Assembly (NCBI GenBank): GCA_902809825.1
Contig: LR778114.1
Location: 1,240,001 to 1,304,000, forward strand
Length of the DNA: 64,000 nt
From: Candidatus Hydrogenisulfobacillus filiaventi
GTDB taxonomy: Bacteria; Bacillota; Sulfobacillia; Sulfobacillales; R501
Direction: 5' to 3'
The position numbers were made by a program, and so were the translations under genes. Of the stretch, positions 1-64,000 are shown in pieces. The notes under the pieces are model-generated. The model saw only the letters and a program-made list of their open reading frames with translations. It did not search any database and was not told where the DNA came from. The stretch's first letter is position 1; each line of letters starts with the position of its first letter.

Positions 1-72
1 GGAACGATCAATATAATTGATTACGGTGATCACGAACATGAGGCCTACTACCGTCCAGCGGTAGCCGCGCAT
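1..72 (-). CDS. MFS transporter, N-terminal fragment (cut by window edge)
   Basis: The minus strand starts an ATG frame at 72 that stays open to the window edge. It encodes 24 residues: an MRGYRW start, a hydrophobic stretch, and the signature INYIDR. Hydrophobic residues followed by (V)INY(I/L)DR at the end of helix 1 are typical of the anion:cation symporter (ACS) branch of the major facilitator superfamily, which imports hexuronates, galactonate and related sugar acids. A GAGG element sits just upstream of the ATG. The gene follows the sugar kinase in the same direction with about 165 bp between them, so a sugar-use link is plausible. Substrate cannot be assigned from 24 residues. Confidence 0.6.
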   Translation of the reverse strand, partial: MRGYRWTVVGLMFVITVINYIDRS

Positions 73-237
73 CAGCCTCGCGCTCCCTCGTGGCGGATTG
101 AAGGAACGCGCGCCCCGCGCCCCTTCCCGCTCATCGTGGATCGGGAGGGGGCCGGCGACCGCGGCCGCCGGGACCGGTTTTGCGGGCAAAAGGAGGTACC
201 CCTGGACGTGGGGAGCCCGTTCCGGGTGCAGCCGGGA

Positions 238-1185
238 CTAGGCCTTCAGGAACGCCTCCAGCTCGGCGCGATCCGGCAGGGAGGCGATCCCGCCCCGCCG
301 GGTACAAGCCAGGGCCCCGGCAGCCGCAGCCTGGCGGCCGAGGGCGCGGAGGTCCGGCGCGTCCAGAGTTCCCGCCTCCCCTGCCCCCAGCTGCCGGTCC
401 AGCAGCCAGGCCAGGGCAGCGCCCATGAACGCGTCCCCGGCACCGGTGCTGTCCACCGCCTGCACCGGGAAGGCCTCCATCTCCACCTGTGCCCGGCGGC
501 TGGCCAGCCGGGCCCCCGCCGCCCCGCGGGTAAAGAGCACCAGCCCTGCGCCCTCAGCCAGCAGCCAGTCCACCGGGTCCGGTTCCAGCTGCAGGGCGGC
601 GGCATCCTCGTCGCTCAGCTTCACCACCTCGGCCAGGCGCAGGGCCTCCCGCGTGACCGCCGGCAGTTCCTGAGGCTGCGGCCACAGGCCGGGCCGGGCA
701 TTGACGTCCAGGGACACCACCAGGCCCCGGGCCCGGGCCTCCCGCAAGGCGGCCAGGGTGGCCTCCCGGGCCGGGAGGGCGGCCAGGGAGACGGACCCCG
801 CATGCGCGATCCGCATCCCCACCCAAAGGCCCTCCGCCAGGCCGGCGGCATCCAGCCCGGCATCGGCGGTGTCCGTATGGTAGAAGCGGAACCGGCGCTG
901 GCCGGCGGCGTCCAGCTCCACCACCGCCAGGGCGGTGGGGTCGTCAGCCCGTTGCACGAAGCCGGTGTCCACCCCTTCCTCCTCCAGGGCCGCCAGCAGC
1001 ATCTGCCCGAAGGCATCGCGGCTGAGACGGCCCCAGAAGCGGACCCGCCGCCCCAGGCGCGCGGCCGCCACCGCGGCGTTGGCCGGAGCGCCGCCGGCAT
1101 ATGGCCGGTAACAGGGGGGACCACCGGCCGGATGCGGCTCGGGGATGAGGTCGATCAGCATCTCCCCTATGGCCAGCAGGCCCAT
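238..1185 (-). CDS. PfkB-family sugar kinase, fructokinase-like
   Basis: This 315-residue protein is a ribokinase/PfkB-family kinase that phosphorylates a sugar with ATP in the cytoplasm. The N-terminus (IGEMLIDLIP) and GGAPAN at residues 31-36 match fructokinases. The C-terminal PfkB signature DSTGAGDAF contains the catalytic Asp and anion hole. The ATG at 1185 fits the family start; the frame stays open further upstream only as a shadow of citrate synthase. It begins 19 bp after the citrate synthase stop, so the two are likely co-transcribed. Fructose is the best guess for substrate; 2-keto-3-deoxygluconate is an alternative given the ACS-type transporter next door. Confidence 0.88.
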   Translation of the reverse strand: MGLLAIGEMLIDLIPEPHPAGGPPCYRPYAGGAPANAAVAAARLGRRVRFWGRLSRDAFGQMLLAALEEEGVDTGFVQRADDPTALAVVELDAAGQRRFRFYHTDTADAGLDAAGLAEGLWVGMRIAHAGSVSLAALPAREATLAALREARARGLVVSLDVNARPGLWPQPQELPAVTREALRLAEVVKLSDEDAAALQLEPDPVDWLLAEGAGLVLFTRGAAGARLASRRAQVEMEAFPVQAVDSTGAGDAFMGAALAWLLDRQLGAGEAGTLDAPDLRALGRQAAAAGALACTRRGGIASLPDRAELEAFLKA

Positions 1186-1204
1186 GGCTTCGGCCTCCCG
1201 CGGC

Positions 1205-2305
1205 TTAGTTGACCAACGCCCCCTCCGGCAGGGGCCCCACGTACTCCGACTGCGGCCGGATGAGACGGTTGTTGGCCGCCTGTTCCAGGATATGCGCCGT
1301 CCACCCCACCACCCGGCTGGCGGTGAAGGTGGCGGTGTAGAGGCTGGGGGGCATGCCCACCTGCCGCAGGATAGCGGCGGCCCAGTACTCGACGTTGGTG
1401 TACAGGCGCCGGCCGGGCTTGTATTCCTGGAGCAGGCGAACCGCCACCTCCTCCACCCCGGCGGCCAGGGCGAACCAGGCGTCCGCACCGGCCAGCTCGC
1501 GCACCACGTCCCGCAGGGCGGCGGCGCGTGGATCCTCCGTCTTGTAGATGCGGTGACCGAAGCCCATCAGCCGTTCCCCGGCTTCCAGCCGGGCCCGGAT
1601 CCACGGCTCGGCCTGGGACAGGTCCCCGATCTGGTCCAGCATGTCCATCACCGCCGAAGGTGCCCCCCCGTGCAGCGGTCCCTTCATCGCCCCGATGGCG
1701 GCCGTCAGGGCCGACGCCATGTCGGAGCGGGTGGAGGTGACCACCCGGGCGGCAAAGGTGGAGGCGTTCATACCGTGCTCCATGGCCAGGATGAGATAGG
1801 CCTCCAGCGCCCGCACCTGGGTCGCCGTGGGCCGTACCCCCTGGAGCATGTACAGGTAATTGGCCACATGCGACAGGGTGGGGTCCGGGGGCACCGGGGT
1901 TTTGCCCTGCAGCCGGGCGTGCCGGTGGGCGATGATGGTCGGCACCACCGCCAGGAAGGTGGCAGCCTGGTCCAGGGTCGGATCCGGCTCCGGCACTCCC
2001 ATGGCGGAGACGGCGGTCCGCAGCACACTCATCATGTCCTGATCCGGCGGCAGCAGGTCGATGATGGCCGCCACATGCGCCGGCAGCACCCGCCGTGAGG
2101 CGAGATCCCTGCGGAAGGCGGCGGAGCGGGCGGCATCCGGCGCCGAGCCGTACCAGAGCAGGTAGGCGACGTCCTCAAAGCTCCACTGCTTGGCCAAGTC
2201 CCGCGCCCAGTACCCCCGATAGACCAGGCGCCCGTTCTCGCCGTCCACCAGGCTGAGCCCGGTTTGGGCCGCTACCACGCCTTCCAGGCCGGGTACGTAG
2301 GTCAT
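1205..2305 (-). CDS. Citrate synthase / 2-methylcitrate synthase family
   Basis: This 366-residue protein condenses oxaloacetate with acetyl-CoA (or propionyl-CoA) to give citrate or methylcitrate. Conserved elements are MEHGMNAS (His177), GPLHGGAPS (His212) and GFGHRIYKTEDPR (His251); the two active-site histidines are in place. The third catalytic position, usually Asp in an NVDF-type motif, reads NVEYW, giving Glu306. Length is that of small bacterial type citrate synthases. ATG at 2305 is preceded by a GGGGGAG ribosome site. It is divergent from a LysR regulator, the arrangement of citA/citR in Bacillus subtilis. Whether it is the main TCA enzyme or a methylcitrate synthase cannot be decided here. 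Confidence 0.9.
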   Translation of the reverse strand: MTYVPGLEGVVAAQTGLSLVDGENGRLVYRGYWARDLAKQWSFEDVAYLLWYGSAPDAARSAAFRRDLASRRVLPAHVAAIIDLLPPDQDMMSVLRTAVSAMGVPEPDPTLDQAATFLAVVPTIIAHRHARLQGKTPVPPDPTLSHVANYLYMLQGVRPTATQVRALEAYLILAMEHGMNASTFAARVVTSTRSDMASALTAAIGAMKGPLHGGAPSAVMDMLDQIGDLSQAEPWIRARLEAGERLMGFGHRIYKTEDPRAAALRDVVRELAGADAWFALAAGVEEVAVRLLQEYKPGRRLYTNVEYWAAAILRQVGMPPSLYTATFTASRVVGWTAHILEQAANNRLIRPQSEYVGPLPEGALVN

Positions 2306-2326
2306 CGCTGACTCCCCCTCTGCATA

Positions 2327-2332
2327 TTTATA
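2327..2332 (-). promoter_or_regulatory. Candidate -10 element for citrate synthase
   Basis: TATAAA on the minus strand lies 22 bp upstream of the citrate synthase ATG. No good -35 was found at the right distance, which would fit activator dependence on the divergent LysR protein. The short distance implies a very short leader. Confidence 0.35.
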
Positions 2333-2545
2333 CGGCGCTTATGCGGCCAGCCGCGGAGCGGCCCCGGCCGGATCTCAACTTCCGGCCGCCTCCTGCCACA
2401 GGGGGTACGCTCCGGTCCGCCGCTTTAATGTGGCCCATTCCGGGAACTTTACGGATGCCGGGCGCTGTCCCTGTCAGGAACCGGGGAGCCGTGCAGCCGT
2501 CCCCCGGCAGCTCTGACTTCAGCATAGCAAGTCGGCAAAATAATG

Positions 2546-2551
2546 TATAAT
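2546..2551 (+). promoter_or_regulatory. Consensus -10 element for the lysR-type gene
   Basis: A perfect TATAAT sits in a locally AT-rich patch about 48 bp upstream of the regulator's ATG. The -35 region is poor. The 293-bp divergent region (2306-2598) holds this element and the citrate synthase -10, and nothing else was recognised in it. Confidence 0.5.
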
Positions 2552-2598
2552 GAATTTAAATAACCACCGTGATAATGGATGCCAATCAGGAGGCGGCC

Positions 2599-3489
2599 AT
2601 GGACCTGGACTGGGTGCAGACCTTTCTCGTGGCGGCGCAGGAGGAAAACTTCCACCGGGCGGCTGCCCGCCTGAACCTGGCTCAGCCGACCGTGACCCAG
2701 CAGATCCGGAAACTCGAACAGCACCTGGGCATGAGCCTCTTTGAGCGCCGCGGGCGCCGGGTGGTGCTGACCCAGGCCGGCCGCCGGTTTCTGGGCCACG
2801 CCCGGACCCTGCTCGACACCTTTGAGTCCGGCCTGGACGACCTCATCCGCTGGCACCAGGGCTACCGTCAACGCCTGGGGATCGCCGTCTCCCCCCTGGT
2901 GGCCACCACCGTGCTGCCCCGCTGGATCCGCCGCTTCGGCGCCCAGCACCCCCAGGTGGAATTCGATATCCAGGTGATGGAATCCCGCGACATCCTGGAC
3001 AGTGTCCTGCGTCAGGAGGCGGCGGTGGGGTTGAGCCGGCAGGCGGTGCGCCACGCCCATGCCGTCTGCTGGCCGCTCTATCCCGACCCCGTCATGCTGG
3101 TGGCACCGCCGGGCTCCCGCGAAGCCTATCCCGATCTGGCCGCGCTGCTCCAGCATCTGCCGGTGTTGAGTGACAATCACCCGGAGTATTGGGACGGCAT
3201 CCTGCTAAGCCTGCGCCGCCGTTATCCGATGGTCCGCAGCATGCGGGTCACCCAGGTCCACGTCACCATCCATTGGATCCAGGAGGGCCTGGGCGTCTCC
3301 TTCCTGCCGGCCAGCACCGTGCGCACCGCCATCGAGCGTCGGCAACTGGCGGTGTTCCCGGTGCCGGAAGACCTGCCGTTGCCCGTGGCCCATACCTACC
3401 TGGTGCACGCCGCGGCGCCGCACGTGCTGGCGGCCCGCTTCGCGGAACTGGTGCGCAGCGATCCCGGGGCGGGGGCAATCCGGGCCTGA
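2599..3489 (+). CDS. LysR-family transcriptional regulator
   Basis: The 296-residue protein has an N-terminal winged helix (AAARLNLAQPTVTQQIRKLE, roughly residues 20-40) and a LysR substrate-binding domain. The start is the ATG at 2599, preceded by a perfect AGGAGG with a 5-nt spacer; an in-frame ATG 30 bp upstream lacks such a site. It is divergent from citrate synthase. In Bacillus, LysR proteins CitR and CcpC control citrate synthase genes, so regulation of the divergent gene and of itself is the likely role (inference). The effector is unknown; citrate would be the obvious candidate. Confidence 0.9.
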   Translation: MDLDWVQTFLVAAQEENFHRAAARLNLAQPTVTQQIRKLEQHLGMSLFERRGRRVVLTQAGRRFLGHARTLLDTFESGLDDLIRWHQGYRQRLGIAVSPLVATTVLPRWIRRFGAQHPQVEFDIQVMESRDILDSVLRQEAAVGLSRQAVRHAHAVCWPLYPDPVMLVAPPGSREAYPDLAALLQHLPVLSDNHPEYWDGILLSLRRRYPMVRSMRVTQVHVTIHWIQEGLGVSFLPASTVRTAIERRQLAVFPVPEDLPLPVAHTYLVHAAAPHVLAARFAELVRSDPGAGAIRA

Positions 3490-3496
3490 AACGGCG

Positions 3497-3526
3497 GGGC
3501 GGGCCGGGAAGCCTCCCGGCCCGCCC
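3497..3526. terminator. GC-rich hairpin between convergent genes
   Basis: A perfect 13-bp inverted repeat (arms 3497-3509 and 3514-3526, loop AGCC) separates the convergent lysR and thiO ends. There is no U-tract on either side, so termination is inferred from position and stability only. Confidence 0.5.
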
Positions 3527-3540
3527 GTTGCCGGGGCCTG

Positions 3541-4683
3541 CTACCATGCGGAAACCGGCAGCGGTTCCCCCGCCTCGCGGAAACGGTCCGGCCGCATGTC
3601 CGCCAGCGGAAAGCCCGGATCCTGGCCCTGCACCGTCTCCGCCACCAGGCGGGCGGTTCCGGCTGCCAGCAGGATCCCGTGCCGGTAGTGCCCGGTGGCC
3701 ACCACCAACCCCGGATGGGTCGCCACCGGTCCCAGGTACGGCAGTTCATCCGGGCTCTTGGGCCGGAATCCGGTCCAGGCGGACGCCCAGGGCAGGTCGG
3801 CCAGCCCGGGGGCCACGCGCGGCATGGGCTCCAGCAGCCGAAGCAGGCCGGCTGCCGTCACCCGGCTGTCGAATCCGACCCGCTCTTCCGTGGCTCCCAC
3901 GATGAGGCGCCCGTCATCCTTGGGCACCAGATAGATGCCATCCCCGAATACCACGCTCCGGAAGAGGGGGCGCGTCTGCTGCAGAGCCAGGATGTGCCCT
4001 TTCACCGGCTCTAGGGGCAGCGCCAACCCGATCCCGGCAGCCAGCAGACCGCTCCAGGCCCCCGCCGCCAGGACGGTATACGCGGCGGCAAACGGCCCGG
4101 CGCTGCTTTCCACCCCAGTGACCCGGCCCCGCTGCACGGTCAGGGCCGTCACCACAGCGCCCTGGATGAGGTCCGCCCCCCGCCGCACCGCCGCCCGGGC
4201 GGCGGCGTCACTGAAGGCAACCGCCAACAGCTGTGACTCTTCGGGGGCCCAGATGCCCCCCAAGGTGGCGGAGGACAGGGCCGGCTCCAGCTCCCGGGCC
4301 TCGGACCCGTCCACCCACCGGACCGAAGGGTCCTCCTCGCGCAGCCAGGCAAATCGCCGGCGCAGGAGATCCAGGCGTTCGGGGGTGACCGCGGTCTGCA
4401 GGACCCCTTCCCGCCGCCAGCCCAGCGAGCGGGCGGCGTCCGCCTCCAGTTCCTCCCGCAGGGCCCGGGTCTCCTCGAGGCTCCAGCGCATGAACCGGTA
4501 CAGCGTTCCGGCCTCCAGCCCCTCGGCGGAGGGGGAAAGAATGCCGGCGGCGGCGGCAGTCGCCTGCCCGCCGGTCTCCCCCTGCTCCAGGATGGCGGTT
4601 CGCAGGCCCCGCGCCGCCAGGCGCCAGGCGCTGAGGCGGCCGATGATGCCGCCGCCCACTACCACCACATCATATGTCCGCAT
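3541..4683 (-). CDS. thiO: Glycine oxidase ThiO
   Basis: This 380-residue FAD-dependent oxidase makes iminoacetate (dehydroglycine) from glycine and O2 for thiazole synthesis. The Rossmann motif VVVGGGIIG is at residues 6-14, and the DAO fold continues to GHYRHGILLAAGTARLV, the ThiO/DadA-type C-terminal FAD contact. The ATG at 4683 overlaps the 3' end of thiF by 14 bp, suggesting translational coupling. It is the last gene of the riboswitch-controlled thi operon. ThiO rather than anaerobic ThiH implies the host makes thiazole aerobically. Length is normal for the family. Confidence 0.92.
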   Translation of the reverse strand: MRTYDVVVVGGGIIGRLSAWRLAARGLRTAILEQGETGGQATAAAAGILSPSAEGLEAGTLYRFMRWSLEETRALREELEADAARSLGWRREGVLQTAVTPERLDLLRRRFAWLREEDPSVRWVDGSEARELEPALSSATLGGIWAPEESQLLAVAFSDAAARAAVRRGADLIQGAVVTALTVQRGRVTGVESSAGPFAAAYTVLAAGAWSGLLAAGIGLALPLEPVKGHILALQQTRPLFRSVVFGDGIYLVPKDDGRLIVGATEERVGFDSRVTAAGLLRLLEPMPRVAPGLADLPWASAWTGFRPKSPDELPYLGPVATHPGLVVATGHYRHGILLAAGTARLVAETVQGQDPGFPLADMRPDRFREAGEPLPVSAW

Positions 4684-5461
4684 AGGTGCCTCCCCTTGTT
4701 TCCGGCCCGCGGGAGGCCCTCCGGCTCCCGCAGACCGCACAATCCTCCCGGGGGGGCATCCGCACCACCCGGGCGTGGTCGTGGAACAGGTCCCAGCTCC
4801 AGAGACGGCCCCAGGGCGGTTCCCCGACCTCCAGCAGCACCTTGAGCGCCTCCACCGCCTGCAGCACCCCGGCCAGGCCCACCACCGGGCCCAGGATGCC
4901 GTCCCGCGCGCAGCTCCGGTCCGCCTCCTGCACCGGCCCGAACGCACACTGCAGGCAGGGCCGGCCCCCGGCCCCGACCCCGTACACCAGGGCCTCATAC
5001 CCGACCGCCCCGGCGAAGATCACCGGAATCCCGGTCTCCACCGCCACCCGGTTGAGCACCTCCCGGGTGGCCCCGTTGTCGGTGCCGTCCAGGATGAGGT
5101 CCACCTCCCCGGGGGCAAAGCCGTCCACGGCCGTAAAGGCGCGGGCCACCGGCCGGATCATGCAGGCCGGATTCTGGCGGGACAGGCGGGCGGCCGCGGC
5201 CTCCACCTTGGGCAGCCCGACCTGGGTGGGGTCGAACAGTACCTGCCGGCCCAGATTGGAGGCCTCCACCCGATCAGGATCCAGGAGCAGCAGCTGACCG
5301 ACCCCCTGGGCGGCCAGGTACTGGGCGGCGGCGTTACCGAGGCCGCCCATGCCGATGATGGCCACCCGCGCGGCCGCCAGGCGCCGGGCCTGCGCCGGCC
5401 GCACCTGGGGCAGGGTCAAGAGGCGGCGGATGCGCTCCCGATCCCCGGCAACGGTGGTCAT
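4670..5461 (-). CDS. thiF: ThiF-type sulfur-carrier adenylyltransferase
   Basis: This 263-residue E1-like enzyme adenylates the C-terminal Gly of ThiS with ATP so that sulfur can be loaded. The nucleotide-binding motif GMGGLGNAAAQYL is near residue 38, and the zinc-binding CxxC pairs are CLQC and CAVC in the C-terminal third. Known relatives are ThiF, MoeB and HesA; location between thiG and thiO settles ThiF. The ATG at 5461 lies just after the thiG stop (2-bp gap), and the end overlaps thiO. Confidence 0.9.
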   Translation of the reverse strand: MTTVAGDRERIRRLLTLPQVRPAQARRLAAARVAIIGMGGLGNAAAQYLAAQGVGQLLLLDPDRVEASNLGRQVLFDPTQVGLPKVEAAAARLSRQNPACMIRPVARAFTAVDGFAPGEVDLILDGTDNGATREVLNRVAVETGIPVIFAGAVGYEALVYGVGAGGRPCLQCAFGPVQEADRSCARDGILGPVVGLAGVLQAVEALKVLLEVGEPPWGRLWSWDLFHDHARVVRMPPREDCAVCGSRRASRGPETRGGTYADI

Positions 5462-5463
5462 GA

Positions 5464-6267
5464 CTACTGCCCGATCTGCCCGCTGACGGGAGAGGACGGC
5501 GCGGCCAGTTCGCGGGCGGGCATGCGCCCGGCCAGGAACCCGGCGCGCCCCGCCTCCACCGCCAAGCGCATGGCGCGGGCCATGGCCACCGGGTCCCCGG
5601 CCAGGGCGATGGCGGAATTGATGAGCACCGCGTCCGCGCCCGCCTCCATCGCCAGAGCGGCATCGGAGGGCACGCCGATGCCGGCGTCGACCACCACCGG
5701 CACCCGGACCCGTTCCTTGATGCGGCGGACACTGGTCACGTCGAGCACCCCCTGCCCGGAGCCGATGGGGGAACCCAGCGGCATCACGGCATGGGCGCCG
5801 GCCGCCTCTAGCCGCATGGCCACCACCGGATCGGGGGTGGTGTAGACCATGACCGTGAACCCGCGCTCTACCAGGGTTTCGGTGGCCTGCAGGGTCTCGT
5901 AGACGTCGGGCCACAGCAGCGGGGTGTCGCCGATAATTTCCAGTTTGACCAGGTCCCCCAGCCCCGCCGCCCGTGCCAGCTCGGCAATGGTGACCGCTTC
6001 CGCCGCCGTGCGGGCCCCGGCTGTGTTGGGCAGCACACGGATGCCCTCCGGCAGGAAGTGGAACAGGTTCTCCTCATCGGGCGCATGCAGGTCCACCCGG
6101 CGCAGGGCGACCGTCACCAGCTGGCTGCCCGAGGCCGCGATGGCCTCGCGCATCAGGGGCAGGGTGGCATACTTCCCGGTCCCCACAAACAGACGCGAGG
6201 TGAACCGGTACGACCCCACCTCCAGGACATCGGATGCGGCCGCGACTGCGGCATCGGTCACCGCCAT
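5464..6267 (-). CDS. thiG: Thiazole synthase ThiG
   Basis: The 267-residue TIM-barrel enzyme joins 1-deoxy-xylulose 5-phosphate, iminoacetate and ThiS-thiocarboxylate sulfur into the thiazole phosphate. Family landmarks are SRLFVGTGKY near the start, VLPNTAGARTAAEAV, VKLEIIGD (Schiff-base Lys), VMPLGSPIGSGQG and VVVDAGIGVPSDAA. The ATG at 6267 has a strong GGAGGGGGA site upstream. It sits 73 bp after thiS and 2 bp before thiF in the thi operon. Confidence 0.96.
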   Translation of the reverse strand: MAVTDAAVAAASDVLEVGSYRFTSRLFVGTGKYATLPLMREAIAASGSQLVTVALRRVDLHAPDEENLFHFLPEGIRVLPNTAGARTAAEAVTIAELARAAGLGDLVKLEIIGDTPLLWPDVYETLQATETLVERGFTVMVYTTPDPVVAMRLEAAGAHAVMPLGSPIGSGQGVLDVTSVRRIKERVRVPVVVDAGIGVPSDAALAMEAGADAVLINSAIALAGDPVAMARAMRLAVEAGRAGFLAGRMPARELAAPSSPVSGQIGQ

Positions 6268-6340
6268 GAATCTCCCCCTCCTTCTCCTACCCGGACCCCC
6301 GGGCCTCACCGCCGCGTCCCCGCCGCGGCGCGGGCGGCGG

Positions 6341-6553
6341 CTAACCGCCGCCGACAAATCGCACGATCTCCAGCTCATCGTCCGCGGCCAGGGGGCGCGC
6401 GTCGAACTGATCCCGGCCGAGGGGGGTGCCGTTGTGCAACACCGCCACCGCCCGTCCGGATACCCCCAGGGCTTCCAGCAGGGCCGCCACCGTCAGCGGA
6501 CCGGGGGCCGGCTCCGGAATGTCCTGCCATTCCCCGTTAATGCGAAGCCGCAT
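6341..6553 (-). CDS. thiS: Sulfur-carrier protein ThiS
   Basis: The 70-residue beta-grasp protein carries sulfur as a C-terminal thiocarboxylate to ThiG. It starts MRLRINGEW and ends in IVRFVGGG; the terminal Gly-Gly is the functional signature. ThiF would adenylate this end. The ATG at 6553 overlaps the end of thiE by 17 bp. Length is typical for the family. Confidence 0.95.
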   Translation of the reverse strand: MRLRINGEWQDIPEPAPGPLTVAALLEALGVSGRAVAVLHNGTPLGRDQFDARPLAADDELEIVRFVGGG

Positions 6554-7181
6554 GCGGGTTCTCCTTCCTCGGGACCGCCGCCCAGCCGGCCAGGGCTGCC
6601 CGCAGGGCACGGGCGGCCGCGCGCGGGTCGGGGGCGGTCCACAATGCGTCCACCACCACCACCCCGGCCAGACCGGCCGTGGCCAGCCGGGGCACCGTAT
6701 CCGGGGTGATGCCGCCGATGGCCAGGACCGGCAACGGGGCGCCCGCAACCGCTCGCGCCACGCCGGCTTCCCCCAACGGTGCCAGCCCCGGCTTGGAGCG
6801 GGTGGGAAAGGCGTGTCCCAGCACCGCCCAGTCGGCAGCGGGCGGATAGTGCAGACCGTCCCGCACATGCACGCTGACGGAGATAAGGGCCGACGGCCAC
6901 CAGGCCCGGACCGCCGCCGGCGGCAGCCCGTCGCCGGGCAGGTGCACCCCAGCGGTGCCGGCCGCCCGGGCCACATCGGCCCGATCCGCCACCAACAGCG
7001 GCGGGCCGCCGGCGAGTACCTGCAAGAGCCGGGACGCCACCTGCAGCTGTTGGCCGGCGCTTAGCGCCTTGGCCCGCAAGATGACCGCGTCGAGGTCGGG
7101 CGCGGCCGCCGCGACCCGCTCCAGCCAGTCGGAGGGGCGTCGCGGCCAGTCGATCATCCCGACCAACCGGGGACGGAACAT
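6537..7181 (-). CDS. thiE: Thiamine-phosphate synthase ThiE
   Basis: The 214-residue TIM-barrel enzyme couples hydroxymethylpyrimidine diphosphate to thiazole phosphate. Recognisable parts include VILRAKALSA (AKxLS element), GVHLPGDGLPP, the central VSVHV strand, GHAFPTRSKPG and LAIGGITPDTV, the phosphate-binding loop. The start chosen is the ATG at 7181, preceded by AGGAGGC. It is the first gene after the TPP riboswitch. It could be a TenI-type paralogue, since HMP-pathway genes thiC and thiD are not in the window, but the pyrophosphate-site residues look intact. Confidence 0.85.
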   Translation of the reverse strand: MFRPRLVGMIDWPRRPSDWLERVAAAAPDLDAVILRAKALSAGQQLQVASRLLQVLAGGPPLLVADRADVARAAGTAGVHLPGDGLPPAAVRAWWPSALISVSVHVRDGLHYPPAADWAVLGHAFPTRSKPGLAPLGEAGVARAVAGAPLPVLAIGGITPDTVPRLATAGLAGVVVVDALWTAPDPRAAARALRAALAGWAAVPRKENPHAASH

Positions 7182-7256
7182 CGGGCTGCCTCCTCCCCGC
7201 ACCCGGTGAGGCCGGGATCCGGATGGATATGCCATGGAAACCTGCAGCCGGGCAAC

Positions 7257-7283
7257 AAAAAACCCAAGCCGCAACGCTTGGGT
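7257..7283 (-). terminator. Intrinsic terminator of the TPP riboswitch
   Basis: On the minus strand ACCCAAGC and GCTTGGGT form an 8-bp stem with a 6-nt loop, followed directly by a run of six T. It lies between the aptamer and thiE, so it is the expression platform: TPP binding would favour this hairpin and stop transcription before the operon. Confidence 0.88.
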
Positions 7284-7290
7284 AGCAAAT

Positions 7291-7386
7291 GACTCGCTTC
7301 CCTTCGCTGGTATGACCCAGATCAGGTTCAAAGGGTAGGATTGTTTGCACAATCCTTCTCAGCTCGCATGAGCACCCCTAGCGTCG
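7291..7386 (-). promoter_or_regulatory. TPP (thiamine pyrophosphate) riboswitch aptamer
   Basis: The minus strand carries the Thi-box landmarks in order: AGGGGTGCTC, GCTGAGA, a variable P3 hairpin (GGATTGTGCAAACAATCC), ACCCTTTGAACCTGATCTGG and ATACCAGCGAAGGGAAGC. These are the conserved pyrimidine- and pyrophosphate-sensing loops of the TPP aptamer. A closing P1 helix forms from bases near 7381-7385 and 7291-7299. The aptamer precedes a terminator and then thiESGFO, so high TPP is expected to switch the operon off. Confidence 0.96.
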
Positions 7387-7459
7387 AGGTTATGATACCA
7401 CACCGGGCGGGGGGAAAGGGATGCGGGCGCAAATTTCCCGCCACCGGCGCCCGGGGGCG

Positions 7460-8251
7460 CTACCCGCCGCCCGGGGCGGCCGGCCCCAGCAGCCAGGCCC
7501 GGTAATTCGCCGCCAGGCGCCCCACCCAGTCCACCTCCGGCTGCAGGGCGGCCAGGGCGGCATAGACCGCCGCCACATCCGCCGGTTCCGACGGCTGCCG
7601 CCGGGCCGGGTCATGGGCGCAGGGGGCGTCGGTTTCGGCCAGGATCCGGTCGGGGGGAATGTGCGCCAGCAGGGCCCGGTCCCGTTCCCGCCAGACGACC
7701 TCAGGCGTCACCGACACCCAATGCCCGTCGGCCACAATGGCCTCCACCACCTCCGGCGGCGCTTTCAACCAATGGAAGACGGCCCGTACCCGGAAGCCGG
7801 CGAGCTGGCGGCGGGCAGGATCGGCCGCCCCGTGCACCGCGTGCACCACCACCGGCAACCCGGCCGCCTCCGCCACCGCCAGCTGCCGGGTGAAGGCCTC
7901 GGCTGCCCGGCGGCGGCCGGCGGCCCCCACCGGCGTGTAGGACGGAAGGCCCACCTCCCCCACGGCCGCCGTCCCGGGGCCGGGAGCAAACCGTCGTGCG
8001 CGCTCCAGGGCGGCCACACCGGCCGCCCCGTCCCAGTCCTGCTCCGGATGGATCCCGCGGGCGGCGGCCCAAGGCAACCCCGCCGCCCGCACCGCCGCCT
8101 CCGCCCCATCCCCGGCGTCCTCGCCCAGCACCGCCAGCACCGCCCGGACCCCGGCGGCGGCCGCCCGCCGCAACGCGCCTTCCGGATCCGGCAGGCGGGC
8201 CAGGTGGGCATGAGCATCCACCAGCCCCGGCCCCGTGCCGCTCAGGCCCAT
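7460..8251 (-). CDS. TatD-family metal-dependent hydrolase
   Basis: The 263-residue protein belongs to the TatD/YcfH amidohydrolase-fold deoxyribonucleases. Metal ligands are seen in VDAHAHLARL (HxH), GEVGLP (Glu), VVVHAVHG and VFHWLK (His) and ILAETDAPC (Asp). The usual PLxVHxR region is altered to PVVVHAVHG. The ATG at 8251 has GGGGAGG upstream and lies just beyond the stop of the lipoprotein gene (17-bp gap), so they are probably co-transcribed. Substrate is unknown. Confidence 0.8.
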   Translation of the reverse strand: MGLSGTGPGLVDAHAHLARLPDPEGALRRAAAAGVRAVLAVLGEDAGDGAEAAVRAAGLPWAAARGIHPEQDWDGAAGVAALERARRFAPGPGTAAVGEVGLPSYTPVGAAGRRRAAEAFTRQLAVAEAAGLPVVVHAVHGAADPARRQLAGFRVRAVFHWLKAPPEVVEAIVADGHWVSVTPEVVWRERDRALLAHIPPDRILAETDAPCAHDPARRQPSEPADVAAVYAALAALQPEVDWVGRLAANYRAWLLGPAAPGGG

Positions 8252-8268
8252 CGCCGCGTCCTCCCCGT

Positions 8269-9321
8269 TCACGGCATGATCAGCGCCCGCGCCAGCACCT
8301 CGCGGAAGAGGGGCGCGGCGCCCGGCGGGCCGCTCAGGACCAGCCGGAAGCGGTCGCCGGCATTGGTCTGAACCTGCACCCCCATCGTCAGTAGCGGGCC
8401 CTGCCGGCCCTGAAGCTCCACCCGGTGGTCCCCCAGCCAGCGGACGCTGCCTGGCGGCAGACCGGCGGCCGCATCTAGGTGGGGATGCCCGGGGCCGGCC
8501 GGCCGGATGGTGACCACCGCCGTGCCCCCCAGGCGGGGTTCCCGGAAGGTGCCATGGCCGGCGGGAACCCATCCCGCCGGCAGCGCCAGGCCTTGCCTGC
8601 CCCAACCCGCGACCGGCCACCATCGCCAGCCCGGGGGCAGGGCCGGACGCGGGGGGCGCAGGAAGGGCAGCGTGAGCGGCCGGCCGTCCACCAGCGGCCA
8701 CCCGCCGGCAGCGGCGGTGAGGTCGTCCGGGGAGGGCACCCCCGAGATGCGGGCGGTAGCCCCGTCCGCGAGATCCAGCGCGGTCGCCTGAGCGGTTCCG
8801 GGGTTCCACATGACCACCACTCCGCCCCAGGCCACGAACGGCGGTGCGGTGACCTGGGCCGGGTCCCAGCGCCCGGCCAGGGCGGCAAAACCGGTCCGGG
8901 TGTCCACGGCCCACAACTGCCACTCGGCGGCCGTCCCCGGCAGGGGACGGGCCAGCAGGAGGACGTCGGGTCCGGTCAGACCGGCGATCCGGAGTTGATG
9001 GCGGCGCATGGTCCAGCGGTGGAGGACCCGGCCGCCGGGCCCGCGGCCCAGCCGCAGGGTCCAGCGGTCCGCGCCCGCGCCCCGCCGGCGTTGCAGGGTA
9101 AGGGGGCCCCAGGGGCCCATGGCCACGTCCATCACCTGGGCCGGCCCCACCGGTGCGGAGACGGCCGCCTGGGACGGTGCAGAACGCACCGGCCGCGCCA
9201 CGGCGGCGGCGGGAGGCCGCCCGGCGGGCCCGGAAGCGGCCCGTCCGCCGGGCACCCCGCATCCGGCCAGGAGCGGCAGGGCTGCCCACCACACCCACGG
9301 TTGCGTCCGCCTGCCTGCCAT
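8269..9321 (-). CDS. Hypothetical lipoprotein
   Basis: The 350-residue protein starts with a lipoprotein signal: MAGRRTQPW, a hydrophobic WAALP run and the lipobox LLAGC, with Cys21 as lipidated residue. A Pro/Ala-rich linker follows, then repeated beta-strand-like segments rich in W, G and V (WTLRLGRGPG, WQLWAVDTRTG, VAWGGVVVMWNPGT), suggesting a beta-propeller outside the membrane. No family is recognised. It is divergent from the ECF sigma factor, whose coupled partner gene also looks propeller-like, so it may belong to the same response. A minus-strand TATACT at 9419-9424 could be its -10. Confidence 0.7.
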   Translation of the reverse strand: MAGRRTQPWVWWAALPLLAGCGVPGGRAASGPAGRPPAAAVARPVRSAPSQAAVSAPVGPAQVMDVAMGPWGPLTLQRRRGAGADRWTLRLGRGPGGRVLHRWTMRRHQLRIAGLTGPDVLLLARPLPGTAAEWQLWAVDTRTGFAALAGRWDPAQVTAPPFVAWGGVVVMWNPGTAQATALDLADGATARISGVPSPDDLTAAAGGWPLVDGRPLTLPFLRPPRPALPPGWRWWPVAGWGRQGLALPAGWVPAGHGTFREPRLGGTAVVTIRPAGPGHPHLDAAAGLPPGSVRWLGDHRVELQGRQGPLLTMGVQVQTNAGDRFRLVLSGPPGAAPLFREVLARALIMP

Positions 9322-9557
9322 TGTGGCTGTCCGCCCTTCCGCCGCGGCGCCTGCCGCCTCGGTTTCCCTCGCACCGTTACAACGTTGCCGGGGGCCGGGA
9401 TGTCACCCGGGCGTCCCCAGTATAGCAAGGCGCGGGAGCCGGCCCCGGATCGTAACCCCTGACGGTTCCGGAACGTTTACAATAAAGATTGCAGGGGCTT
9501 GGGCCCCCGCTAGGCAGGTGACCGCCAAAGGGGCTGGGTTCAACGAGTACGCCGGAC

Positions 9558-10061
9558 GTGGAACGCGAAACCTGGTTCCGGGAGTTTGTCGACCAGTACG
9601 GGGACCGTGCCTTCCGTTACGCGTTCGCTTCCCTGCGCCACCGGCAGGAGGCCGAGGATGTGGCCCAGGAGGCCTTCCTCCGGCTGTGGCGCCATGCCCG
9701 GCGCCAGGGGACGGAGAGTGTCACCCCCGCCCTGCTGTTTCATACCCTGACCAACCTTTGCCGGGATCGTCTGCGATACCAGCGCCGCCATCCCGAGGAT
9801 CCCACCGACCTGTTGGAGACCGGCTTTGCCGACCGGCACGACAACCGGGTGGTGGAGGAAATGGCGGTCCTGGAGGCGGTCCTGCAGCTGCCGCTGCCGG
9901 AGCGTCAAAGCGTGCTGCTCTTCTACTACATGGACCGCTCCCTCAAGGACATCGCCGAAGCCCTGCACGTCTCGGAACAGGTGGTGAAGACGCGGTTATA
10001 CCGGGCGCGTCAGCACCTGAAGCCGCTGCTGGAGCCGGTGGTGAGGGAGGGACTGCTGTGA
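9558..10061 (+). CDS. ECF-type RNA polymerase sigma factor
   Basis: The 167-residue protein has sigma region 2 (residues 5-65, with HRQEAEDVAQEAFLRLWRH as the region 2.2-2.3 signature) and region 4 (residues 105-160, LPLPERQSVLLFYYMD then an HTH ending in VKTRLYRAR). It directs RNA polymerase to a dedicated promoter set. The start is a GTG at 9558; no good ribosome site precedes it, so the start is less certain than the frame. A palindrome GTTCCGGAAC at 9464-9473 and a TACAAT at 9478-9483 lie in the promoter region. Its stop overlaps the start of the next gene (GTGA), so the two are translationally coupled. No zinc anti-sigma factor is present. Confidence 0.92.
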   Translation: MERETWFREFVDQYGDRAFRYAFASLRHRQEAEDVAQEAFLRLWRHARRQGTESVTPALLFHTLTNLCRDRLRYQRRHPEDPTDLLETGFADRHDNRVVEEMAVLEAVLQLPLPERQSVLLFYYMDRSLKDIAEALHVSEQVVKTRLYRARQHLKPLLEPVVREGLL

Positions 10062-11533
10062 AACCCGGCCCGGACGACTTTCTCCAGGTCAGCCTGGACA
10101 GGGCCTTCCACCGGTTGGGGGTTGACTGGGACCGCTCCTGGGATCCGATTGCGGAGGTCCGCCGCCAGCAGCTGCACCGCCGTCGCTGGCTCACCGCCAG
10201 CACTGCGGCCATGGTGTTCATGGCCGGGATTCAGGTCTGGCGGATGACCCGCAGCGTCCCCCGCCATGAGGCCGGTACCCTGCAGGTCGCCCTTCCCTCC
10301 CTGAGCCCGCAGGTGCGCGCGACCGTGGCCCGGCTCCACGTGCCGCCTTCAGCGGTGCGGGCCTGGGTCCCGGTCTACGCCCGCTATCCCCAGGCCGCCC
10401 CCAGCGGGTTCAGCCTGGCCTTCGCCGGCCGCTTCCGCCTGCCCGACGGCCAGGAAGCCAGCGACCTCACCCTGGAGACCGATGTGCACCACCGCGTAAC
10501 GGGCGGTACCGCGTTCAATGCCGCCGGCACGCCCATCTGGGGCTTTACGGGTTCGGTCGCGGCCGGCCGGCCTATCCCCGCCGCGCCGGTGCGGGGCATC
10601 TGGGCCGGCCGGTGGATGGCGGGCGGGGCGGGGGCCCTTAATGCCTTCAGCGCCGCCGGCCCCTTTGTGTATCTGGCCGCCGGTTCGGAGTGGACCCGCC
10701 TGCAGGCGGGACGGCCGGCGTACTGGCAGACGGCCCCCTTCGCCCCTGCCGACCCCGGCCTCAGCGCCAGCATTGCCGCCCTGCCGGCCGACCCGCGCCG
10801 GGTGCTGCTGCTGGAGGAGACCCCGGCCGGACTGGACACGGGCTACGTCAGCCCCGATGGAGGCCACACGTGGCGTCCCTGGCTGCAGGGGACGGTCCCG
10901 GTCAGCGGCCTGGAGGCCCTCGGCAGACGCTTCTGGGCGGTGGTGGACGGCGCCCTGGCCACCAGCCGGGACGGCCGCCGGTTTACGGCCCTGCTGGCGC
11001 CGGATCCGCGCCGTTGGGAGGTGGCGGCCTACGCGGTCAATCCGGCCCGGCCCGGCAACCTGGCAGCGGCCCTGGCGCCTGTGACCGGGCCCGGCCCGGG
11101 ACCAGTGCTGGTAACCCGGGACGGCGGCCGCCGCTGGCACGCCCTGCCGCCCCTGCCCGTGCCGGGCATGCCGCCCTCCACCCTGACCGTCTCCCCCCGC
11201 GGCACCGTCACCGCCTTGCTGAACCTGGACCGGCCGGTGCTGGCCCGCTGGACCCCCGGCGCGGAAGGCTGGCAGCTGTGGCCGGTGCCGGGGGTGCACG
11301 GCACCCCCGGGGCAGGGACCCTGGCGGCGGCCCCCGACGGCAGCCTGTTTTACGGATCCCCCAGCGGCACCCTCTATCGGATGGGCCCCGGCCATCGCAG
11401 CTGGCGGGTGATTGCACCGCCACCCGCGGTGCGCCACCAGACCCCGCTCATCCTGGAGGCCATCGGACGCCACCAGCTGCTGGCCGCCTATGAAAGCGGC
11501 TGGTACATCTACGTCAGCGCCGACGCATCCTGA
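10058..11533 (+). CDS. Membrane-anchored Asp-box (BNR-like) protein, candidate anti-sigma/sensor
   Basis: The 491-residue protein starts at the GTG overlapping the sigma factor stop. Residues 1-43 are polar and probably cytoplasmic, residues 44-61 form one transmembrane helix, and the remainder is predicted outside. The outer part carries Asp-box motifs SPDGGHTW (265-272), a degenerate SRDGRRF (303-309) and TRDGGRRW (353-360), typical of sialidase-like or YCF48-like beta-propellers. Coupling to an ECF sigma gene and the one-helix topology suggest an anti-sigma factor with an extracellular sensor. No HxxxCxxC zinc anti-sigma motif is present, so the sigma-binding role is inference. It is not a catalytic sialidase by any motif seen. 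Confidence 0.75.
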   Translation: MKPGPDDFLQVSLDRAFHRLGVDWDRSWDPIAEVRRQQLHRRRWLTASTAAMVFMAGIQVWRMTRSVPRHEAGTLQVALPSLSPQVRATVARLHVPPSAVRAWVPVYARYPQAAPSGFSLAFAGRFRLPDGQEASDLTLETDVHHRVTGGTAFNAAGTPIWGFTGSVAAGRPIPAAPVRGIWAGRWMAGGAGALNAFSAAGPFVYLAAGSEWTRLQAGRPAYWQTAPFAPADPGLSASIAALPADPRRVLLLEETPAGLDTGYVSPDGGHTWRPWLQGTVPVSGLEALGRRFWAVVDGALATSRDGRRFTALLAPDPRRWEVAAYAVNPARPGNLAAALAPVTGPGPGPVLVTRDGGRRWHALPPLPVPGMPPSTLTVSPRGTVTALLNLDRPVLARWTPGAEGWQLWPVPGVHGTPGAGTLAAAPDGSLFYGSPSGTLYRMGPGHRSWRVIAPPPAVRHQTPLILEAIGRHQLLAAYESGWYIYVSADAS

Positions 11534-11534
11534 G

Positions 11535-11870
11535 CTATTCCGGCTTCAGGATGTCCCCCAGGCGCATGGCCAGGCTTAGGTTGCCGGTAATCTTGAGCCG
11601 GCCGCTCAACACCAGTCCGAAGGGCCGGATGCGTCCGCCGGCCAGGTCGCGCAGGTCCTGCATGGACAGCCGGAACTGCACCGCCGCCGGCCGCACACCC
11701 CCCGTCTCCACCTCGGCCCCCCCGGCCTCTACGACCAAGGTCATGACCCCCCCGCCTTCGCCGGTAATCTCAAAGCGGTAGGTCGCCGCCGCCCCCGCCC
11801 GCACTGCCGGCGGTTTCCGCAGCACGCGGCTGCGGATATCGGCGAAAATGGACTCCAATGTTTCCGCCAT
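11535..11870 (-). CDS. SCP2 sterol-binding-like domain protein
   Basis: The 111-residue protein consists of a single SCP2-type lipid-binding domain. The hallmarks are a beta-rich centre followed by MSMQDLRDLAGG-like sequence (here LSMQDLRDLAGGRIRP) and a C-terminal GRLKITGNLSLAMRLGDIL segment. Such bacterial proteins bind hydrophobic ligands; the ligand is unknown. It lies 5 bp upstream of the DUF885 peptidase gene and is convergent with the Asp-box gene (1-bp gap). Confidence 0.85.
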   Translation of the reverse strand: MAETLESIFADIRSRVLRKPPAVRAGAAATYRFEITGEGGGVMTLVVEAGGAEVETGGVRPAAVQFRLSMQDLRDLAGGRIRPFGLVLSGRLKITGNLSLAMRLGDILKPE

Positions 11871-11875
11871 GGCCT

Positions 11876-13549
11876 TTACGCCTCCCCATCTGTCCCGGGG
11901 GCGGTCCCCCCGCTTTCCAGCAGCGCCGCCAGCACCGGCAGGCTGGGCGCCCCGGTCCCCAGCACCGTATCATGGAAGGCGGCCAGGGAGAAGGCCGCCC
12001 CTTGCCGCTGCCGGGCCTGCTCCCGCAGCCGCAGAATCTCCAGCTTCCCCCAGGTGTAGACCAGGTAGAGCGGGTCCTGGGCTCCCCGCCAGGTCTCGCG
12101 ACGGGCCGCCGGGGCGGTGAGCCCGCAATGCTGCCGGAAGAAGGCCTCCGTTTCCGCCGGGCTCCAGGCGCCGGTATGCAGATGCACCGCTGCCAGCAGC
12201 CGGCCGACCCGCTCCAGCGCCTCCAGGACCCAGGCCAGGTCAAGGCGCGGGTCGGATCCGCCCAGGCCCTGCTCGCGGACCAGTTCCTCGGTATAGTGGG
12301 CCCAGCCCTCCACAAAGGCCCAGGACCACACCGCCTGCCGGATGCTGCCGCCCGCCCGGCGCAGGCGGGCCAGCTGCACGAAGTGGCCCGGGTAGGCCTC
12401 GTGGGCGGCGATGACGGCCAGGCTCCAGGGGGAGAACCCGCTCAGGTAGGCCGCCGTACTGCCCGCGTCCCAGCCGGGGTCGGGCAGCGTGACCTGGAAA
12501 TAGGCGGTGGGGTCGCCTTCCTCGAAGGGACCGGGCGGGTCGAGAGAGGCCATGGTCACCGCCCGCAGGAATCCCGGGCTTTCCACCACCACCGGCGGGG
12601 GATCCGGGGGCAGGGTCAGCAGGCGCCGTTCCCGGCAGAACGTCTGCAGGCGCTCCACGGCCGCCGCGGCCGCCGCCGGCAGCCCGGCGGGCGAGGGCCG
12701 CTCCGCGGCCAGACGGGCCCGCGCCGCGTCCAGGTCGCCGCCGGGGACCAGCTGGGCCACGGCCCGCTCCCGTTCCGCCTCCAGGCGGGCCAGTTCCGCC
12801 CAGCCCCGTGCGGCCAGCTGCTCCAGCGGTTCCGCCAGGTCCTCCGTCACCGCCAGCCGGCGGGCCAGACGCCCGGCCCCCCACGCCAGCGGTCCCCGCG
12901 CCCGCGGGCCGAGGTCCGCCTCCAGAAAGCTGAGGAAGGCCCGGTAGGCCTCCGCCGCCGCCGCGGCGGCCGCCTCCGCCCGCCGGCGGTGCGGGGCGGG
13001 GGCCGCCGTCCAGGCGGTAGGCAGCTCCCCGGTCAGCCAGGGCAGGGTGTCCGCGAACTGCCGGCGGGCCAGGTCCACCAGCAGGGCGGGCGGGTCCTCC
13101 AGCGCCCGGCGGGCATCCCCCAGCAGGCCGGGGACCCCCTCCAGCCAGGCCGCCAGACGCCCGGCACGCGCAGCCGGGTCGGGCAGCGGCCGGCGCACCT
13201 CCGCCAGCAGGGTGCCGGCAATGAGGGCGTTGTAAAAGCCCGGGTCGCGAGCAAAGGGCCGCTGGGCCTCCAGGTCGTCAATCTCCGTCTCCAGCCGGCG
13301 GCGCAGCGTCCGCACGTCTGCCGTGGGGGGGAAGGCCTCGAGCCGTCGCCGCAGCCCGCGCAGGGTCCGCAGGTCCCGGCTGACGCCGGCCGCATCGACG
13401 GAGGGCCACACCGGATCCCCGTCGTGGATGCCGAGGGCCAGGGCCTCCTCCGGATGCCGGATCCAGACGGTCTCCAGCACGGTCCGTGCCGCCGCCGCCA
13501 GGGCCGCATCCGCCGGCAGTCCGGCCAGAAACCGCCGGTTCCGGGTCAT
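11876..13549 (-). CDS. DUF885-family putative metallopeptidase
   Basis: The 557-residue protein matches DUF885 proteins, which look like M32/M3-type zinc peptidases. The metal motif HEAYPGH occupies residues 383-389, with downstream EGWAHYTEEL (Glu414, His418) as further ligand region. No signal peptide is seen, so a cytoplasmic location is likely. The start is the ATG at 13549, chosen because upstream frame is low-quality shadow sequence. It precedes the SCP2 gene by 5 bp and follows the CPBP protease. Substrates of this family are mostly unknown. Confidence 0.85.
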   Translation of the reverse strand: MTRNRRFLAGLPADAALAAAARTVLETVWIRHPEEALALGIHDGDPVWPSVDAAGVSRDLRTLRGLRRRLEAFPPTADVRTLRRRLETEIDDLEAQRPFARDPGFYNALIAGTLLAEVRRPLPDPAARAGRLAAWLEGVPGLLGDARRALEDPPALLVDLARRQFADTLPWLTGELPTAWTAAPAPHRRRAEAAAAAAAEAYRAFLSFLEADLGPRARGPLAWGAGRLARRLAVTEDLAEPLEQLAARGWAELARLEAERERAVAQLVPGGDLDAARARLAAERPSPAGLPAAAAAAVERLQTFCRERRLLTLPPDPPPVVVESPGFLRAVTMASLDPPGPFEEGDPTAYFQVTLPDPGWDAGSTAAYLSGFSPWSLAVIAAHEAYPGHFVQLARLRRAGGSIRQAVWSWAFVEGWAHYTEELVREQGLGGSDPRLDLAWVLEALERVGRLLAAVHLHTGAWSPAETEAFFRQHCGLTAPAARRETWRGAQDPLYLVYTWGKLEILRLREQARQRQGAAFSLAAFHDTVLGTGAPSLPVLAALLESGGTAPGTDGEA

Positions 13550-13584
13550 GCTGCCACCTGCCTTTCCGCCGTCAGGGAACCCCA

Positions 13585-14592
13585 CTACAGCCGGCCCATC
13601 GCGCCCAGCGCCAGCAGCACCGCCACCCCGTTGAGGGTGGCGTGGGCCACGGTAGAGGGGATGAGGGACCGGGAGCGCTCGTACAACCGGTTGAACCACC
13701 AGCCGGCCGCCCAGAGGGGCACCAGGAGGGACAGGTTGCGGTGCATGAGGGCAAAGACGGCTGCCGCAGCGGCCGACGCTACGGGGCGCGGGAAGTACTC
13801 CCGCCACACCCCGTAGAGGATCCCCCGGAAGAGGGCCTCCTCCGCCAGCGGCGCCCCCACCACCGCCGCCAGGGCCACCAGGATTGTGGCCACCGGATGG
13901 CTGCCCAGGCTGCGTTCATACACAAACGGATTGTCCGACACCACCCGGAACCGGTGCCACGCCTCCTCGAGGGCGGTGAGTCCGGCCGTGAGCGCCAGCA
14001 CACCGAGCCCGTTCCACACCCCTGCCCGGATGAGGGGGCCTGCCGGCTGCAGGCGGTAGCCGGTGCGCAGGAAATCCCCTAGCCCCTGATGCCGGGCCAG
14101 GACCATGGCACCGAAGCCGGCCTCGGCCACCGGCGTGAGGGCGTAGAGCAGCCCCAGGGCGAGGGGCCCGGGCGGCCGCGGCCCCAGCGGCGCCGCCAGG
14201 GCCAGGGCCAAGCCCAGATCCAGCAGCAGGGCCGGCGGCAGCACTGCCTCCCACGGACCGGGGCCGCCGGTCCGGGGCGCCCGCAGCACTGCGGCGGTGA
14301 CGGTCAGGGCGGGCAGGGCCAGCAGGCCCGCCGCCCAGGCCGCCGGCGTCCAATGCCCTGCCCCGCCCCGCAGGACGGCGAGCGCCACCCCGCCTGCCGC
14401 CCCGGCCCACCACCGGTTGCCCAGCCAGGCGGCCAGCACGGCCAGGGCCAGCCAGGTGAAGGTGCCGGCCACCGGCACCGCGGCCGGCCGGGCCGGCAGG
14501 TACACCGCCAGGCTGCCCGCCGCCAGCCAGGCGACCCCGGCCGCGGCGGCCGCCGGCCGGCTGCCCGCAGCGCGTGCCCCCGGCGGGATCAT
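13585..14592 (-). CDS. CPBP-family intramembrane metalloprotease
   Basis: This 335-residue polytopic membrane protein has about eight hydrophobic segments and the CPBP (CAAX protease/bacteriocin-processing) signatures: LAEEALFRGIL (motif 1, EExxxR), FALMHRNLS (motif 2, FxxxH) and STVAHATLNG (motif 3, HxxxN). Relatives cleave or process small membrane-linked peptides; the substrate here is unknown. ATG at 14592 is divergent from lexA with 44 bp between the starts. It may head an operon with the DUF885 and SCP2 genes. Confidence 0.88.
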   Translation of the reverse strand: MIPPGARAAGSRPAAAAAGVAWLAAGSLAVYLPARPAAVPVAGTFTWLALAVLAAWLGNRWWAGAAGGVALAVLRGGAGHWTPAAWAAGLLALPALTVTAAVLRAPRTGGPGPWEAVLPPALLLDLGLALALAAPLGPRPPGPLALGLLYALTPVAEAGFGAMVLARHQGLGDFLRTGYRLQPAGPLIRAGVWNGLGVLALTAGLTALEEAWHRFRVVSDNPFVYERSLGSHPVATILVALAAVVGAPLAEEALFRGILYGVWREYFPRPVASAAAAAVFALMHRNLSLLVPLWAAGWWFNRLYERSRSLIPSTVAHATLNGVAVLLALGAMGRL

Positions 14593-14636
14593 GGTAAGAT
14601 GAAGGGGAAACCGCGCCTGCGTACAAGGAGGCGGCC

Positions 14637-15248
14637 ATGGCCCGGCGATCCGACAGACGGGAACAGATCCTGGCCTATATCGAAGAACACATTCAAAGCC
14701 ACGGGTATCCCCCTTCCGTTCGGGAAATCGGGGCGGCCGTGGGGCTGCGCTCCTCCGCCAGCGTCTTCCGCCACCTCCGCATCCTGGAAGCCGGCGGCCG
14801 CCTCACCCATCAGCCGTCCAAACGGCGCGCCTGGCAGCTCGACCCCGGGCGGGCTGGCGGGCCGGCGGGAGCGGAGGTGGCCCTGGTGCCCCTGCTGGGG
14901 CGCATTACGGCCGGTGTGCCTATTCTGGCCCAGGAGCAGGTGGAGGATCACCTGGCCGTTCCCCGCCACCTCTTCCACGGCCGGCCCGACTTCCTGCTGC
15001 GCGTGATGGGGGACTCCATGCAGGAGGCCGGCATCCTGGACGGCGACCTGGTGGTGGTCCAGGCGCAGCCGGCAGCGGACGAAGGGGACATCATCATCGC
15101 CCTCCTGGAGAACGAGGCCACCGTCAAACGGCTGCACCTCACCCGCGAAGGTCCCTGGCTGATGCCCGCCAATCCGCGCTACCAGCCCCTGTTCGCTCCC
15201 GACCTCAAGGTACTGGGCCGGGTGATCGGGTTGCTGCGCGGCTATTAG
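14637..15248 (+). CDS. lexA: SOS repressor LexA
   Basis: The 203-residue protein has an N-terminal winged helix (GYPPSVREIGAAVGL then SSASVFRHLRIL) and a C-terminal S24 peptidase domain. Autocleavage site Ala92-Gly93 (RITAGVP), catalytic Ser127 (MGDSM) and Lys164 (ATVKRL) are all present. RecA in this window would trigger cleavage. Ribosome site AAGGAGG precedes the ATG at 14637. No convincing LexA operator was found in the short divergent region. The stop overlaps the convergent ynbB-type gene by 4 bp (TTAG). Confidence 0.96.
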   Translation: MARRSDRREQILAYIEEHIQSHGYPPSVREIGAAVGLRSSASVFRHLRILEAGGRLTHQPSKRRAWQLDPGRAGGPAGAEVALVPLLGRITAGVPILAQEQVEDHLAVPRHLFHGRPDFLLRVMGDSMQEAGILDGDLVVVQAQPAADEGDIIIALLENEATVKRLHLTREGPWLMPANPRYQPLFAPDLKVLGRVIGLLRGY

Positions 15249-16459
15249 GCCTCCGCCTGCACCGCCGCCAGGGCGGCTTCCGCCGCCAGCACCGTGTGCC
15301 AGCGGTTGACCCCGCCCTGCAGGTAGACCCAATACGGCGGCCGCAAGGGGGCATCGCAGGACAATTCCAGGGACCCGCCGGGCACGAACCCCCCCGCAGC
15401 CATGATGACCGCATCCCGATAGCCGGGCATGTCCCAACCGGTGGGCACCGCCCCCGCATCCACCGGCGACCAGCGTTGCACCGCCCGGCAGAAGCGGGCC
15501 ACCCGGTCCGGATCCCCCAACCGGATCGCGACGACGATGTCGTGCCGGGGCCAGCGCTCGGGTTCGGGATCCACCGCAAACCCGGCTTCCCGGAAGAGGG
15601 CGGCGGCGTAGATGGTCCCTTTCAGCGCCTCCCCCACCGCCAGGGGCGCATAAAACAGCCCCTGCAGCATCAGGCGCAACACGGATCCGGTCGGGCCCAC
15701 CTCGCCCCCCAGCCCGGGGGCGGTCAGCCCCTCCGCCACCCGCTCCACCAGCTCGCGGCGGCCGGTCACATAGCCGCCGGTGGGGGCGATGCCGCCGCCG
15801 GGATTCTTGAGCAGGCTCCCGGCCGCCAGGTCCGCCCCCCAGGCCGGAGGTTCCCGGGTGCCGGTAAACTCCCCGTAGCAGTTGTCCACCACGGTCCAGG
15901 CCCCCGCCTCCCGGGCCCAGTCGAGCACCGGGCGGCACTCCTCCTCCCCCCAGGAGGGCCGGGCCTGATACCCGCGGGACCGCTGCAGATAGACCACCCG
16001 CGGCCGCGGTCCCCGGAAACCGGCCGGCGGCACCGGCCGGCCGCGGTCGTCGGTGTCCCACTGTTCCACCTGCACCCCCCGCGCCGGCAGGCTGAGCGGA
16101 TGCGCCGCATCGAACAACAGCGGTTCCAGGGTGTCGTAGACCGGGCCCCCTGCCAGCGCTAAGCGGTCGCCGGGGCCGAGCAGCGCCCGCAGTACCGTGG
16201 CCAGCACATGGGTCCCCGAGGCCCATTGCGGCCGCACCAGGGCCGCCTCCCCCCCGAAGACCGCCGCCCAAATCCGCTCCAGGGCCGCCCGGCCGCGGTC
16301 GTCGTAACCGTACCCCCAACTGCCCATCAGGTCCGGGGCCGCCAACCCGGACGCGGCGAAGGCCTCCATCACCCGCCGGCTGTTCTCCATCACCACCTGG
16401 TCCACCGCCGCCCACCAGGGCTCCACCGTGGCCAGGAGCCCCTGCCGCATCCCCTGCAC
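15245..16459 (-). CDS. YnbB-type PLP enzyme (aluminium resistance / methionine gamma-lyase-like)
   Basis: The 404-residue protein is a fold-type I PLP enzyme of the family named aluminium resistance protein. The PLP lysine is in GSLLKNPGGGIAP, and WTVVDNCYGEF supplies the PLP-contacting Asp; the ASGTHVL segment is also conserved. The real substrate of the family is not established. The start is set at GTG 16459, which has AGGAGG with a 6-nt spacer; a GTG seven codons upstream would contain this ribosome site. In Bacillus the orthologue sits by spoVK, as here. A -10 TATAAT precedes it at 16501. Confidence 0.85.
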   Translation of the reverse strand: MQGMRQGLLATVEPWWAAVDQVVMENSRRVMEAFAASGLAAPDLMGSWGYGYDDRGRAALERIWAAVFGGEAALVRPQWASGTHVLATVLRALLGPGDRLALAGGPVYDTLEPLLFDAAHPLSLPARGVQVEQWDTDDRGRPVPPAGFRGPRPRVVYLQRSRGYQARPSWGEEECRPVLDWAREAGAWTVVDNCYGEFTGTREPPAWGADLAAGSLLKNPGGGIAPTGGYVTGRRELVERVAEGLTAPGLGGEVGPTGSVLRLMLQGLFYAPLAVGEALKGTIYAAALFREAGFAVDPEPERWPRHDIVVAIRLGDPDRVARFCRAVQRWSPVDAGAVPTGWDMPGYRDAVIMAAGGFVPGGSLELSCDAPLRPPYWVYLQGGVNRWHTVLAAEAALAAVQAEA

Positions 16460-16477
16460 CCCGGTCCTCCTGCTTCG

Positions 16478-16506
16478 CACGTACTGTACGGACGTGGGGC
16501 ATTATA
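16478..16506 (-). promoter_or_regulatory. -10 element and palindrome upstream of the ynbB-type gene
   Basis: A perfect TATAAT lies on the minus strand at 16501-16506. Just downstream, at about the expected transcription start, CGTACTGTACG forms an odd-centred palindrome (16480-16490 core) inside flanking CACGT and ACGTG arms (16478-16496). Its placement fits a repressor site. The regulator is unknown; LexA was considered because its gene is adjacent, but the sequence does not match known Gram-positive SOS boxes. Confidence 0.45.
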
Positions 16507-16664
16507 CCATAGGCCTGAGCGGTCCCGGCGCCGCCTGCCCCTTTCCCGTCCGCTTCCCGGAAGGACTATACTGGAAACGGGAGGGCCGGCCCCGGGCTGC
16601 CGGACCCGGCGGTCGCGCCGGCCGCCGCCCGGGTACCATGGGGCCTTGCGAAGGGGTGAAAGCC

Positions 16665-17027
16665 ATGCTGACGACCCGTACCGCGTGGTGCTTCGTTTCC
16701 GGGCGTGTGCTGGCAACCCTGCATGATGCCGGCCGCCGCTGCCTGCGTGACTACCCCGAGGCGGTCGACCTCCAGCGCGGGGTCCGCCGGCTGATGCCCA
16801 TCACCGCGGCACCCAGTCCGGGGGAGGACGGGTATTTTCTGCTGCCGGTCTATGAGCTGAAGTGCATCTTCGCCGCCTTCGTGCGCTTCTTCAACAGCCT
16901 GGGCGAAGTGCCCGACAGCCAGGCGGGGGCGATTAGCGACCTGCTGGCGGCTCTGCGGGTGGTGGCGGGGCTTTTGGATGAACTGCAGGCGGAACCGGCC
17001 CGGCGGATTCATTTTCCGGATGCCTAG
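16665..17027 (+). CDS. Hypothetical protein, 120 residues
   Basis: No family is recognised. The protein is soluble-looking, with a hydrophobic-aromatic middle (YFLLPVYELKCIFAAFVRFF) and a C-terminal helix rich in L and A (LLAALRVVAGLLDELQ). The ATG at 16665 has AAGGGGTG upstream with good spacing. It is a single-gene unit on the plus strand between two minus-strand genes; its last 95 bp overlap antisense with a possible small gene ending at 16933. Confidence 0.55.
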   Translation: MLTTRTAWCFVSGRVLATLHDAGRRCLRDYPEAVDLQRGVRRLMPITAAPSPGEDGYFLLPVYELKCIFAAFVRFFNSLGEVPDSQAGAISDLLAALRVVAGLLDELQAEPARRIHFPDA

Positions 17028-17229
17028 GCCCGGGCGCGGCCGCCGCGCCGCACAGCGGACAGCGGCCCTCCTGCAGGAGATGCCGGCGCAGGTCCAGGGG
17101 CGCCTGCGCCCGTCCCTGCTGCCGTCCGTGCCGGAGCCCGCGTCCGTATCCCCAGGCCGCACCCAGCCCTAGCAGGGCCCCCCCCGTCCCGATGGCCTCC
17201 AGCAGCGCCCGCCAGGAGGCCGGAAGCAC
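16933..17229 (-). CDS. Possible small membrane protein with CxxC
   Basis: This candidate of 98 residues starts with GTG at 17229, preceded by GGGGAG, 14 bp after the UbiA-like gene ends. It has one hydrophobic helix (EAIGTGGALLGLGAAWGYG) followed by a basic stretch and HLLQEGRCPLCG, a CxxC pair that could bind zinc. The tail is Pro-rich and overlaps antisense with the 16665 gene, so the end may be wrong. Evidence is position and sensible composition only; another frame could be the real one or the region may be non-coding. Confidence 0.35.
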   Translation of the reverse strand: MLPASWRALLEAIGTGGALLGLGAAWGYGRGLRHGRQQGRAQAPLDLRRHLLQEGRCPLCGAAAAPGPRHPENESAGPVPPAVHPKAPPPPAEPPAGR

Positions 17230-17243
17230 CGGCCCGCACTCCC

Positions 17244-17819
17244 CTATTCCCACGCCGGGGCCCCCCTCCGGAACCGCCTCCCCTTCAGTCCCCAGGTGAA
17301 CGCCCCCCAGGTCAGGAGGGCCGCCCCCAGCATGAGCGGGCTCAGGGCGGCGGCCCAGGCCAAGGCCCCCGCCCCCAGCGCCCGGGCCCGCCAGGAACCC
17401 GGCGGACGGCCGTCCCGGCCGTCGACCTCGTTGTCCACCCATTGCACCGCCAGGACCACCGCCAGTGCCGCCGCCAGCACCCCCCGCACCAGCCAGGCCG
17501 TCCCGGCCAGGACCAGGGCCGACTCCTGCCAGGCGGCGAGGCCGCTGGGCAGGCGGTCGCGCGGGTGCGCGAACATGCCGGCCGCGTAGGCGGCGGCGAA
17601 CAGGCCGAGGGTCCAGCCCGCGTCCAGCCTGCCGGCCAGGGCCAGGGCCATCCCGGCATAGGCGGTGAGGCCGCGCCCCCCCGCCAGCAGTACCAGGTTG
17701 GGCCGGCCGGCGGCGGCATCCGGGACGGTGTCGGCCTCGTCATCCGCCAGCTTGATGGCCCCCCCGGTGAGGATCACCGCCAGAACGTGCAGGAGATCAG
17801 GCCCAATGCCGGAAGACAA
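17244..17819 (-). CDS. Small integral membrane protein with UbiA-like acidic motifs
   Basis: The 191-residue protein has about six hydrophobic helices. Two acidic motifs stand out: DDEADTVPD (residues 26-34), which fits the [N/D]DxxDxxxD prenyl-diphosphate motif of UbiA prenyltransferases, and DNEVDGRD (129-136), which fits the second DxxxD motif. UbiA proteins are near 290 residues, so this would be a reduced form. The TTG start at 17819 has GGGAGGTGA upstream and lies inside the GTPase gene (23-bp overlap), implying coupling. Prenyltransferase activity is a hypothesis only. Confidence 0.65.
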   Translation of the reverse strand: MSSGIGPDLLHVLAVILTGGAIKLADDEADTVPDAAAGRPNLVLLAGGRGLTAYAGMALALAGRLDAGWTLGLFAAAYAAGMFAHPRDRLPSGLAAWQESALVLAGTAWLVRGVLAAALAVVLAVQWVDNEVDGRDGRPPGSWRARALGAGALAWAAALSPLMLGAALLTWGAFTWGLKGRRFRRGAPAWE

Positions 17820-18390
17820 AGGCCTTCACCTCCCGGAAGCCGCGGCCGGTACGCGCCGACAGGGGAATCAACACCGGGGCCGGCAGCAGGCGCCGCACCC
17901 GGGCCAGGCCCGCCTGGGCGGCCGGCAGGTCCATCTTGTTGGCCAGGACCGCGTACGCCCCTACCAGGGGGGCATACGCGGCCAGCTCGCGGTCGAAGGG
18001 GCCCACCGCCGCCTCCGCCCGGCTGGCATCCACCAGGTGCAGGATGAGGCTGCTGTGGGTGACGGTCTCCAGGGTCAAGGCCATGGCATGCCGCACCGCC
18101 TCCGCGGCCGGGATACCGTCCAGCACCCCAGGGCTGTCGATGAGGACCAGCTCCCGCCGCACCTTGCCCGCCGCCACCGGCAGCCGGATGCGCTGCAGGT
18201 GCAGGGTGCGGTGGGGCAACGGGGAAACCCACTGCCGGCGGGCCCGGGCCACCGGCCACTGCCGCCGGCTGACCCGCCCGTCGCTGTCCACCACGTCCAC
18301 CGCCACGGTGGCCAGCCCCAGGTAGGCGGCGAAATTCAGCACAAACAGGGTCTTGCCCGTGTTGGGGCGTCCCACCACCGCCGCCTCCAC
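17797..18390 (-). CDS. Small GTPase next to spoVK
   Basis: The 197-residue protein is essentially one Era/Der-type G domain: G1 GRPNTGKT (7-14), G3 DSPG (85-88), G4 NKMD (151-154) and G5 SAR (178-180). It has no extra RNA-binding domain. It starts with GTG 1 bp after spoVK ends. In Bacillus subtilis the gene after spoVK is the larger GTPase HflX (ynbA); this much shorter protein occupies the same place. A link to spore formation is suggested by the neighbourhood only. Confidence 0.85.
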   Translation of the reverse strand: MEAAVVGRPNTGKTLFVLNFAAYLGLATVAVDVVDSDGRVSRRQWPVARARRQWVSPLPHRTLHLQRIRLPVAAGKVRRELVLIDSPGVLDGIPAAEAVRHAMALTLETVTHSSLILHLVDASRAEAAVGPFDRELAAYAPLVGAYAVLANKMDLPAAQAGLARVRRLLPAPVLIPLSARTGRGFREVKAFVFRHWA

Positions 18391-18391
18391 C

Positions 18392-19390
18392 TCAGAGGCT
18401 CCCCTCGAAGTCGGCCCAGGTCAGGGTCATGAGCGCCTCCCGGGAGAGGGTGTCCAGGTGCCCGCTGCCGGCGAGCCGCACCGCCTGCCGCCGGATGGCG
18501 GCCTCCACCCAGTTGCGGATGAGACGGGCGTTGCCGGCGTAGGGGTGCAACCCGCCGCGGGCGCCCTCCAGGCGGGCCAGCAGCCGCTCCTCGGCTTCGG
18601 GGGTCAGCCGGTACTGGCGTTCCCCAACCATCCGGGCGGCAATGGCCACCAGTTCGCGGGCGGAATACTCGGGAAAGGTGAGGTGGATCGCAAAACGGGA
18701 ACGCAGGCCGGGATTGGTGCCGAGGAAGTACTCCATCTCCGCCGAATACCCAGCCAGGATGACCAGAAATTCCCCCCGATGGTCCTCCATGGCCTTGACC
18801 AGCACATCGGTGGCCTCGCGTCCGAAGTCCTTTTCGCCCCCCCGGGCCAGGGAGTAGGCCTCGTCCACGAACAGCACGCCGCCCAGGGCACGTTTCACCA
18901 TCTCGCGGGTCTTCTGGGCGGTATGCCCGATATACTCCCCCACCAGGTCGGCCCGTTCCACCTCCACCAGGTGCCCGCGCGGCAGCACCCCCAAGGCCTG
19001 GAACAGGCGCCCGAACAGGCGAGCCACCGTGGTCTTGCCGGTGCCTGGGGCCCCCCGGAAGATCATGTGCAGGACCTGCGGCTGCGCCGCCAGACCGCGG
19101 GCGCTGCGCACCCGCTGGACCTCCACGAACGCGGTCAGTTCCCGCGCCAGGCGTTTGACCTCGTCCAGGCCCACCAGGCGATCGAGTTCGGCCAGCACCG
19201 CCTCCACGCTGTCCTCCGTCCCCTCCAGCGCCCGCCGGGGAGCGGTGCGCGGGTCGAGGTCCCGCAGCCGCCGCACCGCGGCCGAGGCCGGCAGCCGGCC
19301 TGCCTCCAGCCACCGGAAGACTTCCTCCGGACTGCCGGGGCCGCCGGCCTCCTCGCGCCCGGGGGCCATGGGGGGATACCGTTCCGCCAT
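18392..19390 (-). CDS. spoVK: Stage V sporulation protein K (AAA+ ATPase)
   Basis: The 332-residue CbxX/CfqX-type AAA+ ATPase has Walker A GAPGTGKTT, Walker B GGVLFVDEAYSL, sensor 1 in LGTNPGLRSRF and an arginine-rich C-terminal lid. SpoVK acts in the mother cell late in sporulation. The first 70 residues are a variable N-terminal region. ATG at 19390. It overlaps in a different frame with the open extension of thrB. It is followed at once by the GTPase and UbiA-like genes, forming a probable operon. Confidence 0.9.
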   Translation of the reverse strand: MAERYPPMAPGREEAGGPGSPEEVFRWLEAGRLPASAAVRRLRDLDPRTAPRRALEGTEDSVEAVLAELDRLVGLDEVKRLARELTAFVEVQRVRSARGLAAQPQVLHMIFRGAPGTGKTTVARLFGRLFQALGVLPRGHLVEVERADLVGEYIGHTAQKTREMVKRALGGVLFVDEAYSLARGGEKDFGREATDVLVKAMEDHRGEFLVILAGYSAEMEYFLGTNPGLRSRFAIHLTFPEYSARELVAIAARMVGERQYRLTPEAEERLLARLEGARGGLHPYAGNARLIRNWVEAAIRRQAVRLAGSGHLDTLSREALMTLTWADFEGSL

Positions 19391-19444
19391 GCCGCTGCCC
19401 CCTCCCTGCGTGCGTTCCCCCTATGGATATGCAGGCGGGAGGGG

Positions 19445-19475
19445 AAAAGATCCGGCCGGCTAGGGGACCGGCCGG
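19445..19475 (-). terminator. Intrinsic terminator after thrB
   Basis: On the minus strand CCGGCCGG, an 8-nt loop TCCCCTAG, then CCGGCCGG and ATCTTTT form a strong hairpin with a short T-tract. It lies just where thrB should end, before spoVK. The only nearby stop codon (TAG, 19460-19462) is in the loop and is out of frame with thrB by one base. Confidence 0.75.
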
Positions 19476-20438
19476 CCCAAGCGCAGCAGCCGGGGCCGGG
19501 GGATCGTCGGCCGGCGGGGAAGGCGGTTCCTGGAGGGGGCTCGCCCCTTTGGGGGAGGCGCGGGTGACCAGGATGCGGGCCCGGATGCCGTAGGCCCGGA
19601 ACTGCTCGCCCATTACTTCCGCCACCCGCACCACATGCTCCCCGTCCACCAGCGCCAGCACAGTGGACCCGGACCCGGACAGGGTGGCCATCTTAGCCCC
19701 TTCCGCCTGCGCTGCCCGCAACACGCTCTTGAGGCCGGGAATCAGGGGGGAGCGGGCGGCCTGGTGCAGGCGGTCCTCCGCTGCCCAGCGCAGCACGTCC
19801 CAGTCATGGCGGGCCAGCGCGTAGACCCACAGGCCCACCCGCTGGGCATTGAACACCGCATCGCTGCGCGAGACCCAAGGGGGCAGGATGTCCCGCGCCC
19901 GGCGGGTGGACACCTTGAAGTCCGGCACCGCCAGCACAATGGGGAAGGGTGGGGCATCCAGCCGGCGGTAGCCCTGGGTGTCCTCCCCCTGCCAGACCAG
20001 GGTCACGCCGCCGACGATAGCGGGAGCAACATTATCCATGTGGCCCTCATAGGGCCATGCCCACTCCAGGCAGCGCTGGGCGTCCAACGGTTCCCCCGCC
20101 CAGTGGTGGCCCAGAATCACCCCGGCAACCACGGCGGCCGCACTGGAGCCCAGGCCCCGGGAGACCGGGATGCGGTTCTGGATGGTCAGGCGCCCCCCCG
20201 GCGGCGGCTGCCGGCGCAGGCGGTCCAGCACCCCGGCCGCCACCTGGTAAATCAGGTTGCTGGTATCATTGGGCAGATCCCCGGCGCCTTCGCCCAGCAC
20301 GTGGACATGGGTCTGGGGAGCCGGTTCCCAGACGACCTCCAGCCACAGGTTGATGGCCAGGCCCAGGGTGTCGAACCCGGGGCCCAGATTGGCGGAGGTG
20401 GCGGGCACCGCGATGCGGACCGCAGTCGGGCTGTCCAT
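19460..20438 (-). CDS. thrB: Homoserine kinase ThrB, 3' end lacks an in-frame stop
   Basis: This GHMP-family kinase phosphorylates homoserine in threonine synthesis. It starts MDSPTAVRIAVPATSANLGP, carries the ATP-binding SRGLGSSAAAV and the C-terminal LSGSGSTVLALV. The normal length of about 300-310 residues ends near ILVTRASPKGA. As given, the frame has no stop there and runs another 370 codons through the spoVK gene in a different frame, to 18336. The end set here is the TAG in the terminator loop, one base out of phase, so a single-base indel in a GC-rich run upstream is the likely explanation. ThrC lies 4 bp upstream. Confidence 0.85.
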
Positions 20439-20442
20439 GGGG

Positions 20443-21465
20443 TTATATCAGCGCCTCCAGCCGCGCCAGGTCGGCGCCGTCCCAGCGTACGCTGCGGATG
20501 GGGTTGTGGGCCAGCGCGGTGGCCGGGTCCTTGAGCCCATTGCCGGTCACCACCAGCACCACCCGCTCCGAGGGCCGGAACACCCCTTGCGCGGCCAGCA
20601 GCCGGTAGCCGGCGTACGGGGCCGCCGAGGCCGGCTCCACGAAAATACCCTGGCGGGCCAGGGCCTGCTGGGCCTCCAGAATGGCGGAATCGCTCACGGC
20701 CAGGAAGCGGCCGCCGCTGGTTTCCATCGCCTCCTGCGCGTAGGCGCGGCTGGCGGGCTTGCCGATCTGGATAGCGCTGGCCACCGTCTGGGGATGCTCA
20801 AGGTCGCGCCCCAGGACCATGGCGGCGGCCCCCTCCGCCTGGACCCCCACCAGTCTGGGCAGCCCCCGGCCCCGCCGCCGGAAACCGCGGAAATAGGCGG
20901 TGATGTTGCCGGCATTGCCGACCGGCAGCAGCAGCCAGTCCGGCGCCCCTTCCAGGGCATCCACCACTTCATAAGCGGCCGATTCCTGACCCAGGATACG
21001 GTACGGGTTGATGGAATTGACCAGTTCCCATTCCGGATGGGTGGCCACCGCCTCCCGCACCAGCGCCAGTGCCCGGTCGAAGCGGCCTTCCACCTCCACA
21101 ATGCGGGCCCCGTACATCTGAGCCTGCAGCATTTTGCCGGGGGCGATCTGTCCCTCGGGGACCACCACCAGGGCGGTCAGACCCGCCCGGGCCCCGTAGG
21201 CTGCGGCCGAGGCCGAGGTGTTGCCGGTGGAGGCGCAGATCACCACCCGCTTGCCGGCCGCCCGCGCCATGGTGACCGCCACCGTCATGCCGCGGTCCTT
21301 GAAGGATCCGGTAGGGTTCTGTCCCTCCACCTTGACCCACACTTCCGGTTCCCCGGGGAGGTGCGGTAGGGGCACCAGGGGGGTATTGCCCTCACCCAGG
21401 GTGACCGGTTCCACATCCCCCAGATTCCATTCCGTCCCGTAGCGGGCGATAATGCCGATTTGCAA
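20443..21465 (-). CDS. thrC: Threonine synthase ThrC
   Basis: The 340-residue PLP enzyme makes threonine from phosphohomoserine. PLP lysine Lys56 is in NPTGSFKDRGM, and ASTGNTSASAAAYGA and PVGNAGNITAYF are phosphate- and PLP-binding loops. The short length fits the Bacillus type. Start is TTG at 21465, with AAAGGAG upstream at suitable spacing; there is no nearby ATG in frame. It is first of the thrC-thrB pair (4-bp gap). No T-box or other leader motif was found upstream. Confidence 0.95.
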   Translation of the reverse strand: MQIGIIARYGTEWNLGDVEPVTLGEGNTPLVPLPHLPGEPEVWVKVEGQNPTGSFKDRGMTVAVTMARAAGKRVVICASTGNTSASAAAYGARAGLTALVVVPEGQIAPGKMLQAQMYGARIVEVEGRFDRALALVREAVATHPEWELVNSINPYRILGQESAAYEVVDALEGAPDWLLLPVGNAGNITAYFRGFRRRGRGLPRLVGVQAEGAAAMVLGRDLEHPQTVASAIQIGKPASRAYAQEAMETSGGRFLAVSDSAILEAQQALARQGIFVEPASAAPYAGYRLLAAQGVFRPSERVVLVVTGNGLKDPATALAHNPIRSVRWDGADLARLEALI

Positions 21466-21686
21466 CGCCTATGCTCCTTTTAGGGGCCCCCGGGGGTTCC
21501 GGCGGGCCCGTGCCATGGGATACCCCGATTTTAACATGGATTGGGCGCCCGTCCCGCCCCGAGGCCGGACTGCGGACGCGTCCCAGTTCTGGGCAATTTT
21601 GCCCCGGCTGCCGCATACCCTGTTCCCACAGCCAGCCACCGGTCCGCCCGTCCCCGGACAGGCCGGGACCGGGAAAGGGGTGTGCC

Positions 21687-22727
21687 ATGGCCGACCACTA
21701 TGCCTCCCGCACGGCACCGGTCCCGCTCTCCGCTGCCGGCCCCCGGGACCCGGAGGGGGTGCGGATGCGGGCCCCCGTGCTCCTGGCCCTGGGGTCGATG
21801 CTGATGAGCGTGGCCTCCTCGGGGCCGGCGGTCCCACCGTCCTCCTCCCCGGCTGCGGGTGCCGGCGGCCCCGGCCCGGCAGCCCAGACCCGGCGCCCGG
21901 TTTCCCCCCTGCCGGGGCAGCTGGAGGGCGGCTATATCGCCGTGGACCTCGTGCACCGGGCCGGCACCGTCCCGGCTGCCGCCCCGCCCCCACCCGCCGG
22001 CCGCCTGTACCGGATCCGCTGGGGTGATACCTTGTGGGGACTCAGCCGGCGGTTTCACGTGCCCCTGACCGCTCTGGAGGCCGTCAACCACGTGACCGCC
22101 GGCACGGTCATCGAGGCCGGGCGCGACCTGGTGATCCCGGAGGAATACACGGTGCAGGCAGGGGACACCCTGCCCGCCATCGCCCGGCGGTTTCACGTGC
22201 CCCTCCTCCTGCTCTGGCACATCAACGGCCTGACCAGCGATCAGCTCACCCCCGGCCAGGTGTTGACCATCCCCTACACCGGTCAGGTGCCCGATCCCGT
22301 GTACACCATTCCGCCCGCCCCGGATCCGCCTCCGGCCCTGCCCGCGCGCGGGCTGCCGGCCGCGCCGGGGCTGGACGCGCGGGACATCCTGCTGCTGGCC
22401 CACCTCATCCAGGCCGAGGCCGGGGATCAGCCCTTCCTGGGGCAGGTAGCGGTAGGCGCGGTGGTGCTCAATCGCCTGCACGCCCCGGGGTATCCTAAGA
22501 CCGTCTCCCAGGTCATTTTTGCCCCCGGCCAGTTTGAGTCGGTGAGCAACGGGACCTTCTGGGCCCCGCCCGGCCCGTCCGCCCTGCTGGCGGCCAAGGC
22601 GGCGGCCGCAGGCTGGGACCCGGTCCCGGGCGCGCTCTACTTCTACAATCCAGCCCTGACTGCCTCCACCTGGATGCGCGACCTGCCGGTGGTGGCCGAA
22701 ATCGGCCAGCAGGTCTTCGCCCGGTGA
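21687..22727 (+). CDS. LysM/SleB-type spore cortex-lytic cell wall hydrolase
   Basis: The 346-residue protein has a 26-residue polar lead, then a signal-like hydrophobic stretch (APVLLALGSMLMSVASSG). Two LysM repeats follow (YRIRWGDTLWGLSRRF... and YTVQAGDTLPAIARRF...), then a Hydrolase_2 domain with LAHLIQAEAGDQPFLGQVAV (catalytic Glu) and the end GALYFYNP. This layout matches SleB/CwlJ-type lytic transglycosylases that degrade spore cortex on germination. ATG at 21687 follows GGGAAAGGGGTG. It stands in the place where hfq is found next to miaA in Bacillus, on the opposite strand. Confidence 0.88.
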   Translation: MADHYASRTAPVPLSAAGPRDPEGVRMRAPVLLALGSMLMSVASSGPAVPPSSSPAAGAGGPGPAAQTRRPVSPLPGQLEGGYIAVDLVHRAGTVPAAAPPPPAGRLYRIRWGDTLWGLSRRFHVPLTALEAVNHVTAGTVIEAGRDLVIPEEYTVQAGDTLPAIARRFHVPLLLLWHINGLTSDQLTPGQVLTIPYTGQVPDPVYTIPPAPDPPPALPARGLPAAPGLDARDILLLAHLIQAEAGDQPFLGQVAVGAVVLNRLHAPGYPKTVSQVIFAPGQFESVSNGTFWAPPGPSALLAAKAAAAGWDPVPGALYFYNPALTASTWMRDLPVVAEIGQQVFAR

Positions 22728-22732
22728 ACCGG

Positions 22733-23680
22733 CTACGCCCGGAAGCCGGGGGCCGGGTGCACCGAGGCCGCGATCCGGGCCACCGCTTCCTCCGGGTCCA
22801 GCCGGGACAGGTCGAGCCAGCGCGCGTCGGGCTCAGCCCGGAACCAGGTCAGCTGGCGCTTGGCATAGCGGGCGGTGTGGCGGATGAGCACCGGCAGCAG
22901 TTCGGCATCCGCCAGCCGGCCGTAGAGCCAGTCGACGCATTCCCGGTAGCCGAGAGCGGTGAGGCTTTGCGCCCGCGGCGGTACCCCTGCCGTCAGCAGG
23001 GCCGCGGTTTCCGCCTGCAGGCCGGCCGCCAGCTGGGCTGCCGCCCGTTCGGCAATGCGCCGGCGCAATTCGGCCCGCGGCCGGGTCAGCACCCAGAAGA
23101 CCACCCGGTACCGGGCCTCCCCCCGGCTGCGCGCCGGGACCTCCCCCGTCCCCCAGAACACCTCCAGCACGCGGGACAGGCGCCGGTGGTCGGCGGGATG
23201 GATGCCCGCCGCCCCGGGGTCGGCCAGCAGCGCCAGCCGGCGGACCCGTTCCCAGCCCCACCGCTCGGCGAACTCTTCCACCCGGCGCCGCCAGGCCAGG
23301 CGCTCCGGCTCCTCGGGCGGAAAGCGGTAATCCCAGAGCAGAGCCCGGATCCAGAGCCCGCTTCCCCCCACGACCAGGGGGATACGGCCGCGGACCAGGA
23401 TGTCATCCAACGCCAGGCGGCCCAGCCGCTGGTAGTCAGCCACCGAGAAGGGTTCCCGGGGATCCGCCACATCCACCAGATGATGGGGTACCCGGGCGCG
23501 GTCGGCGGCAGAGGGCTTGGCGGTGCCGATGTCCAATCCCCGGTAGACGGCGGCGGAATCGGCTGAAACAATCTCCACCGGCAGCACCCGGGCCAAGGCC
23601 AGGCTTAAGGCGGTCTTGCCTGCCGCGGTGGGGCCCGCCAGCACCACCACCGGCCCCGGGCGCTCAGGAGGAGCGGCCAA
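22733..23680 (-). CDS. miaA: tRNA dimethylallyltransferase MiaA
   Basis: The 315-residue enzyme adds dimethylallyl to A37 of tRNAs reading UNN codons. Walker A GPTAAGKT, DSAAVYRGLDIGTAKP (tRNA/DMAPP contact), GGSGLW and the C-terminal RYAKRQLTWFR are family signatures. The start is TTG at 23680 with GGAGGTGG upstream; it overlaps the end of mutL by 17 bp. Part of the mutS-mutL-miaA operon. The canonical neighbour hfq is missing. Confidence 0.95.
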   Translation of the reverse strand: MAAPPERPGPVVVLAGPTAAGKTALSLALARVLPVEIVSADSAAVYRGLDIGTAKPSAADRARVPHHLVDVADPREPFSVADYQRLGRLALDDILVRGRIPLVVGGSGLWIRALLWDYRFPPEEPERLAWRRRVEEFAERWGWERVRRLALLADPGAAGIHPADHRRLSRVLEVFWGTGEVPARSRGEARYRVVFWVLTRPRAELRRRIAERAAAQLAAGLQAETAALLTAGVPPRAQSLTALGYRECVDWLYGRLADAELLPVLIRHTARYAKRQLTWFRAEPDARWLDLSRLDPEEAVARIAASVHPAPGFRA

Positions 23681-25406
23681 AGCGGCGGTCCACCTCCTCC
23701 AGGGTGAGGCGCAGCATGGTCGGACGCCCGTGGGGGCACGACCGCGGGTCGGCGGTGGCGGCCAGGGCCGCCAGCAGGGCCCCCATCTCCTCCCGCCTGA
23801 GCCCGCGGTAGGCCTTCACCGCGGCCTTGCAGGCCGCCATGGCCAGGGCGCCCTGATCCGGACCGTCCCAGCTGTGCCCGGGCCCGAAGCCGCCCTGATG
23901 GTAGGCATCGAGCAGGGCGGTGAAGGTATCCGCCCGTACCTCGCCCCAGCCGCGGGGAATCGCCCGCACCGCCAGGGTGCGCCCGCCCAGGGCGTCCACC
24001 GCAAAGCCCCATTCCGGCAGCAGTCCGTCCTTGAGGGCCTCGTAGGCCGCCCACTGCTCCGGGCTCAGGCTCACCGTCCAGGGCAGCAGCAGGGGCTGAG
24101 CCAGACGGGCCTCCCGGGCCAGGCGCCGGAAGTGCTCGTAGTAGACCCGCTCATGGGCGGCGTGCTGGTCGATGAGATAGAGACCGTCTGGCCCCTGGGC
24201 GATGATGTATTTGGCCTGCCATTGGGCCAACGGCACCAGGTCCGCCACCGCCTCCCGGAGGGGGGCGGCCGGCTCCCGCGCCGGCGGGGCCGGCACGGGA
24301 CCGGGGACGGCCGGCACAGGGGCCTCGCGGGCGACGGCCGGCGCCGGGTCGGGAGCGGAAGTCGGGAACACCGGCTGCCACAGGGGCACGGCAGGGCTGG
24401 AACCGGCCAGGGCGGCAGCGACGGCCCGGTAGAGGCGGCCCGCCACCAGTCGCTCCCCGTCCACCCGCACCTCCAGCTTGGCCGGGTGGACGTTGGGGTC
24501 CACCCGGGCCGGGTCGAGGGTGACCCACAGCCAGAAGCCGGGATGGCGCCCCTCAGGGACCTGGGGCCGGAAGGCCTCCTCCACCGCCTGGCGTAGCGTC
24601 CAGTTGGCCACCGGGCGGCCGTTCAGGTAGAGGCCTTGCCAGCGGCGGTGGGGACGGTGCAGATCCGCGGGCAGGACGAAACCGGAGACCGTAATCCCGT
24701 CCCCCTCGCCGGCTTCGGAGGCCAGCGGCAGGAGCCGGTCCGCCACCTCGGTGCCGAAAACCGCCAGGAGGGCGGCGCGGGGGTCCTCCCCGCCCTGGGT
24801 GGCGAGCTCCTCCCGCTCGGCCCCCGGGTCCCCGCGCAGCAGCCGGAACCGTACCCGGTAGTGGCCTACCGCATAGCGGGCCACCACCTGGTGTACGGCG
24901 GCATACTCCGCGGAGGGGCTCCGGAGGTACTTGGCCCGCGCCGGCAGCCGCCCGAACAGGTCCTCCACCGTCACCCGGGTGCCGGGTCCCATAGCCGCAG
25001 GGGCCGGGGAGCCCGCCTCTCCGTAGGCCACCGTCAGCACGGCCCCGGCGGGGGCCTGCGGGGGGCGGGAGCGGACGGTCAGGCGGGCGACCGCCCCGAT
25101 GGCAGCCAGGGCTTCGCCCCGGAAGCCCAGGCTGGTGCAGGCCAAAAGGTCGTCCGCGACCCGCACCTTGGAGGTGGCGTGCCGGGCCACGGCCAGGGGC
25201 AGGTCCTCGGCGAGGATGCCCTCGCCGTCGTCCTGGACCTCGAGCCGCACCCAGCAGGGGTCGCCGACCCGTACCGTAATGCTGGCGGCCCCGGCGTCGA
25301 GGCTGTTCTCGACCAGCTCCTTCACCGCCGCTGCCGGCCGCTCCACCACTTCCCCAGCGGCGATCTGGTTGACCAGGCCTGCATCCAGCTGCCGGATCCG
25401 TCCCAT
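23664..25406 (-). CDS. mutL: DNA mismatch repair endonuclease MutL
   Basis: The 580-residue protein has a GHKL ATPase domain (ELVENSLDAGA, DDGEGI, GFRGEAL) and a C-terminal dimerisation/nuclease domain. The metal-dependent endonuclease motif DQHAAHERVYYE is present, as are ACKAAVKA and CPHGRPT, so this is the nicking MutL of bacteria that lack MutH. A Pro/Ala-rich linker joins the domains. ATG at 25406 follows mutS by 13 bp. Confidence 0.97.
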   Translation of the reverse strand: MGRIRQLDAGLVNQIAAGEVVERPAAAVKELVENSLDAGAASITVRVGDPCWVRLEVQDDGEGILAEDLPLAVARHATSKVRVADDLLACTSLGFRGEALAAIGAVARLTVRSRPPQAPAGAVLTVAYGEAGSPAPAAMGPGTRVTVEDLFGRLPARAKYLRSPSAEYAAVHQVVARYAVGHYRVRFRLLRGDPGAEREELATQGGEDPRAALLAVFGTEVADRLLPLASEAGEGDGITVSGFVLPADLHRPHRRWQGLYLNGRPVANWTLRQAVEEAFRPQVPEGRHPGFWLWVTLDPARVDPNVHPAKLEVRVDGERLVAGRLYRAVAAALAGSSPAVPLWQPVFPTSAPDPAPAVAREAPVPAVPGPVPAPPAREPAAPLREAVADLVPLAQWQAKYIIAQGPDGLYLIDQHAAHERVYYEHFRRLAREARLAQPLLLPWTVSLSPEQWAAYEALKDGLLPEWGFAVDALGGRTLAVRAIPRGWGEVRADTFTALLDAYHQGGFGPGHSWDGPDQGALAMAACKAAVKAYRGLRREEMGALLAALAATADPRSCPHGRPTMLRLTLEEVDRRFGRSS

Positions 25407-25419
25407 GCCCGCCCCCCTT

Positions 25420-27966
25420 TCAGCCCTGCGCGGTGCGGGCGGCGCTCAGTCGCCGCTTCCAGTCTGCCAGCCATTCCCAGGCCTCCCGGGGGGAAAGGCT
25501 GTCCAGGTCGAGGCGGGCGAGGGTGGCCAGAACCTCGGTGCTGAGCGGCTCGGCCTCAAACCAGGTCAGTTGGCCGCCCCGTTCCGGGGGCTGGGGCCGG
25601 CCCTGACGCTCCCAGTCCTTGAGCAGCCGTTCGGCCCGCGCCACCACTGCCGCCGGCAGCCCGGCCTGGCGCGCCACCTCCAGCCCGTAGGAACGGTCAC
25701 CGGTACCCTCCCGCACCCGATGGGTGAAGACCGGTCCCCCGCCCGTCTCCGCTACCTCCACCGCCAGGTTGCGGACCGGCCGCAGGCCGGCCAGGGCGGT
25801 AAGCTCGTGGTAGTGGGTGGCAAAGCAGGTCCAGGGCCCCTCCTCGCGGGCCAGCCGTTCCAGTACGGCCCAGGCAATGGCCAGGCCGTCGTAGGTGGAG
25901 GTGCCGCGGCCCAGCTCGTCCAGCAGCACCAGGCTCCGGGGGCCGGCCTGCCGCAGGATGGCCGCCACCTCCTCCATCTCCACCATGAAGGTGCTCTGCC
26001 CGCGCAGCAGGTCGTCCCCGGCCCCCATGCGCACGTAGACCCCGTCGAAGATCGGCAGACGCGCCCGGCGCGCCGCGGCCATGCCCACCGCCTGGGCGAG
26101 GACCACATTAAGGGCCAGGGCCCGCATGTAGGTGGACTTGCCCCCCATGTTGGGACCGGTCAGTACCGCGGCCTTGACCGGCTCCTCCAGGATCAGGTCG
26201 CTGGGTACATAATCCGGGATCAGGGTTTCCAGCACCGGATGGCGCAGGTCCTCCACCCGGATGGCAGCGGGGTCCCATTCCACGGCCACCCAGCCGTGGC
26301 GGGCCGCCGCCTCCGCCGCCGCCGCCCAGGCGTCCACCTCTGCCACCCAGGCCGCCGCCTGGCGGAGGGCTTCAGCCCGCTCCAGCACCCCGTCCCGCAC
26401 CGCCACCGCCGCCTCCCGCTCCCGCCGCACCAGCTCCAGGGTCCCCTGCTGGATGGCGTCCGCCAGCTGGATCAGCTCGGGGGAGGTGAAGCGTTCCGCA
26501 TTGACCAGCCCCTGACGGCGCAGCCACTCCTGCGGCACCGCCCTCGCCTGGCTGCGGGGAACCTCCCAGTAGTAGCCGAAGGTGCGGTGGTAGCCCACCT
26601 TGAGCCCCTTGAGCCCCAACCGGACGCGTTCGCGGGCCTCCAGTTCCACCAGCGCCGCCTGCCGGCGCTCGATCGCCTCCCGCAGCCGGTCCACCTCGGG
26701 GTCGGAGCCGGGGCGCAGGATCCCCCCCTCCTCCCAGTCCCCGGCCGGCCGCTCCAGCAGGCGGTTCAGCAGCGCGGCCGCCTCCCGCCAGGCGGCCCGC
26801 GCGGCCGGGGGCGGCCCCTCCCAGCCCAGGGCCGCCGCCGCCTCCACCACCCCGTCCAGGGCCTGCAGGCCGGGGGCCAGCGCCGCCAGATCGCGGGGGC
26901 TGCCCTGACCGGTGCTCAGCCGGGCCAGGGGCAGCTCCAGGTCGCCCACCGCCCCCAGCCGCTCTCGCAGGCGGGCCCGCCCCACCGGATCGGCGAGCGC
27001 AGCCGTGACGCGCGCCTGGCGGGCCGCCAGCGCCGCCGGATCGGTGAGGGGGGCGGCCAGCCAGCGTTCCAGGAGCCGGGATCCCATCCGGGTACGCGCC
27101 TGATTGAGCACCCGGTAGAGGGAGGGCTCCCCGGCGGGGGCAAAGACGGCCAGGGCGTTGAGTTCCCGGCGGCTCAACATGAGCGCCTGGCGGGGATCGT
27201 AGACCGTGAGGCGGGCCAAGGGCGGCCCTGAGGCCGCCTGGGGGCTGCGGGCCAGATAGGCGGCCAGCAGGCCCAGGGCTTTCAGCGCCCGCGGCCGGTC
27301 CTCCAGACCCAGCCCGCGGGCGCTCTCCGCCCCCAGCCGCCGGATGGCTTCCCGCGCCCGGGCCGGGTCGGGATCCACTATGCGGGGGCTGGCCGGTAGC
27401 GGCAGCTCGGGGAGGCGGTTGGCCACCACTTCGGCCGGCCGCCAGCGCGCCCATTCCGCCAGCAGGGTGCCCTCTCCCCGTTCCCGGCCCCATTCCGCCA
27501 CCGCCACCTGTCCCGAACCCAGTTCCAGCACTGCCCAGCCCCAGGCCAGCCGCTCCACCCAAAGGGCGGCCAGGCGGGGGAGGGCCGTGGCCTCCGCCGC
27601 CTCCTCCTCCCCGGGCACATAGGTGCCCGGGGACAGGACACGCACAATGCGGCGGTCGACCAGGCCCCGGGCCAGCGCGGGGTCTTCCATCTGCTCCGCC
27701 ACCGCCACCCGGTACCCCGCATCCAGCAGGCGGCGCGCGTAGCCCAGCCAGGCGTGGTGGGGCACGCCGCACATAGGCGTCTCCCCATCGCGGCTGGTCA
27801 GCTGCACCCCCAGCAGCGGGGCCGCCACCAGGGCGTCCTCGGCAAAGAGCTCGTAGAAGTCCCCCAGGCGGAAGAACAGGAGGGCATCCGGCTGCTCGGC
27901 CTTGAGCGCCCGGTATTGGGCCATCATGGGCGTACGGCCCGCCTCCCCGTTGCCCCGGGCTGCCAC
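25420..27966 (-). CDS. mutS: DNA mismatch recognition protein MutS
   Basis: The 848-residue protein binds mismatches and recruits MutL. The mismatch-binding FFRLGDFYELF, Walker A GPNMGGKST, Walker B LVLLDELGRGTST and the signature FATHYHEL are present. The start is set at GTG 27966, with GGGAGG upstream; this gives the usual short lead before TPMMAQY. Further upstream sequence is a shadow. First gene of the mutS-mutL-miaA operon, with a -10 TATAAT inside a palindrome at 27999-28013. Confidence 0.96.
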   Translation of the reverse strand: MAARGNGEAGRTPMMAQYRALKAEQPDALLFFRLGDFYELFAEDALVAAPLLGVQLTSRDGETPMCGVPHHAWLGYARRLLDAGYRVAVAEQMEDPALARGLVDRRIVRVLSPGTYVPGEEEAAEATALPRLAALWVERLAWGWAVLELGSGQVAVAEWGRERGEGTLLAEWARWRPAEVVANRLPELPLPASPRIVDPDPARAREAIRRLGAESARGLGLEDRPRALKALGLLAAYLARSPQAASGPPLARLTVYDPRQALMLSRRELNALAVFAPAGEPSLYRVLNQARTRMGSRLLERWLAAPLTDPAALAARQARVTAALADPVGRARLRERLGAVGDLELPLARLSTGQGSPRDLAALAPGLQALDGVVEAAAALGWEGPPPAARAAWREAAALLNRLLERPAGDWEEGGILRPGSDPEVDRLREAIERRQAALVELEARERVRLGLKGLKVGYHRTFGYYWEVPRSQARAVPQEWLRRQGLVNAERFTSPELIQLADAIQQGTLELVRREREAAVAVRDGVLERAEALRQAAAWVAEVDAWAAAAEAAARHGWVAVEWDPAAIRVEDLRHPVLETLIPDYVPSDLILEEPVKAAVLTGPNMGGKSTYMRALALNVVLAQAVGMAAARRARLPIFDGVYVRMGAGDDLLRGQSTFMVEMEEVAAILRQAGPRSLVLLDELGRGTSTYDGLAIAWAVLERLAREEGPWTCFATHYHELTALAGLRPVRNLAVEVAETGGGPVFTHRVREGTGDRSYGLEVARQAGLPAAVVARAERLLKDWERQGRPQPPERGGQLTWFEAEPLSTEVLATLARLDLDSLSPREAWEWLADWKRRLSAARTAQG

Positions 27967-27998
27967 GATTGCCTGCGCCTCCCTGCGTTGTGCTCTCG

Positions 27999-28013
27999 CC
28001 GGTATTATACCGG
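27999..28013 (-). promoter_or_regulatory. Palindrome overlapping the mutS -10 element
   Basis: CCGGTATTATACCGG is a perfect odd-centred 15-bp palindrome. Read on the minus strand it contains TATAAT at 28004-28009, 38 bp upstream of the mutS start. It also lies upstream of the divergent niaR start at 28105. It could be an operator over the mutS promoter; no -35 element is obvious. Confidence 0.45.
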
Positions 28014-28104
28014 ACCGGCCCCGCCGCCCGGGGCCGGCGTAGACGGCGCCGCGCACCTATGCCAAGATGAAGGGGACAGCATATGGGGGAAGGACGGGTT
28101 TCAG

Positions 28105-28638
28105 GTGGATGGCGCACAACGCCGGCAGGCCATCGTAGCGGCGCTCCGGGCGGAGGGCAGCCTCACCGGCCGTGAACTGGCCGACCGTTTCCAGGTCTCC
28201 CGGCAGGTGATCGTACAGGACATCGCCCTTTTGCGCGCGGAAGGCGCTCCGCTGCTGTCCACCCCCCGCGGCTACGCCTGGTGGGAGCCCCCTAAGGGGG
28301 TGATCCGTGCGGTGCTGCCGGTGGTGCACGGCCCGGAGCCGGAGACGGTGCGCCGGGAACTGAGCGCCCTGGTGGACGCCGGGGTCACGGTAGTGGATGT
28401 CGTGGTCCAGCACCCCCTCTACGGCGACCTGTCCGGGGTGCTCAACCTGCGTACCCCTGCGGATGTCGACCTGTTCATGGCCCGGCTGGCTGAAGGCCGG
28501 GCCACCCTCCTCTCCTCCCTGACCGGCGGCTTGCATCTGCACACCGTGGAAGGGAGTCCCCAGGCCATCGCTGCCGCCCGTACGGCCCTTGACCGCCTGG
28601 GCATCCTGCTGCGCGAAACCGAGATCCGCCGGCCCTAG
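28105..28638 (+). CDS. niaR: NiaR-type niacin-responsive repressor (HTH + 3H domain)
   Basis: The 177-residue protein has an N-terminal HTH (SLTGRELADRFQVSRQVIVQ) and a 3H domain with its histidines in VVHGPE, VVQHPLYGDLSG and GGLHLHTVEG. NiaR (YrxA) binds nicotinate and represses NAD synthesis or niacin uptake genes. Start GTG at 28105 in a CAG-GTG context with AAGGA upstream; the frame extends further back without a better start. No NAD genes are in the window, so its targets lie elsewhere. It is followed by dedA. Confidence 0.9.
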   Translation: MDGAQRRQAIVAALRAEGSLTGRELADRFQVSRQVIVQDIALLRAEGAPLLSTPRGYAWWEPPKGVIRAVLPVVHGPEPETVRRELSALVDAGVTVVDVVVQHPLYGDLSGVLNLRTPADVDLFMARLAEGRATLLSSLTGGLHLHTVEGSPQAIAAARTALDRLGILLRETEIRRP

Positions 28639-28662
28639 GGCCGGCCAGAAAGGCGGGTGCCT

Positions 28663-29271
28663 GTGCACACCTTGTCAGCGCTGACCACGGCTATCCTGGG
28701 CCTGGGCTTGTGGGGCGTGTTCTGGGGCATGTTCCTGGAAAGCGCCTACATCCCCCTGCCCTCCGAGATCATCCTGCCCTACGCCGGCTACCTGGTCAGC
28801 AGCGGCCGGGCCGGGTTCTGGACCGCCACCCTGGCCGCCTTGGCGGGGGGCATGCTGGGGGCCACCGCCGCCTACCTGGTGGCCCGCGCCGGCGGCAAGC
28901 CCCTGCTGGAGCGCTACGGCCGCTACCTTCACCTGTCGGCGCGGGAGGTGGCCCGGGCGGAGGCCTGGTTCCGCCGCTACGGGGACGGCGCGGTGTTCTT
29001 CGGTCGTCTGCTGCCGGCCGTCCGCACCTATATCTCCCTGCCGGCCGGCCTGGCCGCCATGCCTCTGGGCCGCTTCCTGCTCTTCTCCCTGGCCGGGGCC
29101 CTGCCCTGGACGCTGCTGTTCGTCTGGCTCGGGCGGCAGCTGGGCCAGCACTGGCAGGCGGTAGGCGGGGCCGGCCGTACCTTCGCCCTCATGGGACTGG
29201 CGGCGGCGGGCCTGTGGGCGCTCTGGAGCTGGTGGCGCGAGCGGCGGCCTGCCGCCAGTCCCAGACGATAA
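28663..29271 (+). CDS. DedA-family membrane protein
   Basis: The 202-residue protein has four to five hydrophobic helices and the DedA (SNARE-associated/VTT) signatures: FLESAYIPLPSEIILPYAGYLV near the start, GGMLGATAAYLVAR, and FFGRLLPAVRTYISLPAG. Bacterial DedA proteins act as lipid flippases, several for undecaprenyl phosphate or phosphatidylethanolamine. GTG at 28663 has AAAGGCGG upstream; a GTG two codons earlier is possible. Its last 83 bp overlap antisense with the next gene. Confidence 0.9.
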   Translation: MHTLSALTTAILGLGLWGVFWGMFLESAYIPLPSEIILPYAGYLVSSGRAGFWTATLAALAGGMLGATAAYLVARAGGKPLLERYGRYLHLSAREVARAEAWFRRYGDGAVFFGRLLPAVRTYISLPAGLAAMPLGRFLLFSLAGALPWTLLFVWLGRQLGQHWQAVGGAGRTFALMGLAAAGLWALWSWWRERRPAASPRR

Positions 29272-29767
29272 GGCCGGGAATGGCCCAGGCCGGGCTGGGG
29301 TGAGTGGGGGCGGGGGCGCCCAGCAGGGCGTGTACCGCCGCCGCCAGCCCCAACCCTCCCCAGGTGGCCACCGCCCAGGCGCGCTCCACCCGGGCCTGAG
29401 GCGCGCCCTGCGGGCGCCCTAAGGCGATGCGCAGGGCGAAGCCGGCCAGGGCGCCGGCCGCCACCGCCGCGCTGTCGCCGGCCGCCAGCAGCAGAGCGGT
29501 GAGCGAGAGCCCCACATCGAGACCATCGACCGCGGGCCCGGCCTCCCCCTGCATGCGCCGCCACGCCCCGGCCAGCAGCACCGTGCCGGCGGCCAGCGCC
29601 CACAGCCGCCCCGCCAGCACCTCGGGCCGGACCCACAGGCCCGCCACCAGCACTGCTGCCAGGAGCACGAAACCCGCCCGCTCCCGCCAGGGGCGGTCGA
29701 CCAGGGCCCGCTCGCTTTCCCAACCGGTCTCGGCCGCCGCCAGCAGGGCCCATAGGGCCACGGTCAT
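29189..29767 (-). CDS. Hypothetical membrane protein, 192 residues
   Basis: No family is recognised. Five or so hydrophobic stretches (FVLLAAVLVAGLWV, LWALAAGTVLLAG, LDVGLSLTALLLAAGDSAAV and others) point to an inner-membrane protein. ATG at 29767 has GGAGGGG upstream and follows the SleL-like gene by 15 bp. The C-terminal 27 residues lie antisense to the end of dedA and are low-complexity; the true stop position is certain in this sequence but the tail may not be functional. Confidence 0.6.
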   Translation of the reverse strand: MTVALWALLAAAETGWESERALVDRPWRERAGFVLLAAVLVAGLWVRPEVLAGRLWALAAGTVLLAGAWRRMQGEAGPAVDGLDVGLSLTALLLAAGDSAAVAAGALAGFALRIALGRPQGAPQARVERAWAVATWGGLGLAAAVHALLGAPAPTHPSPAWAIPGLIVWDWRQAAARATSSRAPTGPPPPVP

Positions 29768-29782
29768 CGGCTGCGTCCCCTC

Positions 29783-30859
29783 CTAGCCCCCGTTCCGGGC
29801 TAGCATATGCCAGAAGCCCATCTCCTCGTCCCCCAGTTCCCAGAGGGCGATGCCGGCCAGGCGGGTACGGCGGGCCAGAGCCAGACGGGCGGCAGCGGAG
29901 CGGTTGCCCATGAAAAAGACCACATGCGGGACCCCGCCTGCGCTGTAACGGAAGGTCTCCTGGTCCCCATCCACCACCACCGGCCGCACCCCGTGGGCTG
30001 CCGCCAGGGCGCGCGCCCCGTGGTCGGACAAGGTGGCGGCCGGTCCGGCCTTACCGTTGTCCACCCAGTCATAGCCGTATAGGCCGACGCCCAGGATGAG
30101 GTGGTCGGCCGGGATGACCTTGAGGGCGGTAGCCACATTGGAGGCGACCCAGCTGTAGGGGGCGACCGGTCCCGGGGGGCCGCCGCTGTAGTGATGGTCA
30201 TAGGCCATCATCACCAGGTAGCGGGCACTGCGCGCGAGCGCGGCGTAGTCGTCAGGCGCGCTGATGGCGAACGGGACCCCCTGCAGGGGGAAGACCGACA
30301 CCATCAGCATCCGTCCCTGGGCCTTCAGGGCATAGTTGACGTCGGCCACAAACCGGCTGAGCTGGGACCGATCGGAGGCCGGCAGCAGCTCGAAGTCCAG
30401 GTTGAAGCCGGCGTAGCCTTCCCGCGCCGCCAGCGCGGCCAGGGTGTTGGCCGCCCGCCAGCGGGTGGTGAAGGAATGCAGCATGCCATCGCCCAGGTTG
30501 GTGACCAGCGGTACCACCGCCACCCCATGGGCCCGGGCGGTGGCCAGTACGGCCGGATCGAACCCGCTGACGCGCACCGAGCCGTCCGGCGCTACCTGGT
30601 ACCAGAGGGGGCTGACCACGTTCAGCTGCCCGGCATGGGCCTGGAAGGAAGCCAGGGCCCCCGGCTGATCGGGGACCAAGAAGCCGATGACCTGAAACCG
30701 CCGGCTGAGCCGGGAGGCAGCGCGCGAACGGTAGGCCGCGATCCGGTGCTGGTGCGGCGGGCGGGTGGCCAGCAGACCCATCAAGGTCAGCACCGCCGCC
30801 AACGTGACGAGGCCGGCGCCCAGTGTGGGGTACCGCCGGCCCCAGTCGTGCCTGTGCAT
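29783..30859 (-). CDS. GH18-family glycosidase, SleL/YaaH-like, membrane-anchored
   Basis: The 358-residue protein has a short basic N-terminus, one hydrophobic helix (residues 12-30) and a GH18 barrel. The catalytic strand reads GFNLDFELLPASDR, close to NIDFE-type motifs of SleL/YaaH spore cortex N-acetylglucosaminidases; Glu is the acid. MMAYDHHYSGG and WELGDEEMGFW also match. LysM repeats usual in SleL are absent, replaced by the membrane anchor. ATG at 30859 has AAAGGAC upstream. A role in cortex or wall turnover is likely. Confidence 0.82.
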   Translation of the reverse strand: MHRHDWGRRYPTLGAGLVTLAAVLTLMGLLATRPPHQHRIAAYRSRAASRLSRRFQVIGFLVPDQPGALASFQAHAGQLNVVSPLWYQVAPDGSVRVSGFDPAVLATARAHGVAVVPLVTNLGDGMLHSFTTRWRAANTLAALAAREGYAGFNLDFELLPASDRSQLSRFVADVNYALKAQGRMLMVSVFPLQGVPFAISAPDDYAALARSARYLVMMAYDHHYSGGPPGPVAPYSWVASNVATALKVIPADHLILGVGLYGYDWVDNGKAGPAATLSDHGARALAAAHGVRPVVVDGDQETFRYSAGGVPHVVFFMGNRSAAARLALARRTRLAGIALWELGDEEMGFWHMLARNGG

Positions 30860-30923
30860 GTCCTTTCGCCCCCCGTGCCTCGGTAGGGGTAGTTTCCCGC
30901 CCCAGGCCGGAGGTATGCGCGCC

Positions 30924-32420
30924 CTATTCCGCCAGCAGACGTGCCGTCTCCACGAAAGTGCGCACCCCGACCCCGGTGGGACCGGCCTCGGCGTTGAGGG
31001 GCCCTTCCTTAGTCCAGGCCGTCCCGGCGATGTCGAGATGCACAAAGGGCACGTTGCCGGCGAACTCGGCGACGATGAGCCCGCCGGTGATGGTACCGGC
31101 GTCCCGCCCGGGGGCGTTCTTGAGATCGGCGATGGCCGACTTGTAGAGCTCCCGGTATTCCGGATAGGCCGGCAGCCGCCAGATGCGCTCCCCGGCCCGT
31201 TCCCCGGCCGCCAGCACCACGTCCGCCAGGTGGTCGTCGGTGGCCACCATGGGGGTGGCCTCGTGCCCGAGGACAATCAGGGCCGCGCCGGTGAGGGTGG
31301 AGGCCTCCACAATCCAGTCCGCGCCCAGATGCACGGCATAGGAGACCGCATCCGCTAGCACCACCCGCCCTTCGGCGTCGGTGTTAAGGATCTCGATGGT
31401 CTTGCCGTTGAAGGCGGTCAATACGTCGCCCGGCTTGTAGGAGGTGCCGGAAGGGATATTCTGGGCGATGGCCATGATGCCGATCACGTCGATGGGCGGA
31501 CGGTCGGCTGCCAGGGCCACCATCGCCCCCAGCACCGCCGCCGCCCCCAGCATGTCGTACTTCATTTCCTCCATGCCCTGGCTGGGCTTGATGGAGATGC
31601 CGCCGGAGTCGAAGGTGATGCCCTTGCCGACCAGCGCCAGGGTCTTTCCCCCCTGGCCGCCCCGGTAGCGCAGGATGACCATCCGGGGCGGGTAGGCGCT
31701 GCCCTGGCCCACCCCCAGGATGGCGCCCATCCCCAGCTCCCGCAGGCGGACCTCGTCCAGGACCTCCGCCTCCAGCCCCGCCTGGGCGGCCGCCTCGCGG
31801 GCCTCCTCCGCCAGACGTTCCGGGTACAGGTAGTTGGAGGGCATGGCCCCCAGCGCCCGGGCCAGGTTCTGGGCCCGCGCCACTGCCGTGCCGCGGGCCA
31901 AGCCCCGGCTGAACAGCGGCTCCTCCGCTTCCAGACAGAGGTTCACCGCCGGCAGGGTGCGCGGTTTCGGCGCCTGGTGATAGCCGGGAAAGCGCCAGGC
32001 CCCCAGGTGCAGGCCCTCGGCCACCGCCTCCCCGACCAGCTCCCAGCCGAGGCCGGTGTCCGGCACGGCTATCACCAGATTCTGCGCGCGGACGCGTTCC
32101 GCCTCCTGAATCAACCGGCCCATGGCCCGCCGCAGGCCCTGGGCACTGACCGCGGCCCGCTTGCCCAGACCGAGCGTGCAGACGCGGCGGGCGGTCAGCC
32201 GCCCGGCCGCGGGAGCGATCCACACCCGTTCGGGGGCAGCCGAGGCCTCCTCCCGGGAGAGGGCCTCGGAAAGGGCGCCGTTCAGGTGCCCATCCACCTC
32301 CGCTGCCCAGCCCTCCAGCCCCTCCCCTTCGTACAGGGGCAGGACCAGCACATCGGCCGGTTGCTTCAAGGGCGATCCGTACACCTCGCTGACGGTCAAC
32401 TCTGCGCTATGTTCCACCAT
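30924..32420 (-). CDS. pepA: Leucyl aminopeptidase (M17)
   Basis: The 498-residue protein is a cytosolic M17 aminopeptidase releasing N-terminal residues, mainly Leu. The metal-binding and catalytic segments GKGITFDSGGISIKP, MKYDMLGAA and NTDAEGRVVLADA are intact. Length is standard. ATG at 32420. It follows the M19 dipeptidase gene by about 40 bp in the same direction, so the two peptidases may be co-expressed. Confidence 0.96.
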   Translation of the reverse strand: MVEHSAELTVSEVYGSPLKQPADVLVLPLYEGEGLEGWAAEVDGHLNGALSEALSREEASAAPERVWIAPAAGRLTARRVCTLGLGKRAAVSAQGLRRAMGRLIQEAERVRAQNLVIAVPDTGLGWELVGEAVAEGLHLGAWRFPGYHQAPKPRTLPAVNLCLEAEEPLFSRGLARGTAVARAQNLARALGAMPSNYLYPERLAEEAREAAAQAGLEAEVLDEVRLRELGMGAILGVGQGSAYPPRMVILRYRGGQGGKTLALVGKGITFDSGGISIKPSQGMEEMKYDMLGAAAVLGAMVALAADRPPIDVIGIMAIAQNIPSGTSYKPGDVLTAFNGKTIEILNTDAEGRVVLADAVSYAVHLGADWIVEASTLTGAALIVLGHEATPMVATDDHLADVVLAAGERAGERIWRLPAYPEYRELYKSAIADLKNAPGRDAGTITGGLIVAEFAGNVPFVHLDIAGTAWTKEGPLNAEAGPTGVGVRTFVETARLLAE

Positions 32421-32461
32421 CTCTGCCTGCCGCCTCCCTCATTGGTCAAGGTGCTGCGGGG

Positions 32462-33439
32462 TCATAGCCGGTAATGGAGGGCGGGGGTGCCGCCCCACAC
32501 CTGTTCCAGGTACCGGAGCCAGTTTCCCCCCATCACGCGGGCGACCGTGGCCTCACTGAGGCCGCGGCCGCTCAGGCGCTCGGCGAGGGCGCCCACGCGG
32601 CTGACGTCCTCCAGACCCGGGACCGCCTCCTCCACCCCGTCGAAATCGGACCCCAGGCCCACGCTGCTGTCGGTGCCGGTGACATCCAGCACGTGCAGTA
32701 CATGATCCACCACCCGCTCCAGGTCCGCAGTGCCGCCCAGGAAGGCCCGCACATAGGTAATGCCCTGCACCCCGCCCCGTTCTGCCAGGGCCCGGATCTG
32801 CACATCCGAAAGGTTGCGGGGATGGTCGGCCAGGGCCCGGCAGTTCGAGTGTGAGGCCACCGGCGGCAGGGCCGCAATCTCCAGCAGCTCCCAGAAGCCG
32901 CGCTCCGCCAGATGGGAGACATCGGGGATCATGCCCACCCGGTTCATGGCCTCCACCATGCGCCGGCCGGCGCGGCTGAGGCCTCCAGCCCCCGGCTCCT
33001 CCGCCCCGTCCGCCAGCTGGTTGCGTCCGTTCCAGGTGAGGCTCAACATCCGCACCCCCAGCCGGTACAACAGGCTTACCCGCCCGGGGTCGGTGCCCAG
33101 GGCATCCCCCCCCTCCACCGCCAGGGCTACCCCCAGGGGGGCACCCGCCACCACCCCGGCCAGGTCCTCGGCAGCGCGCACCGGCCGCACCAGTCCCGGG
33201 GCCGCCTCCACCTCCCGCCAGAAGGCCTCGATGTAAGCAAGAAGCCGGGCCAGCGCCCGGTCGGGCACGTACTCCGGCTCCACCCAGCAGGAGAGGAACT
33301 GCAGGCGCTGCCCGCTCTGGGTCGCGCGCACGAAATCCCACTGTCCTTCCGCGGCGGGATCGAACAGCCGCCGACGGCCGGCCAGCACGGCTCCCAGGCT
33401 GTCGGCGTGGGTGTCGACGATGGTCATGCGTGCTCCCAT
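32462..33439 (-). CDS. Membrane-dipeptidase-type (M19) dipeptidase
   Basis: The 325-residue TIM-barrel protein is an M19 dipeptidase with zinc ligands in VDTHADS (HxD), AVEGGDAL (Glu), PPVASHSNCRAL (His) and LGSDFDGV (Asp). It likely cleaves dipeptides in the cytoplasm. ATG at 33439 has AGGAGGGG with a 5-nt spacer; the ATG at 33427, which overlaps the ymdB stop as ATGA, is an alternative. In spore formers related enzymes occur near spore genes. Confidence 0.9.
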   Translation of the reverse strand: MGARMTIVDTHADSLGAVLAGRRRLFDPAAEGQWDFVRATQSGQRLQFLSCWVEPEYVPDRALARLLAYIEAFWREVEAAPGLVRPVRAAEDLAGVVAGAPLGVALAVEGGDALGTDPGRVSLLYRLGVRMLSLTWNGRNQLADGAEEPGAGGLSRAGRRMVEAMNRVGMIPDVSHLAERGFWELLEIAALPPVASHSNCRALADHPRNLSDVQIRALAERGGVQGITYVRAFLGGTADLERVVDHVLHVLDVTGTDSSVGLGSDFDGVEEAVPGLEDVSRVGALAERLSGRGLSEATVARVMGGNWLRYLEQVWGGTPALHYRL

Positions 33440-34248
33440 CCGTGCCCCTCCTGATCCCCTCCCGCCGCCTCCTCCCACCGCAACAGGCGCTCGATATGAT
33501 ACGCCCGCCCGTCGGCCGGGTTGATATCCACCAGCAGCCCGGAGAAGACCCCCGGGCCCCCAGCGGTTTCGAACCGGACCGGCAGCTGGGTGGTCAGCTT
33601 CTGCAGCACCAGCTCGGTGCGCACCCCGATCACGGAAAAGGCCGGCCCCGTCATGCCGAGGTCGGTCAAGTAGGCGGTGCCGCCGGGCAGGATACGGGCG
33701 TCGGCCGTCTGCACATGGGTATGGGTGCCCGCCACCACCGACACCCGACCATCCAGGTACCAGCCCATGGCCACCTTCTCGGAGGTGGTCTCGGCATGAA
33801 AGTCCACCACCACCACCCGCACCTCCTCCGGCAGGGAGGCCAGGACCGCGTCCACCGCCCGGAAGGGGTCGTCGTACTGCACAGGCATGAAGGCCCTGCC
33901 GGCCAGGTTGATCACCGCGGCCGGCACTCCCCCGGCGGCCGTCACCACATAACCGTGGCCGGGCGTCCCCGGCGGCAGGTTGAGGGGGCGCAGCAGCTGA
34001 GGGACCTCATCCAGGAAGGTGAGGACCTCCCGCTTGTCAAAGATGTGGTTCCCCGAGGTGACCACCTGGACCCCCTGGGCCAGGATCTCATCCAGGATCT
34101 CATGGGTGATGCCATTACCCCCGGCGGCGTTCTCCCCGTTGACCACCACCAAGTCGGGGGCCGCGCTGGCGCGCAGGCGGGTCAGTTCAGCGGCCAGCAT
34201 GCGCCGGCCGACCCGCCCGACCACGTCCCCCACCATCAAGAGCCGCAT
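33424..34248 (-). CDS. ymdB: YmdB-family metallophosphoesterase
   Basis: The 274-residue protein matches the YmdB/TIGR00282 cyclic-nucleotide phosphodiesterases. Metal ligands are GDVVG (Asp), NGENAAGG (Glu, Asn), SGNHIFD (His), VVDFHAETTSEK (His) and GTHTHVQTAD (two His). In Bacillus YmdB tunes biofilm/motility choice and acts with RNase Y, whose gene lies next to it; here that neighbour is not rny. ATG at 34248. It overlaps the dipeptidase start. Confidence 0.94.
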   Translation of the reverse strand: MRLLMVGDVVGRVGRRMLAAELTRLRASAAPDLVVVNGENAAGGNGITHEILDEILAQGVQVVTSGNHIFDKREVLTFLDEVPQLLRPLNLPPGTPGHGYVVTAAGGVPAAVINLAGRAFMPVQYDDPFRAVDAVLASLPEEVRVVVVDFHAETTSEKVAMGWYLDGRVSVVAGTHTHVQTADARILPGGTAYLTDLGMTGPAFSVIGVRTELVLQKLTTQLPVRFETAGGPGVFSGLLVDINPADGRAYHIERLLRWEEAAGGDQEGHGWEHA

Positions 34249-34266
34249 GGGCCGCCCTCCGCCCCG

Positions 34267-34773
34267 TCAGGTATTAAACACCACCACCCGGCCCTCCTCG
34301 CGCAGCGCGATGAGGTTGCGCTCGGTGCCCATGCGCAAGGCCTCCAAGCCGGCCTGGATGGTCTCCTCCTGCAGCACCAGCTCCTCCTCCATGAGGTCGT
34401 GGGGATCGGCTAGCAGGGCGGTGTCGTACCGGTCATGCAGCACCTCGATGGCCATGCCGATCTCTTCCACCGACAGGGTGCCGGTGTCGCGGATGAGGGA
34501 GACGACGGAGATGCCTTCGAAGGGGGTGACCTGAAACTCGATCCGGCGGGCCGGGTCGCCCATCAGGGCCCGGTAGGCCTCCAGCATCTCGCGCAGTCCG
34601 GATTCCAGCTCCTCCCACCCCTCCAGGGGGCCCCGGATGAGGAAGGACACCGTCAGGGCGGCTTCCCCCGGGTCGTATTGCACGGTGCTGACCTCCGGAT
34701 ACCGCACGATGAGCGCGATCAACGCCCCCAACCCGCGCAGGCTGGTGCCCCAGCCGGATGTCATTCCCTGCAT
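34267..34773 (-). CDS. Conserved-looking hypothetical protein between recX and ymdB
   Basis: The 168-residue protein is not recognised. It starts MQGMTSGWGTSLRGLGALIALIV, a weakly hydrophobic lead, then alternates strands and helices; acidic helices (EGWEELESGLREMLEAYRAL, HDLMEEELVLQEETIQAGLE) dominate. It sits where rny lies in Bacillus but shows none of the RNase Y features (no KH, no HD domain, no long coiled coil). ATG at 34773 has AAGGGGTGA upstream. Cytoplasmic or membrane-associated. Confidence 0.65.
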   Translation of the reverse strand: MQGMTSGWGTSLRGLGALIALIVRYPEVSTVQYDPGEAALTVSFLIRGPLEGWEELESGLREMLEAYRALMGDPARRIEFQVTPFEGISVVSLIRDTGTLSVEEIGMAIEVLHDRYDTALLADPHDLMEEELVLQEETIQAGLEALRMGTERNLIALREEGRVVVFNT

Positions 34774-34779
34774 CGGACT

Positions 34780-35251
34780 TCACCCCTTCTCCGGCTCACC
34801 GTCGCTGTCCTGCGGCCGTGCGGGGCCCGGGCCCGGATCCGTCACAAGGGCGGCCACCAGAGCCGCCGGGAATCCCTGGCGCTGGAGCTGACGGGCACAG
34901 CGCGCGCGCTCCCGCGGATCCTCCATATCGTAGCGCCGCCGCATGCCTTCGGCAACGGCCCGCCAGTCGCTTTCCCCCACCGTGGCCAGGGTCTCATCCG
35001 CCAGCTCCCGGTCGATGCCCCGCGCCAACAGGTAGCGGCGGAGCGCGCCCGGACCGTAGCGCCCCCACCGCACCGCCTGTTCCACCGCCGCCCGGCACAC
35101 GCGGCGGTCATCCAGCAGCCCTTCGGCCTCCAGGTCGGCCACCACCGCCGCCGCCGCGTCCGGTTCCACCCCCCGCCGCAGCAGGCGCAGCCGCACCTCC
35201 GCGGCCGAAAGGTCCCGGCCTGCCAGCCAGCGCAGGGCCGCTACCCGCGGG

Positions 35252-35274
<23 letters not shown>
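34780..35274 (-). CDS. recX: RecA modulator RecX
   Basis: The 164-residue all-helical protein fits RecX, which inhibits or modulates RecA filaments. Repeated three-helix units are visible: [40 protein letters not shown] and [19 protein letters not shown] at 35274 overlaps the recA stop by 23 bp, so RecX is made from the recA transcript by coupling. Confidence 0.92.
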
Positions 35275-36283
<1,009 letters not shown>

Positions 36284-36320
36284 GGGGCCGTCGCCTCCTC
36301 ATCCCTCCCGTCCGCGGCGG

Positions 36321-37958
36321 TTAGCTGCGCGGACGCGCCGGTTCCATGTTGACGGACCGCCCGCGGATGGCGATGGACTCCAGCGAGGCCAGCACCTTCT
36401 GGGCGGCCGCCTTGGGCATCTCCACAAACGTAAAGCGGTCGTAGATGTCAATGAGCCCGATCACACTGCCGGAGATGCCGGACCCTTCCGCCAGCCCGCG
36501 CACGATATCGGAGGGGGTTACCCGGTCGGCCCGCCCCATGTTGAGGAACAGTCGCACCATGCCGGGCTCGGCCCCGGTGTCGCCGTACGGGTTCTCGGCT
36601 TCCGCCTCGCGGCCCTTCTCGTTCATCAGGCGCAGGGCGGCGGCGGCGATGTCGACGGAATCGTAGGACTGGGCCAGCTCCATCACCAGTTCCTGGTATT
36701 CCGGCAGCACCCCCCGCTCCACTTCCTCCGCCAGGCGGTTCTTCAGGATCTCGCGCTGCTTTTCGGCCACATCCTCGGGCGTGGGTAACGGCCGTCGCTG
36801 CAGGCGGATGCGCAGGATGCGTTCCATCTGCCGCAGCTGCCGGAACTCCCGGGGATGGATGAGGGAAATGGCGGTTCCGCTCCGCCCGGCCCGTCCCGTA
36901 CGCCCGATGCGGTGGACGTAGGTCTCGGAGTCCTGAGGGAGGTCATAGTTGATGACGTGGGTCACGTTCTCGATGTCCAGACCCCGGGCCGCCACGTCGG
37001 TGGCAACCAGGATCTCGCTGCCACCCTCCCGGAACCGCTTCATCACGCGGTTGCGCTGCACCTGGTTGAGGTCACCGTGCAGGGCCTCGGCCCCGTAACC
37101 GCGGGCCTGCAGGGCCTCGGTCAGCTCGTCCACCCGCTTCTTGGTACGGCAGAAGATGATGGTCCGTTCCGCGCCCTCCATGTCCAGGATGCGGCTTAAG
37201 GCGTCCACCTTCTCGTGCTCGCGCACCTCGTAGTAGATCTGATCGATCTGGGGGACCGTCACCCGTTCGGGGCTGATGTTGATGTGCTCCGGATTGTTCA
37301 GGTAGCGCCGCGCCAGCCGGGCCACCGGGTCCGGCACCGTGGCCGAGAAAAGCAGGGTCTGGCGCTCAGCGGGGACGTTGTTGAGGATCTCCTCCACATC
37401 CTCGATGAAGCCCATATCCAGCATCTCGTCGGCCTCGTCCAGCACCAGCACCTTTACCGCCGACAGGTTCAGGGTCCCGCGGCGGATGTGGTCCAGGACC
37501 CGCCCCGGGGTGCCGATCGCGACCTGGGATCCGTGCTCCAGGGCCCGGATCTGACGGTCGTACGACTGCCCGCCGTAAATGGGCACCACCTTCACCCCGG
37601 CATAACGTCCAATCCGGGTGATCTCCTCCGCCACCTGGATGGCCAGTTCCCGGGTGGGGGTGAGCACCAGCGCCTGCACCTTGTGGGAGCGGTGGTCAAG
37701 CCCCTCCACGATGGGGATACCGAAGGCCGCGGTCTTGCCGGTACCGGTCTGGGCCTGCCCGATGAGGTCGCGCCCCGCGCGGATGAGAGGAATGGACGCC
37801 AGCTGAATGGGGGAGGGCTCCTCAAAGCCCATCTCCTCCAGCGCCCGCAGCACCGGGGCGGAGATGCCCATCTCCCGGAAGGTGGTCCCGCTCTTGTGCT
37901 CCTCCCCGTTTCCGACCTCGAGCCCGTTCTGTCCGATCCGATCTGTCTCGTTCGCCAA
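36321..37958 (-). CDS. DEAD-box RNA helicase, CshA/DbpA-like
   Basis: The 545-residue protein has the full DEAD-box set: AQTGTGKT, PTRELA, VLDEADEML, SATVPD, and HRIGRTGRAGR, then a C-terminal region with a DbpA-type RRM (MVRLFLNMGRADRVTPSDIV...). It is an ATP-dependent RNA helicase, likely in ribosome assembly or mRNA decay with RNase J. TTG start at 37958. It is inserted between cinA and recA, which are adjacent in Bacillus. Confidence 0.94.
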   Translation of the reverse strand: MANETDRIGQNGLEVGNGEEHKSGTTFREMGISAPVLRALEEMGFEEPSPIQLASIPLIRAGRDLIGQAQTGTGKTAAFGIPIVEGLDHRSHKVQALVLTPTRELAIQVAEEITRIGRYAGVKVVPIYGGQSYDRQIRALEHGSQVAIGTPGRVLDHIRRGTLNLSAVKVLVLDEADEMLDMGFIEDVEEILNNVPAERQTLLFSATVPDPVARLARRYLNNPEHINISPERVTVPQIDQIYYEVREHEKVDALSRILDMEGAERTIIFCRTKKRVDELTEALQARGYGAEALHGDLNQVQRNRVMKRFREGGSEILVATDVAARGLDIENVTHVINYDLPQDSETYVHRIGRTGRAGRSGTAISLIHPREFRQLRQMERILRIRLQRRPLPTPEDVAEKQREILKNRLAEEVERGVLPEYQELVMELAQSYDSVDIAAAALRLMNEKGREAEAENPYGDTGAEPGMVRLFLNMGRADRVTPSDIVRGLAEGSGISGSVIGLIDIYDRFTFVEMPKAAAQKVLASLESIAIRGRSVNMEPARPRS

Positions 37959-37978
37959 CGTGTGAGACCCCTTCCCCT

Positions 37979-39211
37979 TTACAGCTCCATGTCCTCGCCG
38001 GCCGGCGTGCCGTCCGCAGCCAGGGCCGCCTGCAGCAACGCCAGCACCGCGTCCGTGGCCCCTTCCCGGACCGCTTCGCGGTCACCGTGCAGCTGCAGGC
38101 GGTGGACGACCACCCCGGCGGGACCGGCACAGCCTACAAATACGGTGCCCACCGGATGCCCGGGATCCCCGCCGGTCGGTCCGGCATAGCCGGTGGTCGC
38201 CAGCCCGAAATCGACATTCCAGCGGGCCCGTGCCACCTCAGCCATGGCACGGGCGCAGGCTTCACTGACGGCGCCAAATTCCCGCAAAATTTGCACCGGC
38301 ACCCCCATCTCCGCCTTGGCGGTGTCGGTATAGGTCACCGCTCCCCCCACCAACGCGGCCGAGGCGCCGGGAACGCCAACCAGGGCCGCCATCACCATGC
38401 CGCCCGTTAACGATTCCAATGCCGCCACCCGCAGACGTCGGGCAATCAGCTGCGCCACAATCCATCCGGGCCGCTCCTCCGCCCCCAGCGGCAGCAGGGG
38501 CTGCGGGCACACTCCATGCAACCAGCCCTCCAGGCGGCGGATGGCCAACGGAACCCGCCCGGGACGCTCCGGATCCGCAGGACTTTCCAGGGTGATTTCC
38601 AACCGGCCGGGCCGGGCATACAGACCGATGCGGGGATGCTGACCGGCAGCCAGGGGTGCTAACAGGCGGGCGGCCTCGGACTCCGCTAAATCATAGCAGG
38701 TGTAGGTGACGCGAACAATCCCCGGATTCCCGCTCTCGCGCAGCCATGGCAGCAGGGCGGCCTCTGCCAGCGCCTGCAATTCCGCCGGGGGCCCGGGCAG
38801 CAGCACCACCATGGTGTCCCCTGCCGTCACCCGCTGACCGGGGGCTAACCCGGCCGGATTGGGCCACAGTTCCGCCCCAGCCACTACCGCGAAAGCCACT
38901 TCCGGCCACGGATCCCCTGCCGAGGGCTCCCGGTGCAGCACTGCCCGCCCCAGCGCGCGGGCCACCCCCGCCACCGTGCAGTCATCATGGGTGCGTCCCA
39001 GCCCGCCGGTGGTGATCACCAGCTCCGCCTGCGTCCGGGCCCAGGTGACCGCCGCCGCCACCGCCGCCGGGTCGTCGGCCACCATCACCCGGCTCACCAC
39101 GCGTACGCCCGCCCCGGCCAGACGCCCGACCAGCCACGCCCCGTTGCGGTCGGTCACGCGTCCGGCCAGGACCTCGTCCCCTACGGCCACAATTGCCGCC
39201 GTGCCTGTCAT
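37979..39211 (-). CDS. cinA: CinA-like protein (nicotinamide mononucleotide deamidase)
   Basis: The 410-residue protein has an N-terminal MoaB/Mog-like domain (VGDEVLAGRVTDRN, TTGGLGRTHDDCT) and a C-terminal CinA amidohydrolase domain (ALESLTGGMVMAALVGVPGAS, TGYAGPTGGDPGHPVGTVF). The C-terminal domain deamidates NMN in characterised relatives. ATG at 39211; a longer frame upstream adds no family sequence. The gene sits before the helicase and recA, as in the cinA-recA pair of Gram-positives. Confidence 0.93.
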   Translation of the reverse strand: MTGTAAIVAVGDEVLAGRVTDRNGAWLVGRLAGAGVRVVSRVMVADDPAAVAAAVTWARTQAELVITTGGLGRTHDDCTVAGVARALGRAVLHREPSAGDPWPEVAFAVVAGAELWPNPAGLAPGQRVTAGDTMVVLLPGPPAELQALAEAALLPWLRESGNPGIVRVTYTCYDLAESEAARLLAPLAAGQHPRIGLYARPGRLEITLESPADPERPGRVPLAIRRLEGWLHGVCPQPLLPLGAEERPGWIVAQLIARRLRVAALESLTGGMVMAALVGVPGASAALVGGAVTYTDTAKAEMGVPVQILREFGAVSEACARAMAEVARARWNVDFGLATTGYAGPTGGDPGHPVGTVFVGCAGPAGVVVHRLQLHGDREAVREGATDAVLALLQAALAADGTPAGEDMEL

Positions 39212-39323
39212 CGTCCGTTCCCGGCCCCCGCGCCCGGCCGCTTTCGCGGCCTGATGGGATTGCTGCCCAACCCGGTTTGATCTTGGCATAGTGAGGCGGG
39301 AAACTCAACCGGCGCGGCAGGTC

Positions 39324-40829
39324 TCAGGCGCTTTCCGCCCCTGCCTGCGGGGAATGCATCCCCGCCAGCTCCCGGACCACCTCCCCGGGGAGGGTTTCCG
39401 CCTCCAGCAGCCGGGCGGCCAGCGCCTCCAGGGCCGGCCGGTAGGCCTGCAGCAGCTGCTCCACCCGCTGGCGCTCCTGGCTGACGATGGCGTTGACGGT
39501 GTCGTACAACTTTTCGGGCGACAGGGCCTCCTCTGCCACCACCCCCAGCGGGCTGAGGCCGGCCAGCACCATGCGCCGGGCGATATCCCACGCCTTCTGG
39601 AAATCATTGGCGGCCCCCGTGCTGGCCTCCCCGGTCACCGCCACCTCGGCCGCCGACCCGGCCAGGCAGACGGCGATGGCGGTGCGCAGTTCGCTGTGGG
39701 TCTGCAGCAGCCGCTCGTCGTCCGGCGACTGCCGCACATAGCCCAACGCCTGCCCGCGGGGGGCAATGGTCACCGAAGCCACACTCCCCGGGTCCAGCAG
39801 CTCGCCCACCAGGGCGTGGCCCCCTTCGTGGATGGCCACCCGGCGGATATCCGCCTGATCCAGGCTGCGGGGGATGCGCTCGCCCAGCATGACCTTCTCC
39901 ACCGCCCCCGCCAGGTGGGCGGCCCGGATCCGGGGGGACCCTTCGCGCAGGGCCAGGATGGCCGCCTCATTGCAGACCGATTCCAGATGGGCGCCGGAGA
40001 ACCCGTAGGTGTCGCGCGCCACCGCCTCCAGGTCGACGTCATCGGCCAGCGGCTTGTTGCGGGTGTGCAGCTGGAGGATGGCCAGCCGGGCCTCCCGGTC
40101 AGGCAGCTCCACCTGCACCACCCGGTCGAACCGGCCCGGGCGCAGGAGCGCGGGGTCGATGAGGTCGGCGCGGTTGGTGGCCCCCATGACCAGCACCCGC
40201 ACGTCTCCCTCCTGGGTGGCCATGCCGTCCATTTCCACCAGCAGCTGGTTCAGGGTCTGGTCGTACTCCAGATGACTGTGGTGCTGACCCCGCCGGCCGG
40301 CCATCACCTCCAGCTCATCAATGAAGATGATGGCGCTCCCCTTTCCCTCGCGCCGCGCCACTGAGCGCGCCTCGGCAAACAGCTGGCGCACCCGCTGGGC
40401 GCCGACGCCGGCGTAGACCTCGATGAACTCCGAACCGCTCGCGGCCAGGAAGGCGGAGTCGGTGTACTGGGCCGCTGCCTTGGCCAGCAGGGTCTTGCCG
40501 GTCCCCGGCGGGCCCACCAGCAGGATGCCCTTCAAGGGACGGATGCCCAGATGCGCGATGGCTTCCGGCTTGCGCAGGAACTCCAGGGCCTCCTGCAGCT
40601 CGTGCTTGGCGGTGGTCTGACCGCCGATGTCCTGAAAGGTCACCGCCGGGGTCCCGGCACCGCTCACCACCCGCCGGGGGCGGCCCTGGGTCAGGCGCTG
40701 GGCCAGGCCGGTGGCATAGACGAACAGCCCCACCCCCAGGAAGAAGAGGAGGGGCCATACGTCCAGGCCCTCCAGTCCCAGGAAGACCAGCACCGCCAGC
40801 ACCACGCCCAGCAGGATTTCCTTAAGCAT
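39324..40829 (-). CDS. Compact FtsH-like AAA+ zinc protease
   Basis: The 501-residue protein has two N-terminal helices (about 5-21 and 25-43) joined by only a few residues, then an AAA+ domain with VGPPGTGKT (106-114), pore loop FIEVYAGVGA, IIFIDELEVM and NRADLIDPALLRPGRFD, and an M41 protease with HEGGH (334-338) and third ligand Asp409 (STGAANDF). The extracytoplasmic FtsH domain is missing. ATG at 40829 overlaps the upstream gene by 8 bp. It is likely a paralogue of the housekeeping FtsH. Confidence 0.9.
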   Translation of the reverse strand: MLKEILLGVVLAVLVFLGLEGLDVWPLLFFLGVGLFVYATGLAQRLTQGRPRRVVSGAGTPAVTFQDIGGQTTAKHELQEALEFLRKPEAIAHLGIRPLKGILLVGPPGTGKTLLAKAAAQYTDSAFLAASGSEFIEVYAGVGAQRVRQLFAEARSVARREGKGSAIIFIDELEVMAGRRGQHHSHLEYDQTLNQLLVEMDGMATQEGDVRVLVMGATNRADLIDPALLRPGRFDRVVQVELPDREARLAILQLHTRNKPLADDVDLEAVARDTYGFSGAHLESVCNEAAILALREGSPRIRAAHLAGAVEKVMLGERIPRSLDQADIRRVAIHEGGHALVGELLDPGSVASVTIAPRGQALGYVRQSPDDERLLQTHSELRTAIAVCLAGSAAEVAVTGEASTGAANDFQKAWDIARRMVLAGLSPLGVVAEEALSPEKLYDTVNAIVSQERQRVEQLLQAYRPALEALAARLLEAETLPGEVVRELAGMHSPQAGAESA

Positions 40830-41337
40830 TGGGATCGGCTCCCTTCGCCACCGGGATGACCTGGTAGAGCACGGCCGAGCCCTGGCGCAGGGTCAGGAAG
40901 ATGTCCCCGCGGTCCATGCTGACCTGGGCCTGCGCCCGCGCCCGGGCGGCGTCGGCCAGGATCTGCTGCCGCATGGCGACAAACTGTCCGGTGGCGATCC
41001 CCTGCGCCACCACAAACGACAGCTCGTTATCCAAGGCGCGCAGGGCCGGTGAGGCCCGGTCCCGGATCAGTACCGCGTCCATCGCCTGCCCGCTGGCGGC
41101 CGCACGCGCCTGGACGGTGTCATAGACCGTCTCCAGGTCCGCGCCCGGCTGCAGCTGCAGCACCAGGTCGCGGCCGTTGAGCCACGCCCCGGCCACGCCC
41201 GGGGTCCGCCGGACCGCCTGCAGGAAGGGGGTTCGCACCTGGGAGGCCACATAAATCCGCTCCGCCGCCCACAAGGCACCCAGGGTCACCAGGAAAGACG
41301 CAATGACCACGAACACCTGCTTAACCGAAACCCGCAC
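40822..41337 (-). CDS. Hypothetical single-helix membrane protein coupled to the FtsH-like protease
   Basis: The 171-residue protein has one N-terminal transmembrane helix (VFVVIASFLVTLGALWAAE), then a domain with predicted alternating strands and helices ending in DRGDIFLTLRQGSAVLYQVIPV, likely outside the cytoplasm. No family is recognised. GTG at 41337 has GGGAGG upstream. Its 3' end overlaps the FtsH-like start by 8 bp, so the pair is translationally coupled. An adaptor or anchor role for the protease is a reasonable guess, not shown. Confidence 0.65.
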   Translation of the reverse strand: MRVSVKQVFVVIASFLVTLGALWAAERIYVASQVRTPFLQAVRRTPGVAGAWLNGRDLVLQLQPGADLETVYDTVQARAAASGQAMDAVLIRDRASPALRALDNELSFVVAQGIATGQFVAMRQQILADAARARAQAQVSMDRGDIFLTLRQGSAVLYQVIPVAKGADPNA

Positions 41338-41500
41338 AGCGCCTCCCCTTCCCTCGCCTGCCGCGTCCCGCCCTTCCCCGCCGGTAAATTTCCGGACGGA
41401 TTGCCGATCCACCCGTTCGTTTGTTCGCCAGTATAGCATAGGAATCCGTCGGGGCGGCCCGCAATGCCTGGCTTTCCGCCCAACGGTCCCCTGCCCGGGC

Positions 41501-42022
41501 CTAGACGGCCCCCCAGAACCGGCGGAAATATTGCCATCCGGACCCGATGGTCAGGACCACCGCCAGGGCCCAAAGGCCCGCCGTCACCAGGGCCGCCGCG
41601 CCCTGGCGGGCCAGGACCGCCGATGCGCCCACCGCCACCATCTGCACTGTGGTCTTCCACTTGGCCGCCAGGCTGGCGGGCATGTGCACCCCGGGCGGCA
41701 GGACGCTGCGCAGCCCCATGACCGCCAGCTCCCGGACCAGCACCACCAGGTATACCCAGGCCGAGAGGCGCCCGCCGGCCACCAGCGCCGCCGCCGTCCC
41801 CAGCACCAGCACCTTGTCCGCCAGGGGGTCGAGATACGCCCCCAGGCGGGTGGTCCGGCCCAGGCGCCGGGCCAGGCGGCCGTCGGCGAAATCGGTCAGC
41901 CCGGCCAGTACGAAGACGGCCAGGCCCCACCAGCGGGCCTCGGCCCCGGGGCTGAGCCAGAGGGCCAGCACCGGCACCGTGAGCAGCACCCGGCTGGCGG
42001 TAAGCCAATCCACCACGCTCAC
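41501..42022 (-). CDS. pgsA: CDP-diacylglycerol-glycerol-3-phosphate 3-phosphatidyltransferase PgsA
   Basis: The 173-residue polytopic membrane enzyme makes phosphatidylglycerol phosphate. The CDP-alcohol phosphotransferase motif DGxxAR-x8-GxxxDxxxD reads DGRLAR ... GAYLDPLAD. Four to five hydrophobic helices follow. The start is GTG at 42022, overlapping the rimO stop by 4 bp. Position before cinA/recA matches the Bacillus order. Confidence 0.93.
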   Translation of the reverse strand: MSVVDWLTASRVLLTVPVLALWLSPGAEARWWGLAVFVLAGLTDFADGRLARRLGRTTRLGAYLDPLADKVLVLGTAAALVAGGRLSAWVYLVVLVRELAVMGLRSVLPPGVHMPASLAAKWKTTVQMVAVGASAVLARQGAAALVTAGLWALAVVLTIGSGWQYFRRFWGAV

Positions 42023-43362
42023 GGTGCCGCCTCCGCCAGGAGGTCGTAACCGTCCACCCCGGTAATGCGGGCGGGCACCACCGTCCCGGCAGGCCAGCGT
42101 CCGCGCAGCAGGGTCACGCCGTCGATGTCCGGTGCATCCATCGGTCCCCGCGCGATGCTCACCGCCTCCCCCTCCTGCTCCACCAGCAGGGGGACCCGCC
42201 GCCCCACATGGCGGCCGCGGACAGCCGGCAGCAGCGAGCGCTGCAGCAGCAGGACCCGCCGCCGGCGCCGCTCTTTGACCAGACGCGGGACGGGATCCCC
42301 CAGAGGGGCGGCACCGGTGCCCTCCTCGGGGGAGTAGGTGAACACGCCCACATGCTCGAAGCGGATCCGGGCCACAAAGTCGAGGAGAGCGTTCACATGC
42401 TCCTCCGCCTCGCCCGGGAAACCCACGATAAAGGTGGTCCGCAGGGTGATGTCCGGCACCGCCTCCCGGATGGCCGCCAGCACCTCCTCCACCCGCCCCT
42501 GCCGGAAGGGCCGCCGCATCGCCCGGAGGATGTCCGAATGGGCATGTTGCAACGGCAGGTCCAGGTAGGGCGCGACCTGCGGCAGATCCCGCATCGCCCG
42601 CAAGAGCCCGGGCCCGATCTGGGTCGGGTAGCTGTACAGCAGCCGGATCCAGAGGATGCCAGGCACCTCGGCCAGGGCGTACAGCAGCCGGTCCAGCGCC
42701 GGCCGGCCATACAGGTCGTGCCCCCAGAGGGTGGTGTCCTGAGCCACCAGCACCACCTCACGGACGCCCCGGGCCGCCAGCCCCCGCACCTCAGCGACAA
42801 TGTCGCCCAGGGGCCGGCTCCGGTAGCCGCCCCGCATGAGGGGGATGGCACAGAAGGCGCAGGTGTGGTCACAGCCCTCGGCAATCTTGACATAGGCCAG
42901 ATGGGCCGGGGTGCTCAGCCGCCGCAGGGAGGGCCGTCCCCGCACCGGGGTATCCCCCCAGAAGGCCGGCCGGCTGCCGGCCAAGGCCCCCTCCACCGCC
43001 TCCACGATGCGGCCGAACTCCCCCGTGCCGACCATGGCGTCCACTTCCGGCAGCTCCTGCCACAGCTCCCCCCGGTAGCGCTGCGACAGGCACCCGGCTA
43101 CCACCAGCGCCTTCAGGCGGCCGGTCTGCTTGAGCTCCGCCATTTCCAGGATGGTGCGCACCGACTCCCGCTTGGCGGCGTCAATGAAGCCGCAGGTGTT
43201 GATGATGAGGACGTCGGCCTCCTCGGCCCGGGCTGTCAGCCGGTACCCCGCCTCCTCCAGCAGCCCCAGCATGGTCTCGGAGTCCACCCGGTTCTTCGGG
43301 CAGCCGAGGCTTACCATGCCAACCTCGAGCGGGGCTGCCCCGCCATGGTCGCCCTTGTTCAC
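42019..43362 (-). CDS. rimO: Ribosomal protein S12 methylthiotransferase RimO
   Basis: The 447-residue radical-SAM enzyme has an N-terminal methylthiotransferase domain (VSLGCPKNRVDSE, INTCGFIDAAK, VAGCLSQRY giving three Cys for one cluster), the CxxxCxxC radical-SAM motif (CDHTCAFCAIP), and a C-terminal TRAM region. VSLGCPKN and length point to RimO rather than MiaB. Start set at GTG 43362; an ATG at the VSLGC motif is too late for the fold. Followed by pgsA with a 4-bp overlap. Confidence 0.92.
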   Translation of the reverse strand: MNKGDHGGAAPLEVGMVSLGCPKNRVDSETMLGLLEEAGYRLTARAEEADVLIINTCGFIDAAKRESVRTILEMAELKQTGRLKALVVAGCLSQRYRGELWQELPEVDAMVGTGEFGRIVEAVEGALAGSRPAFWGDTPVRGRPSLRRLSTPAHLAYVKIAEGCDHTCAFCAIPLMRGGYRSRPLGDIVAEVRGLAARGVREVVLVAQDTTLWGHDLYGRPALDRLLYALAEVPGILWIRLLYSYPTQIGPGLLRAMRDLPQVAPYLDLPLQHAHSDILRAMRRPFRQGRVEEVLAAIREAVPDITLRTTFIVGFPGEAEEHVNALLDFVARIRFEHVGVFTYSPEEGTGAAPLGDPVPRLVKERRRRRVLLLQRSLLPAVRGRHVGRRVPLLVEQEGEAVSIARGPMDAPDIDGVTLLRGRWPAGTVVPARITGVDGYDLLAEAAP

Positions 43363-43520
43363 GTGTCGATCCCCCGTCCTGTTCTGGTCCCCATGATACC
43401 AGCCGGCCCGGGACGGGAAAAGCGCCGTGCACCCGACCGGGTTGACGACATTTACCAGGGTAGGCCGCGCCAGCGCCGGCAACTTAAGGAGGACGCGTCT
43501 TTCAGAAGGGGGCAGAACCG

Positions 43521-44273
43521 ATGCAGGATCGGCTGCGGCCGTGGGGGCGGGTATTGGGTCTGGTGCTAGCGGTGTGGCTGGCGTGGGCAGGCGGCTGGGG
43601 CCGGGCCCTGGCCATGGCCCCCCCGTCCCCCCTTCCGCCCGGCGCCGAACGCTGGACCCTGCGGGGGGTGAAGACCGACCGCAAGGTGGTGGCCTTGACC
43701 TTCGACATCTCCTGGGGTACGGTCATGCCGCCCAAGGTCTTCGCCATCCTGGAGCGGGAACACGTCCCCGCCACCATGTTCGTTTCCGGACCCTGGGCGG
43801 GCCGGCAGGGGGCGGACTTGGTGCGGCGCATGGCCGCTGCCGGAATGGAAGTGGAATCCCATGGCTGGGCACATGTCAACTACACCGGGCTGTCCGACCA
43901 GGGGGTCCAGGACAACATCCGGCGCGCCGGCGCTGTCATCCGGCAGCTCACCGGCCGGGATCCGCGTTTTGTGCGGCCGCCGAACGGCGACTTCAGTCCC
44001 CGCACCCTGGCCGCCGCGCGGGCGGTCGGCTACACCACGGTGACCTGGGGGACCGACTCCCTGGACTGGATGAACCCCGGGGTGGACACCATCATCCGCC
44101 GGGTGGTTACCCGCGTGCATCCCGGTGACATTGTGCTGCTGCACGCCTCCGATACCTGCAAGCAGACCGACCTGGCCCTGCCTGCCATCATCCGCGACCT
44201 GCGCGCCCGCGGGTACCAGCTGGTGACGCTGGAGCAGCTCCTGCAGACGGGGACTCCCGACTTCCGGGACTAG
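43521..44273 (+). CDS. PdaB-like polysaccharide deacetylase (sporulation)
   Basis: The 250-residue secreted protein has a signal-like N-terminus (VLGLVLAVWLAWAGGWGRALA) and a NodB/CE4 domain. Motif 1 is TFDISWG, with Ile replacing the second Asp, the form seen in PdaB-type spore deacetylases; motif 2 is SHGWAHVNY and motif 3 RPPNGDF. PdaB keeps the cortex intact late in sporulation. ATG at 43521 has AGAAGGGGG upstream. Its stop overlaps the convergent dacF-like stop within CTAG. Confidence 0.85.
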   Translation: MQDRLRPWGRVLGLVLAVWLAWAGGWGRALAMAPPSPLPPGAERWTLRGVKTDRKVVALTFDISWGTVMPPKVFAILEREHVPATMFVSGPWAGRQGADLVRRMAAAGMEVESHGWAHVNYTGLSDQGVQDNIRRAGAVIRQLTGRDPRFVRPPNGDFSPRTLAAARAVGYTTVTWGTDSLDWMNPGVDTIIRRVVTRVHPGDIVLLHASDTCKQTDLALPAIIRDLRARGYQLVTLEQLLQTGTPDFRD

Positions 44274-45433
44274 CCGGCGCCATCCCCGGCATTAAACCAG
44301 CCCAGGAACCGGCGCCACCACTGCCAGAACCGGCCGGAGGGGGCGGGCCGGGGGTCGGCCCGGGCCGCCACCACCGGCACCGAGGCCTGGGGCAGGCCGT
44401 CCCACCACACCTCCACCCGGCCCACTGCCTCCCCGGCCCGGACCGGCGCCCGCGGGCGGCTGAGCGCCGGCACACAGCGGAGCACGGTGCCGGCCGGCAC
44501 GGTGAGGTCCAGGCTCCGGCCCGCCACCACGGGCACCAGCGGGGCGACGCCCCCGCTCACCCCCACCACGCCCTGGCCTACCGGCTGGCCCCGGCGCAGC
44601 ACGGTCAGGGTGCGCCAGTAGCGGAAGCCCCAGTTGAGCAGCCGCGCGCTGTCCCCCCAGCGGTCCCGGCTGTCCAGCACCACCGAGATCAGCTCCCGCC
44701 CCCGGCGCACCACCGCCGCCGCCAGGCACGGCCCGGCGGCGGAGGTGGTACCGGTCTTGATGCCCACCGCGCCCGGGAACCCGTAGAGCAGCTGGTTGGT
44801 GTTGCGGATGTGGCGGGTGGCGCCGCCGGCCTCCTGGACCGGCAGCTCCTGCTGGCGGACGATGGCGCGGAAGACCGGCAGGGTCATGGCGTACCGGGCG
44901 ATAAGCGCCAGGTCGTAGGCCGAGGAGTAGTGGCCGGGAGCGGTGAGTCCGTTGGGGTTGGCGAAATCGGTGTTGAAGGCGCCCAGGCGTTGGGCCTCCA
45001 GGTTCATCTCGGCCACGAACCGGCGGACGCTGCCCGCCTCCGCCTCCGCGAGGGCCACCGCCGCATCGTTGCCGGAGCGGAGCAGCAGGCCCCGCAGCAG
45101 ATGCTCGATGGTGTAGCGCTGGCCGGCCCGGATGTGCAGGCGCGACCCCCCCGTAGCGGCGGCCCGCCGGGAGATGGTCACCACCCGGTCGAGCCCGCCC
45201 CGGCGGATGACCAGGATGGCGGTCATCATCTTGGTCAGGCTGGCCGGGTCCATCTGCCGGAAGGCGTGTTTAGCGTACAGGACCGCCCCGGTGCGGGCAT
45301 CGATCAGGATAGCGGCCCGGGCACCGACCACCGGCGGCGGCGGCCCGGCCGCCCGCACCGGCGCGGACGCCGGCAGGTCCATCCACAGGATCGGGGCCAC
45401 CAGGAAGAGGGTCCGCCAACCACCCGTGCGCAT
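44270..45433 (-). CDS. D-alanyl-D-alanine carboxypeptidase (DacF/DacB-like, S11)
   Basis: The 387-residue secreted penicillin-binding protein has a signal peptide, then SxxK as SLTK, SGN (RSGNDAA) and KTG (IKTGTTS), the active-site triad of S11 enzymes. The C-terminal domain ends in a hydrophobic-amphipathic segment (FWQWWRRFLGWF) that anchors such proteins at the membrane. In Bacillus DacF acts in spore cortex. ATG at 45433. It lies downstream of rodZ with 70 bp between. Confidence 0.9.
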   Translation of the reverse strand: MRTGGWRTLFLVAPILWMDLPASAPVRAAGPPPPVVGARAAILIDARTGAVLYAKHAFRQMDPASLTKMMTAILVIRRGGLDRVVTISRRAAATGGSRLHIRAGQRYTIEHLLRGLLLRSGNDAAVALAEAEAGSVRRFVAEMNLEAQRLGAFNTDFANPNGLTAPGHYSSAYDLALIARYAMTLPVFRAIVRQQELPVQEAGGATRHIRNTNQLLYGFPGAVGIKTGTTSAAGPCLAAAVVRRGRELISVVLDSRDRWGDSARLLNWGFRYWRTLTVLRRGQPVGQGVVGVSGGVAPLVPVVAGRSLDLTVPAGTVLRCVPALSRPRAPVRAGEAVGRVEVWWDGLPQASVPVVAARADPRPAPSGRFWQWWRRFLGWFNAGDGAG

Positions 45434-45503
45434 GACTGCCTCCCGGGACGGACGGCCGCCTGCCGGCGGCCTTTTTTCCCAGCATATCCGCCCCGGGGCC
45501 GGA

Positions 45504-46364
45504 TCATGTCCCCGACGCCGTCTCGAACAGCACGTGCAGGGGCTGGCCGGGCTGGCCCAGGGCGCCGATACGCACCCCGTCCACGGTCATGGAGGCGGCC
45601 GGGGGGTTGCCGAAGAAGAGCCGGAGGCTGTGCCGGGCCGAGACCCGCAGCACCTGCCCCGGCTGGTACGTGTAGCCCGCGGGATTGGCGTCGTACCCGT
45701 CCACGGTGGCCCGCACCCAGCAGGCGGAGGAAAAACTTAGCGAGACCACGATCGGAGTCCGGCTCACCTGGTAGGTCATGACGTTGCCCTGGGCCATGAG
45801 CGGCACCACCCGCACCGGCGCCGACCGGGTCCGTCGGGCGCGGCGGACCACGTGGCGGGTCCCTCCAGCCGCAGCCGGTCGGGGCGCGGCCAGCCGGCGG
45901 CTGCCGGCCGTGGCACGCTGATGCAGGTAGAAGAGTCCGCCGACGATGAGGAGCAGGAGCAGCAGCACCGCCCCCACCACCGCGATCCCGTTGCCGCGGC
46001 CGGCCGCCTCCGCCGCCCGCCTGGAGCGCGGCCCCGGCACCGTAGCGGTCGGGCCCCCCGGCGGGACGGGGCCCAAGGTCGGCAACGCGGGCGGAGGCAG
46101 GGGCGCACCCGCCACCCGCCGGCGGGCCTCCACCAACACATCCCCGTCCAGTCCCAGCCACCGGGCATAGCTGCGCAGAAAGCCCTGTCCGTATACCTCG
46201 CCCGGCATGGCGCTCCAGTCATCCGCCTCCAGGGCCTCCAGATACCGCCGCCGGATTTTCAGCTCCCGCACGGCGTCATCCAGCGACCAGCCCCGCGCCT
46301 CCCGGGCCTGGCGCAGGACGGGGCCCAGGCGGTCCCCAGGCAGGTCCTGATAGCCGTTGTCCAC
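45504..46364 (-). CDS. RodZ-like HTH membrane protein
   Basis: The 286-residue protein has an N-terminal HTH (LGPVLRQAREARGWSLDDAV), a Pro-rich linker, one transmembrane helix (IAVVGAVLLLLLLIVGGLFYL) and a C-terminal DUF4115 beta domain. This is the RodZ (YmfM) plan: a cell-shape factor linking MreB to the wall machinery. Location near pgsA and cinA matches Bacillus ymfM. Start is GTG at 46364; it follows asnS by 28 bp. Confidence 0.9.
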   Translation of the reverse strand: MDNGYQDLPGDRLGPVLRQAREARGWSLDDAVRELKIRRRYLEALEADDWSAMPGEVYGQGFLRSYARWLGLDGDVLVEARRRVAGAPLPPPALPTLGPVPPGGPTATVPGPRSRRAAEAAGRGNGIAVVGAVLLLLLLIVGGLFYLHQRATAGSRRLAAPRPAAAGGTRHVVRRARRTRSAPVRVVPLMAQGNVMTYQVSRTPIVVSLSFSSACWVRATVDGYDANPAGYTYQPGQVLRVSARHSLRLFFGNPPAASMTVDGVRIGALGQPGQPLHVLFETASGT

Positions 46365-46392
46365 TGCTTCGCCTCCTCCGTCGGTCCCCAGA

Positions 46393-47691
46393 TCAGGGCC
46401 GGGCCCGGTTCAGCATCCGCGGGAAGGGAATGGTCTCCCGCACGTGCTCCAGACCGCCGATCCAGGCCACCAGGCGCTCAATGCCGATGCCGAACCCGCT
46501 GTGGGGGACGCTGCCCCAGCGCCGGAGGTCCAGGTACCAGCCGTAGGCGGCAGGGTCCAGCTGGTGCTCCCGCATTCGCTGCTCGAGCAGTTCGTAGTCA
46601 TGGATGCGTTCACTGCCGCCCGCAATTTCGCCGTAACCTTCGGGCGCCAGCAGGTCCGCGGCCAGCACCACCTCGGGGCGGGCGGGATCCGGCTGCATGT
46701 AGAAGGCCTTGATGGCGGCCGGGAACCGGTGCAGGAAGACCGGACGGTCGAACTGCAGGGCGAGCGCCGCCTCATGGGGTGCGCCCAGGTCCTCCCCCCA
46801 CGCGAGTTCCATGCCCGCCGCTTTCAGGCGGGCCAGAGCCTCATCGTAGGAGATGCGCGGAAACGGGGTCCGGACCCGTTCCAGCGCCGCCAGGTCCCGC
46901 CCCAGGATGGTGAGCTCCCGCCGGCAGCGTTCCCGCACCTCCGCCACCACCGCGGCAATCAGCTCCTCCTGCCAGCCCAGGTTCTGCTCAAAATCGCAGA
47001 AGGCGATCTCCGGTTCCACCATCCAGAACTCCGTCAGGTGGCGGCGGGTTTTGGACTTTTCCGCCCGGAAAGTGGGGCCGAAGGCGTACACCCGGCCCAG
47101 GGCCATGGCCAGGGCTTCCATATACAGCTGTCCGGACTGGCTCAGGTAGGCATGCTCGCCGAAATAGTCCACGTCGAACAGGGTGGTGGTCCCCTCGGCG
47201 GCCGCAGGGGTGAGGATGGGGGGGTCCGCCTCCACGAAGCCGTTGCGGTCGAGGAAGTCGCGGATGGCCCGCATCACCGCCGCCCGCAACCGCAGAACGG
47301 CGGCCTGGCGGGGGGACCGGATCCAGAGGTGCCGGTGGTCGAGCAGGAAGTCCACCCCGTGCTCTTTCGGGCTGATGGGGTAGTCCCGGGCCGCCTGGAT
47401 CAGCCGGATCTGGGTGGCCTCCAGCTCCACCCCCAGCGGGGACCGGCTGTCCCGCCGCACCAGCCCCGTCACCGCCAGCGCGGACTCCTGCCCCGCCCCC
47501 CGCCAGGTCTCGCTGTTCAGAAGCTCCAGGGCCTCGCCCCGCACCACCACCTGCACTTCCCCGCTGCCGTCGCGGATGACCAGGAAGTCGATCCGGCCCG
47601 AGGACCGGTGGTGCAGGAGCCAGCCTTGTATGGTGACCGGGGACCCCACAAAGCGTTCCAGTTCCGCCACCCGCACCACGGGAAAGGCCAC
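46393..47691 (-). CDS. asnS: Asparaginyl-tRNA synthetase
   Basis: The 432-residue class IIb synthetase has an OB-fold anticodon domain (VTIQGWLLHHR...) and a catalytic core with motif 2 FRAEKSKTRRHLTEF and motif 3 GFGIGIERL; the core favours Asn over Asp. GTG at 47691 has AGGAGG with a 9-nt spacer and gives the normal length; an ATG 12 codons upstream is not family sequence. No T-box leader was found. AsnB in the same window supplies the free amino acid. Confidence 0.93.
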   Translation of the reverse strand: MAFPVVRVAELERFVGSPVTIQGWLLHHRSSGRIDFLVIRDGSGEVQVVVRGEALELLNSETWRGAGQESALAVTGLVRRDSRSPLGVELEATQIRLIQAARDYPISPKEHGVDFLLDHRHLWIRSPRQAAVLRLRAAVMRAIRDFLDRNGFVEADPPILTPAAAEGTTTLFDVDYFGEHAYLSQSGQLYMEALAMALGRVYAFGPTFRAEKSKTRRHLTEFWMVEPEIAFCDFEQNLGWQEELIAAVVAEVRERCRRELTILGRDLAALERVRTPFPRISYDEALARLKAAGMELAWGEDLGAPHEAALALQFDRPVFLHRFPAAIKAFYMQPDPARPEVVLAADLLAPEGYGEIAGGSERIHDYELLEQRMREHQLDPAAYGWYLDLRRWGSVPHSGFGIGIERLVAWIGGLEHVRETIPFPRMLNRARP

Positions 47692-47956
47692 CGACGGTTG
47701 CCTCCTCTGCCGCGGCAGCCGCGCCATCCGGCCGCCCGCGGACGCCCACACGGCGAAAAATTTTTCGGCCACAGGACCGCGCCATACGGCGGGCGCCGGG
47801 CCTTTTCCGGTAAAATAGTATCAGAAGTACACGGCCAAGGACCATGTCCCGTCCGCCCCGGGCGAGCGCGTTGCCCGGGGCAGCTGCACACCCGCCGTCC
47901 GGCGCGTGCGCCGCGGGCAGGAAACAGCCAAGTCCTGCGTAAGGGAGGCGCCAGCC

Positions 47957-48577
47957 ATGCCGGTAGGTCGAGACACCGTCACGCTACCGATCTTCCCCCT
48001 GAATGCGGTTCTGTTCCCGGGGATGCGGTTGCCCCTGCATGTCTTCGAGGATCGCTATCGGCGCCTGGTCCGGGAAAGCCTGGACCGGGACACGGCGTTC
48101 GGCGTCACGTACATCCGTCAAGGGCAGGACGGGGATGGTCCCGTGGAGCCGTACACGATAGGCACGACGGCCCGGATCATCCAGTCGGTCCCGTTGCCGG
48201 ACGGGCGCTACAACATCACCGTGGTGGGGGTAGGGCGTTTCCACCTGCTCTCCTACAAACACAACGGTACCTACCTGGTGGGACAGGCGCGCTTCCTGCC
48301 GGATCTCGCCGAAGAGATCCCCTGGCGGCTGATCGATGAGGCGCGTGCCCTGGGATCCGAATACTGGAGCCACGCCCGCCTGCGGGCGGACACCGCCTAC
48401 CCGGTGATGCCCCAGGACGCGGAAGCGCTCTCCTACTGGATCGCCCAGTACCTGCCCATTCCCCTGGCCGAGCAGCAGGAACTGCTGGAAATCCGGACCA
48501 CGCTGGCCCGCCTGTCCAAGGAGGTCGCCATCCTGCGCACCGTCCTGGACACCCTGCGCACCGAGCGCTCGGGCTAG
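47957..48577 (+). CDS. LON substrate-binding-domain protein
   Basis: The 206-residue protein contains only the N-terminal substrate-binding domain of Lon (PF02190 type): LPIFPLNAVLFPGMRLPLHVFEDRYRRL is the hallmark opening. No ATPase or protease domain follows. Stand-alone LON proteins occur in many bacteria; function unknown. ATG at 47957 has GGGAGG upstream. It is followed by an HTH-only gene. Confidence 0.88.
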   Translation: MPVGRDTVTLPIFPLNAVLFPGMRLPLHVFEDRYRRLVRESLDRDTAFGVTYIRQGQDGDGPVEPYTIGTTARIIQSVPLPDGRYNITVVGVGRFHLLSYKHNGTYLVGQARFLPDLAEEIPWRLIDEARALGSEYWSHARLRADTAYPVMPQDAEALSYWIAQYLPIPLAEQQELLEIRTTLARLSKEVAILRTVLDTLRTERSG

Positions 48578-48609
48578 CCGCGAGGCCCATCCAAGAAGGG
48601 GTCGAACCG

Positions 48610-48864
48610 ATGACGGCAGAGACGCAGTCCCCGTACGCAGTCGACGCGCTGGACCGCCAGCTGATGCAGTACCTGGTGGATGATGCGCGTATCCCGGTGG
48701 AGGAGCTGGGCCGGCGCCTGGGCCTGGCCCCCACCGCGGTCGAGCAGCGCATCGCCAAACTGGAACGGATCGGCATCATCAAGGCCTACCGGGCGGTGGT
48801 GGACCCTTACCTCTATTCGCTGTACTTCTTCGAAAACGGCCCCCTGGGCCCCGGCCGGCGGTAA
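48610..48864 (+). CDS. HTH-only Lrp/AsnC-type protein
   Basis: The 84-residue protein matches the N-terminal winged helix of Lrp/AsnC regulators: ALDRQLMQYLVDDARIPVEELGRRLGLAPTAVEQRIAKL. It ends about 20 residues after the HTH with a Gly/Pro-Arg tail, with no RAM ligand domain. The region after the stop is a terminator, so there is no remnant of the missing half. ATG at 48610 has AAGGGG upstream. It may be a minimal regulator or a partner of a full-length Lrp. Confidence 0.75.
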   Translation: MTAETQSPYAVDALDRQLMQYLVDDARIPVEELGRRLGLAPTAVEQRIAKLERIGIIKAYRAVVDPYLYSLYFFENGPLGPGRR

Positions 48865-48877
48865 CCGCCGCCGGCGC

Positions 48878-48918
48878 GGCCGGGGACCCCCGCCCGGGGG
48901 CCCCGGCCCGCTTGTTTT
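48878..48918 (+). terminator. Intrinsic terminator after the HTH-only gene
   Basis: GGCCGGGG-A-CCCCC paired with GGGGGCCCCGGCC (one bulged A) gives a stem of about 13-14 bp, followed by a TTGTTTT tract at 48912-48918. It ends the LON-HTH transcript before the convergent 469-residue gene. Confidence 0.82.
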
Positions 48919-48926
48919 GCGGCGCC

Positions 48927-50336
48927 TCATCCCCGGGGCGGATGCGGCAGTACCACCGATCCCCGCACCGCGGCAGCCGCTTCCGCCTCCGCCACCGCCA
49001 GAGCTGGCAGCAGCCAGCCGTCCGCCACCGCCAGCCAGTACCGCCAGTCGCCTTCCGTGCGCACCAGGGGCAGGCCGGGCGCGATCTCCCCCAGCCCCGC
49101 ATGCAGGCCCTCGGGCCAGGTGAGGGTAATGCCGCCCGGGTGCGGGCCATGCGCCGGATGGAGCACGATCCAGGGCCGGAGGCCGGGGCTTTCCAGAACC
49201 AGCCCGTCCCCGCGCGAGGCCGGGCGGACCAGGCGCCAGCGGCGGCAGAGGCGGGCATGGCCGGCCAGGGGCGGCGGATCCCCTGCGACCGCCGCCAGCC
49301 GGCGCCGCAAGGCGTCCACGGTGGCGGCGGCCGTGGCCTGGCCCATGGCCCGCTGCCAGAGCCCGCGGCCGTCCGGCGCCGGCCCGAAGTCCCCCGCCGC
49401 GGTCAGCGCCAGGATAGGCAGCCGCCGCCGGTCCCGCGCCAGGGTGCGGTAGGCGGCGGCCCGGTCGGCTCCCGGCCGCAGGCGGTAGAGGCATTCCACC
49501 CGGCTGCCGCTGCGGAAGCGGCGCAGGGTGAGCACCACCTCCCATTCCGGGCTCCAGTCGGTGGTCCACTGCACCCCGGCCTGCAGCCCCCAGGGCTCGG
49601 GCCAGGCAGGCGGCAGCGGGTCCGGGTCCGGCCCGTCGGCGCGCCGGACCTCCAGCCACACCGGCCGGCCTCCCAGTTCCGCCGGCTCCGGGCCCGCCAG
49701 GCTGTCCCGCCGCCGCAGGGTCACCGCCCAGGTACGCCGGCCGAGGGCGGACAGCAGCTCGCGGGCCTGCCCCGCCACCGGCGCCTCCGCGCCGGCGTCG
49801 CCTGCCAGTTGCAGCTCACGCAGGACCGGGCCCAGGCGCCGGCGGGTCAGGGTGGCGGCGGGCAGCCGCCAGGCGGCCTGAGGCTGGCCGCCCCACCACC
49901 AGGCCAGCCCCGCTTCGGCCTGGCGGGCCGCCCCCTCCTCCAGACGTCCGGCCAGATGGTCCGGCCAGGACCCGGCCCGCGCCCGTATCCCCAGCAGACC
50001 CGGGCGCCAGTCCACCGCCGTCTCCCCGTCCAGGGCCACCCGGACATGTACCAGGGCGCCGGGCTCGAGGAACACCTGCAGGTAGTCCCAGAGCCCGGTG
50101 GGGGCCTCCGGCTCCAGATGGGCCTCCACCATGAGGCTGCCCCCGAGCCGGTCCAGCCAGGGGCGCAGGCCCGCCCAGGTGCGGCCGCGGACCGACAGCA
50201 CGCGGCGGCGGACGCGGACGCCCAGCCCGGCGAGCCAGGTCTCGGTGGCCAGGGCCTCCTCCCAGAAGCCCCAGCCGCTCCGGGCCGGGTGGGTGCCCGG
50301 CGGACGGAAGCGGGCCAGAAACCGGGTACCGTCCAT
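48927..50336 (-). CDS. Hypothetical protein, 469 residues, downstream of spoIIIE
   Basis: No family is recognised. The protein is rich in Trp, Arg, Ala and Leu, has no signal peptide or transmembrane helix, and looks like alternating beta strands and helices: e.g. WEVVLTLRRFRSGSRVECLYRL and WAVTLRRRDSL. It is in the same direction as spoIIIE, starting 31 bp after its stop with ATG at 50336 behind GGAGGACATGG-type ribosome sequence. It is probably co-transcribed with spoIIIE and uppP. Confidence 0.65.
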   Translation of the reverse strand: MDGTRFLARFRPPGTHPARSGWGFWEEALATETWLAGLGVRVRRRVLSVRGRTWAGLRPWLDRLGGSLMVEAHLEPEAPTGLWDYLQVFLEPGALVHVRVALDGETAVDWRPGLLGIRARAGSWPDHLAGRLEEGAARQAEAGLAWWWGGQPQAAWRLPAATLTRRRLGPVLRELQLAGDAGAEAPVAGQARELLSALGRRTWAVTLRRRDSLAGPEPAELGGRPVWLEVRRADGPDPDPLPPAWPEPWGLQAGVQWTTDWSPEWEVVLTLRRFRSGSRVECLYRLRPGADRAAAYRTLARDRRRLPILALTAAGDFGPAPDGRGLWQRAMGQATAAATVDALRRRLAAVAGDPPPLAGHARLCRRWRLVRPASRGDGLVLESPGLRPWIVLHPAHGPHPGGITLTWPEGLHAGLGEIAPGLPLVRTEGDWRYWLAVADGWLLPALAVAEAEAAAAVRGSVVLPHPPRG

Positions 50337-50367
50337 GTCCTCCCCCTTCCTCCCCGCAGGCGCGTGG

Positions 50368-52518
50368 TCAGCTGCCGGGCCCCGCCGGCATCCCCTGGCG
50401 GGCCAGGTGCTCGAACTGCTCCCGGGAGAGCCGTACCTCCCGGGCCCGGCTGCCTTCCGCCCGCCCCACGTAACCGAGCTGTTCCATGATATCGACCAGA
50501 CGCGCAGCCCGGCTATAGCCTACCCGCAACCGCCGTTGCAGCAGGGAGGCGGAGGCCTGCCGGTGCTCCACCACCAGGCGCAGGGCCTCCAGGAACAGCG
50601 GGTCCGCCGCCGCCGCCCCCTGCTCCTCCTCCACCGGCTCCTCAAAGCGGGGGGCCTCCGCAGCGGGGGATTCCCCGCCGGCTGCCCGCGCCAGGTACCG
50701 CGTGACCGCCTCCACCTCCGCTTCACTGACGTACGCCCCCTGGATGCGGGTCGGCTTGGGCGCCCCCACCGGATGGAACAGCATATCGCCCCGCCCCAGC
50801 AGTTTTTCCGCCCCAGCCGCGTCCAGGATGGTGCGGGAGTCCACCTGGCTGGAGACCGCGAAGGCGATGCGGGAGGGGATGTTGGCCTTGATGGTCCCGG
50901 TAATGACGTCCACCGACGGGCGCTGGGTGGCCACCACCAAGTGGATGCCGGCCGCCCGCGCCATCTGGGCCAGGCGTGCGATGGACTCCTCCACGTCCTG
51001 CGGCGCCACCATCATCAGGTCGGCCAGCTCGTCGATGACGATAACAAGATACGGCAGCGGCTCCGGGGCCTGGGCGTTGTAGCGCCCGATATCCCGCACC
51101 CCGGCCTCCGCAAACCGGCGGTAACGGTCCTCCATGGTCTTGACCGCCCAGCGCAGGGCGCCGGCCGACTTGCGGGCGTCGGTCACCACCGGCGCCAGCA
51201 GGTGGGGGATGCCGTTGTAGACCGACAGCTCCACCACCTTGGGGTCGATGAGCAGCAGCTGCACCTGCCGGGGCCCGGCCCGGTACAGGAGGCTGGTGAT
51301 GAGGGCGTTGATGAGGACGCTTTTGCCGGATCCGGTAGCCCCGGCGATGAGCAGGTGCGGCATCTGGTCCAGGCGCGCCACCATGGGCAGCCCGGCGGCA
51401 TCCTTACCCAGGGCCACGGTCAGGGGCGAAGCCGAGTCGACAAAGGCGCGGCTCTGCAGCACATCCCGCAGGTAAACCGGGCTCACCTCGGCGTTGGGCA
51501 CCTCGATGCCCACCGCCGACTTACCGGGGATGGGGGCCTCGATCCGCACCCCGGTGGCCGCCAGGGAGAGGGCAATGTCGTCGGCCAGGTTGACAATGCG
51601 GGAGACTTTCACCCCCGGCGGCGGCTGAATTTCGAAACGGGTAATGGCCGGCCCCTGACTGACCTCCCCCAATTTCACCTCGATCCCGAACTGCCGCAGC
51701 GCCTCCACCAGGATGCGCGCCCGCTCCTGCATGTTCTGCCGGGGTTCGGCCGGCCGGCCTTCCCCGCCGGCCAGAAGCTGCAACGGCGGCGGCGCATACC
51801 CCTGGCCGGCGGGCAGGTCGGGCACCGGTGGCGGTGGCGGCCCCGGCTCCGGCACCGCCGGTGCCGGCACGGTCCCCCCTACCGGCAGCACCGGGGCGGC
51901 GGCCGCGGCCACCGGCCGCCGGGACCGCCGGGTGGACACCGGCGCCGGTGCCGGCTCGGGCTCCGGTTCGGGAGGATACACCCAATCCGCCAGGCGTCCC
52001 CCGGCCCAGCGCAGGCCCTGCCCCAGACCGCGGGCCGCCGGCCACGCGGCCCGCCCCAGCCCCTCCAGTCCCGCACGCAGGCTGCGCCCGGACAGCAGGG
52101 AGAAGGCCACCAGCCCCAGCGCCCCCAGCACAATCACACTGCCGCCGATGCCCAAACCCGCCCGCAGACCGCCGGCCAGCGCCTGCCCCACCAGGCCGGC
52201 CCGCAACCCGGCCCGGGGTCCCACGGCACTCAATCCCCCCGCGGCCACCAGGCCCAGCAGCAGCCCCACCCCCCGGCTGCGGCGCCAGGGGGAGGGCTGG
52301 TCGAAGATACGGGCCACGCCGCTGGCGATCACCAGCAGCGGCAGCACCCAGCCCACCCAACCGAAGCCGGAAAGGAGCGCCTGGCGCAGGCGGGCCAGCA
52401 GCAGGGCATGTCCGCCCGCCAGCAGGGCCAGATACGCCAGCAGGCCGAGGGTGACCAGGGTGATGCCGGCCAGCTCCCGGGCCAGATCGGGCCCGATGTC
52501 CGCCCACAACTTGCGCAC
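50368..52518 (-). CDS. spoIIIE: DNA translocase FtsK/SpoIIIE
   Basis: The 716-residue protein has four hydrophobic N-terminal helices, a Pro-rich linker and a FtsK motor with [20 protein letters not shown] and [21 protein letters not shown], then a C-terminal winged-helix gamma domain ([20 protein letters not shown]). It pumps chromosome through the septum in division or sporulation. GTG at 52518 has GGGAGGTAGG upstream. Upstream genes ylzJ and tepA match the Bacillus order, with uppP inserted. Confidence 0.94.
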
Positions 52519-52525
52519 GCGCCGC

Positions 52526-53305
52526 CTACCTCCCGGTCCACCAGCCCAGCCCCGCCAGCAGGGCGGTGTACACGGCAAAGCCGCGCCAGGCCGCGGGGCG
52601 GGTCAGGGCGTGTTGGACCCATTGTACCGCAACCGCCCCGGCCAGGGCGGCCACGGCCACCGCGGCGGCCAGCCACGGCCAGCCCGTCACGGCCAGGGGC
52701 GGGCGGCGCAGGAATTCCAGCCCCACCGCCCCCGCCACCGCGGGAACGCCGAGCAGGAAGGAGAAGGCGGCGGCGGTTTCGGGGTCCAGCCCTCCCAGGC
52801 GGGCAATCACGATGGTGGTGCCGGAACGGGAAAGGCCCGGCCATAAGGCCAGGGCCTGCCCCAGGCCGATCGCGGCGGCGGTAGCCCAGGGCACCTCTGT
52901 CAGGCGGTGCACCCGGCTGCGGGCGGGCGGGGGGGTGAGGGCGAGCAGCAGGGTGGTGCCGGCCCAGCCCCAGCCCGCCATGGCGGGCGTGAAGCGGGCA
53001 GTGATCCAGTCCCCGGCCGCGAGGCCGGCCAGCGCCGCCGGCAGCGTGGCCACCGCCAGTTGGGCTGCCAGCCGGCGGCCGGGCCCGCCCCGCCACAGGC
53101 CGGCGGCCAGGTCGGCCAGGGGTGCCGCGTATACCCAGGCCACCGTCAGCAGGGTGCCGAGGTGCAGCGCGACCTCCAGGGTCGCCCCCGGTGCGGCGAC
53201 CCCCAGCCAGGCGCGGGCCAGGACCAGATGCCCGGAGGAGCTCACCGGCAGGAATTCCGTCAGTCCCTGCAGCACCGCCAGGGTCAGGATACGGGCCCCC
53301 TCCAC
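52526..53305 (-). CDS. uppP: Undecaprenyl-diphosphatase UppP (BacA)
   Basis: The 259-residue membrane enzyme recycles undecaprenyl diphosphate to the monophosphate for wall synthesis. Signature loops are [13 protein letters not shown] near the start and GLSRSGTT in the middle, both catalytic. GTG at 53305 has GGGGGG upstream. It is inserted between ylzJ and spoIIIE with a 7-bp gap to spoIIIE, a location not found in Bacillus. Confidence 0.94.
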
Positions 53306-53348
53306 AGCGTTCCCCCCTCGGGGACACGCTATGGAGGCCGGGGCCGGC

Positions 53349-53573
53349 CTAGACCGGGCCGGCCGGATCCGCGTCCCAGCCCAGCAGGCGGTTGGGGGTC
53401 CAGCGCCCGTCCAGATAGTCGGCCGGGTCGGTGGACAGCAGCCGCTCCAGACGCCAGCCGCCGGCGGGATCGCGACGGACCAGGCAGAGGCGCCCGTCCA
53501 CCCGCACGCTGCGCAGCGGCGGGGTGGGGTCGGGTCCCCATAGCAGGGCGGGGTCGACCAGGGTATACAGCAT
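53349..53573 (-). CDS. ylzJ: YlzJ-like protein
   Basis: The 74-residue protein opens [15 protein letters not shown] and fits the small YlzJ-like family found between tepA and spoIIIE in Bacillus. Its function is unknown. ATG at 53573 overlaps the tepA stop by one base (TGATG), so coupling is expected. Confidence 0.82.
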   Translation of the reverse strand: MLYTLVDPALLWGPDPTPPLRSVRVDGRLCLVRRDPAGGWRLERLLSTDPADYLDGRWTPNRLLGWDADPAGPV

Positions 53574-54349
53574 CAGGCTCCCCCCTTGGGCCGGGAACGG
53601 GCGGCCGCCCGCCGGCGGGGCCGGGACGGCGGTCCCGCCATCTCCTCCAGCTTGGCCATCGCCTCCCGGATGCCGCCTACCGCATCCATGAGGCCGGCCT
53701 GGACCGCGTCGGCCCCCACCAATACCGTGCCGACATCCCGGGCCAATTCCCCTGTGCGCAGCATCAGCTCCCGGAAATGGGCCTCGCTGATATGGGAATG
53801 GCTGACCACAAACTTGACCACGCGGTCCTGCATCTTGTCCAGGTACTCGTAGGTCTGGGGCACCCCTACCACCAGCCCGTTCATCCGGATGGGATGGATG
53901 GTCATGGTGGCGGTGGGGGCAATGAAGCTATAATCGGCGGCCACCGCCACCGGCGCCCCGATGCTGTGGCCCCCGCCCAGGACCAGGGAGACCGTAGGTT
54001 TGGAGAGGGAGGCGATCATCTCCGCCAGGGCCAGCCCGGCCTCCACGTCCCCGCCGACGGTGTTCAGCACCACCAGCAAGCCCTCAATGGCCGGATTCTG
54101 CTGAATCGCCACCAGTTGGGGAATGACATGCTCATATTTGGTCGTCTTGTTTTGAGCCGGCAGGATGGTATGGCCCTCAATCTGCCCGATGACCAGCAGG
54201 GTGTGAAAACGGGATTTACCGGCCGGTACCGTGGGCGTCCCCAGTTCGCGGATGGCGGCAACCGCCGCCTCCTCCTCGCGGGCCTCGGCACGCGGGCCCT
54301 GCGGACCGGCCTCCTCCGTCCCCGACTCCTGTTGCCAGGCGTGCCTCAT
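53573..54349 (-). CDS. tepA: ClpP-like translocation-enhancing protein TepA (YmfB)
   Basis: The 258-residue cytosolic serine protease of ClpP fold has [17 protein letters not shown] and [15 protein letters not shown], with the nucleophile Ser in GHSIGA. Such TepA proteins support protein export or spore formation; Bacillus tepA is next to ylzJ and spoIIIE as here. The N-terminal 35 residues are acidic and not part of the fold. ATG at 54349. It is divergent from ytrH. Confidence 0.9.
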
Positions 54350-54447
54350 GCCGCCGTCCCCCCTGTCTGCAACCTGGGCCTAGTGTTCAAGCCCGTCCCG
54401 GTTTTAATGCGTGCCCGCCCGGCATACAGGAAGGGGGGACGGAGCGC

Positions 54448-54804
54448 ATGCAGGGAGGGGGCACGCCGGTGCGGGACACAGGCTGGTGGCGGCAGGCCCT
54501 GGCGGTGGCCCTGCCGCCGGGCCTCCTGGCCCTGGGCATTACCCTGGGCGGCGGCCTGCTGGGGGCCTGGGGCACCTGGCTGGCGGGGGCGGGTCTGCCC
54601 CGCCCCGGCGCCCTGGCTTACCGCCTCCGTTTCTGGGCGGTGGCAGCCGCCATGGGCGGCACCTTCACCGCCTTTGAACAAATCGAACGCCACCTCGCCA
54701 GCCGGGGTCCGCGGGTGCTGTTGCGGGACCTGGCCGTCCTGGGGGCGGCCTACCTGGGGGCCCGGGCGGGGGCCTGGATCCTCAACCGGCTGGGGAGCGG
54801 ATGA
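54448..54804 (+). CDS. ytrH: YtrH-like sporulation membrane protein
   Basis: The 118-residue protein has three hydrophobic helices and the YtrH hallmark sequence: LALGITLGGGLLGAWGTWL, then RLRFWAVAAAMGGTFTAFEQIER. YtrH and YtrI are needed for normal spore formation in Bacillus. ATG at 54448 has AGGAAGGGGGG upstream. It is directly followed by the ytrI-like gene. Confidence 0.8.
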   Translation: MQGGGTPVRDTGWWRQALAVALPPGLLALGITLGGGLLGAWGTWLAGAGLPRPGALAYRLRFWAVAAAMGGTFTAFEQIERHLASRGPRVLLRDLAVLGAAYLGARAGAWILNRLGSG

Positions 54805-54805
54805 C

Positions 54806-55282
54806 GTGGGGGCGTGGCGGGGACAGGCCGTGGCCGCCCTCCTGCTGGGCCTGCTGGCAGGCGGCGGCTGGAGCTACCTGCGCCTGGGCGGCAGCCTGGC
54901 CGGCTGCCAGGCAGCCCTCGCCCGGACCCGGGCACAGGTGCGGACCCTGGGGGCCGAAAACCGCCGGCTGGAGGACGCCCTGGCCGCCCTCAACCGGCAA
55001 CGCAGCCGCGGGCAGGTCATCCGGCGGGTCCAGCTCCGGCTGCTGGCCTCCCCCCTCACCGCCGCCCAGGTGGAGGCGGCCCTGGCCCCCTACCTGGAAC
55101 CGCTGCTGGGCACCAGTCTGCAGGGGGTCCAGCCGGAACTGGTCTACCGCCTGCTGGCCGGGCGTATCCTCACCGTGGGGAACGGGGTCTACCGCCTGGA
55201 GGTGGCCGCGGTGCTGCTGGCGCCGGACACGGTGCTGCTGGTACGGGTCGTGCCGTTAAGCGGCGGAGGGGGACCCGGCTAA
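54806..55282 (+). CDS. ytrI: YtrI-like sporulation membrane protein
   Basis: The 158-residue protein has one N-terminal helix (AVAALLLGLLAGGGWSYL), then a coiled-coil-like stretch (AALARTRAQVRTLGAENRRLEDALAAL) and a C-terminal beta-alpha domain. This single-span layout next to ytrH fits YtrI. GTG at 54806, 2 bp after the ytrH stop, has GGGGAGCGG upstream. A second frame starting at ATG 54801 is Trp/Cys-rich nonsense. Identity rests partly on the neighbour. Confidence 0.7.
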   Translation: MGAWRGQAVAALLLGLLAGGGWSYLRLGGSLAGCQAALARTRAQVRTLGAENRRLEDALAALNRQRSRGQVIRRVQLRLLASPLTAAQVEAALAPYLEPLLGTSLQGVQPELVYRLLAGRILTVGNGVYRLEVAAVLLAPDTVLLVRVVPLSGGGGPG

Positions 55283-55285
55283 CAC

Positions 55286-55313
55286 GGCGGCCCGCCGTCT
55301 CCGGCGGGCCGCC
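55286..55313. terminator. GC-rich hairpin between ytrI and RNase J
   Basis: A perfect 12-bp stem (55286-55297 with 55302-55313, loop TCTC) lies between convergent stops. It has no proper U-tract; termination is inferred from place and stability. Confidence 0.5.
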
Positions 55314-55336
55314 CCTTCTGCTGCCGGCCTCAGACC

Positions 55337-57016
55337 TCAGACCTCCATGATAATGGGCAGGATCATCGGCCGCCGCTTGGTCTTCTCCCACAGGAAATGG
55401 CCCAGGGTGTCCCGGACCGCGGACTTGATCATCGACCACTCGCTGAGGTTGTCCGCCTCCAACGTGGCCAGGGTATGCTTCACCCGCTGCCGGGCCTCAT
55501 CCAGCAGGCCCTCCGACTCGCGCACGTAGACAAAGCCCCGGGACACAATGTCGGGACCCGAGACCACGAGCCCGCTCTGCCCATCCATCCCCACCACCAC
55601 GATGAGGATGCCGTCGTTGGAGAGCTGCTTGCGGTCGCGCAGTACGATGTTGCCGACATCCCCCACCCCGAAGCCGTCGACCAGCACCTTGCCGGAGGGC
55701 ACCTCGCCTACGATGGCGGCGCTGTCCCGGGTGAGTTCGAAGACCGCCCCGTTTTCCCCGATAAGCACGTGGGAGGGGTCCATCCCCACCGCCTTGGCCA
55801 GGTTGGCATGATGCACCAGGTGCCGGTATTCCCCGTGCACCGGGATGAAGAAGCGCGGCCGCACCAGGGTGAGCATCAGCTTCAGCTCCTCCTGGCAGGC
55901 ATGCCCGGAGACATGGATCCCCGCCTGAGGCCCGTAGAAGACCTTGGCTCCCCGACGGTAGAGGTTGTCCACCGTGCGAGCCACGTTCTTCTCGTTGCCG
56001 GGAATCGCGGTGGCGGAGATAATGACGGTGTCGCCCGGCAGGATCTCCACCTTCTTATGGTCCGCGGTGGACATACGGGTCAGCGCCGACATCGGCTCGC
56101 CTTGCGATCCGGTTGTCAGGATGAGGATGCGGTGCGCCGGCAGCCGCACGATCTCGTCCACATCCATCCAGGTGCCGGGCGGGAAGTCGAGGTAGCCGAG
56201 TTCGATGGCCTTCTGCACCACGTTCTCCATGCTGCGGCCCACCACCGCCACCCGCCGCCCGTGGCGCACCGCCGATTCCACCACCTGCCGGATCCGGTGG
56301 ATCTGGGAGGCGAAGGAGGCGACCAGCACGCGCCCCTCTGCCCCGGCGATAATGCGTTCCAGGGTCTCCCCCACCGTCTTTTCGGACGGGGTGAACCCGG
56401 GACGTTCGGCGTTGGTGCTGTCCGCCAGCAGCAGCAGCACCCCTTCCCGGCCCACTGCTGCCAGCGTGGCCAGGTCGGCCACGTTGCCGTCCACGGGGGT
56501 GTAATCGAACTTGAAGTCCCCCGTGTGGACCACGGTACCTACCGGGGTGCGGATGATGAGCCCCATCGCGTCGGGGATGGAATGGTTGACGCGGAAGAAC
56601 TCGACCGTGAAGCTGCCGGCGTGGACGACGTCCCCCGGCTTCACCGCCCGGGACCGCTCGGGCAGGGTCAGCTGATGCTCCTGCAGCTTCAGCTCCACCA
56701 GTCCCATGGCCAGGCGGGAGCCGTAGATAGGCACCTGGATCTGGCGCAGGAAGTAGGGAATCCCGCCGATATGGTCCTCATGCCCGTGGGTCAGGAAGAC
56801 GCCCCGCACCCGGTCACGATGCTCCACCAGATAGCCGATGTCGGGCAGGACCAGGTCGATCCCCGGCATGTCCTCTTCCGGAAAGGCGAGACCGCAGTCG
56901 ATGACGATGATATCGTTGCCGTAAACCAGGGCGGCAATGTTCTTGCCGATCTCCCCTAGTCCCCCTAATGGGATAAACTGTAACTTACCAGGACCCGGCC
57001 GTGCCAGTGTCCCCAC
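55337..57016 (-). CDS. rnjB: Ribonuclease J
   Basis: The 559-residue metallo-beta-lactamase/beta-CASP nuclease has PLGGLGEIGKN near the start, THGHEDHIGG (zinc ligands), VVHTGDFKFDYTPVDG, ADSTNAERPGFTPSE, and the C-terminal SDGILIVVVG-like domain. It degrades mRNA 5' to 3'. The start is uncertain: GTG 57016 is canonical but lacks a spaced ribosome site; GGAGGTG instead precedes a CTG at 57007, and a far GTG at 57118 would add 34 residues. Synteny with tepA-ylzJ-spoIIIE indicates the RnjB position. Confidence 0.93.
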   Translation of the reverse strand: MGTLARPGPGKLQFIPLGGLGEIGKNIAALVYGNDIIVIDCGLAFPEEDMPGIDLVLPDIGYLVEHRDRVRGVFLTHGHEDHIGGIPYFLRQIQVPIYGSRLAMGLVELKLQEHQLTLPERSRAVKPGDVVHAGSFTVEFFRVNHSIPDAMGLIIRTPVGTVVHTGDFKFDYTPVDGNVADLATLAAVGREGVLLLLADSTNAERPGFTPSEKTVGETLERIIAGAEGRVLVASFASQIHRIRQVVESAVRHGRRVAVVGRSMENVVQKAIELGYLDFPPGTWMDVDEIVRLPAHRILILTTGSQGEPMSALTRMSTADHKKVEILPGDTVIISATAIPGNEKNVARTVDNLYRRGAKVFYGPQAGIHVSGHACQEELKLMLTLVRPRFFIPVHGEYRHLVHHANLAKAVGMDPSHVLIGENGAVFELTRDSAAIVGEVPSGKVLVDGFGVGDVGNIVLRDRKQLSNDGILIVVVGMDGQSGLVVSGPDIVSRGFVYVRESEGLLDEARQRVKHTLATLEADNLSEWSMIKSAVRDTLGHFLWEKTKRRPMILPIIMEV

Positions 57017-57171
57017 CTCCAGATTGTGGCGGGCAAACGCATGAAAGGTCCCTCCCCGGACAATGCGGGTACAGCGACCCCCCTTAACGCAACCCCATCG
57101 CCGGCCCCGACCGTTCACTGCCGCCGGCGACGTCCGTTGCGGTTTACACCACGCACAAAGTTGTTGGAAAT

Positions 57172-57200
57172 AGTATAGCGCCGGCCTCCCGCGGTGGCAA
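57172..57200 (-). promoter_or_regulatory. rnjB: Sigma-A-type promoter for RNase J
   Basis: On the minus strand TTGCCA (57195-57200) and TATACT (57172-57177) are separated by exactly 17 bp. This is the best-matched housekeeping promoter in the window. It implies a leader of roughly 150 nt before the RNase J start. Confidence 0.7.
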
Positions 57201-57271
57201 GGGGACGCCGGAAGGGGGGACCGCCCGGCGGCCGCCGCCCCGCCCGGGCGGCGGCCGGCGCCCGGACGGGG

Positions 57272-57577
57272 CTACGACCCGGCAGGGCGAAAGAGAAAGG
57301 CCTCCAGGACGGGATTGGCGGCGGCAGCCAGCTCCCGGTCCCGGTCCGTGACCCCGCCGGCATCATGGGTGGTCAGGCGCCAGCGCACCCGGACCCAGGA
57401 CCAGGTCAGGTCGGGATGATGGTCCCGCTTCTCGGCCAGCAGCATCACCGCCATCACCGCGCCGGCCGCAGCGGCAAACGACGGGAACTCCACCTCCCGC
57501 TCCAGGGCCCGGCCGTCCTCCGACAGACGCCAGCCCGCGGGCAGTGGGCCCGTTTCCTGCCCGTACTCCTGCTGCAT
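57272..57577 (-). CDS. Pterin-4-alpha-carbinolamine dehydratase
   Basis: The 101-residue protein has the full family motif: EKRDHHPDLTWSW, then WRLTTHDAGGVTDRDRELA, with the active-site His pair. It dehydrates 4a-hydroxy-tetrahydropterin. No aromatic amino acid hydroxylase is nearby, so it may serve another pterin enzyme. ATG at 57577. The 275 bp upstream hold the promoter region of the NarL regulator on the other strand. Confidence 0.9.
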   Translation of the reverse strand: MQQEYGQETGPLPAGWRLSEDGRALEREVEFPSFAAAAGAVMAVMLLAEKRDHHPDLTWSWVRVRWRLTTHDAGGVTDRDRELAAAANPVLEAFLFRPAGS

Positions 57578-57710
57578 GGATCAGACCCCCTTGGCCAGAT
57601 TGCCGGATGATCCGGGCGAAACGGCCCGGACGTCGCCTCCATTGTGCCACTACCCGTAGTAAGAGGCCGGGTCTTCAGACGCAGACGGCCCAAAATTCCC
57701 GTGGAAAAAC

Positions 57711-57751
57711 GTTCAATTCGTTTCAACAATGTTTCACAATCGCGGTACAAT
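57711..57751 (+). promoter_or_regulatory. Promoter with tandem GTTTCA-like repeats upstream of the NarL-type gene
   Basis: A -10 TACAAT (57746-57751) and a -35-like TCAACA (57723-57728) are 17 bp apart. Three repeats, GTTCAATTC (57711), GTTTCAACAAT (57720) and GTTTCACAAT (57731), are spaced by about one helical turn and overlap the promoter. This is what an operator for a cooperatively binding regulator would look like. Confidence 0.5.
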
Positions 57752-57852
57752 AATGCAAACAACGGCGGACACATATCGGGGCATCCGCCGTCATCCGGCA
57801 CCCGCAGGGCGTCCGTCGCTATCGGGGCAGGTGCCGGTAGCGAAAGGAGCGA

Positions 57853-58608
57853 ATGGCATTGTCGGAACAGGTCGACCGGGAAATGGAAACGATGGCCTCC
57901 GGCTCCGAGCGGCGGCCGATCCGGGTGCTGGTGGCGGACGACCATCCCATCCTGCGGGCGGGGTTGCGGGTGCTGCTTAGCCGGAAAAGCTCCCTGATCG
58001 TGGTCGGGGAAGCCGGCGACGGCCGGGAGGCACTGGAGGCATGCCGGGAGCTCAAGCCCGATGTCGCCGTACTGGATATCGCCATGCCGGGCATGGATGG
58101 GGTGGAGGCTTGCCGGGCCATCGGCGAGGAAGGCCTGCCCACCAAGGTCCTCATCCTCACCATGTTCGACGGCGAGGAGCATCTGGTCCGCAGTCTGGCC
58201 GCCGGGGCCCGCGGCTTCCTGCTGAAAGGGGCGGTGGACACCGATCTCGAGGAGGCCATCCGGGTGGTGGCCGGCGGCAACCTGTTCCTGGACGGCCGCA
58301 TGGCCGGCCTGGTGTTCCGCCGGGCCGAGACCGACGGTCCCCTGCTCACGCCCCCGCCGCTGGCCTCGGGCGAGGACCTGTCCGAGCGGGAACGGGCGGT
58401 GGTACAGTTTACCGTCCTCGGCTTCACCAGCCGGGAAATCGGCGAGCGCCTGCACCTCAGCCCCAAGACGGTGGAGACCTACCGGGCCCGGGCCATGCAG
58501 ACGCTGGGGGCGGAACGTCGCAGCGATCTCATCCGTTTTGCCCTGAGCGAGGGGATCTTTCCGGCGGCTGAGCTGACCGCCGCGACCCTGCGCGGCGATG
58601 CCCAGTAG
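57853..58608 (+). CDS. NarL/FixJ-type response regulator (orphan)
   Basis: The 251-residue protein has a receiver domain (VLVADDHPILRAGL, phospho-Asp in VLDIAMPGMDG, LTMFDGEE, FLLKGA) and a LuxR-type HTH (LSERERAVVQFTVLGFTSREIG ... LSPKTVETYRAR). No histidine kinase gene is adjacent, so its partner is elsewhere. ATG at 57853 has AAAGGAG upstream. An extended N-terminus of about 20 residues precedes the receiver. Likely self-regulated through the repeats in its promoter. Confidence 0.93.
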   Translation: MALSEQVDREMETMASGSERRPIRVLVADDHPILRAGLRVLLSRKSSLIVVGEAGDGREALEACRELKPDVAVLDIAMPGMDGVEACRAIGEEGLPTKVLILTMFDGEEHLVRSLAAGARGFLLKGAVDTDLEEAIRVVAGGNLFLDGRMAGLVFRRAETDGPLLTPPPLASGEDLSERERAVVQFTVLGFTSREIGERLHLSPKTVETYRARAMQTLGAERRSDLIRFALSEGIFPAAELTAATLRGDAQ

Positions 58609-58627
58609 GACCTCGCCGCCTACGGAC

Positions 58628-58657
58628 CGGGGCCCCGGGCGGCTGCCCGGGGCCCCG
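58628..58657. terminator. GC-rich hairpin after the NarL-type gene
   Basis: A perfect 13-bp inverted repeat (58628-58640 with 58645-58657, loop GGCT) lies between convergent gene ends. No U-tract follows. Confidence 0.5.
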
Positions 58658-58671
58658 TGCTTACCCGGCCC

Positions 58672-58869
58672 TTACGGTCGCGCAACCGGACGTGCGCATC
58701 CCACCTGGCGGTAGAGCACCACCGCCAGCCCGTAGACGAACAGGACCAGGAGCGCCCCCGACCACCACGGTACGCCCAGCGTCCGGGCCGCCGTGCCCAG
58801 GTGAACGGCCAGTACCGTTCCCAAAGCCAGGTAAACCAGGCTCAGGTAGACCCCAATGGCCCGCAACAT
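58672..58869 (-). CDS. Small two-helix membrane protein, 65 residues
   Basis: The protein starts MLRAIGVYLSLVYLALGTVLAV and has two hydrophobic helices (residues 4-22 and 33-52) with a short polar loop and a basic tail. No family is recognised. ATG at 58869 has AGGTGAGGG upstream. A TATAAT on the minus strand at 58961-58966 may serve as its -10, giving a leader of about 85 nt. Confidence 0.6.
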   Translation of the reverse strand: MLRAIGVYLSLVYLALGTVLAVHLGTAARTLGVPWWSGALLVLFVYGLAVVLYRQVGCARPVARP

Positions 58870-58960
58870 CTGTCCCTCACCTCGGCATTTTCCAGGATGA
58901 CGGCCGGAGGCCGACCGCGGGTCCCGGAGGAAGTCCGGGAACCCGTTGGATTTACTGAAT

Positions 58961-58966
58961 ATTATA
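58961..58966 (-). promoter_or_regulatory. Candidate -10 element in the asnB / small-protein divergent region
   Basis: A TATAAT on the minus strand lies in an AT-rich patch. The 291-bp gap (58870-59160) holds this element and, near asnB, two GC-rich hairpins (about 59089-59105 and 59122-59143) just upstream of the asnB ribosome site. No -35 or riboswitch motif is clear. Confidence 0.35.
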
Positions 58967-59160
58967 ACGTCAGTTGCCAACCTCGCCTAGTCATTCAGAA
59001 CTAGTTCTTTCTATCACGAAGCCCGGGTGGCAGATCCCTCCTCCCCTGCCGGACATTCCCGCCGCCGCCGGCGCCCCCTGGCCGCACCCGCCCGCTCTGG
59101 GCGGGCATAGGGTGTGGTGCAGCCGCGCCGGATACGGCGCGGCGCGGAAGGAGGATCGCC

Positions 59161-61002
59161 ATGTGCGGGATTACCGGCTGGTTCCGGCCCGGCCCGGGCC
59201 CGGATGCCCGGGAGGAGGCGGCAGTGCTGGACGCCATGGTGGCCAGCCTGGCCTGCCGCGGGCCCGACGGTGAAGGGCGGTACCAGGAGGCCCCCGGTGT
59301 GGCTCTGGGCCACCGGCGCCTGGTGGTGGTCGACCCCGCCGGCGGGGCCCAGCCCATGACCGCCCGTCAGGGCGGGGCGGACTACGCACTGACCTACAAC
59401 GGGGAGCTTTACAACTACCTCGAGCTGCGCCGGGAGCTGGAGGCGCGCGGCCATCACTTCCGCACCCGTTCCGACACCGAGGTGGTGCTCCGGGCCTACC
59501 TGGAATGGCAGGAGGAAGCCCTGCCGCGGTTTAACGGCATCTTCGCCCTGGCGGTCTGGGACGGCGCCCGGCAGGCGCTCTTCCTGGCCCGCGACCGGCT
59601 GGGCGTGAAGCCCCTGTTCTACGGCGTGCGCCAGGGCACCCTGGTCTTCGGATCCGAGATCAAGGCCCTCCTGCAGCACCCGGCCTTTGAACCGGTGCTG
59701 GATGCGCAGGGCCTCAACGAGGTACTGGCCCTGGGTCCGGCCCGCACCCCCGGAGAGGGAGTCTTCCGGGACATCCGGGAGGTGCTGCCGGGGCAATGGG
59801 TCCGTTTCGACCGCCACGGCCTCACCCGGGGCACCTACTGGCGGCTGGAGGCGGCTCCCTACCGGGACGACCCCCTCACCAGCACCCACCGCGTGCGCGA
59901 ACTGCTGGAGGACGCGGTACGCCTGCAGCTGATGGCGGATGTCCCCCTCGCCACCCTGCTGTCAGGGGGCCTGGATTCCAGCGCGGTGACCGCCCTGGCC
60001 GCCCGCCACATCCGTGGCCGCCTGCAGACGTTTGCCATTGACTTCGTCGACCAGGACCGCTACTTCCGGCCCGACGCCTTCCAGACCAGCCTCGACCGCC
60101 CTTGGGCCCGCGAGGTGGCAGCGTGGGTGAACAGCGACCACCATGAGGTGATGGTGGCCAATGCGGAGCTGGTGGCGGCCCACGACCGCGCACTGGAGGC
60201 CCGGGACCTGCCGGGCATGGCGGATGTGGACGCCTCCCTCTACCTGTTCTTCCGGGCCATCCGGCCGCAGGTTACCGTGGCCCTCTCCGGGGAAGGGGCC
60301 GACGAGCTCTTCGGCGGCTATCCCTGGTTCCACCGCCCCGACGCTCTGGCGGCGGAAACCTTCCCCTGGGCGCTGCGCCTGGCCGACCGCCTGCGGCTGC
60401 TGGAGCCCGGTCTGCGCCGGCAGCTGGAGCCCGAGGCCTACGTGGCCGAGCGCTACCGCCAGGCTCTGGCGGAGGTCCCCCGGCTGCCGGGGGAGAGCGC
60501 TCCCGAGGCCCGCCGGCGGGAAATCACCTACCTGAGCCTGACCCGCTTCCTGCCGGTGCTGCTGGACCGCAAGGATCGCATGAGCATGGCGGTAGGACTG
60601 GAGGTGCGGGTCCCGTTCCTGGATCATCGACTGGTGGAATACGTCTGGAACCTGCCGTGGCCGGTACGCGCCCCCGGCCAGGTGCCCAAAGGCATCCTGC
60701 GCCATGCGGTGGAGGACCTGCTGCCCCCGGCGGTGGTGGAGCGGCGTAAGACCCCCTATCCCTCCACCCATGACCCCGAGTACGGGCGGGCCTGGCGGGA
60801 CGCCCTGGCCGCCATTCTGGACGACCCCGCCCAGCCGCTGGTCCCGCTGCTGGATACCGCCTATGTCCGCGGGTTGCTCGACCGGCCCCCGGCGGCACCG
60901 TTGCCCTGGTTCGGGCAGCTCATGGGCACTGCCCAGCTTTTCGCCTTCCTAGTGCAGGTCAACCGCTGGCTGGTCCGCTACCGCATCCGCCTCGCCCTCT
61001 AA
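59161..61002 (+). CDS. asnB: Asparagine synthase (glutamine-hydrolysing) AsnB
   Basis: The 613-residue enzyme makes asparagine from aspartate, ATP and glutamine. Cys2 is the glutaminase nucleophile (MCGITGWF); the N-terminal Ntn domain has ALTYNGELYNY and RSDTEVVLRAY; the synthetase domain has the PP-loop LSGGLDSSAVTAL and SGEGADELFGGYPW. Length is normal. ATG at 59161 follows AAGGAGG. It is followed by gabT 79 bp on, same strand. Confidence 0.95.
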   Translation: MCGITGWFRPGPGPDAREEAAVLDAMVASLACRGPDGEGRYQEAPGVALGHRRLVVVDPAGGAQPMTARQGGADYALTYNGELYNYLELRRELEARGHHFRTRSDTEVVLRAYLEWQEEALPRFNGIFALAVWDGARQALFLARDRLGVKPLFYGVRQGTLVFGSEIKALLQHPAFEPVLDAQGLNEVLALGPARTPGEGVFRDIREVLPGQWVRFDRHGLTRGTYWRLEAAPYRDDPLTSTHRVRELLEDAVRLQLMADVPLATLLSGGLDSSAVTALAARHIRGRLQTFAIDFVDQDRYFRPDAFQTSLDRPWAREVAAWVNSDHHEVMVANAELVAAHDRALEARDLPGMADVDASLYLFFRAIRPQVTVALSGEGADELFGGYPWFHRPDALAAETFPWALRLADRLRLLEPGLRRQLEPEAYVAERYRQALAEVPRLPGESAPEARRREITYLSLTRFLPVLLDRKDRMSMAVGLEVRVPFLDHRLVEYVWNLPWPVRAPGQVPKGILRHAVEDLLPPAVVERRKTPYPSTHDPEYGRAWRDALAAILDDPAQPLVPLLDTAYVRGLLDRPPAAPLPWFGQLMGTAQLFAFLVQVNRWLVRYRIRLAL

Positions 61003-61081
61003 AAACGGGCCCGCTGGCAGACAACGGGGGGAACGCTTATGGTGAACATGGACATTTCCCACGGCGAAGGAGGCATGGGCC

Positions 61082-62416
61082 ATGGCATCCCCCGCCTTTA
61101 TCCGGCTGCGCACCCCCCTGCCGGGCCCCAACAGCCGCGCGATCCTGGCCCGCATGGAGGCCGCAGTCCCCCGCGCTGTCCGCCCCGGGCCCACGGTGGT
61201 GGTGGCCCGGGCCCACGGCAGCCTGCTGGAGGACGTGGACGGCAACACCCTCATCGATTTCACCGGCGGGGTGGGGGTGCTCAACGTCGGCCACACGCCG
61301 GAAACGGTGGTGGCCGCCATCCGCGCCCAGGCGGAACGGTACCTGCATACAGACTTTACGGTGGTACCCTACGAGGGCTATGTGCGCCTGGCGGAACGCG
61401 TGGGGGCCCGCTTTCCGGGTCCCGGCCCGGTGCGCGCCGCCTTCTTTAATTCCGGGGCGGAGGCGGTGGAGAACGCGGTCAAGGTAGCCCGCATCTATAC
61501 CGGGCGCAGCGCGGTGGTCGCCTTTACTGGCGCCTTTCACGGCCGCACCTGGATGGCCCTCAGCCTGACCAGCAAGACCCGCCCGTACAAACAGGGCCTG
61601 GGACCCTTCGTACCCGAGGTTTACCGCCTGCCCTTCCCCTACCCCTACCGCTGCCCGTGGGCCGCGGCGCCGGATCCCGCCCGCTACCGGCGGCTGGAGG
61701 AGGCCCTGGCCCTGCAGGTGGATCCGGGGGACGTCGCGGCGGTGGTGGTGGAACCGGTGCAGGGCGAAGGCGGTATCGTGGTGCCACCCCCCGATTTCCT
61801 GCCCTGGCTCCGCGACTTCACCCGACGGCACGGCATCTGCCTCATCGTGGATGAGGTGCAGACCGGTTTCGGGCGGACGGGGACCTTCTTTGCAGTGGAG
61901 CAGGCGGGGATAAGCCCTGATCTGCTGGTGACGGCCAAGTCCCTGGCCGCCGGCCTGCCCTTGTCGGCGGTGCTGGGCCCGGCCGCCGTCATGGACGCCC
62001 CTCTGCCCGGCCAGCTGGGCGGCACCTTTGTGGGCAACCCGGTGGCGGTGGCGGCCGCCCTGGCGGTGCTGGACCGTTTCGAGCAGGAGCCGTTGCTGGA
62101 GGCGGCCCGCGACCAGGGCCGGCGCCTGCGGGACGGCCTCGAGGACCTGGCCCGCCAGGACCCCGGCATCGGCGAGGTCCGGGGCCTGGGGGCCATGCAG
62201 GCCATCGAGCTGGTGCGGGACCGTACCAGCCGGGAGCCGGACCCGGCCCGCACGGCGGCGGTGGTGACCGCGGCCCGGGACCGCGGCCTCTTGCTCCTCC
62301 CGGCCGGCATCTACAACAACGTCATCCGCTTCCTGGCCCCCCTCACCACCCCCCCAGCGGTGCTGGAGGAAGGGATGGCGGTGCTGGGGGAGGCCCTGGC
62401 CGCCACCCGGGCTTAG
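61082..62416 (+). CDS. gabT: Class III aminotransferase, 4-aminobutyrate aminotransferase-like
   Basis: The 444-residue PLP enzyme fits the GabT/ornithine-type omega-transaminases. Landmarks are NSGAEAVENAVKVAR, GAFHGRTWMALSLTSK, EPVQGEGG, IVDEVQTGFGRTG and the PLP Lys in VTAKSLAAGLPLSAV. It transfers an amino group from GABA or a related omega-amine to 2-oxoglutarate. ATG at 61082 has GAAGGAGG upstream. The stop overlaps the convergent debranching-enzyme stop by 4 bp. Exact donor is inferred. Confidence 0.9.
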   Translation: MASPAFIRLRTPLPGPNSRAILARMEAAVPRAVRPGPTVVVARAHGSLLEDVDGNTLIDFTGGVGVLNVGHTPETVVAAIRAQAERYLHTDFTVVPYEGYVRLAERVGARFPGPGPVRAAFFNSGAEAVENAVKVARIYTGRSAVVAFTGAFHGRTWMALSLTSKTRPYKQGLGPFVPEVYRLPFPYPYRCPWAAAPDPARYRRLEEALALQVDPGDVAAVVVEPVQGEGGIVVPPPDFLPWLRDFTRRHGICLIVDEVQTGFGRTGTFFAVEQAGISPDLLVTAKSLAAGLPLSAVLGPAAVMDAPLPGQLGGTFVGNPVAVAAALAVLDRFEQEPLLEAARDQGRRLRDGLEDLARQDPGIGEVRGLGAMQAIELVRDRTSREPDPARTAAVVTAARDRGLLLLPAGIYNNVIRFLAPLTTPPAVLEEGMAVLGEALAATRA

Positions 62417-64000
62417 ACGGGCTCGATAGAGATGGACAGGTCCCCTTCCATCCGCACGACGTTGGCGTAGGTGACACCCCGGCCGCGGGCGAACTCGATG
62501 TCCAGGTGCCCGCTGCCGATCGCCAGCTGACGGAGGTAGATGGAATCCACCCAGGGCGGCAGCTCGGGCCGGCGCACCACGATCCGCCGGCCCTGGGCCT
62601 CGATGCCCAGCAGCAGCCGCAGGAGCATGAAAGGGGTAGCCGCTGCCCAGCTCTGAGGGTCGCATGCCACCGGATAATGCACCGGCCCGCCCCCCTGCCG
62701 GCGGGTGAAGCCGCAGAAAAGTTCCGGCAGCCGGCCTTGGGGGAAGAACTGCGCCGCCTCGTAGAGCGAACGGGCCAGGGTCATCAGCAACCCGCCCTCC
62801 CCCAGCGTCTTCAGCCCCCAGGCCACGATGGCGTTGTCGTGGGGCCAGACCGACCCGTTGTGGTAGCTAAGCGGGTTGTAGTAGGGGGCGGTCTCCGCCA
62901 GGGTGCGGATGCCCCAGCCGGAGAACATGGGGGTACGGAAGAGGGAGCGCGCGACCTGCCGAGCGGCCGGCCGGGGCAGGATGCCCGTAAATAGCAGGTG
63001 ACCCGGGTTGGAGGACTCCACCCACAGCGGCCGCTTATGGCCGTCCAAGGCCAAGGCCACCCGCCCCTGCACCGGATCCCAGAACCGGCTCAGGAACACC
63101 TCCCGCAGACGGTCCGCCTGCCGGCGCAGCTGCTCCGCTTCCTCCGGCTCCCCCAGGGCGGTCAGCATCACGGCGCCGGCGCGCAAGGCATGGTAGGCGT
63201 AGCCCTGCACCTCCACCAGGGCCACCGGCCCCTCGGGCGGCCGGCCCTCGGCATCCTGGACGGCATCCCAGGAGTCCTTCCAGCCCTGGTTGTCCAGCCC
63301 GCGCGGGGACCGGCGCTGGTATTCCACCAACCCGTCCCCGTCCATGTCCCCGTAGCGCCCGATCCAGTCCAGCGCCCGTTTCAGGGCGGGGGCCAGCTCC
63401 TCCAGCAGGCCCCGGTCGCCGGTGAAATTCCAGGCTTCGTAGAGGCCGATAATCCACCACAACGTGCTGTCGACCGAGCCGTAGTACGGGGTATGCGGCA
63501 CCTCGTTGCACCGGGCCATCTCCCCCCGCCGCAGCTCGTGCAGGATCTTGCCCGGCTCCTCCTCCCGCCAGTGGTTCTCCTCCACTCCCTGATAGCGGGC
63601 CAGGAAGCGCAGGCTGTCAATCAGGATCACCGGGTTCAGGATCAGGGTCTCGATGCCGGTAATGAGGGCATCCCGCCCGAAGGGCGCCACGTACCAGGGG
63701 ATACCTGCCGCAATGATGCGGCCCTGGCCGGGATAGGAGGTGAGCAGGGCCCGCATGTCCATGGTAGCCTGCCGCAGCTGCGCACTGTAGACCCGGTTGT
63801 CGGTCTCGATGCGGGTGCAGGAAGCCTCCCAGTCGCGGTATTCGCGCGCCTGCCGGAAGGCGGCGCGGGCAAAGCCCCGGCTGAGGGCCATCGCCGGGCC
63901 GGGATCCGCTGTTTCCCCCGGTTCGTGCAGCACCGGCAGCACTTCCAGATAGCGGTACTCCTTCACCCCCGGCGGCAGCTCCAGGTGGTAGGACAGGCGC
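62413..64000 (-). CDS. Glycogen-debranching enzyme / amylo-alpha-1,6-glucosidase family, partial
   Basis: The frame is open from the stop at 62413 to the right edge (529 residues), so the N-terminus is missing. The C-terminal (alpha/alpha)6 barrel has GIPWYVAPFGRDALITG, VDSTLWWIIGLYEAW, NQGWKDSWDAV and NPLSYHNGSVWPHDNAIVA, which match the GDE_C type family acting on alpha-1,6 glucan branches. The upstream part seen (ELPPGVKEYRYLEVLP) belongs to the N-terminal domain. It could be a sucrose- or glucosylglycerate-related hydrolase of the same family. Confidence 0.88.
   Translation of the reverse strand, partial: RLSYHLELPPGVKEYRYLEVLPVLHEPGETADPGPAMALSRGFARAAFRQAREYRDWEASCTRIETDNRVYSAQLRQATMDMRALLTSYPGQGRIIAAGIPWYVAPFGRDALITGIETLILNPVILIDSLRFLARYQGVEENHWREEEPGKILHELRRGEMARCNEVPHTPYYGSVDSTLWWIIGLYEAWNFTGDRGLLEELAPALKRALDWIGRYGDMDGDGLVEYQRRSPRGLDNQGWKDSWDAVQDAEGRPPEGPVALVEVQGYAYHALRAGAVMLTALGEPEEAEQLRRQADRLREVFLSRFWDPVQGRVALALDGHKRPLWVESSNPGHLLFTGILPRPAARQVARSLFRTPMFSGWGIRTLAETAPYYNPLSYHNGSVWPHDNAIVAWGLKTLGEGGLLMTLARSLYEAAQFFPQGRLPELFCGFTRRQGGGPVHYPVACDPQSWAAATPFMLLRLLLGIEAQGRRIVVRRPELPPWVDSIYLRQLAIGSGHLDIEFARGRGVTYANVVRMEGDLSISIEPV

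Follow-up and report, generated by a model that had tools for sequence, protein, structure and literature searches.

What does a membrane protein with an outer Asp-box domain do for an ECF sigma factor whose gene overlaps its own, and does the lipoprotein gene that diverges from the pair belong to the same system? The question arises from a stretch of 64,000 nucleotides, here called the window, in the complete genome (2.57 Mb) of Candidatus Hydrogenisulfobacillus filiaventi. Its relatives are the Sulfobacillales, acid-loving bacteria of a spore-former lineage that are used in bioleaching. An initial annotation read the locus as a sigma system with a non-zinc (non-ZAS) anti-sigma factor and an outer propeller, and that reading is supported by the predicted propeller fold and by the conservation of the two genes as a pair. 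Here we propose, with a probability of roughly 80%, that these genes encode a cell-envelope switch made of an ECF sigma factor and its anti-sigma factor, in which a short non-zinc anti-sigma segment is joined to a propeller sensor.

The sigma factor gene lies on the forward strand at 9558..10061 and encodes a protein of 167 amino acids, whose Pfam matches are Sigma70_r2 (2.3e-12) and Sigma70_r4_2 (4e-14). With sigma2 and sigma4 present and sigma3 lacking, the product has the domain composition of an ECF factor, and in the relatives its orthologues, which are 55-67% identical to it, sit immediately 5′ of the propeller gene. The TGA stop codon of the sigma gene overlaps the GTG start codon of the next open reading frame (10058..11533), forming the sequence GTGA just as first annotated. 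An overlap of this kind, either ATGA or GTGA, is found in nearly all genomes of one family (f3) as well as in the window genome. Another arrangement was seen at four loci of genus g2 (L136-L139; G001, G011, G009, G007), where sigma and anti-sigma lie in one frame with a TAG and then a CTG between them; the codons 3′ of the TAG are conserved, which would be compatible with read-through or with a CTG start codon that follows a GGAGG-like site. Elsewhere in the window, a TPP riboswitch (7282-7389, reverse strand; Rfam RF00059, 74.9 bits) stands beside thiamine-type genes.

The second gene of the pair (10058..11533, forward strand) encodes a membrane-anchored propeller protein of 491 amino acids, which is the predicted anti-sigma factor. 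Its layout is visible in the sequence as the initial annotation had described it: a cytoplasmic lead of 43 residues (10058..10186), a single transmembrane helix at about residues 44-63 (10187..10246), and an outer domain that carries two good Asp-boxes and a degenerate third, all on the forward strand. The good boxes, SPDGGHTW (residues 265-272; 10850..10873, forward strand) and TRDGGRRW (residues 353-360; 11114..11137, forward strand), each contain a Trp that is invariant in the family, and the degenerate box is SRDGRRF at residues 303-309. The AlphaFold model, built with 37 sequences, has a mean pLDDT of 85.5 and a pTM of 0.79; it consists of helices at residues 7-19 and 30-63, the latter at low pLDDT, followed by a membrane-proximal outer beta domain at about residues 84-177 (10307..10588, forward strand) and a propeller at residues 178-489 (10589..11524, forward strand), with pLDDT mostly above 90 in the two outer parts. 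The best Foldseek match is YCF48 (TMt 0.73), VIA aligns residues 181-489 with seven-bladed WD40 proteins at a Z of about 22, and the sequence profile of the family finds YCF48 at 2.3e-5. Because the model, both structure searches and the profile agree, a seven-bladed, YCF48-like Asp-box propeller is well supported as the predicted fold of the outer domain, for which the initial annotation had proposed a beta-propeller.

If the protein does hold the sigma factor, the part predicted to do so is the cytoplasmic lead. The helices at residues 7-19 and from residue 30 shape this segment in the model, where pLDDT is about 50-75, and the family motif across it is G..LDRAL..-LGLxF...WHP...R. In alignments of 34-37 sequences D14 and P30 are invariant and G10 is near-invariant; the window lead keeps the Asp, the Arg-Ala and the Pro, and has no Gly at the position of G10. 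The motif is kept even though this segment is intracellular and apart from the propeller. The earlier remark that a zinc anti-sigma motif is missing holds good, as the window protein contains no Cys and no HxxxCxxC, and the leads of the relatives also lack the motif. Nor does the lead have the length of a class I anti-sigma domain, with only 43 residues before the membrane helix compared with about 100 residues (101 +/- 33) in that class (PMC7406223). It does have the size of a class II (CnrY-type) domain, being shorter than 50 residues with two helices predicted in this lower-confidence part of the model. A profile of the lead matched no anti-sigma factor among solved structures, CnrY included, an absence that is not proof.

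The pairing of the two genes is a property of the order rather than of this one genome. The sigma/propeller pair is present in 40 of the 42 Sulfobacillales genomes, bearing out the co-conservation expected of a working pair, and the two genomes without it are 61% and 71% complete. In nearly all loci the propeller gene is directly 3′ of the sigma gene. The 491-residue protein is absent from all 19 of the other genomes of the same class, and a phylum-wide draw of 299 genomes, in which no more than five candidates per genome were scored, gave matches in members of the order only. Since the pairing is conserved across the order, the pair at this locus is not a matter of chance.

Pairing, overlap and a conserved tail would, however, fit a positive partner as well as a negative one: the propeller protein might recruit the sigma factor to the membrane or protect it there, and be required for its activity. 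We consider this highly improbable. Most of the sigma genes that come closest outside the order, in the Bacillales, precede zinc-type anti-sigma genes, whose products have their membrane helix near residue 88, and it is established knowledge that single-pass membrane proteins encoded just 3′ of ECF genes are inhibitors as a rule. An inhibitory role for the propeller protein is the reading that we carry forward.

A promoter was predicted 5′ of the pair at 9452..9479 on the forward strand, with GTAACC as the -35 element, a spacer of 16 nucleotides (N16) and CGTTTA as the -10 element; it is the window genome's own match to a conserved element. Of 39 loci, 36 carry the pattern GTAACC-N16-CGTT at a distance of 63-106 nucleotides 5′ of the sigma start, a count that includes one N15 spacer; the strict N16 form was found in 35 of the 39 against a mean of 0.035 in shuffled sequence. 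Such conservation suggests that the sigma operon is autoregulated through an ECF-type promoter that its own sigma factor would read; against this, other ECF factors of these genomes could share the promoter.

The same element reaches well beyond the operon. Across the 42 genomes of the order the pattern TGTAACC-N16-CGTTA gave 109 sites, compared with 12 for the reversed pattern, and these sites mostly precede genes for lipoproteins, secreted Asp-box proteins and wall enzymes. The 68 non-sigma targets of at least 100 residues were compared with a background of 252 ORFs, a simple set of non-overlapping reading frames from the same loci. A lipobox is present in 18 of the 68 targets and 4 of the 252 background ORFs (Fisher p 4e-10), an N-terminal hydrophobic segment in 55 and 58 respectively (p 3e-18) and an Asp-box in 14 and 1 (p 2e-9), where all three p values are too small because related genomes are not independent, and the simplicity of the background calls for caution as well. 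Domains recognized among the targets include PG_binding_1 with a weak YkuD match, LytR_cpsA_psr, class B PBP and acyltransferase 3, and further DUF459/GDSL, Beta-lactamase2, GH84 and YCF48/BNR. In the window genome, whose regulon was drawn by pattern search only, a relaxed pattern gave 14 sites compared with 5 in the control, and as the sites appear only with this relaxed pattern, single targets there are uncertain. Among these sites, the ones 5′ of three lipoprotein genes and of genes for a PAP2 phosphatase and a class A PBP fit the envelope theme, and one of the three lipoproteins falls into a cluster with targets from two other genomes.

Several groups of targets recur in their own right. 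Many secreted Asp-box proteins to which no function is assigned lie behind a promoter of this sigma type (L193, L196, L213, L215, L221, L249 and others). Secreted proteins or lipoproteins of one family, whose start resembles 'F..V..QAM', also recur behind the promoter (L186, L194, L199, L158, L160 and relatives, with L144 and L150 in the window genome), and the members scanned had no Pfam match. In genus g6 the most repeated conserved target (L157, L161, L156 and relatives) is a membrane protein that combines a peptidoglycan-binding domain with a weak match to an L,D-transpeptidase.

The content of the regulon also bears on a different explanation of the propeller protein, namely that it is a co-expressed factor for envelope assembly or a chaperone, similar to YCF48 in the assembly of photosystem II, while the sigma factor is controlled by its expression alone. 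The nearest fold is indeed that of an assembly factor, and with other secreted Asp-box proteins in the regulon the propeller protein could be one more of these that happens to sit in the operon. We find this unlikely, as it has to contend with the one-to-one pairing with the sigma gene throughout the order, with the translational overlap of the two genes, and with a strongly conserved cytoplasmic lead whose invariant residues would be superfluous in a chaperone that acts only outside the cell.

The divergent gene at 8269..9321 on the reverse strand, with its lipobox LLAGC, is present in the sequence as annotated, but of two further points about its product one is not confirmed and the other needs correcting. 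The first was that the body of the lipoprotein looks like a beta-propeller. Its model, built with nine sequences, reaches a mean pLDDT of only 62; in VIA the C-terminal 120 or so residues (230-350) align with PsbP-type folds at a Z of about 10, and blade-like strands, with VIA alignment to parts of propellers, lie in the N-terminal half of this low-confidence model, which is too weak to say whether the protein is a propeller. The second counted the lipoprotein into the sensing system, of which it is not a core part. Homologues that diverge from the sigma gene were found in the window and at eight other loci of the order, and one more full-length relative lies at the end of a contig in another genome (G036). 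The lipoprotein adjoins the sigma gene in only about 10 of the 42 genomes; elsewhere there are only weak matches to its C-terminus. Beside the sigma gene of one further genome lies a decayed copy in two pieces with stops (L284, L291; G027:C31:18869-19526), which points to loss in that lineage.

The lipoprotein is instead a likely member of the regulon, since copies of the promoter with N16 spacing face it on the opposite strand in eight of the nine loci that bear it. The copy in the window, GTGACA-N16-CGTT at 9381..9406 on the reverse strand, is a weak one; stronger copies with identical spacing face the lipoprotein in seven of the eight other loci. Over and above the main explanation, the lipoprotein might bind the propeller protein and so serve as a co-sensor, as RseB and MucB do with their anti-sigma factors. 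Its divergent position and matching promoter would suit that role, and MucB and RseB do head its Foldseek list (E 1.8e-4). These superpositions are poor, however, with TM-scores of only 0.15-0.18 and an rmsd near 23 on a low-confidence model, the C-terminus sides with PsbP-type folds, and the gene is neighbour to sigma in a minority of genomes and decayed in one. A co-sensor therefore seems doubtful to us, and the resemblance to RseB is kept as a lead only.

Taken together, the switch that we propose would work as follows. The two-helix lead would bind the sigma factor and hold it at the membrane, away from RNA polymerase, while the seven-bladed Asp-box propeller outside would sense the state of the envelope or a ligand. 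On a signal the anti-sigma factor would release the sigma factor, either through intramembrane proteolysis, with a site-1 cleavage followed by that of an RseP-type M50 protease, or through a change of shape, and the two routes are equally open. An M50 protease of the RseP type is encoded in the genome (match 6.7e-60), and one was found in 14 of 14 control genomes too; with such proteases near-universal, its presence does no more than make the proteolytic route possible. Once free, the sigma factor would transcribe its own operon from the TGTAACC-N16-CGTTA promoter, and along with it the genes for lipoproteins, secreted Asp-box propellers and peptidoglycan enzymes.

Should this be correct, the propeller joins a short list of anti-sigma factors that have their own outer sensor, and the lead adds another short, zinc-free way of holding an ECF factor. 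The Sulfobacillales would gain a candidate for a core system of the envelope-stress kind, whose predicted promoter and gene list can be tested, and their secreted Asp-box proteins and lipoproteins of unassigned function would be given a context. A bolder version of the proposal, on which our opinion is evenly divided, is that this is an undescribed, order-specific ECF sigma/anti-sigma lineage, whose anti-sigma segment is new, minimal and free of zinc and is joined to a YCF48-like propeller sensor outside the cell, and which controls many secreted Asp-box propellers along with wall enzymes; one propeller would then monitor an envelope to which related propellers are sent. Among the genomes of the order that were searched, all those of sufficient completeness contain the candidate switch, and it appears not to have been described: our literature search found no paper in which an anti-sigma factor is linked to an Asp-box or YCF48 propeller, although the sigma factor may already have an ECF group number.

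Among the closest known systems, the CnrH/CnrY-type pairs of class II resemble the lead in having a cytoplasmic anti-sigma part of fewer than 50 residues, two helices, then one membrane helix, and no zinc (PMC7406223, PMC4598750). By length and helices the lead resembles such a domain, whereas its sequence matches no solved anti-sigma factor, and CnrY works with a separate sensor, CnrX, while the Sulfobacillales protein carries a large propeller in the same chain. The sigma factor itself is nearest SigW among solved structures, and as in SigW/RsiW a single-pass anti-sigma factor is encoded beside it. SigW-type pairs have an envelope regulon. In the anti-sigma factors encoded next to the nearest Bacillales sigma relatives, however, about 85-90 residues precede the membrane helix and a zinc motif is mostly present, where the window protein has 43 residues and no Cys. 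RsiV and RsgI are anti-sigma factors that likewise cross the membrane once and detect the signal with an outer domain of their own, RsgI acting on SigI, which is not an ECF factor. RsiV binds lysozyme (PMC4183432) and RsgI senses substrates (PMC12203970), yet the outer domains of both are unlike the Sulfobacillales propeller. YCF48 shares the seven-bladed Asp-box propeller but is a photosystem II assembly factor, whereas the Sulfobacillales propeller belongs to a membrane protein that is linked to a sigma factor. Finally, ECF57 also ties propeller-type (WD40-like) repeats to an ECF sigma factor (PMC8999054); its repeats form a C-terminal extension of the sigma factor, while those of the Sulfobacillales lie outside the cell as part of a membrane protein of their own.
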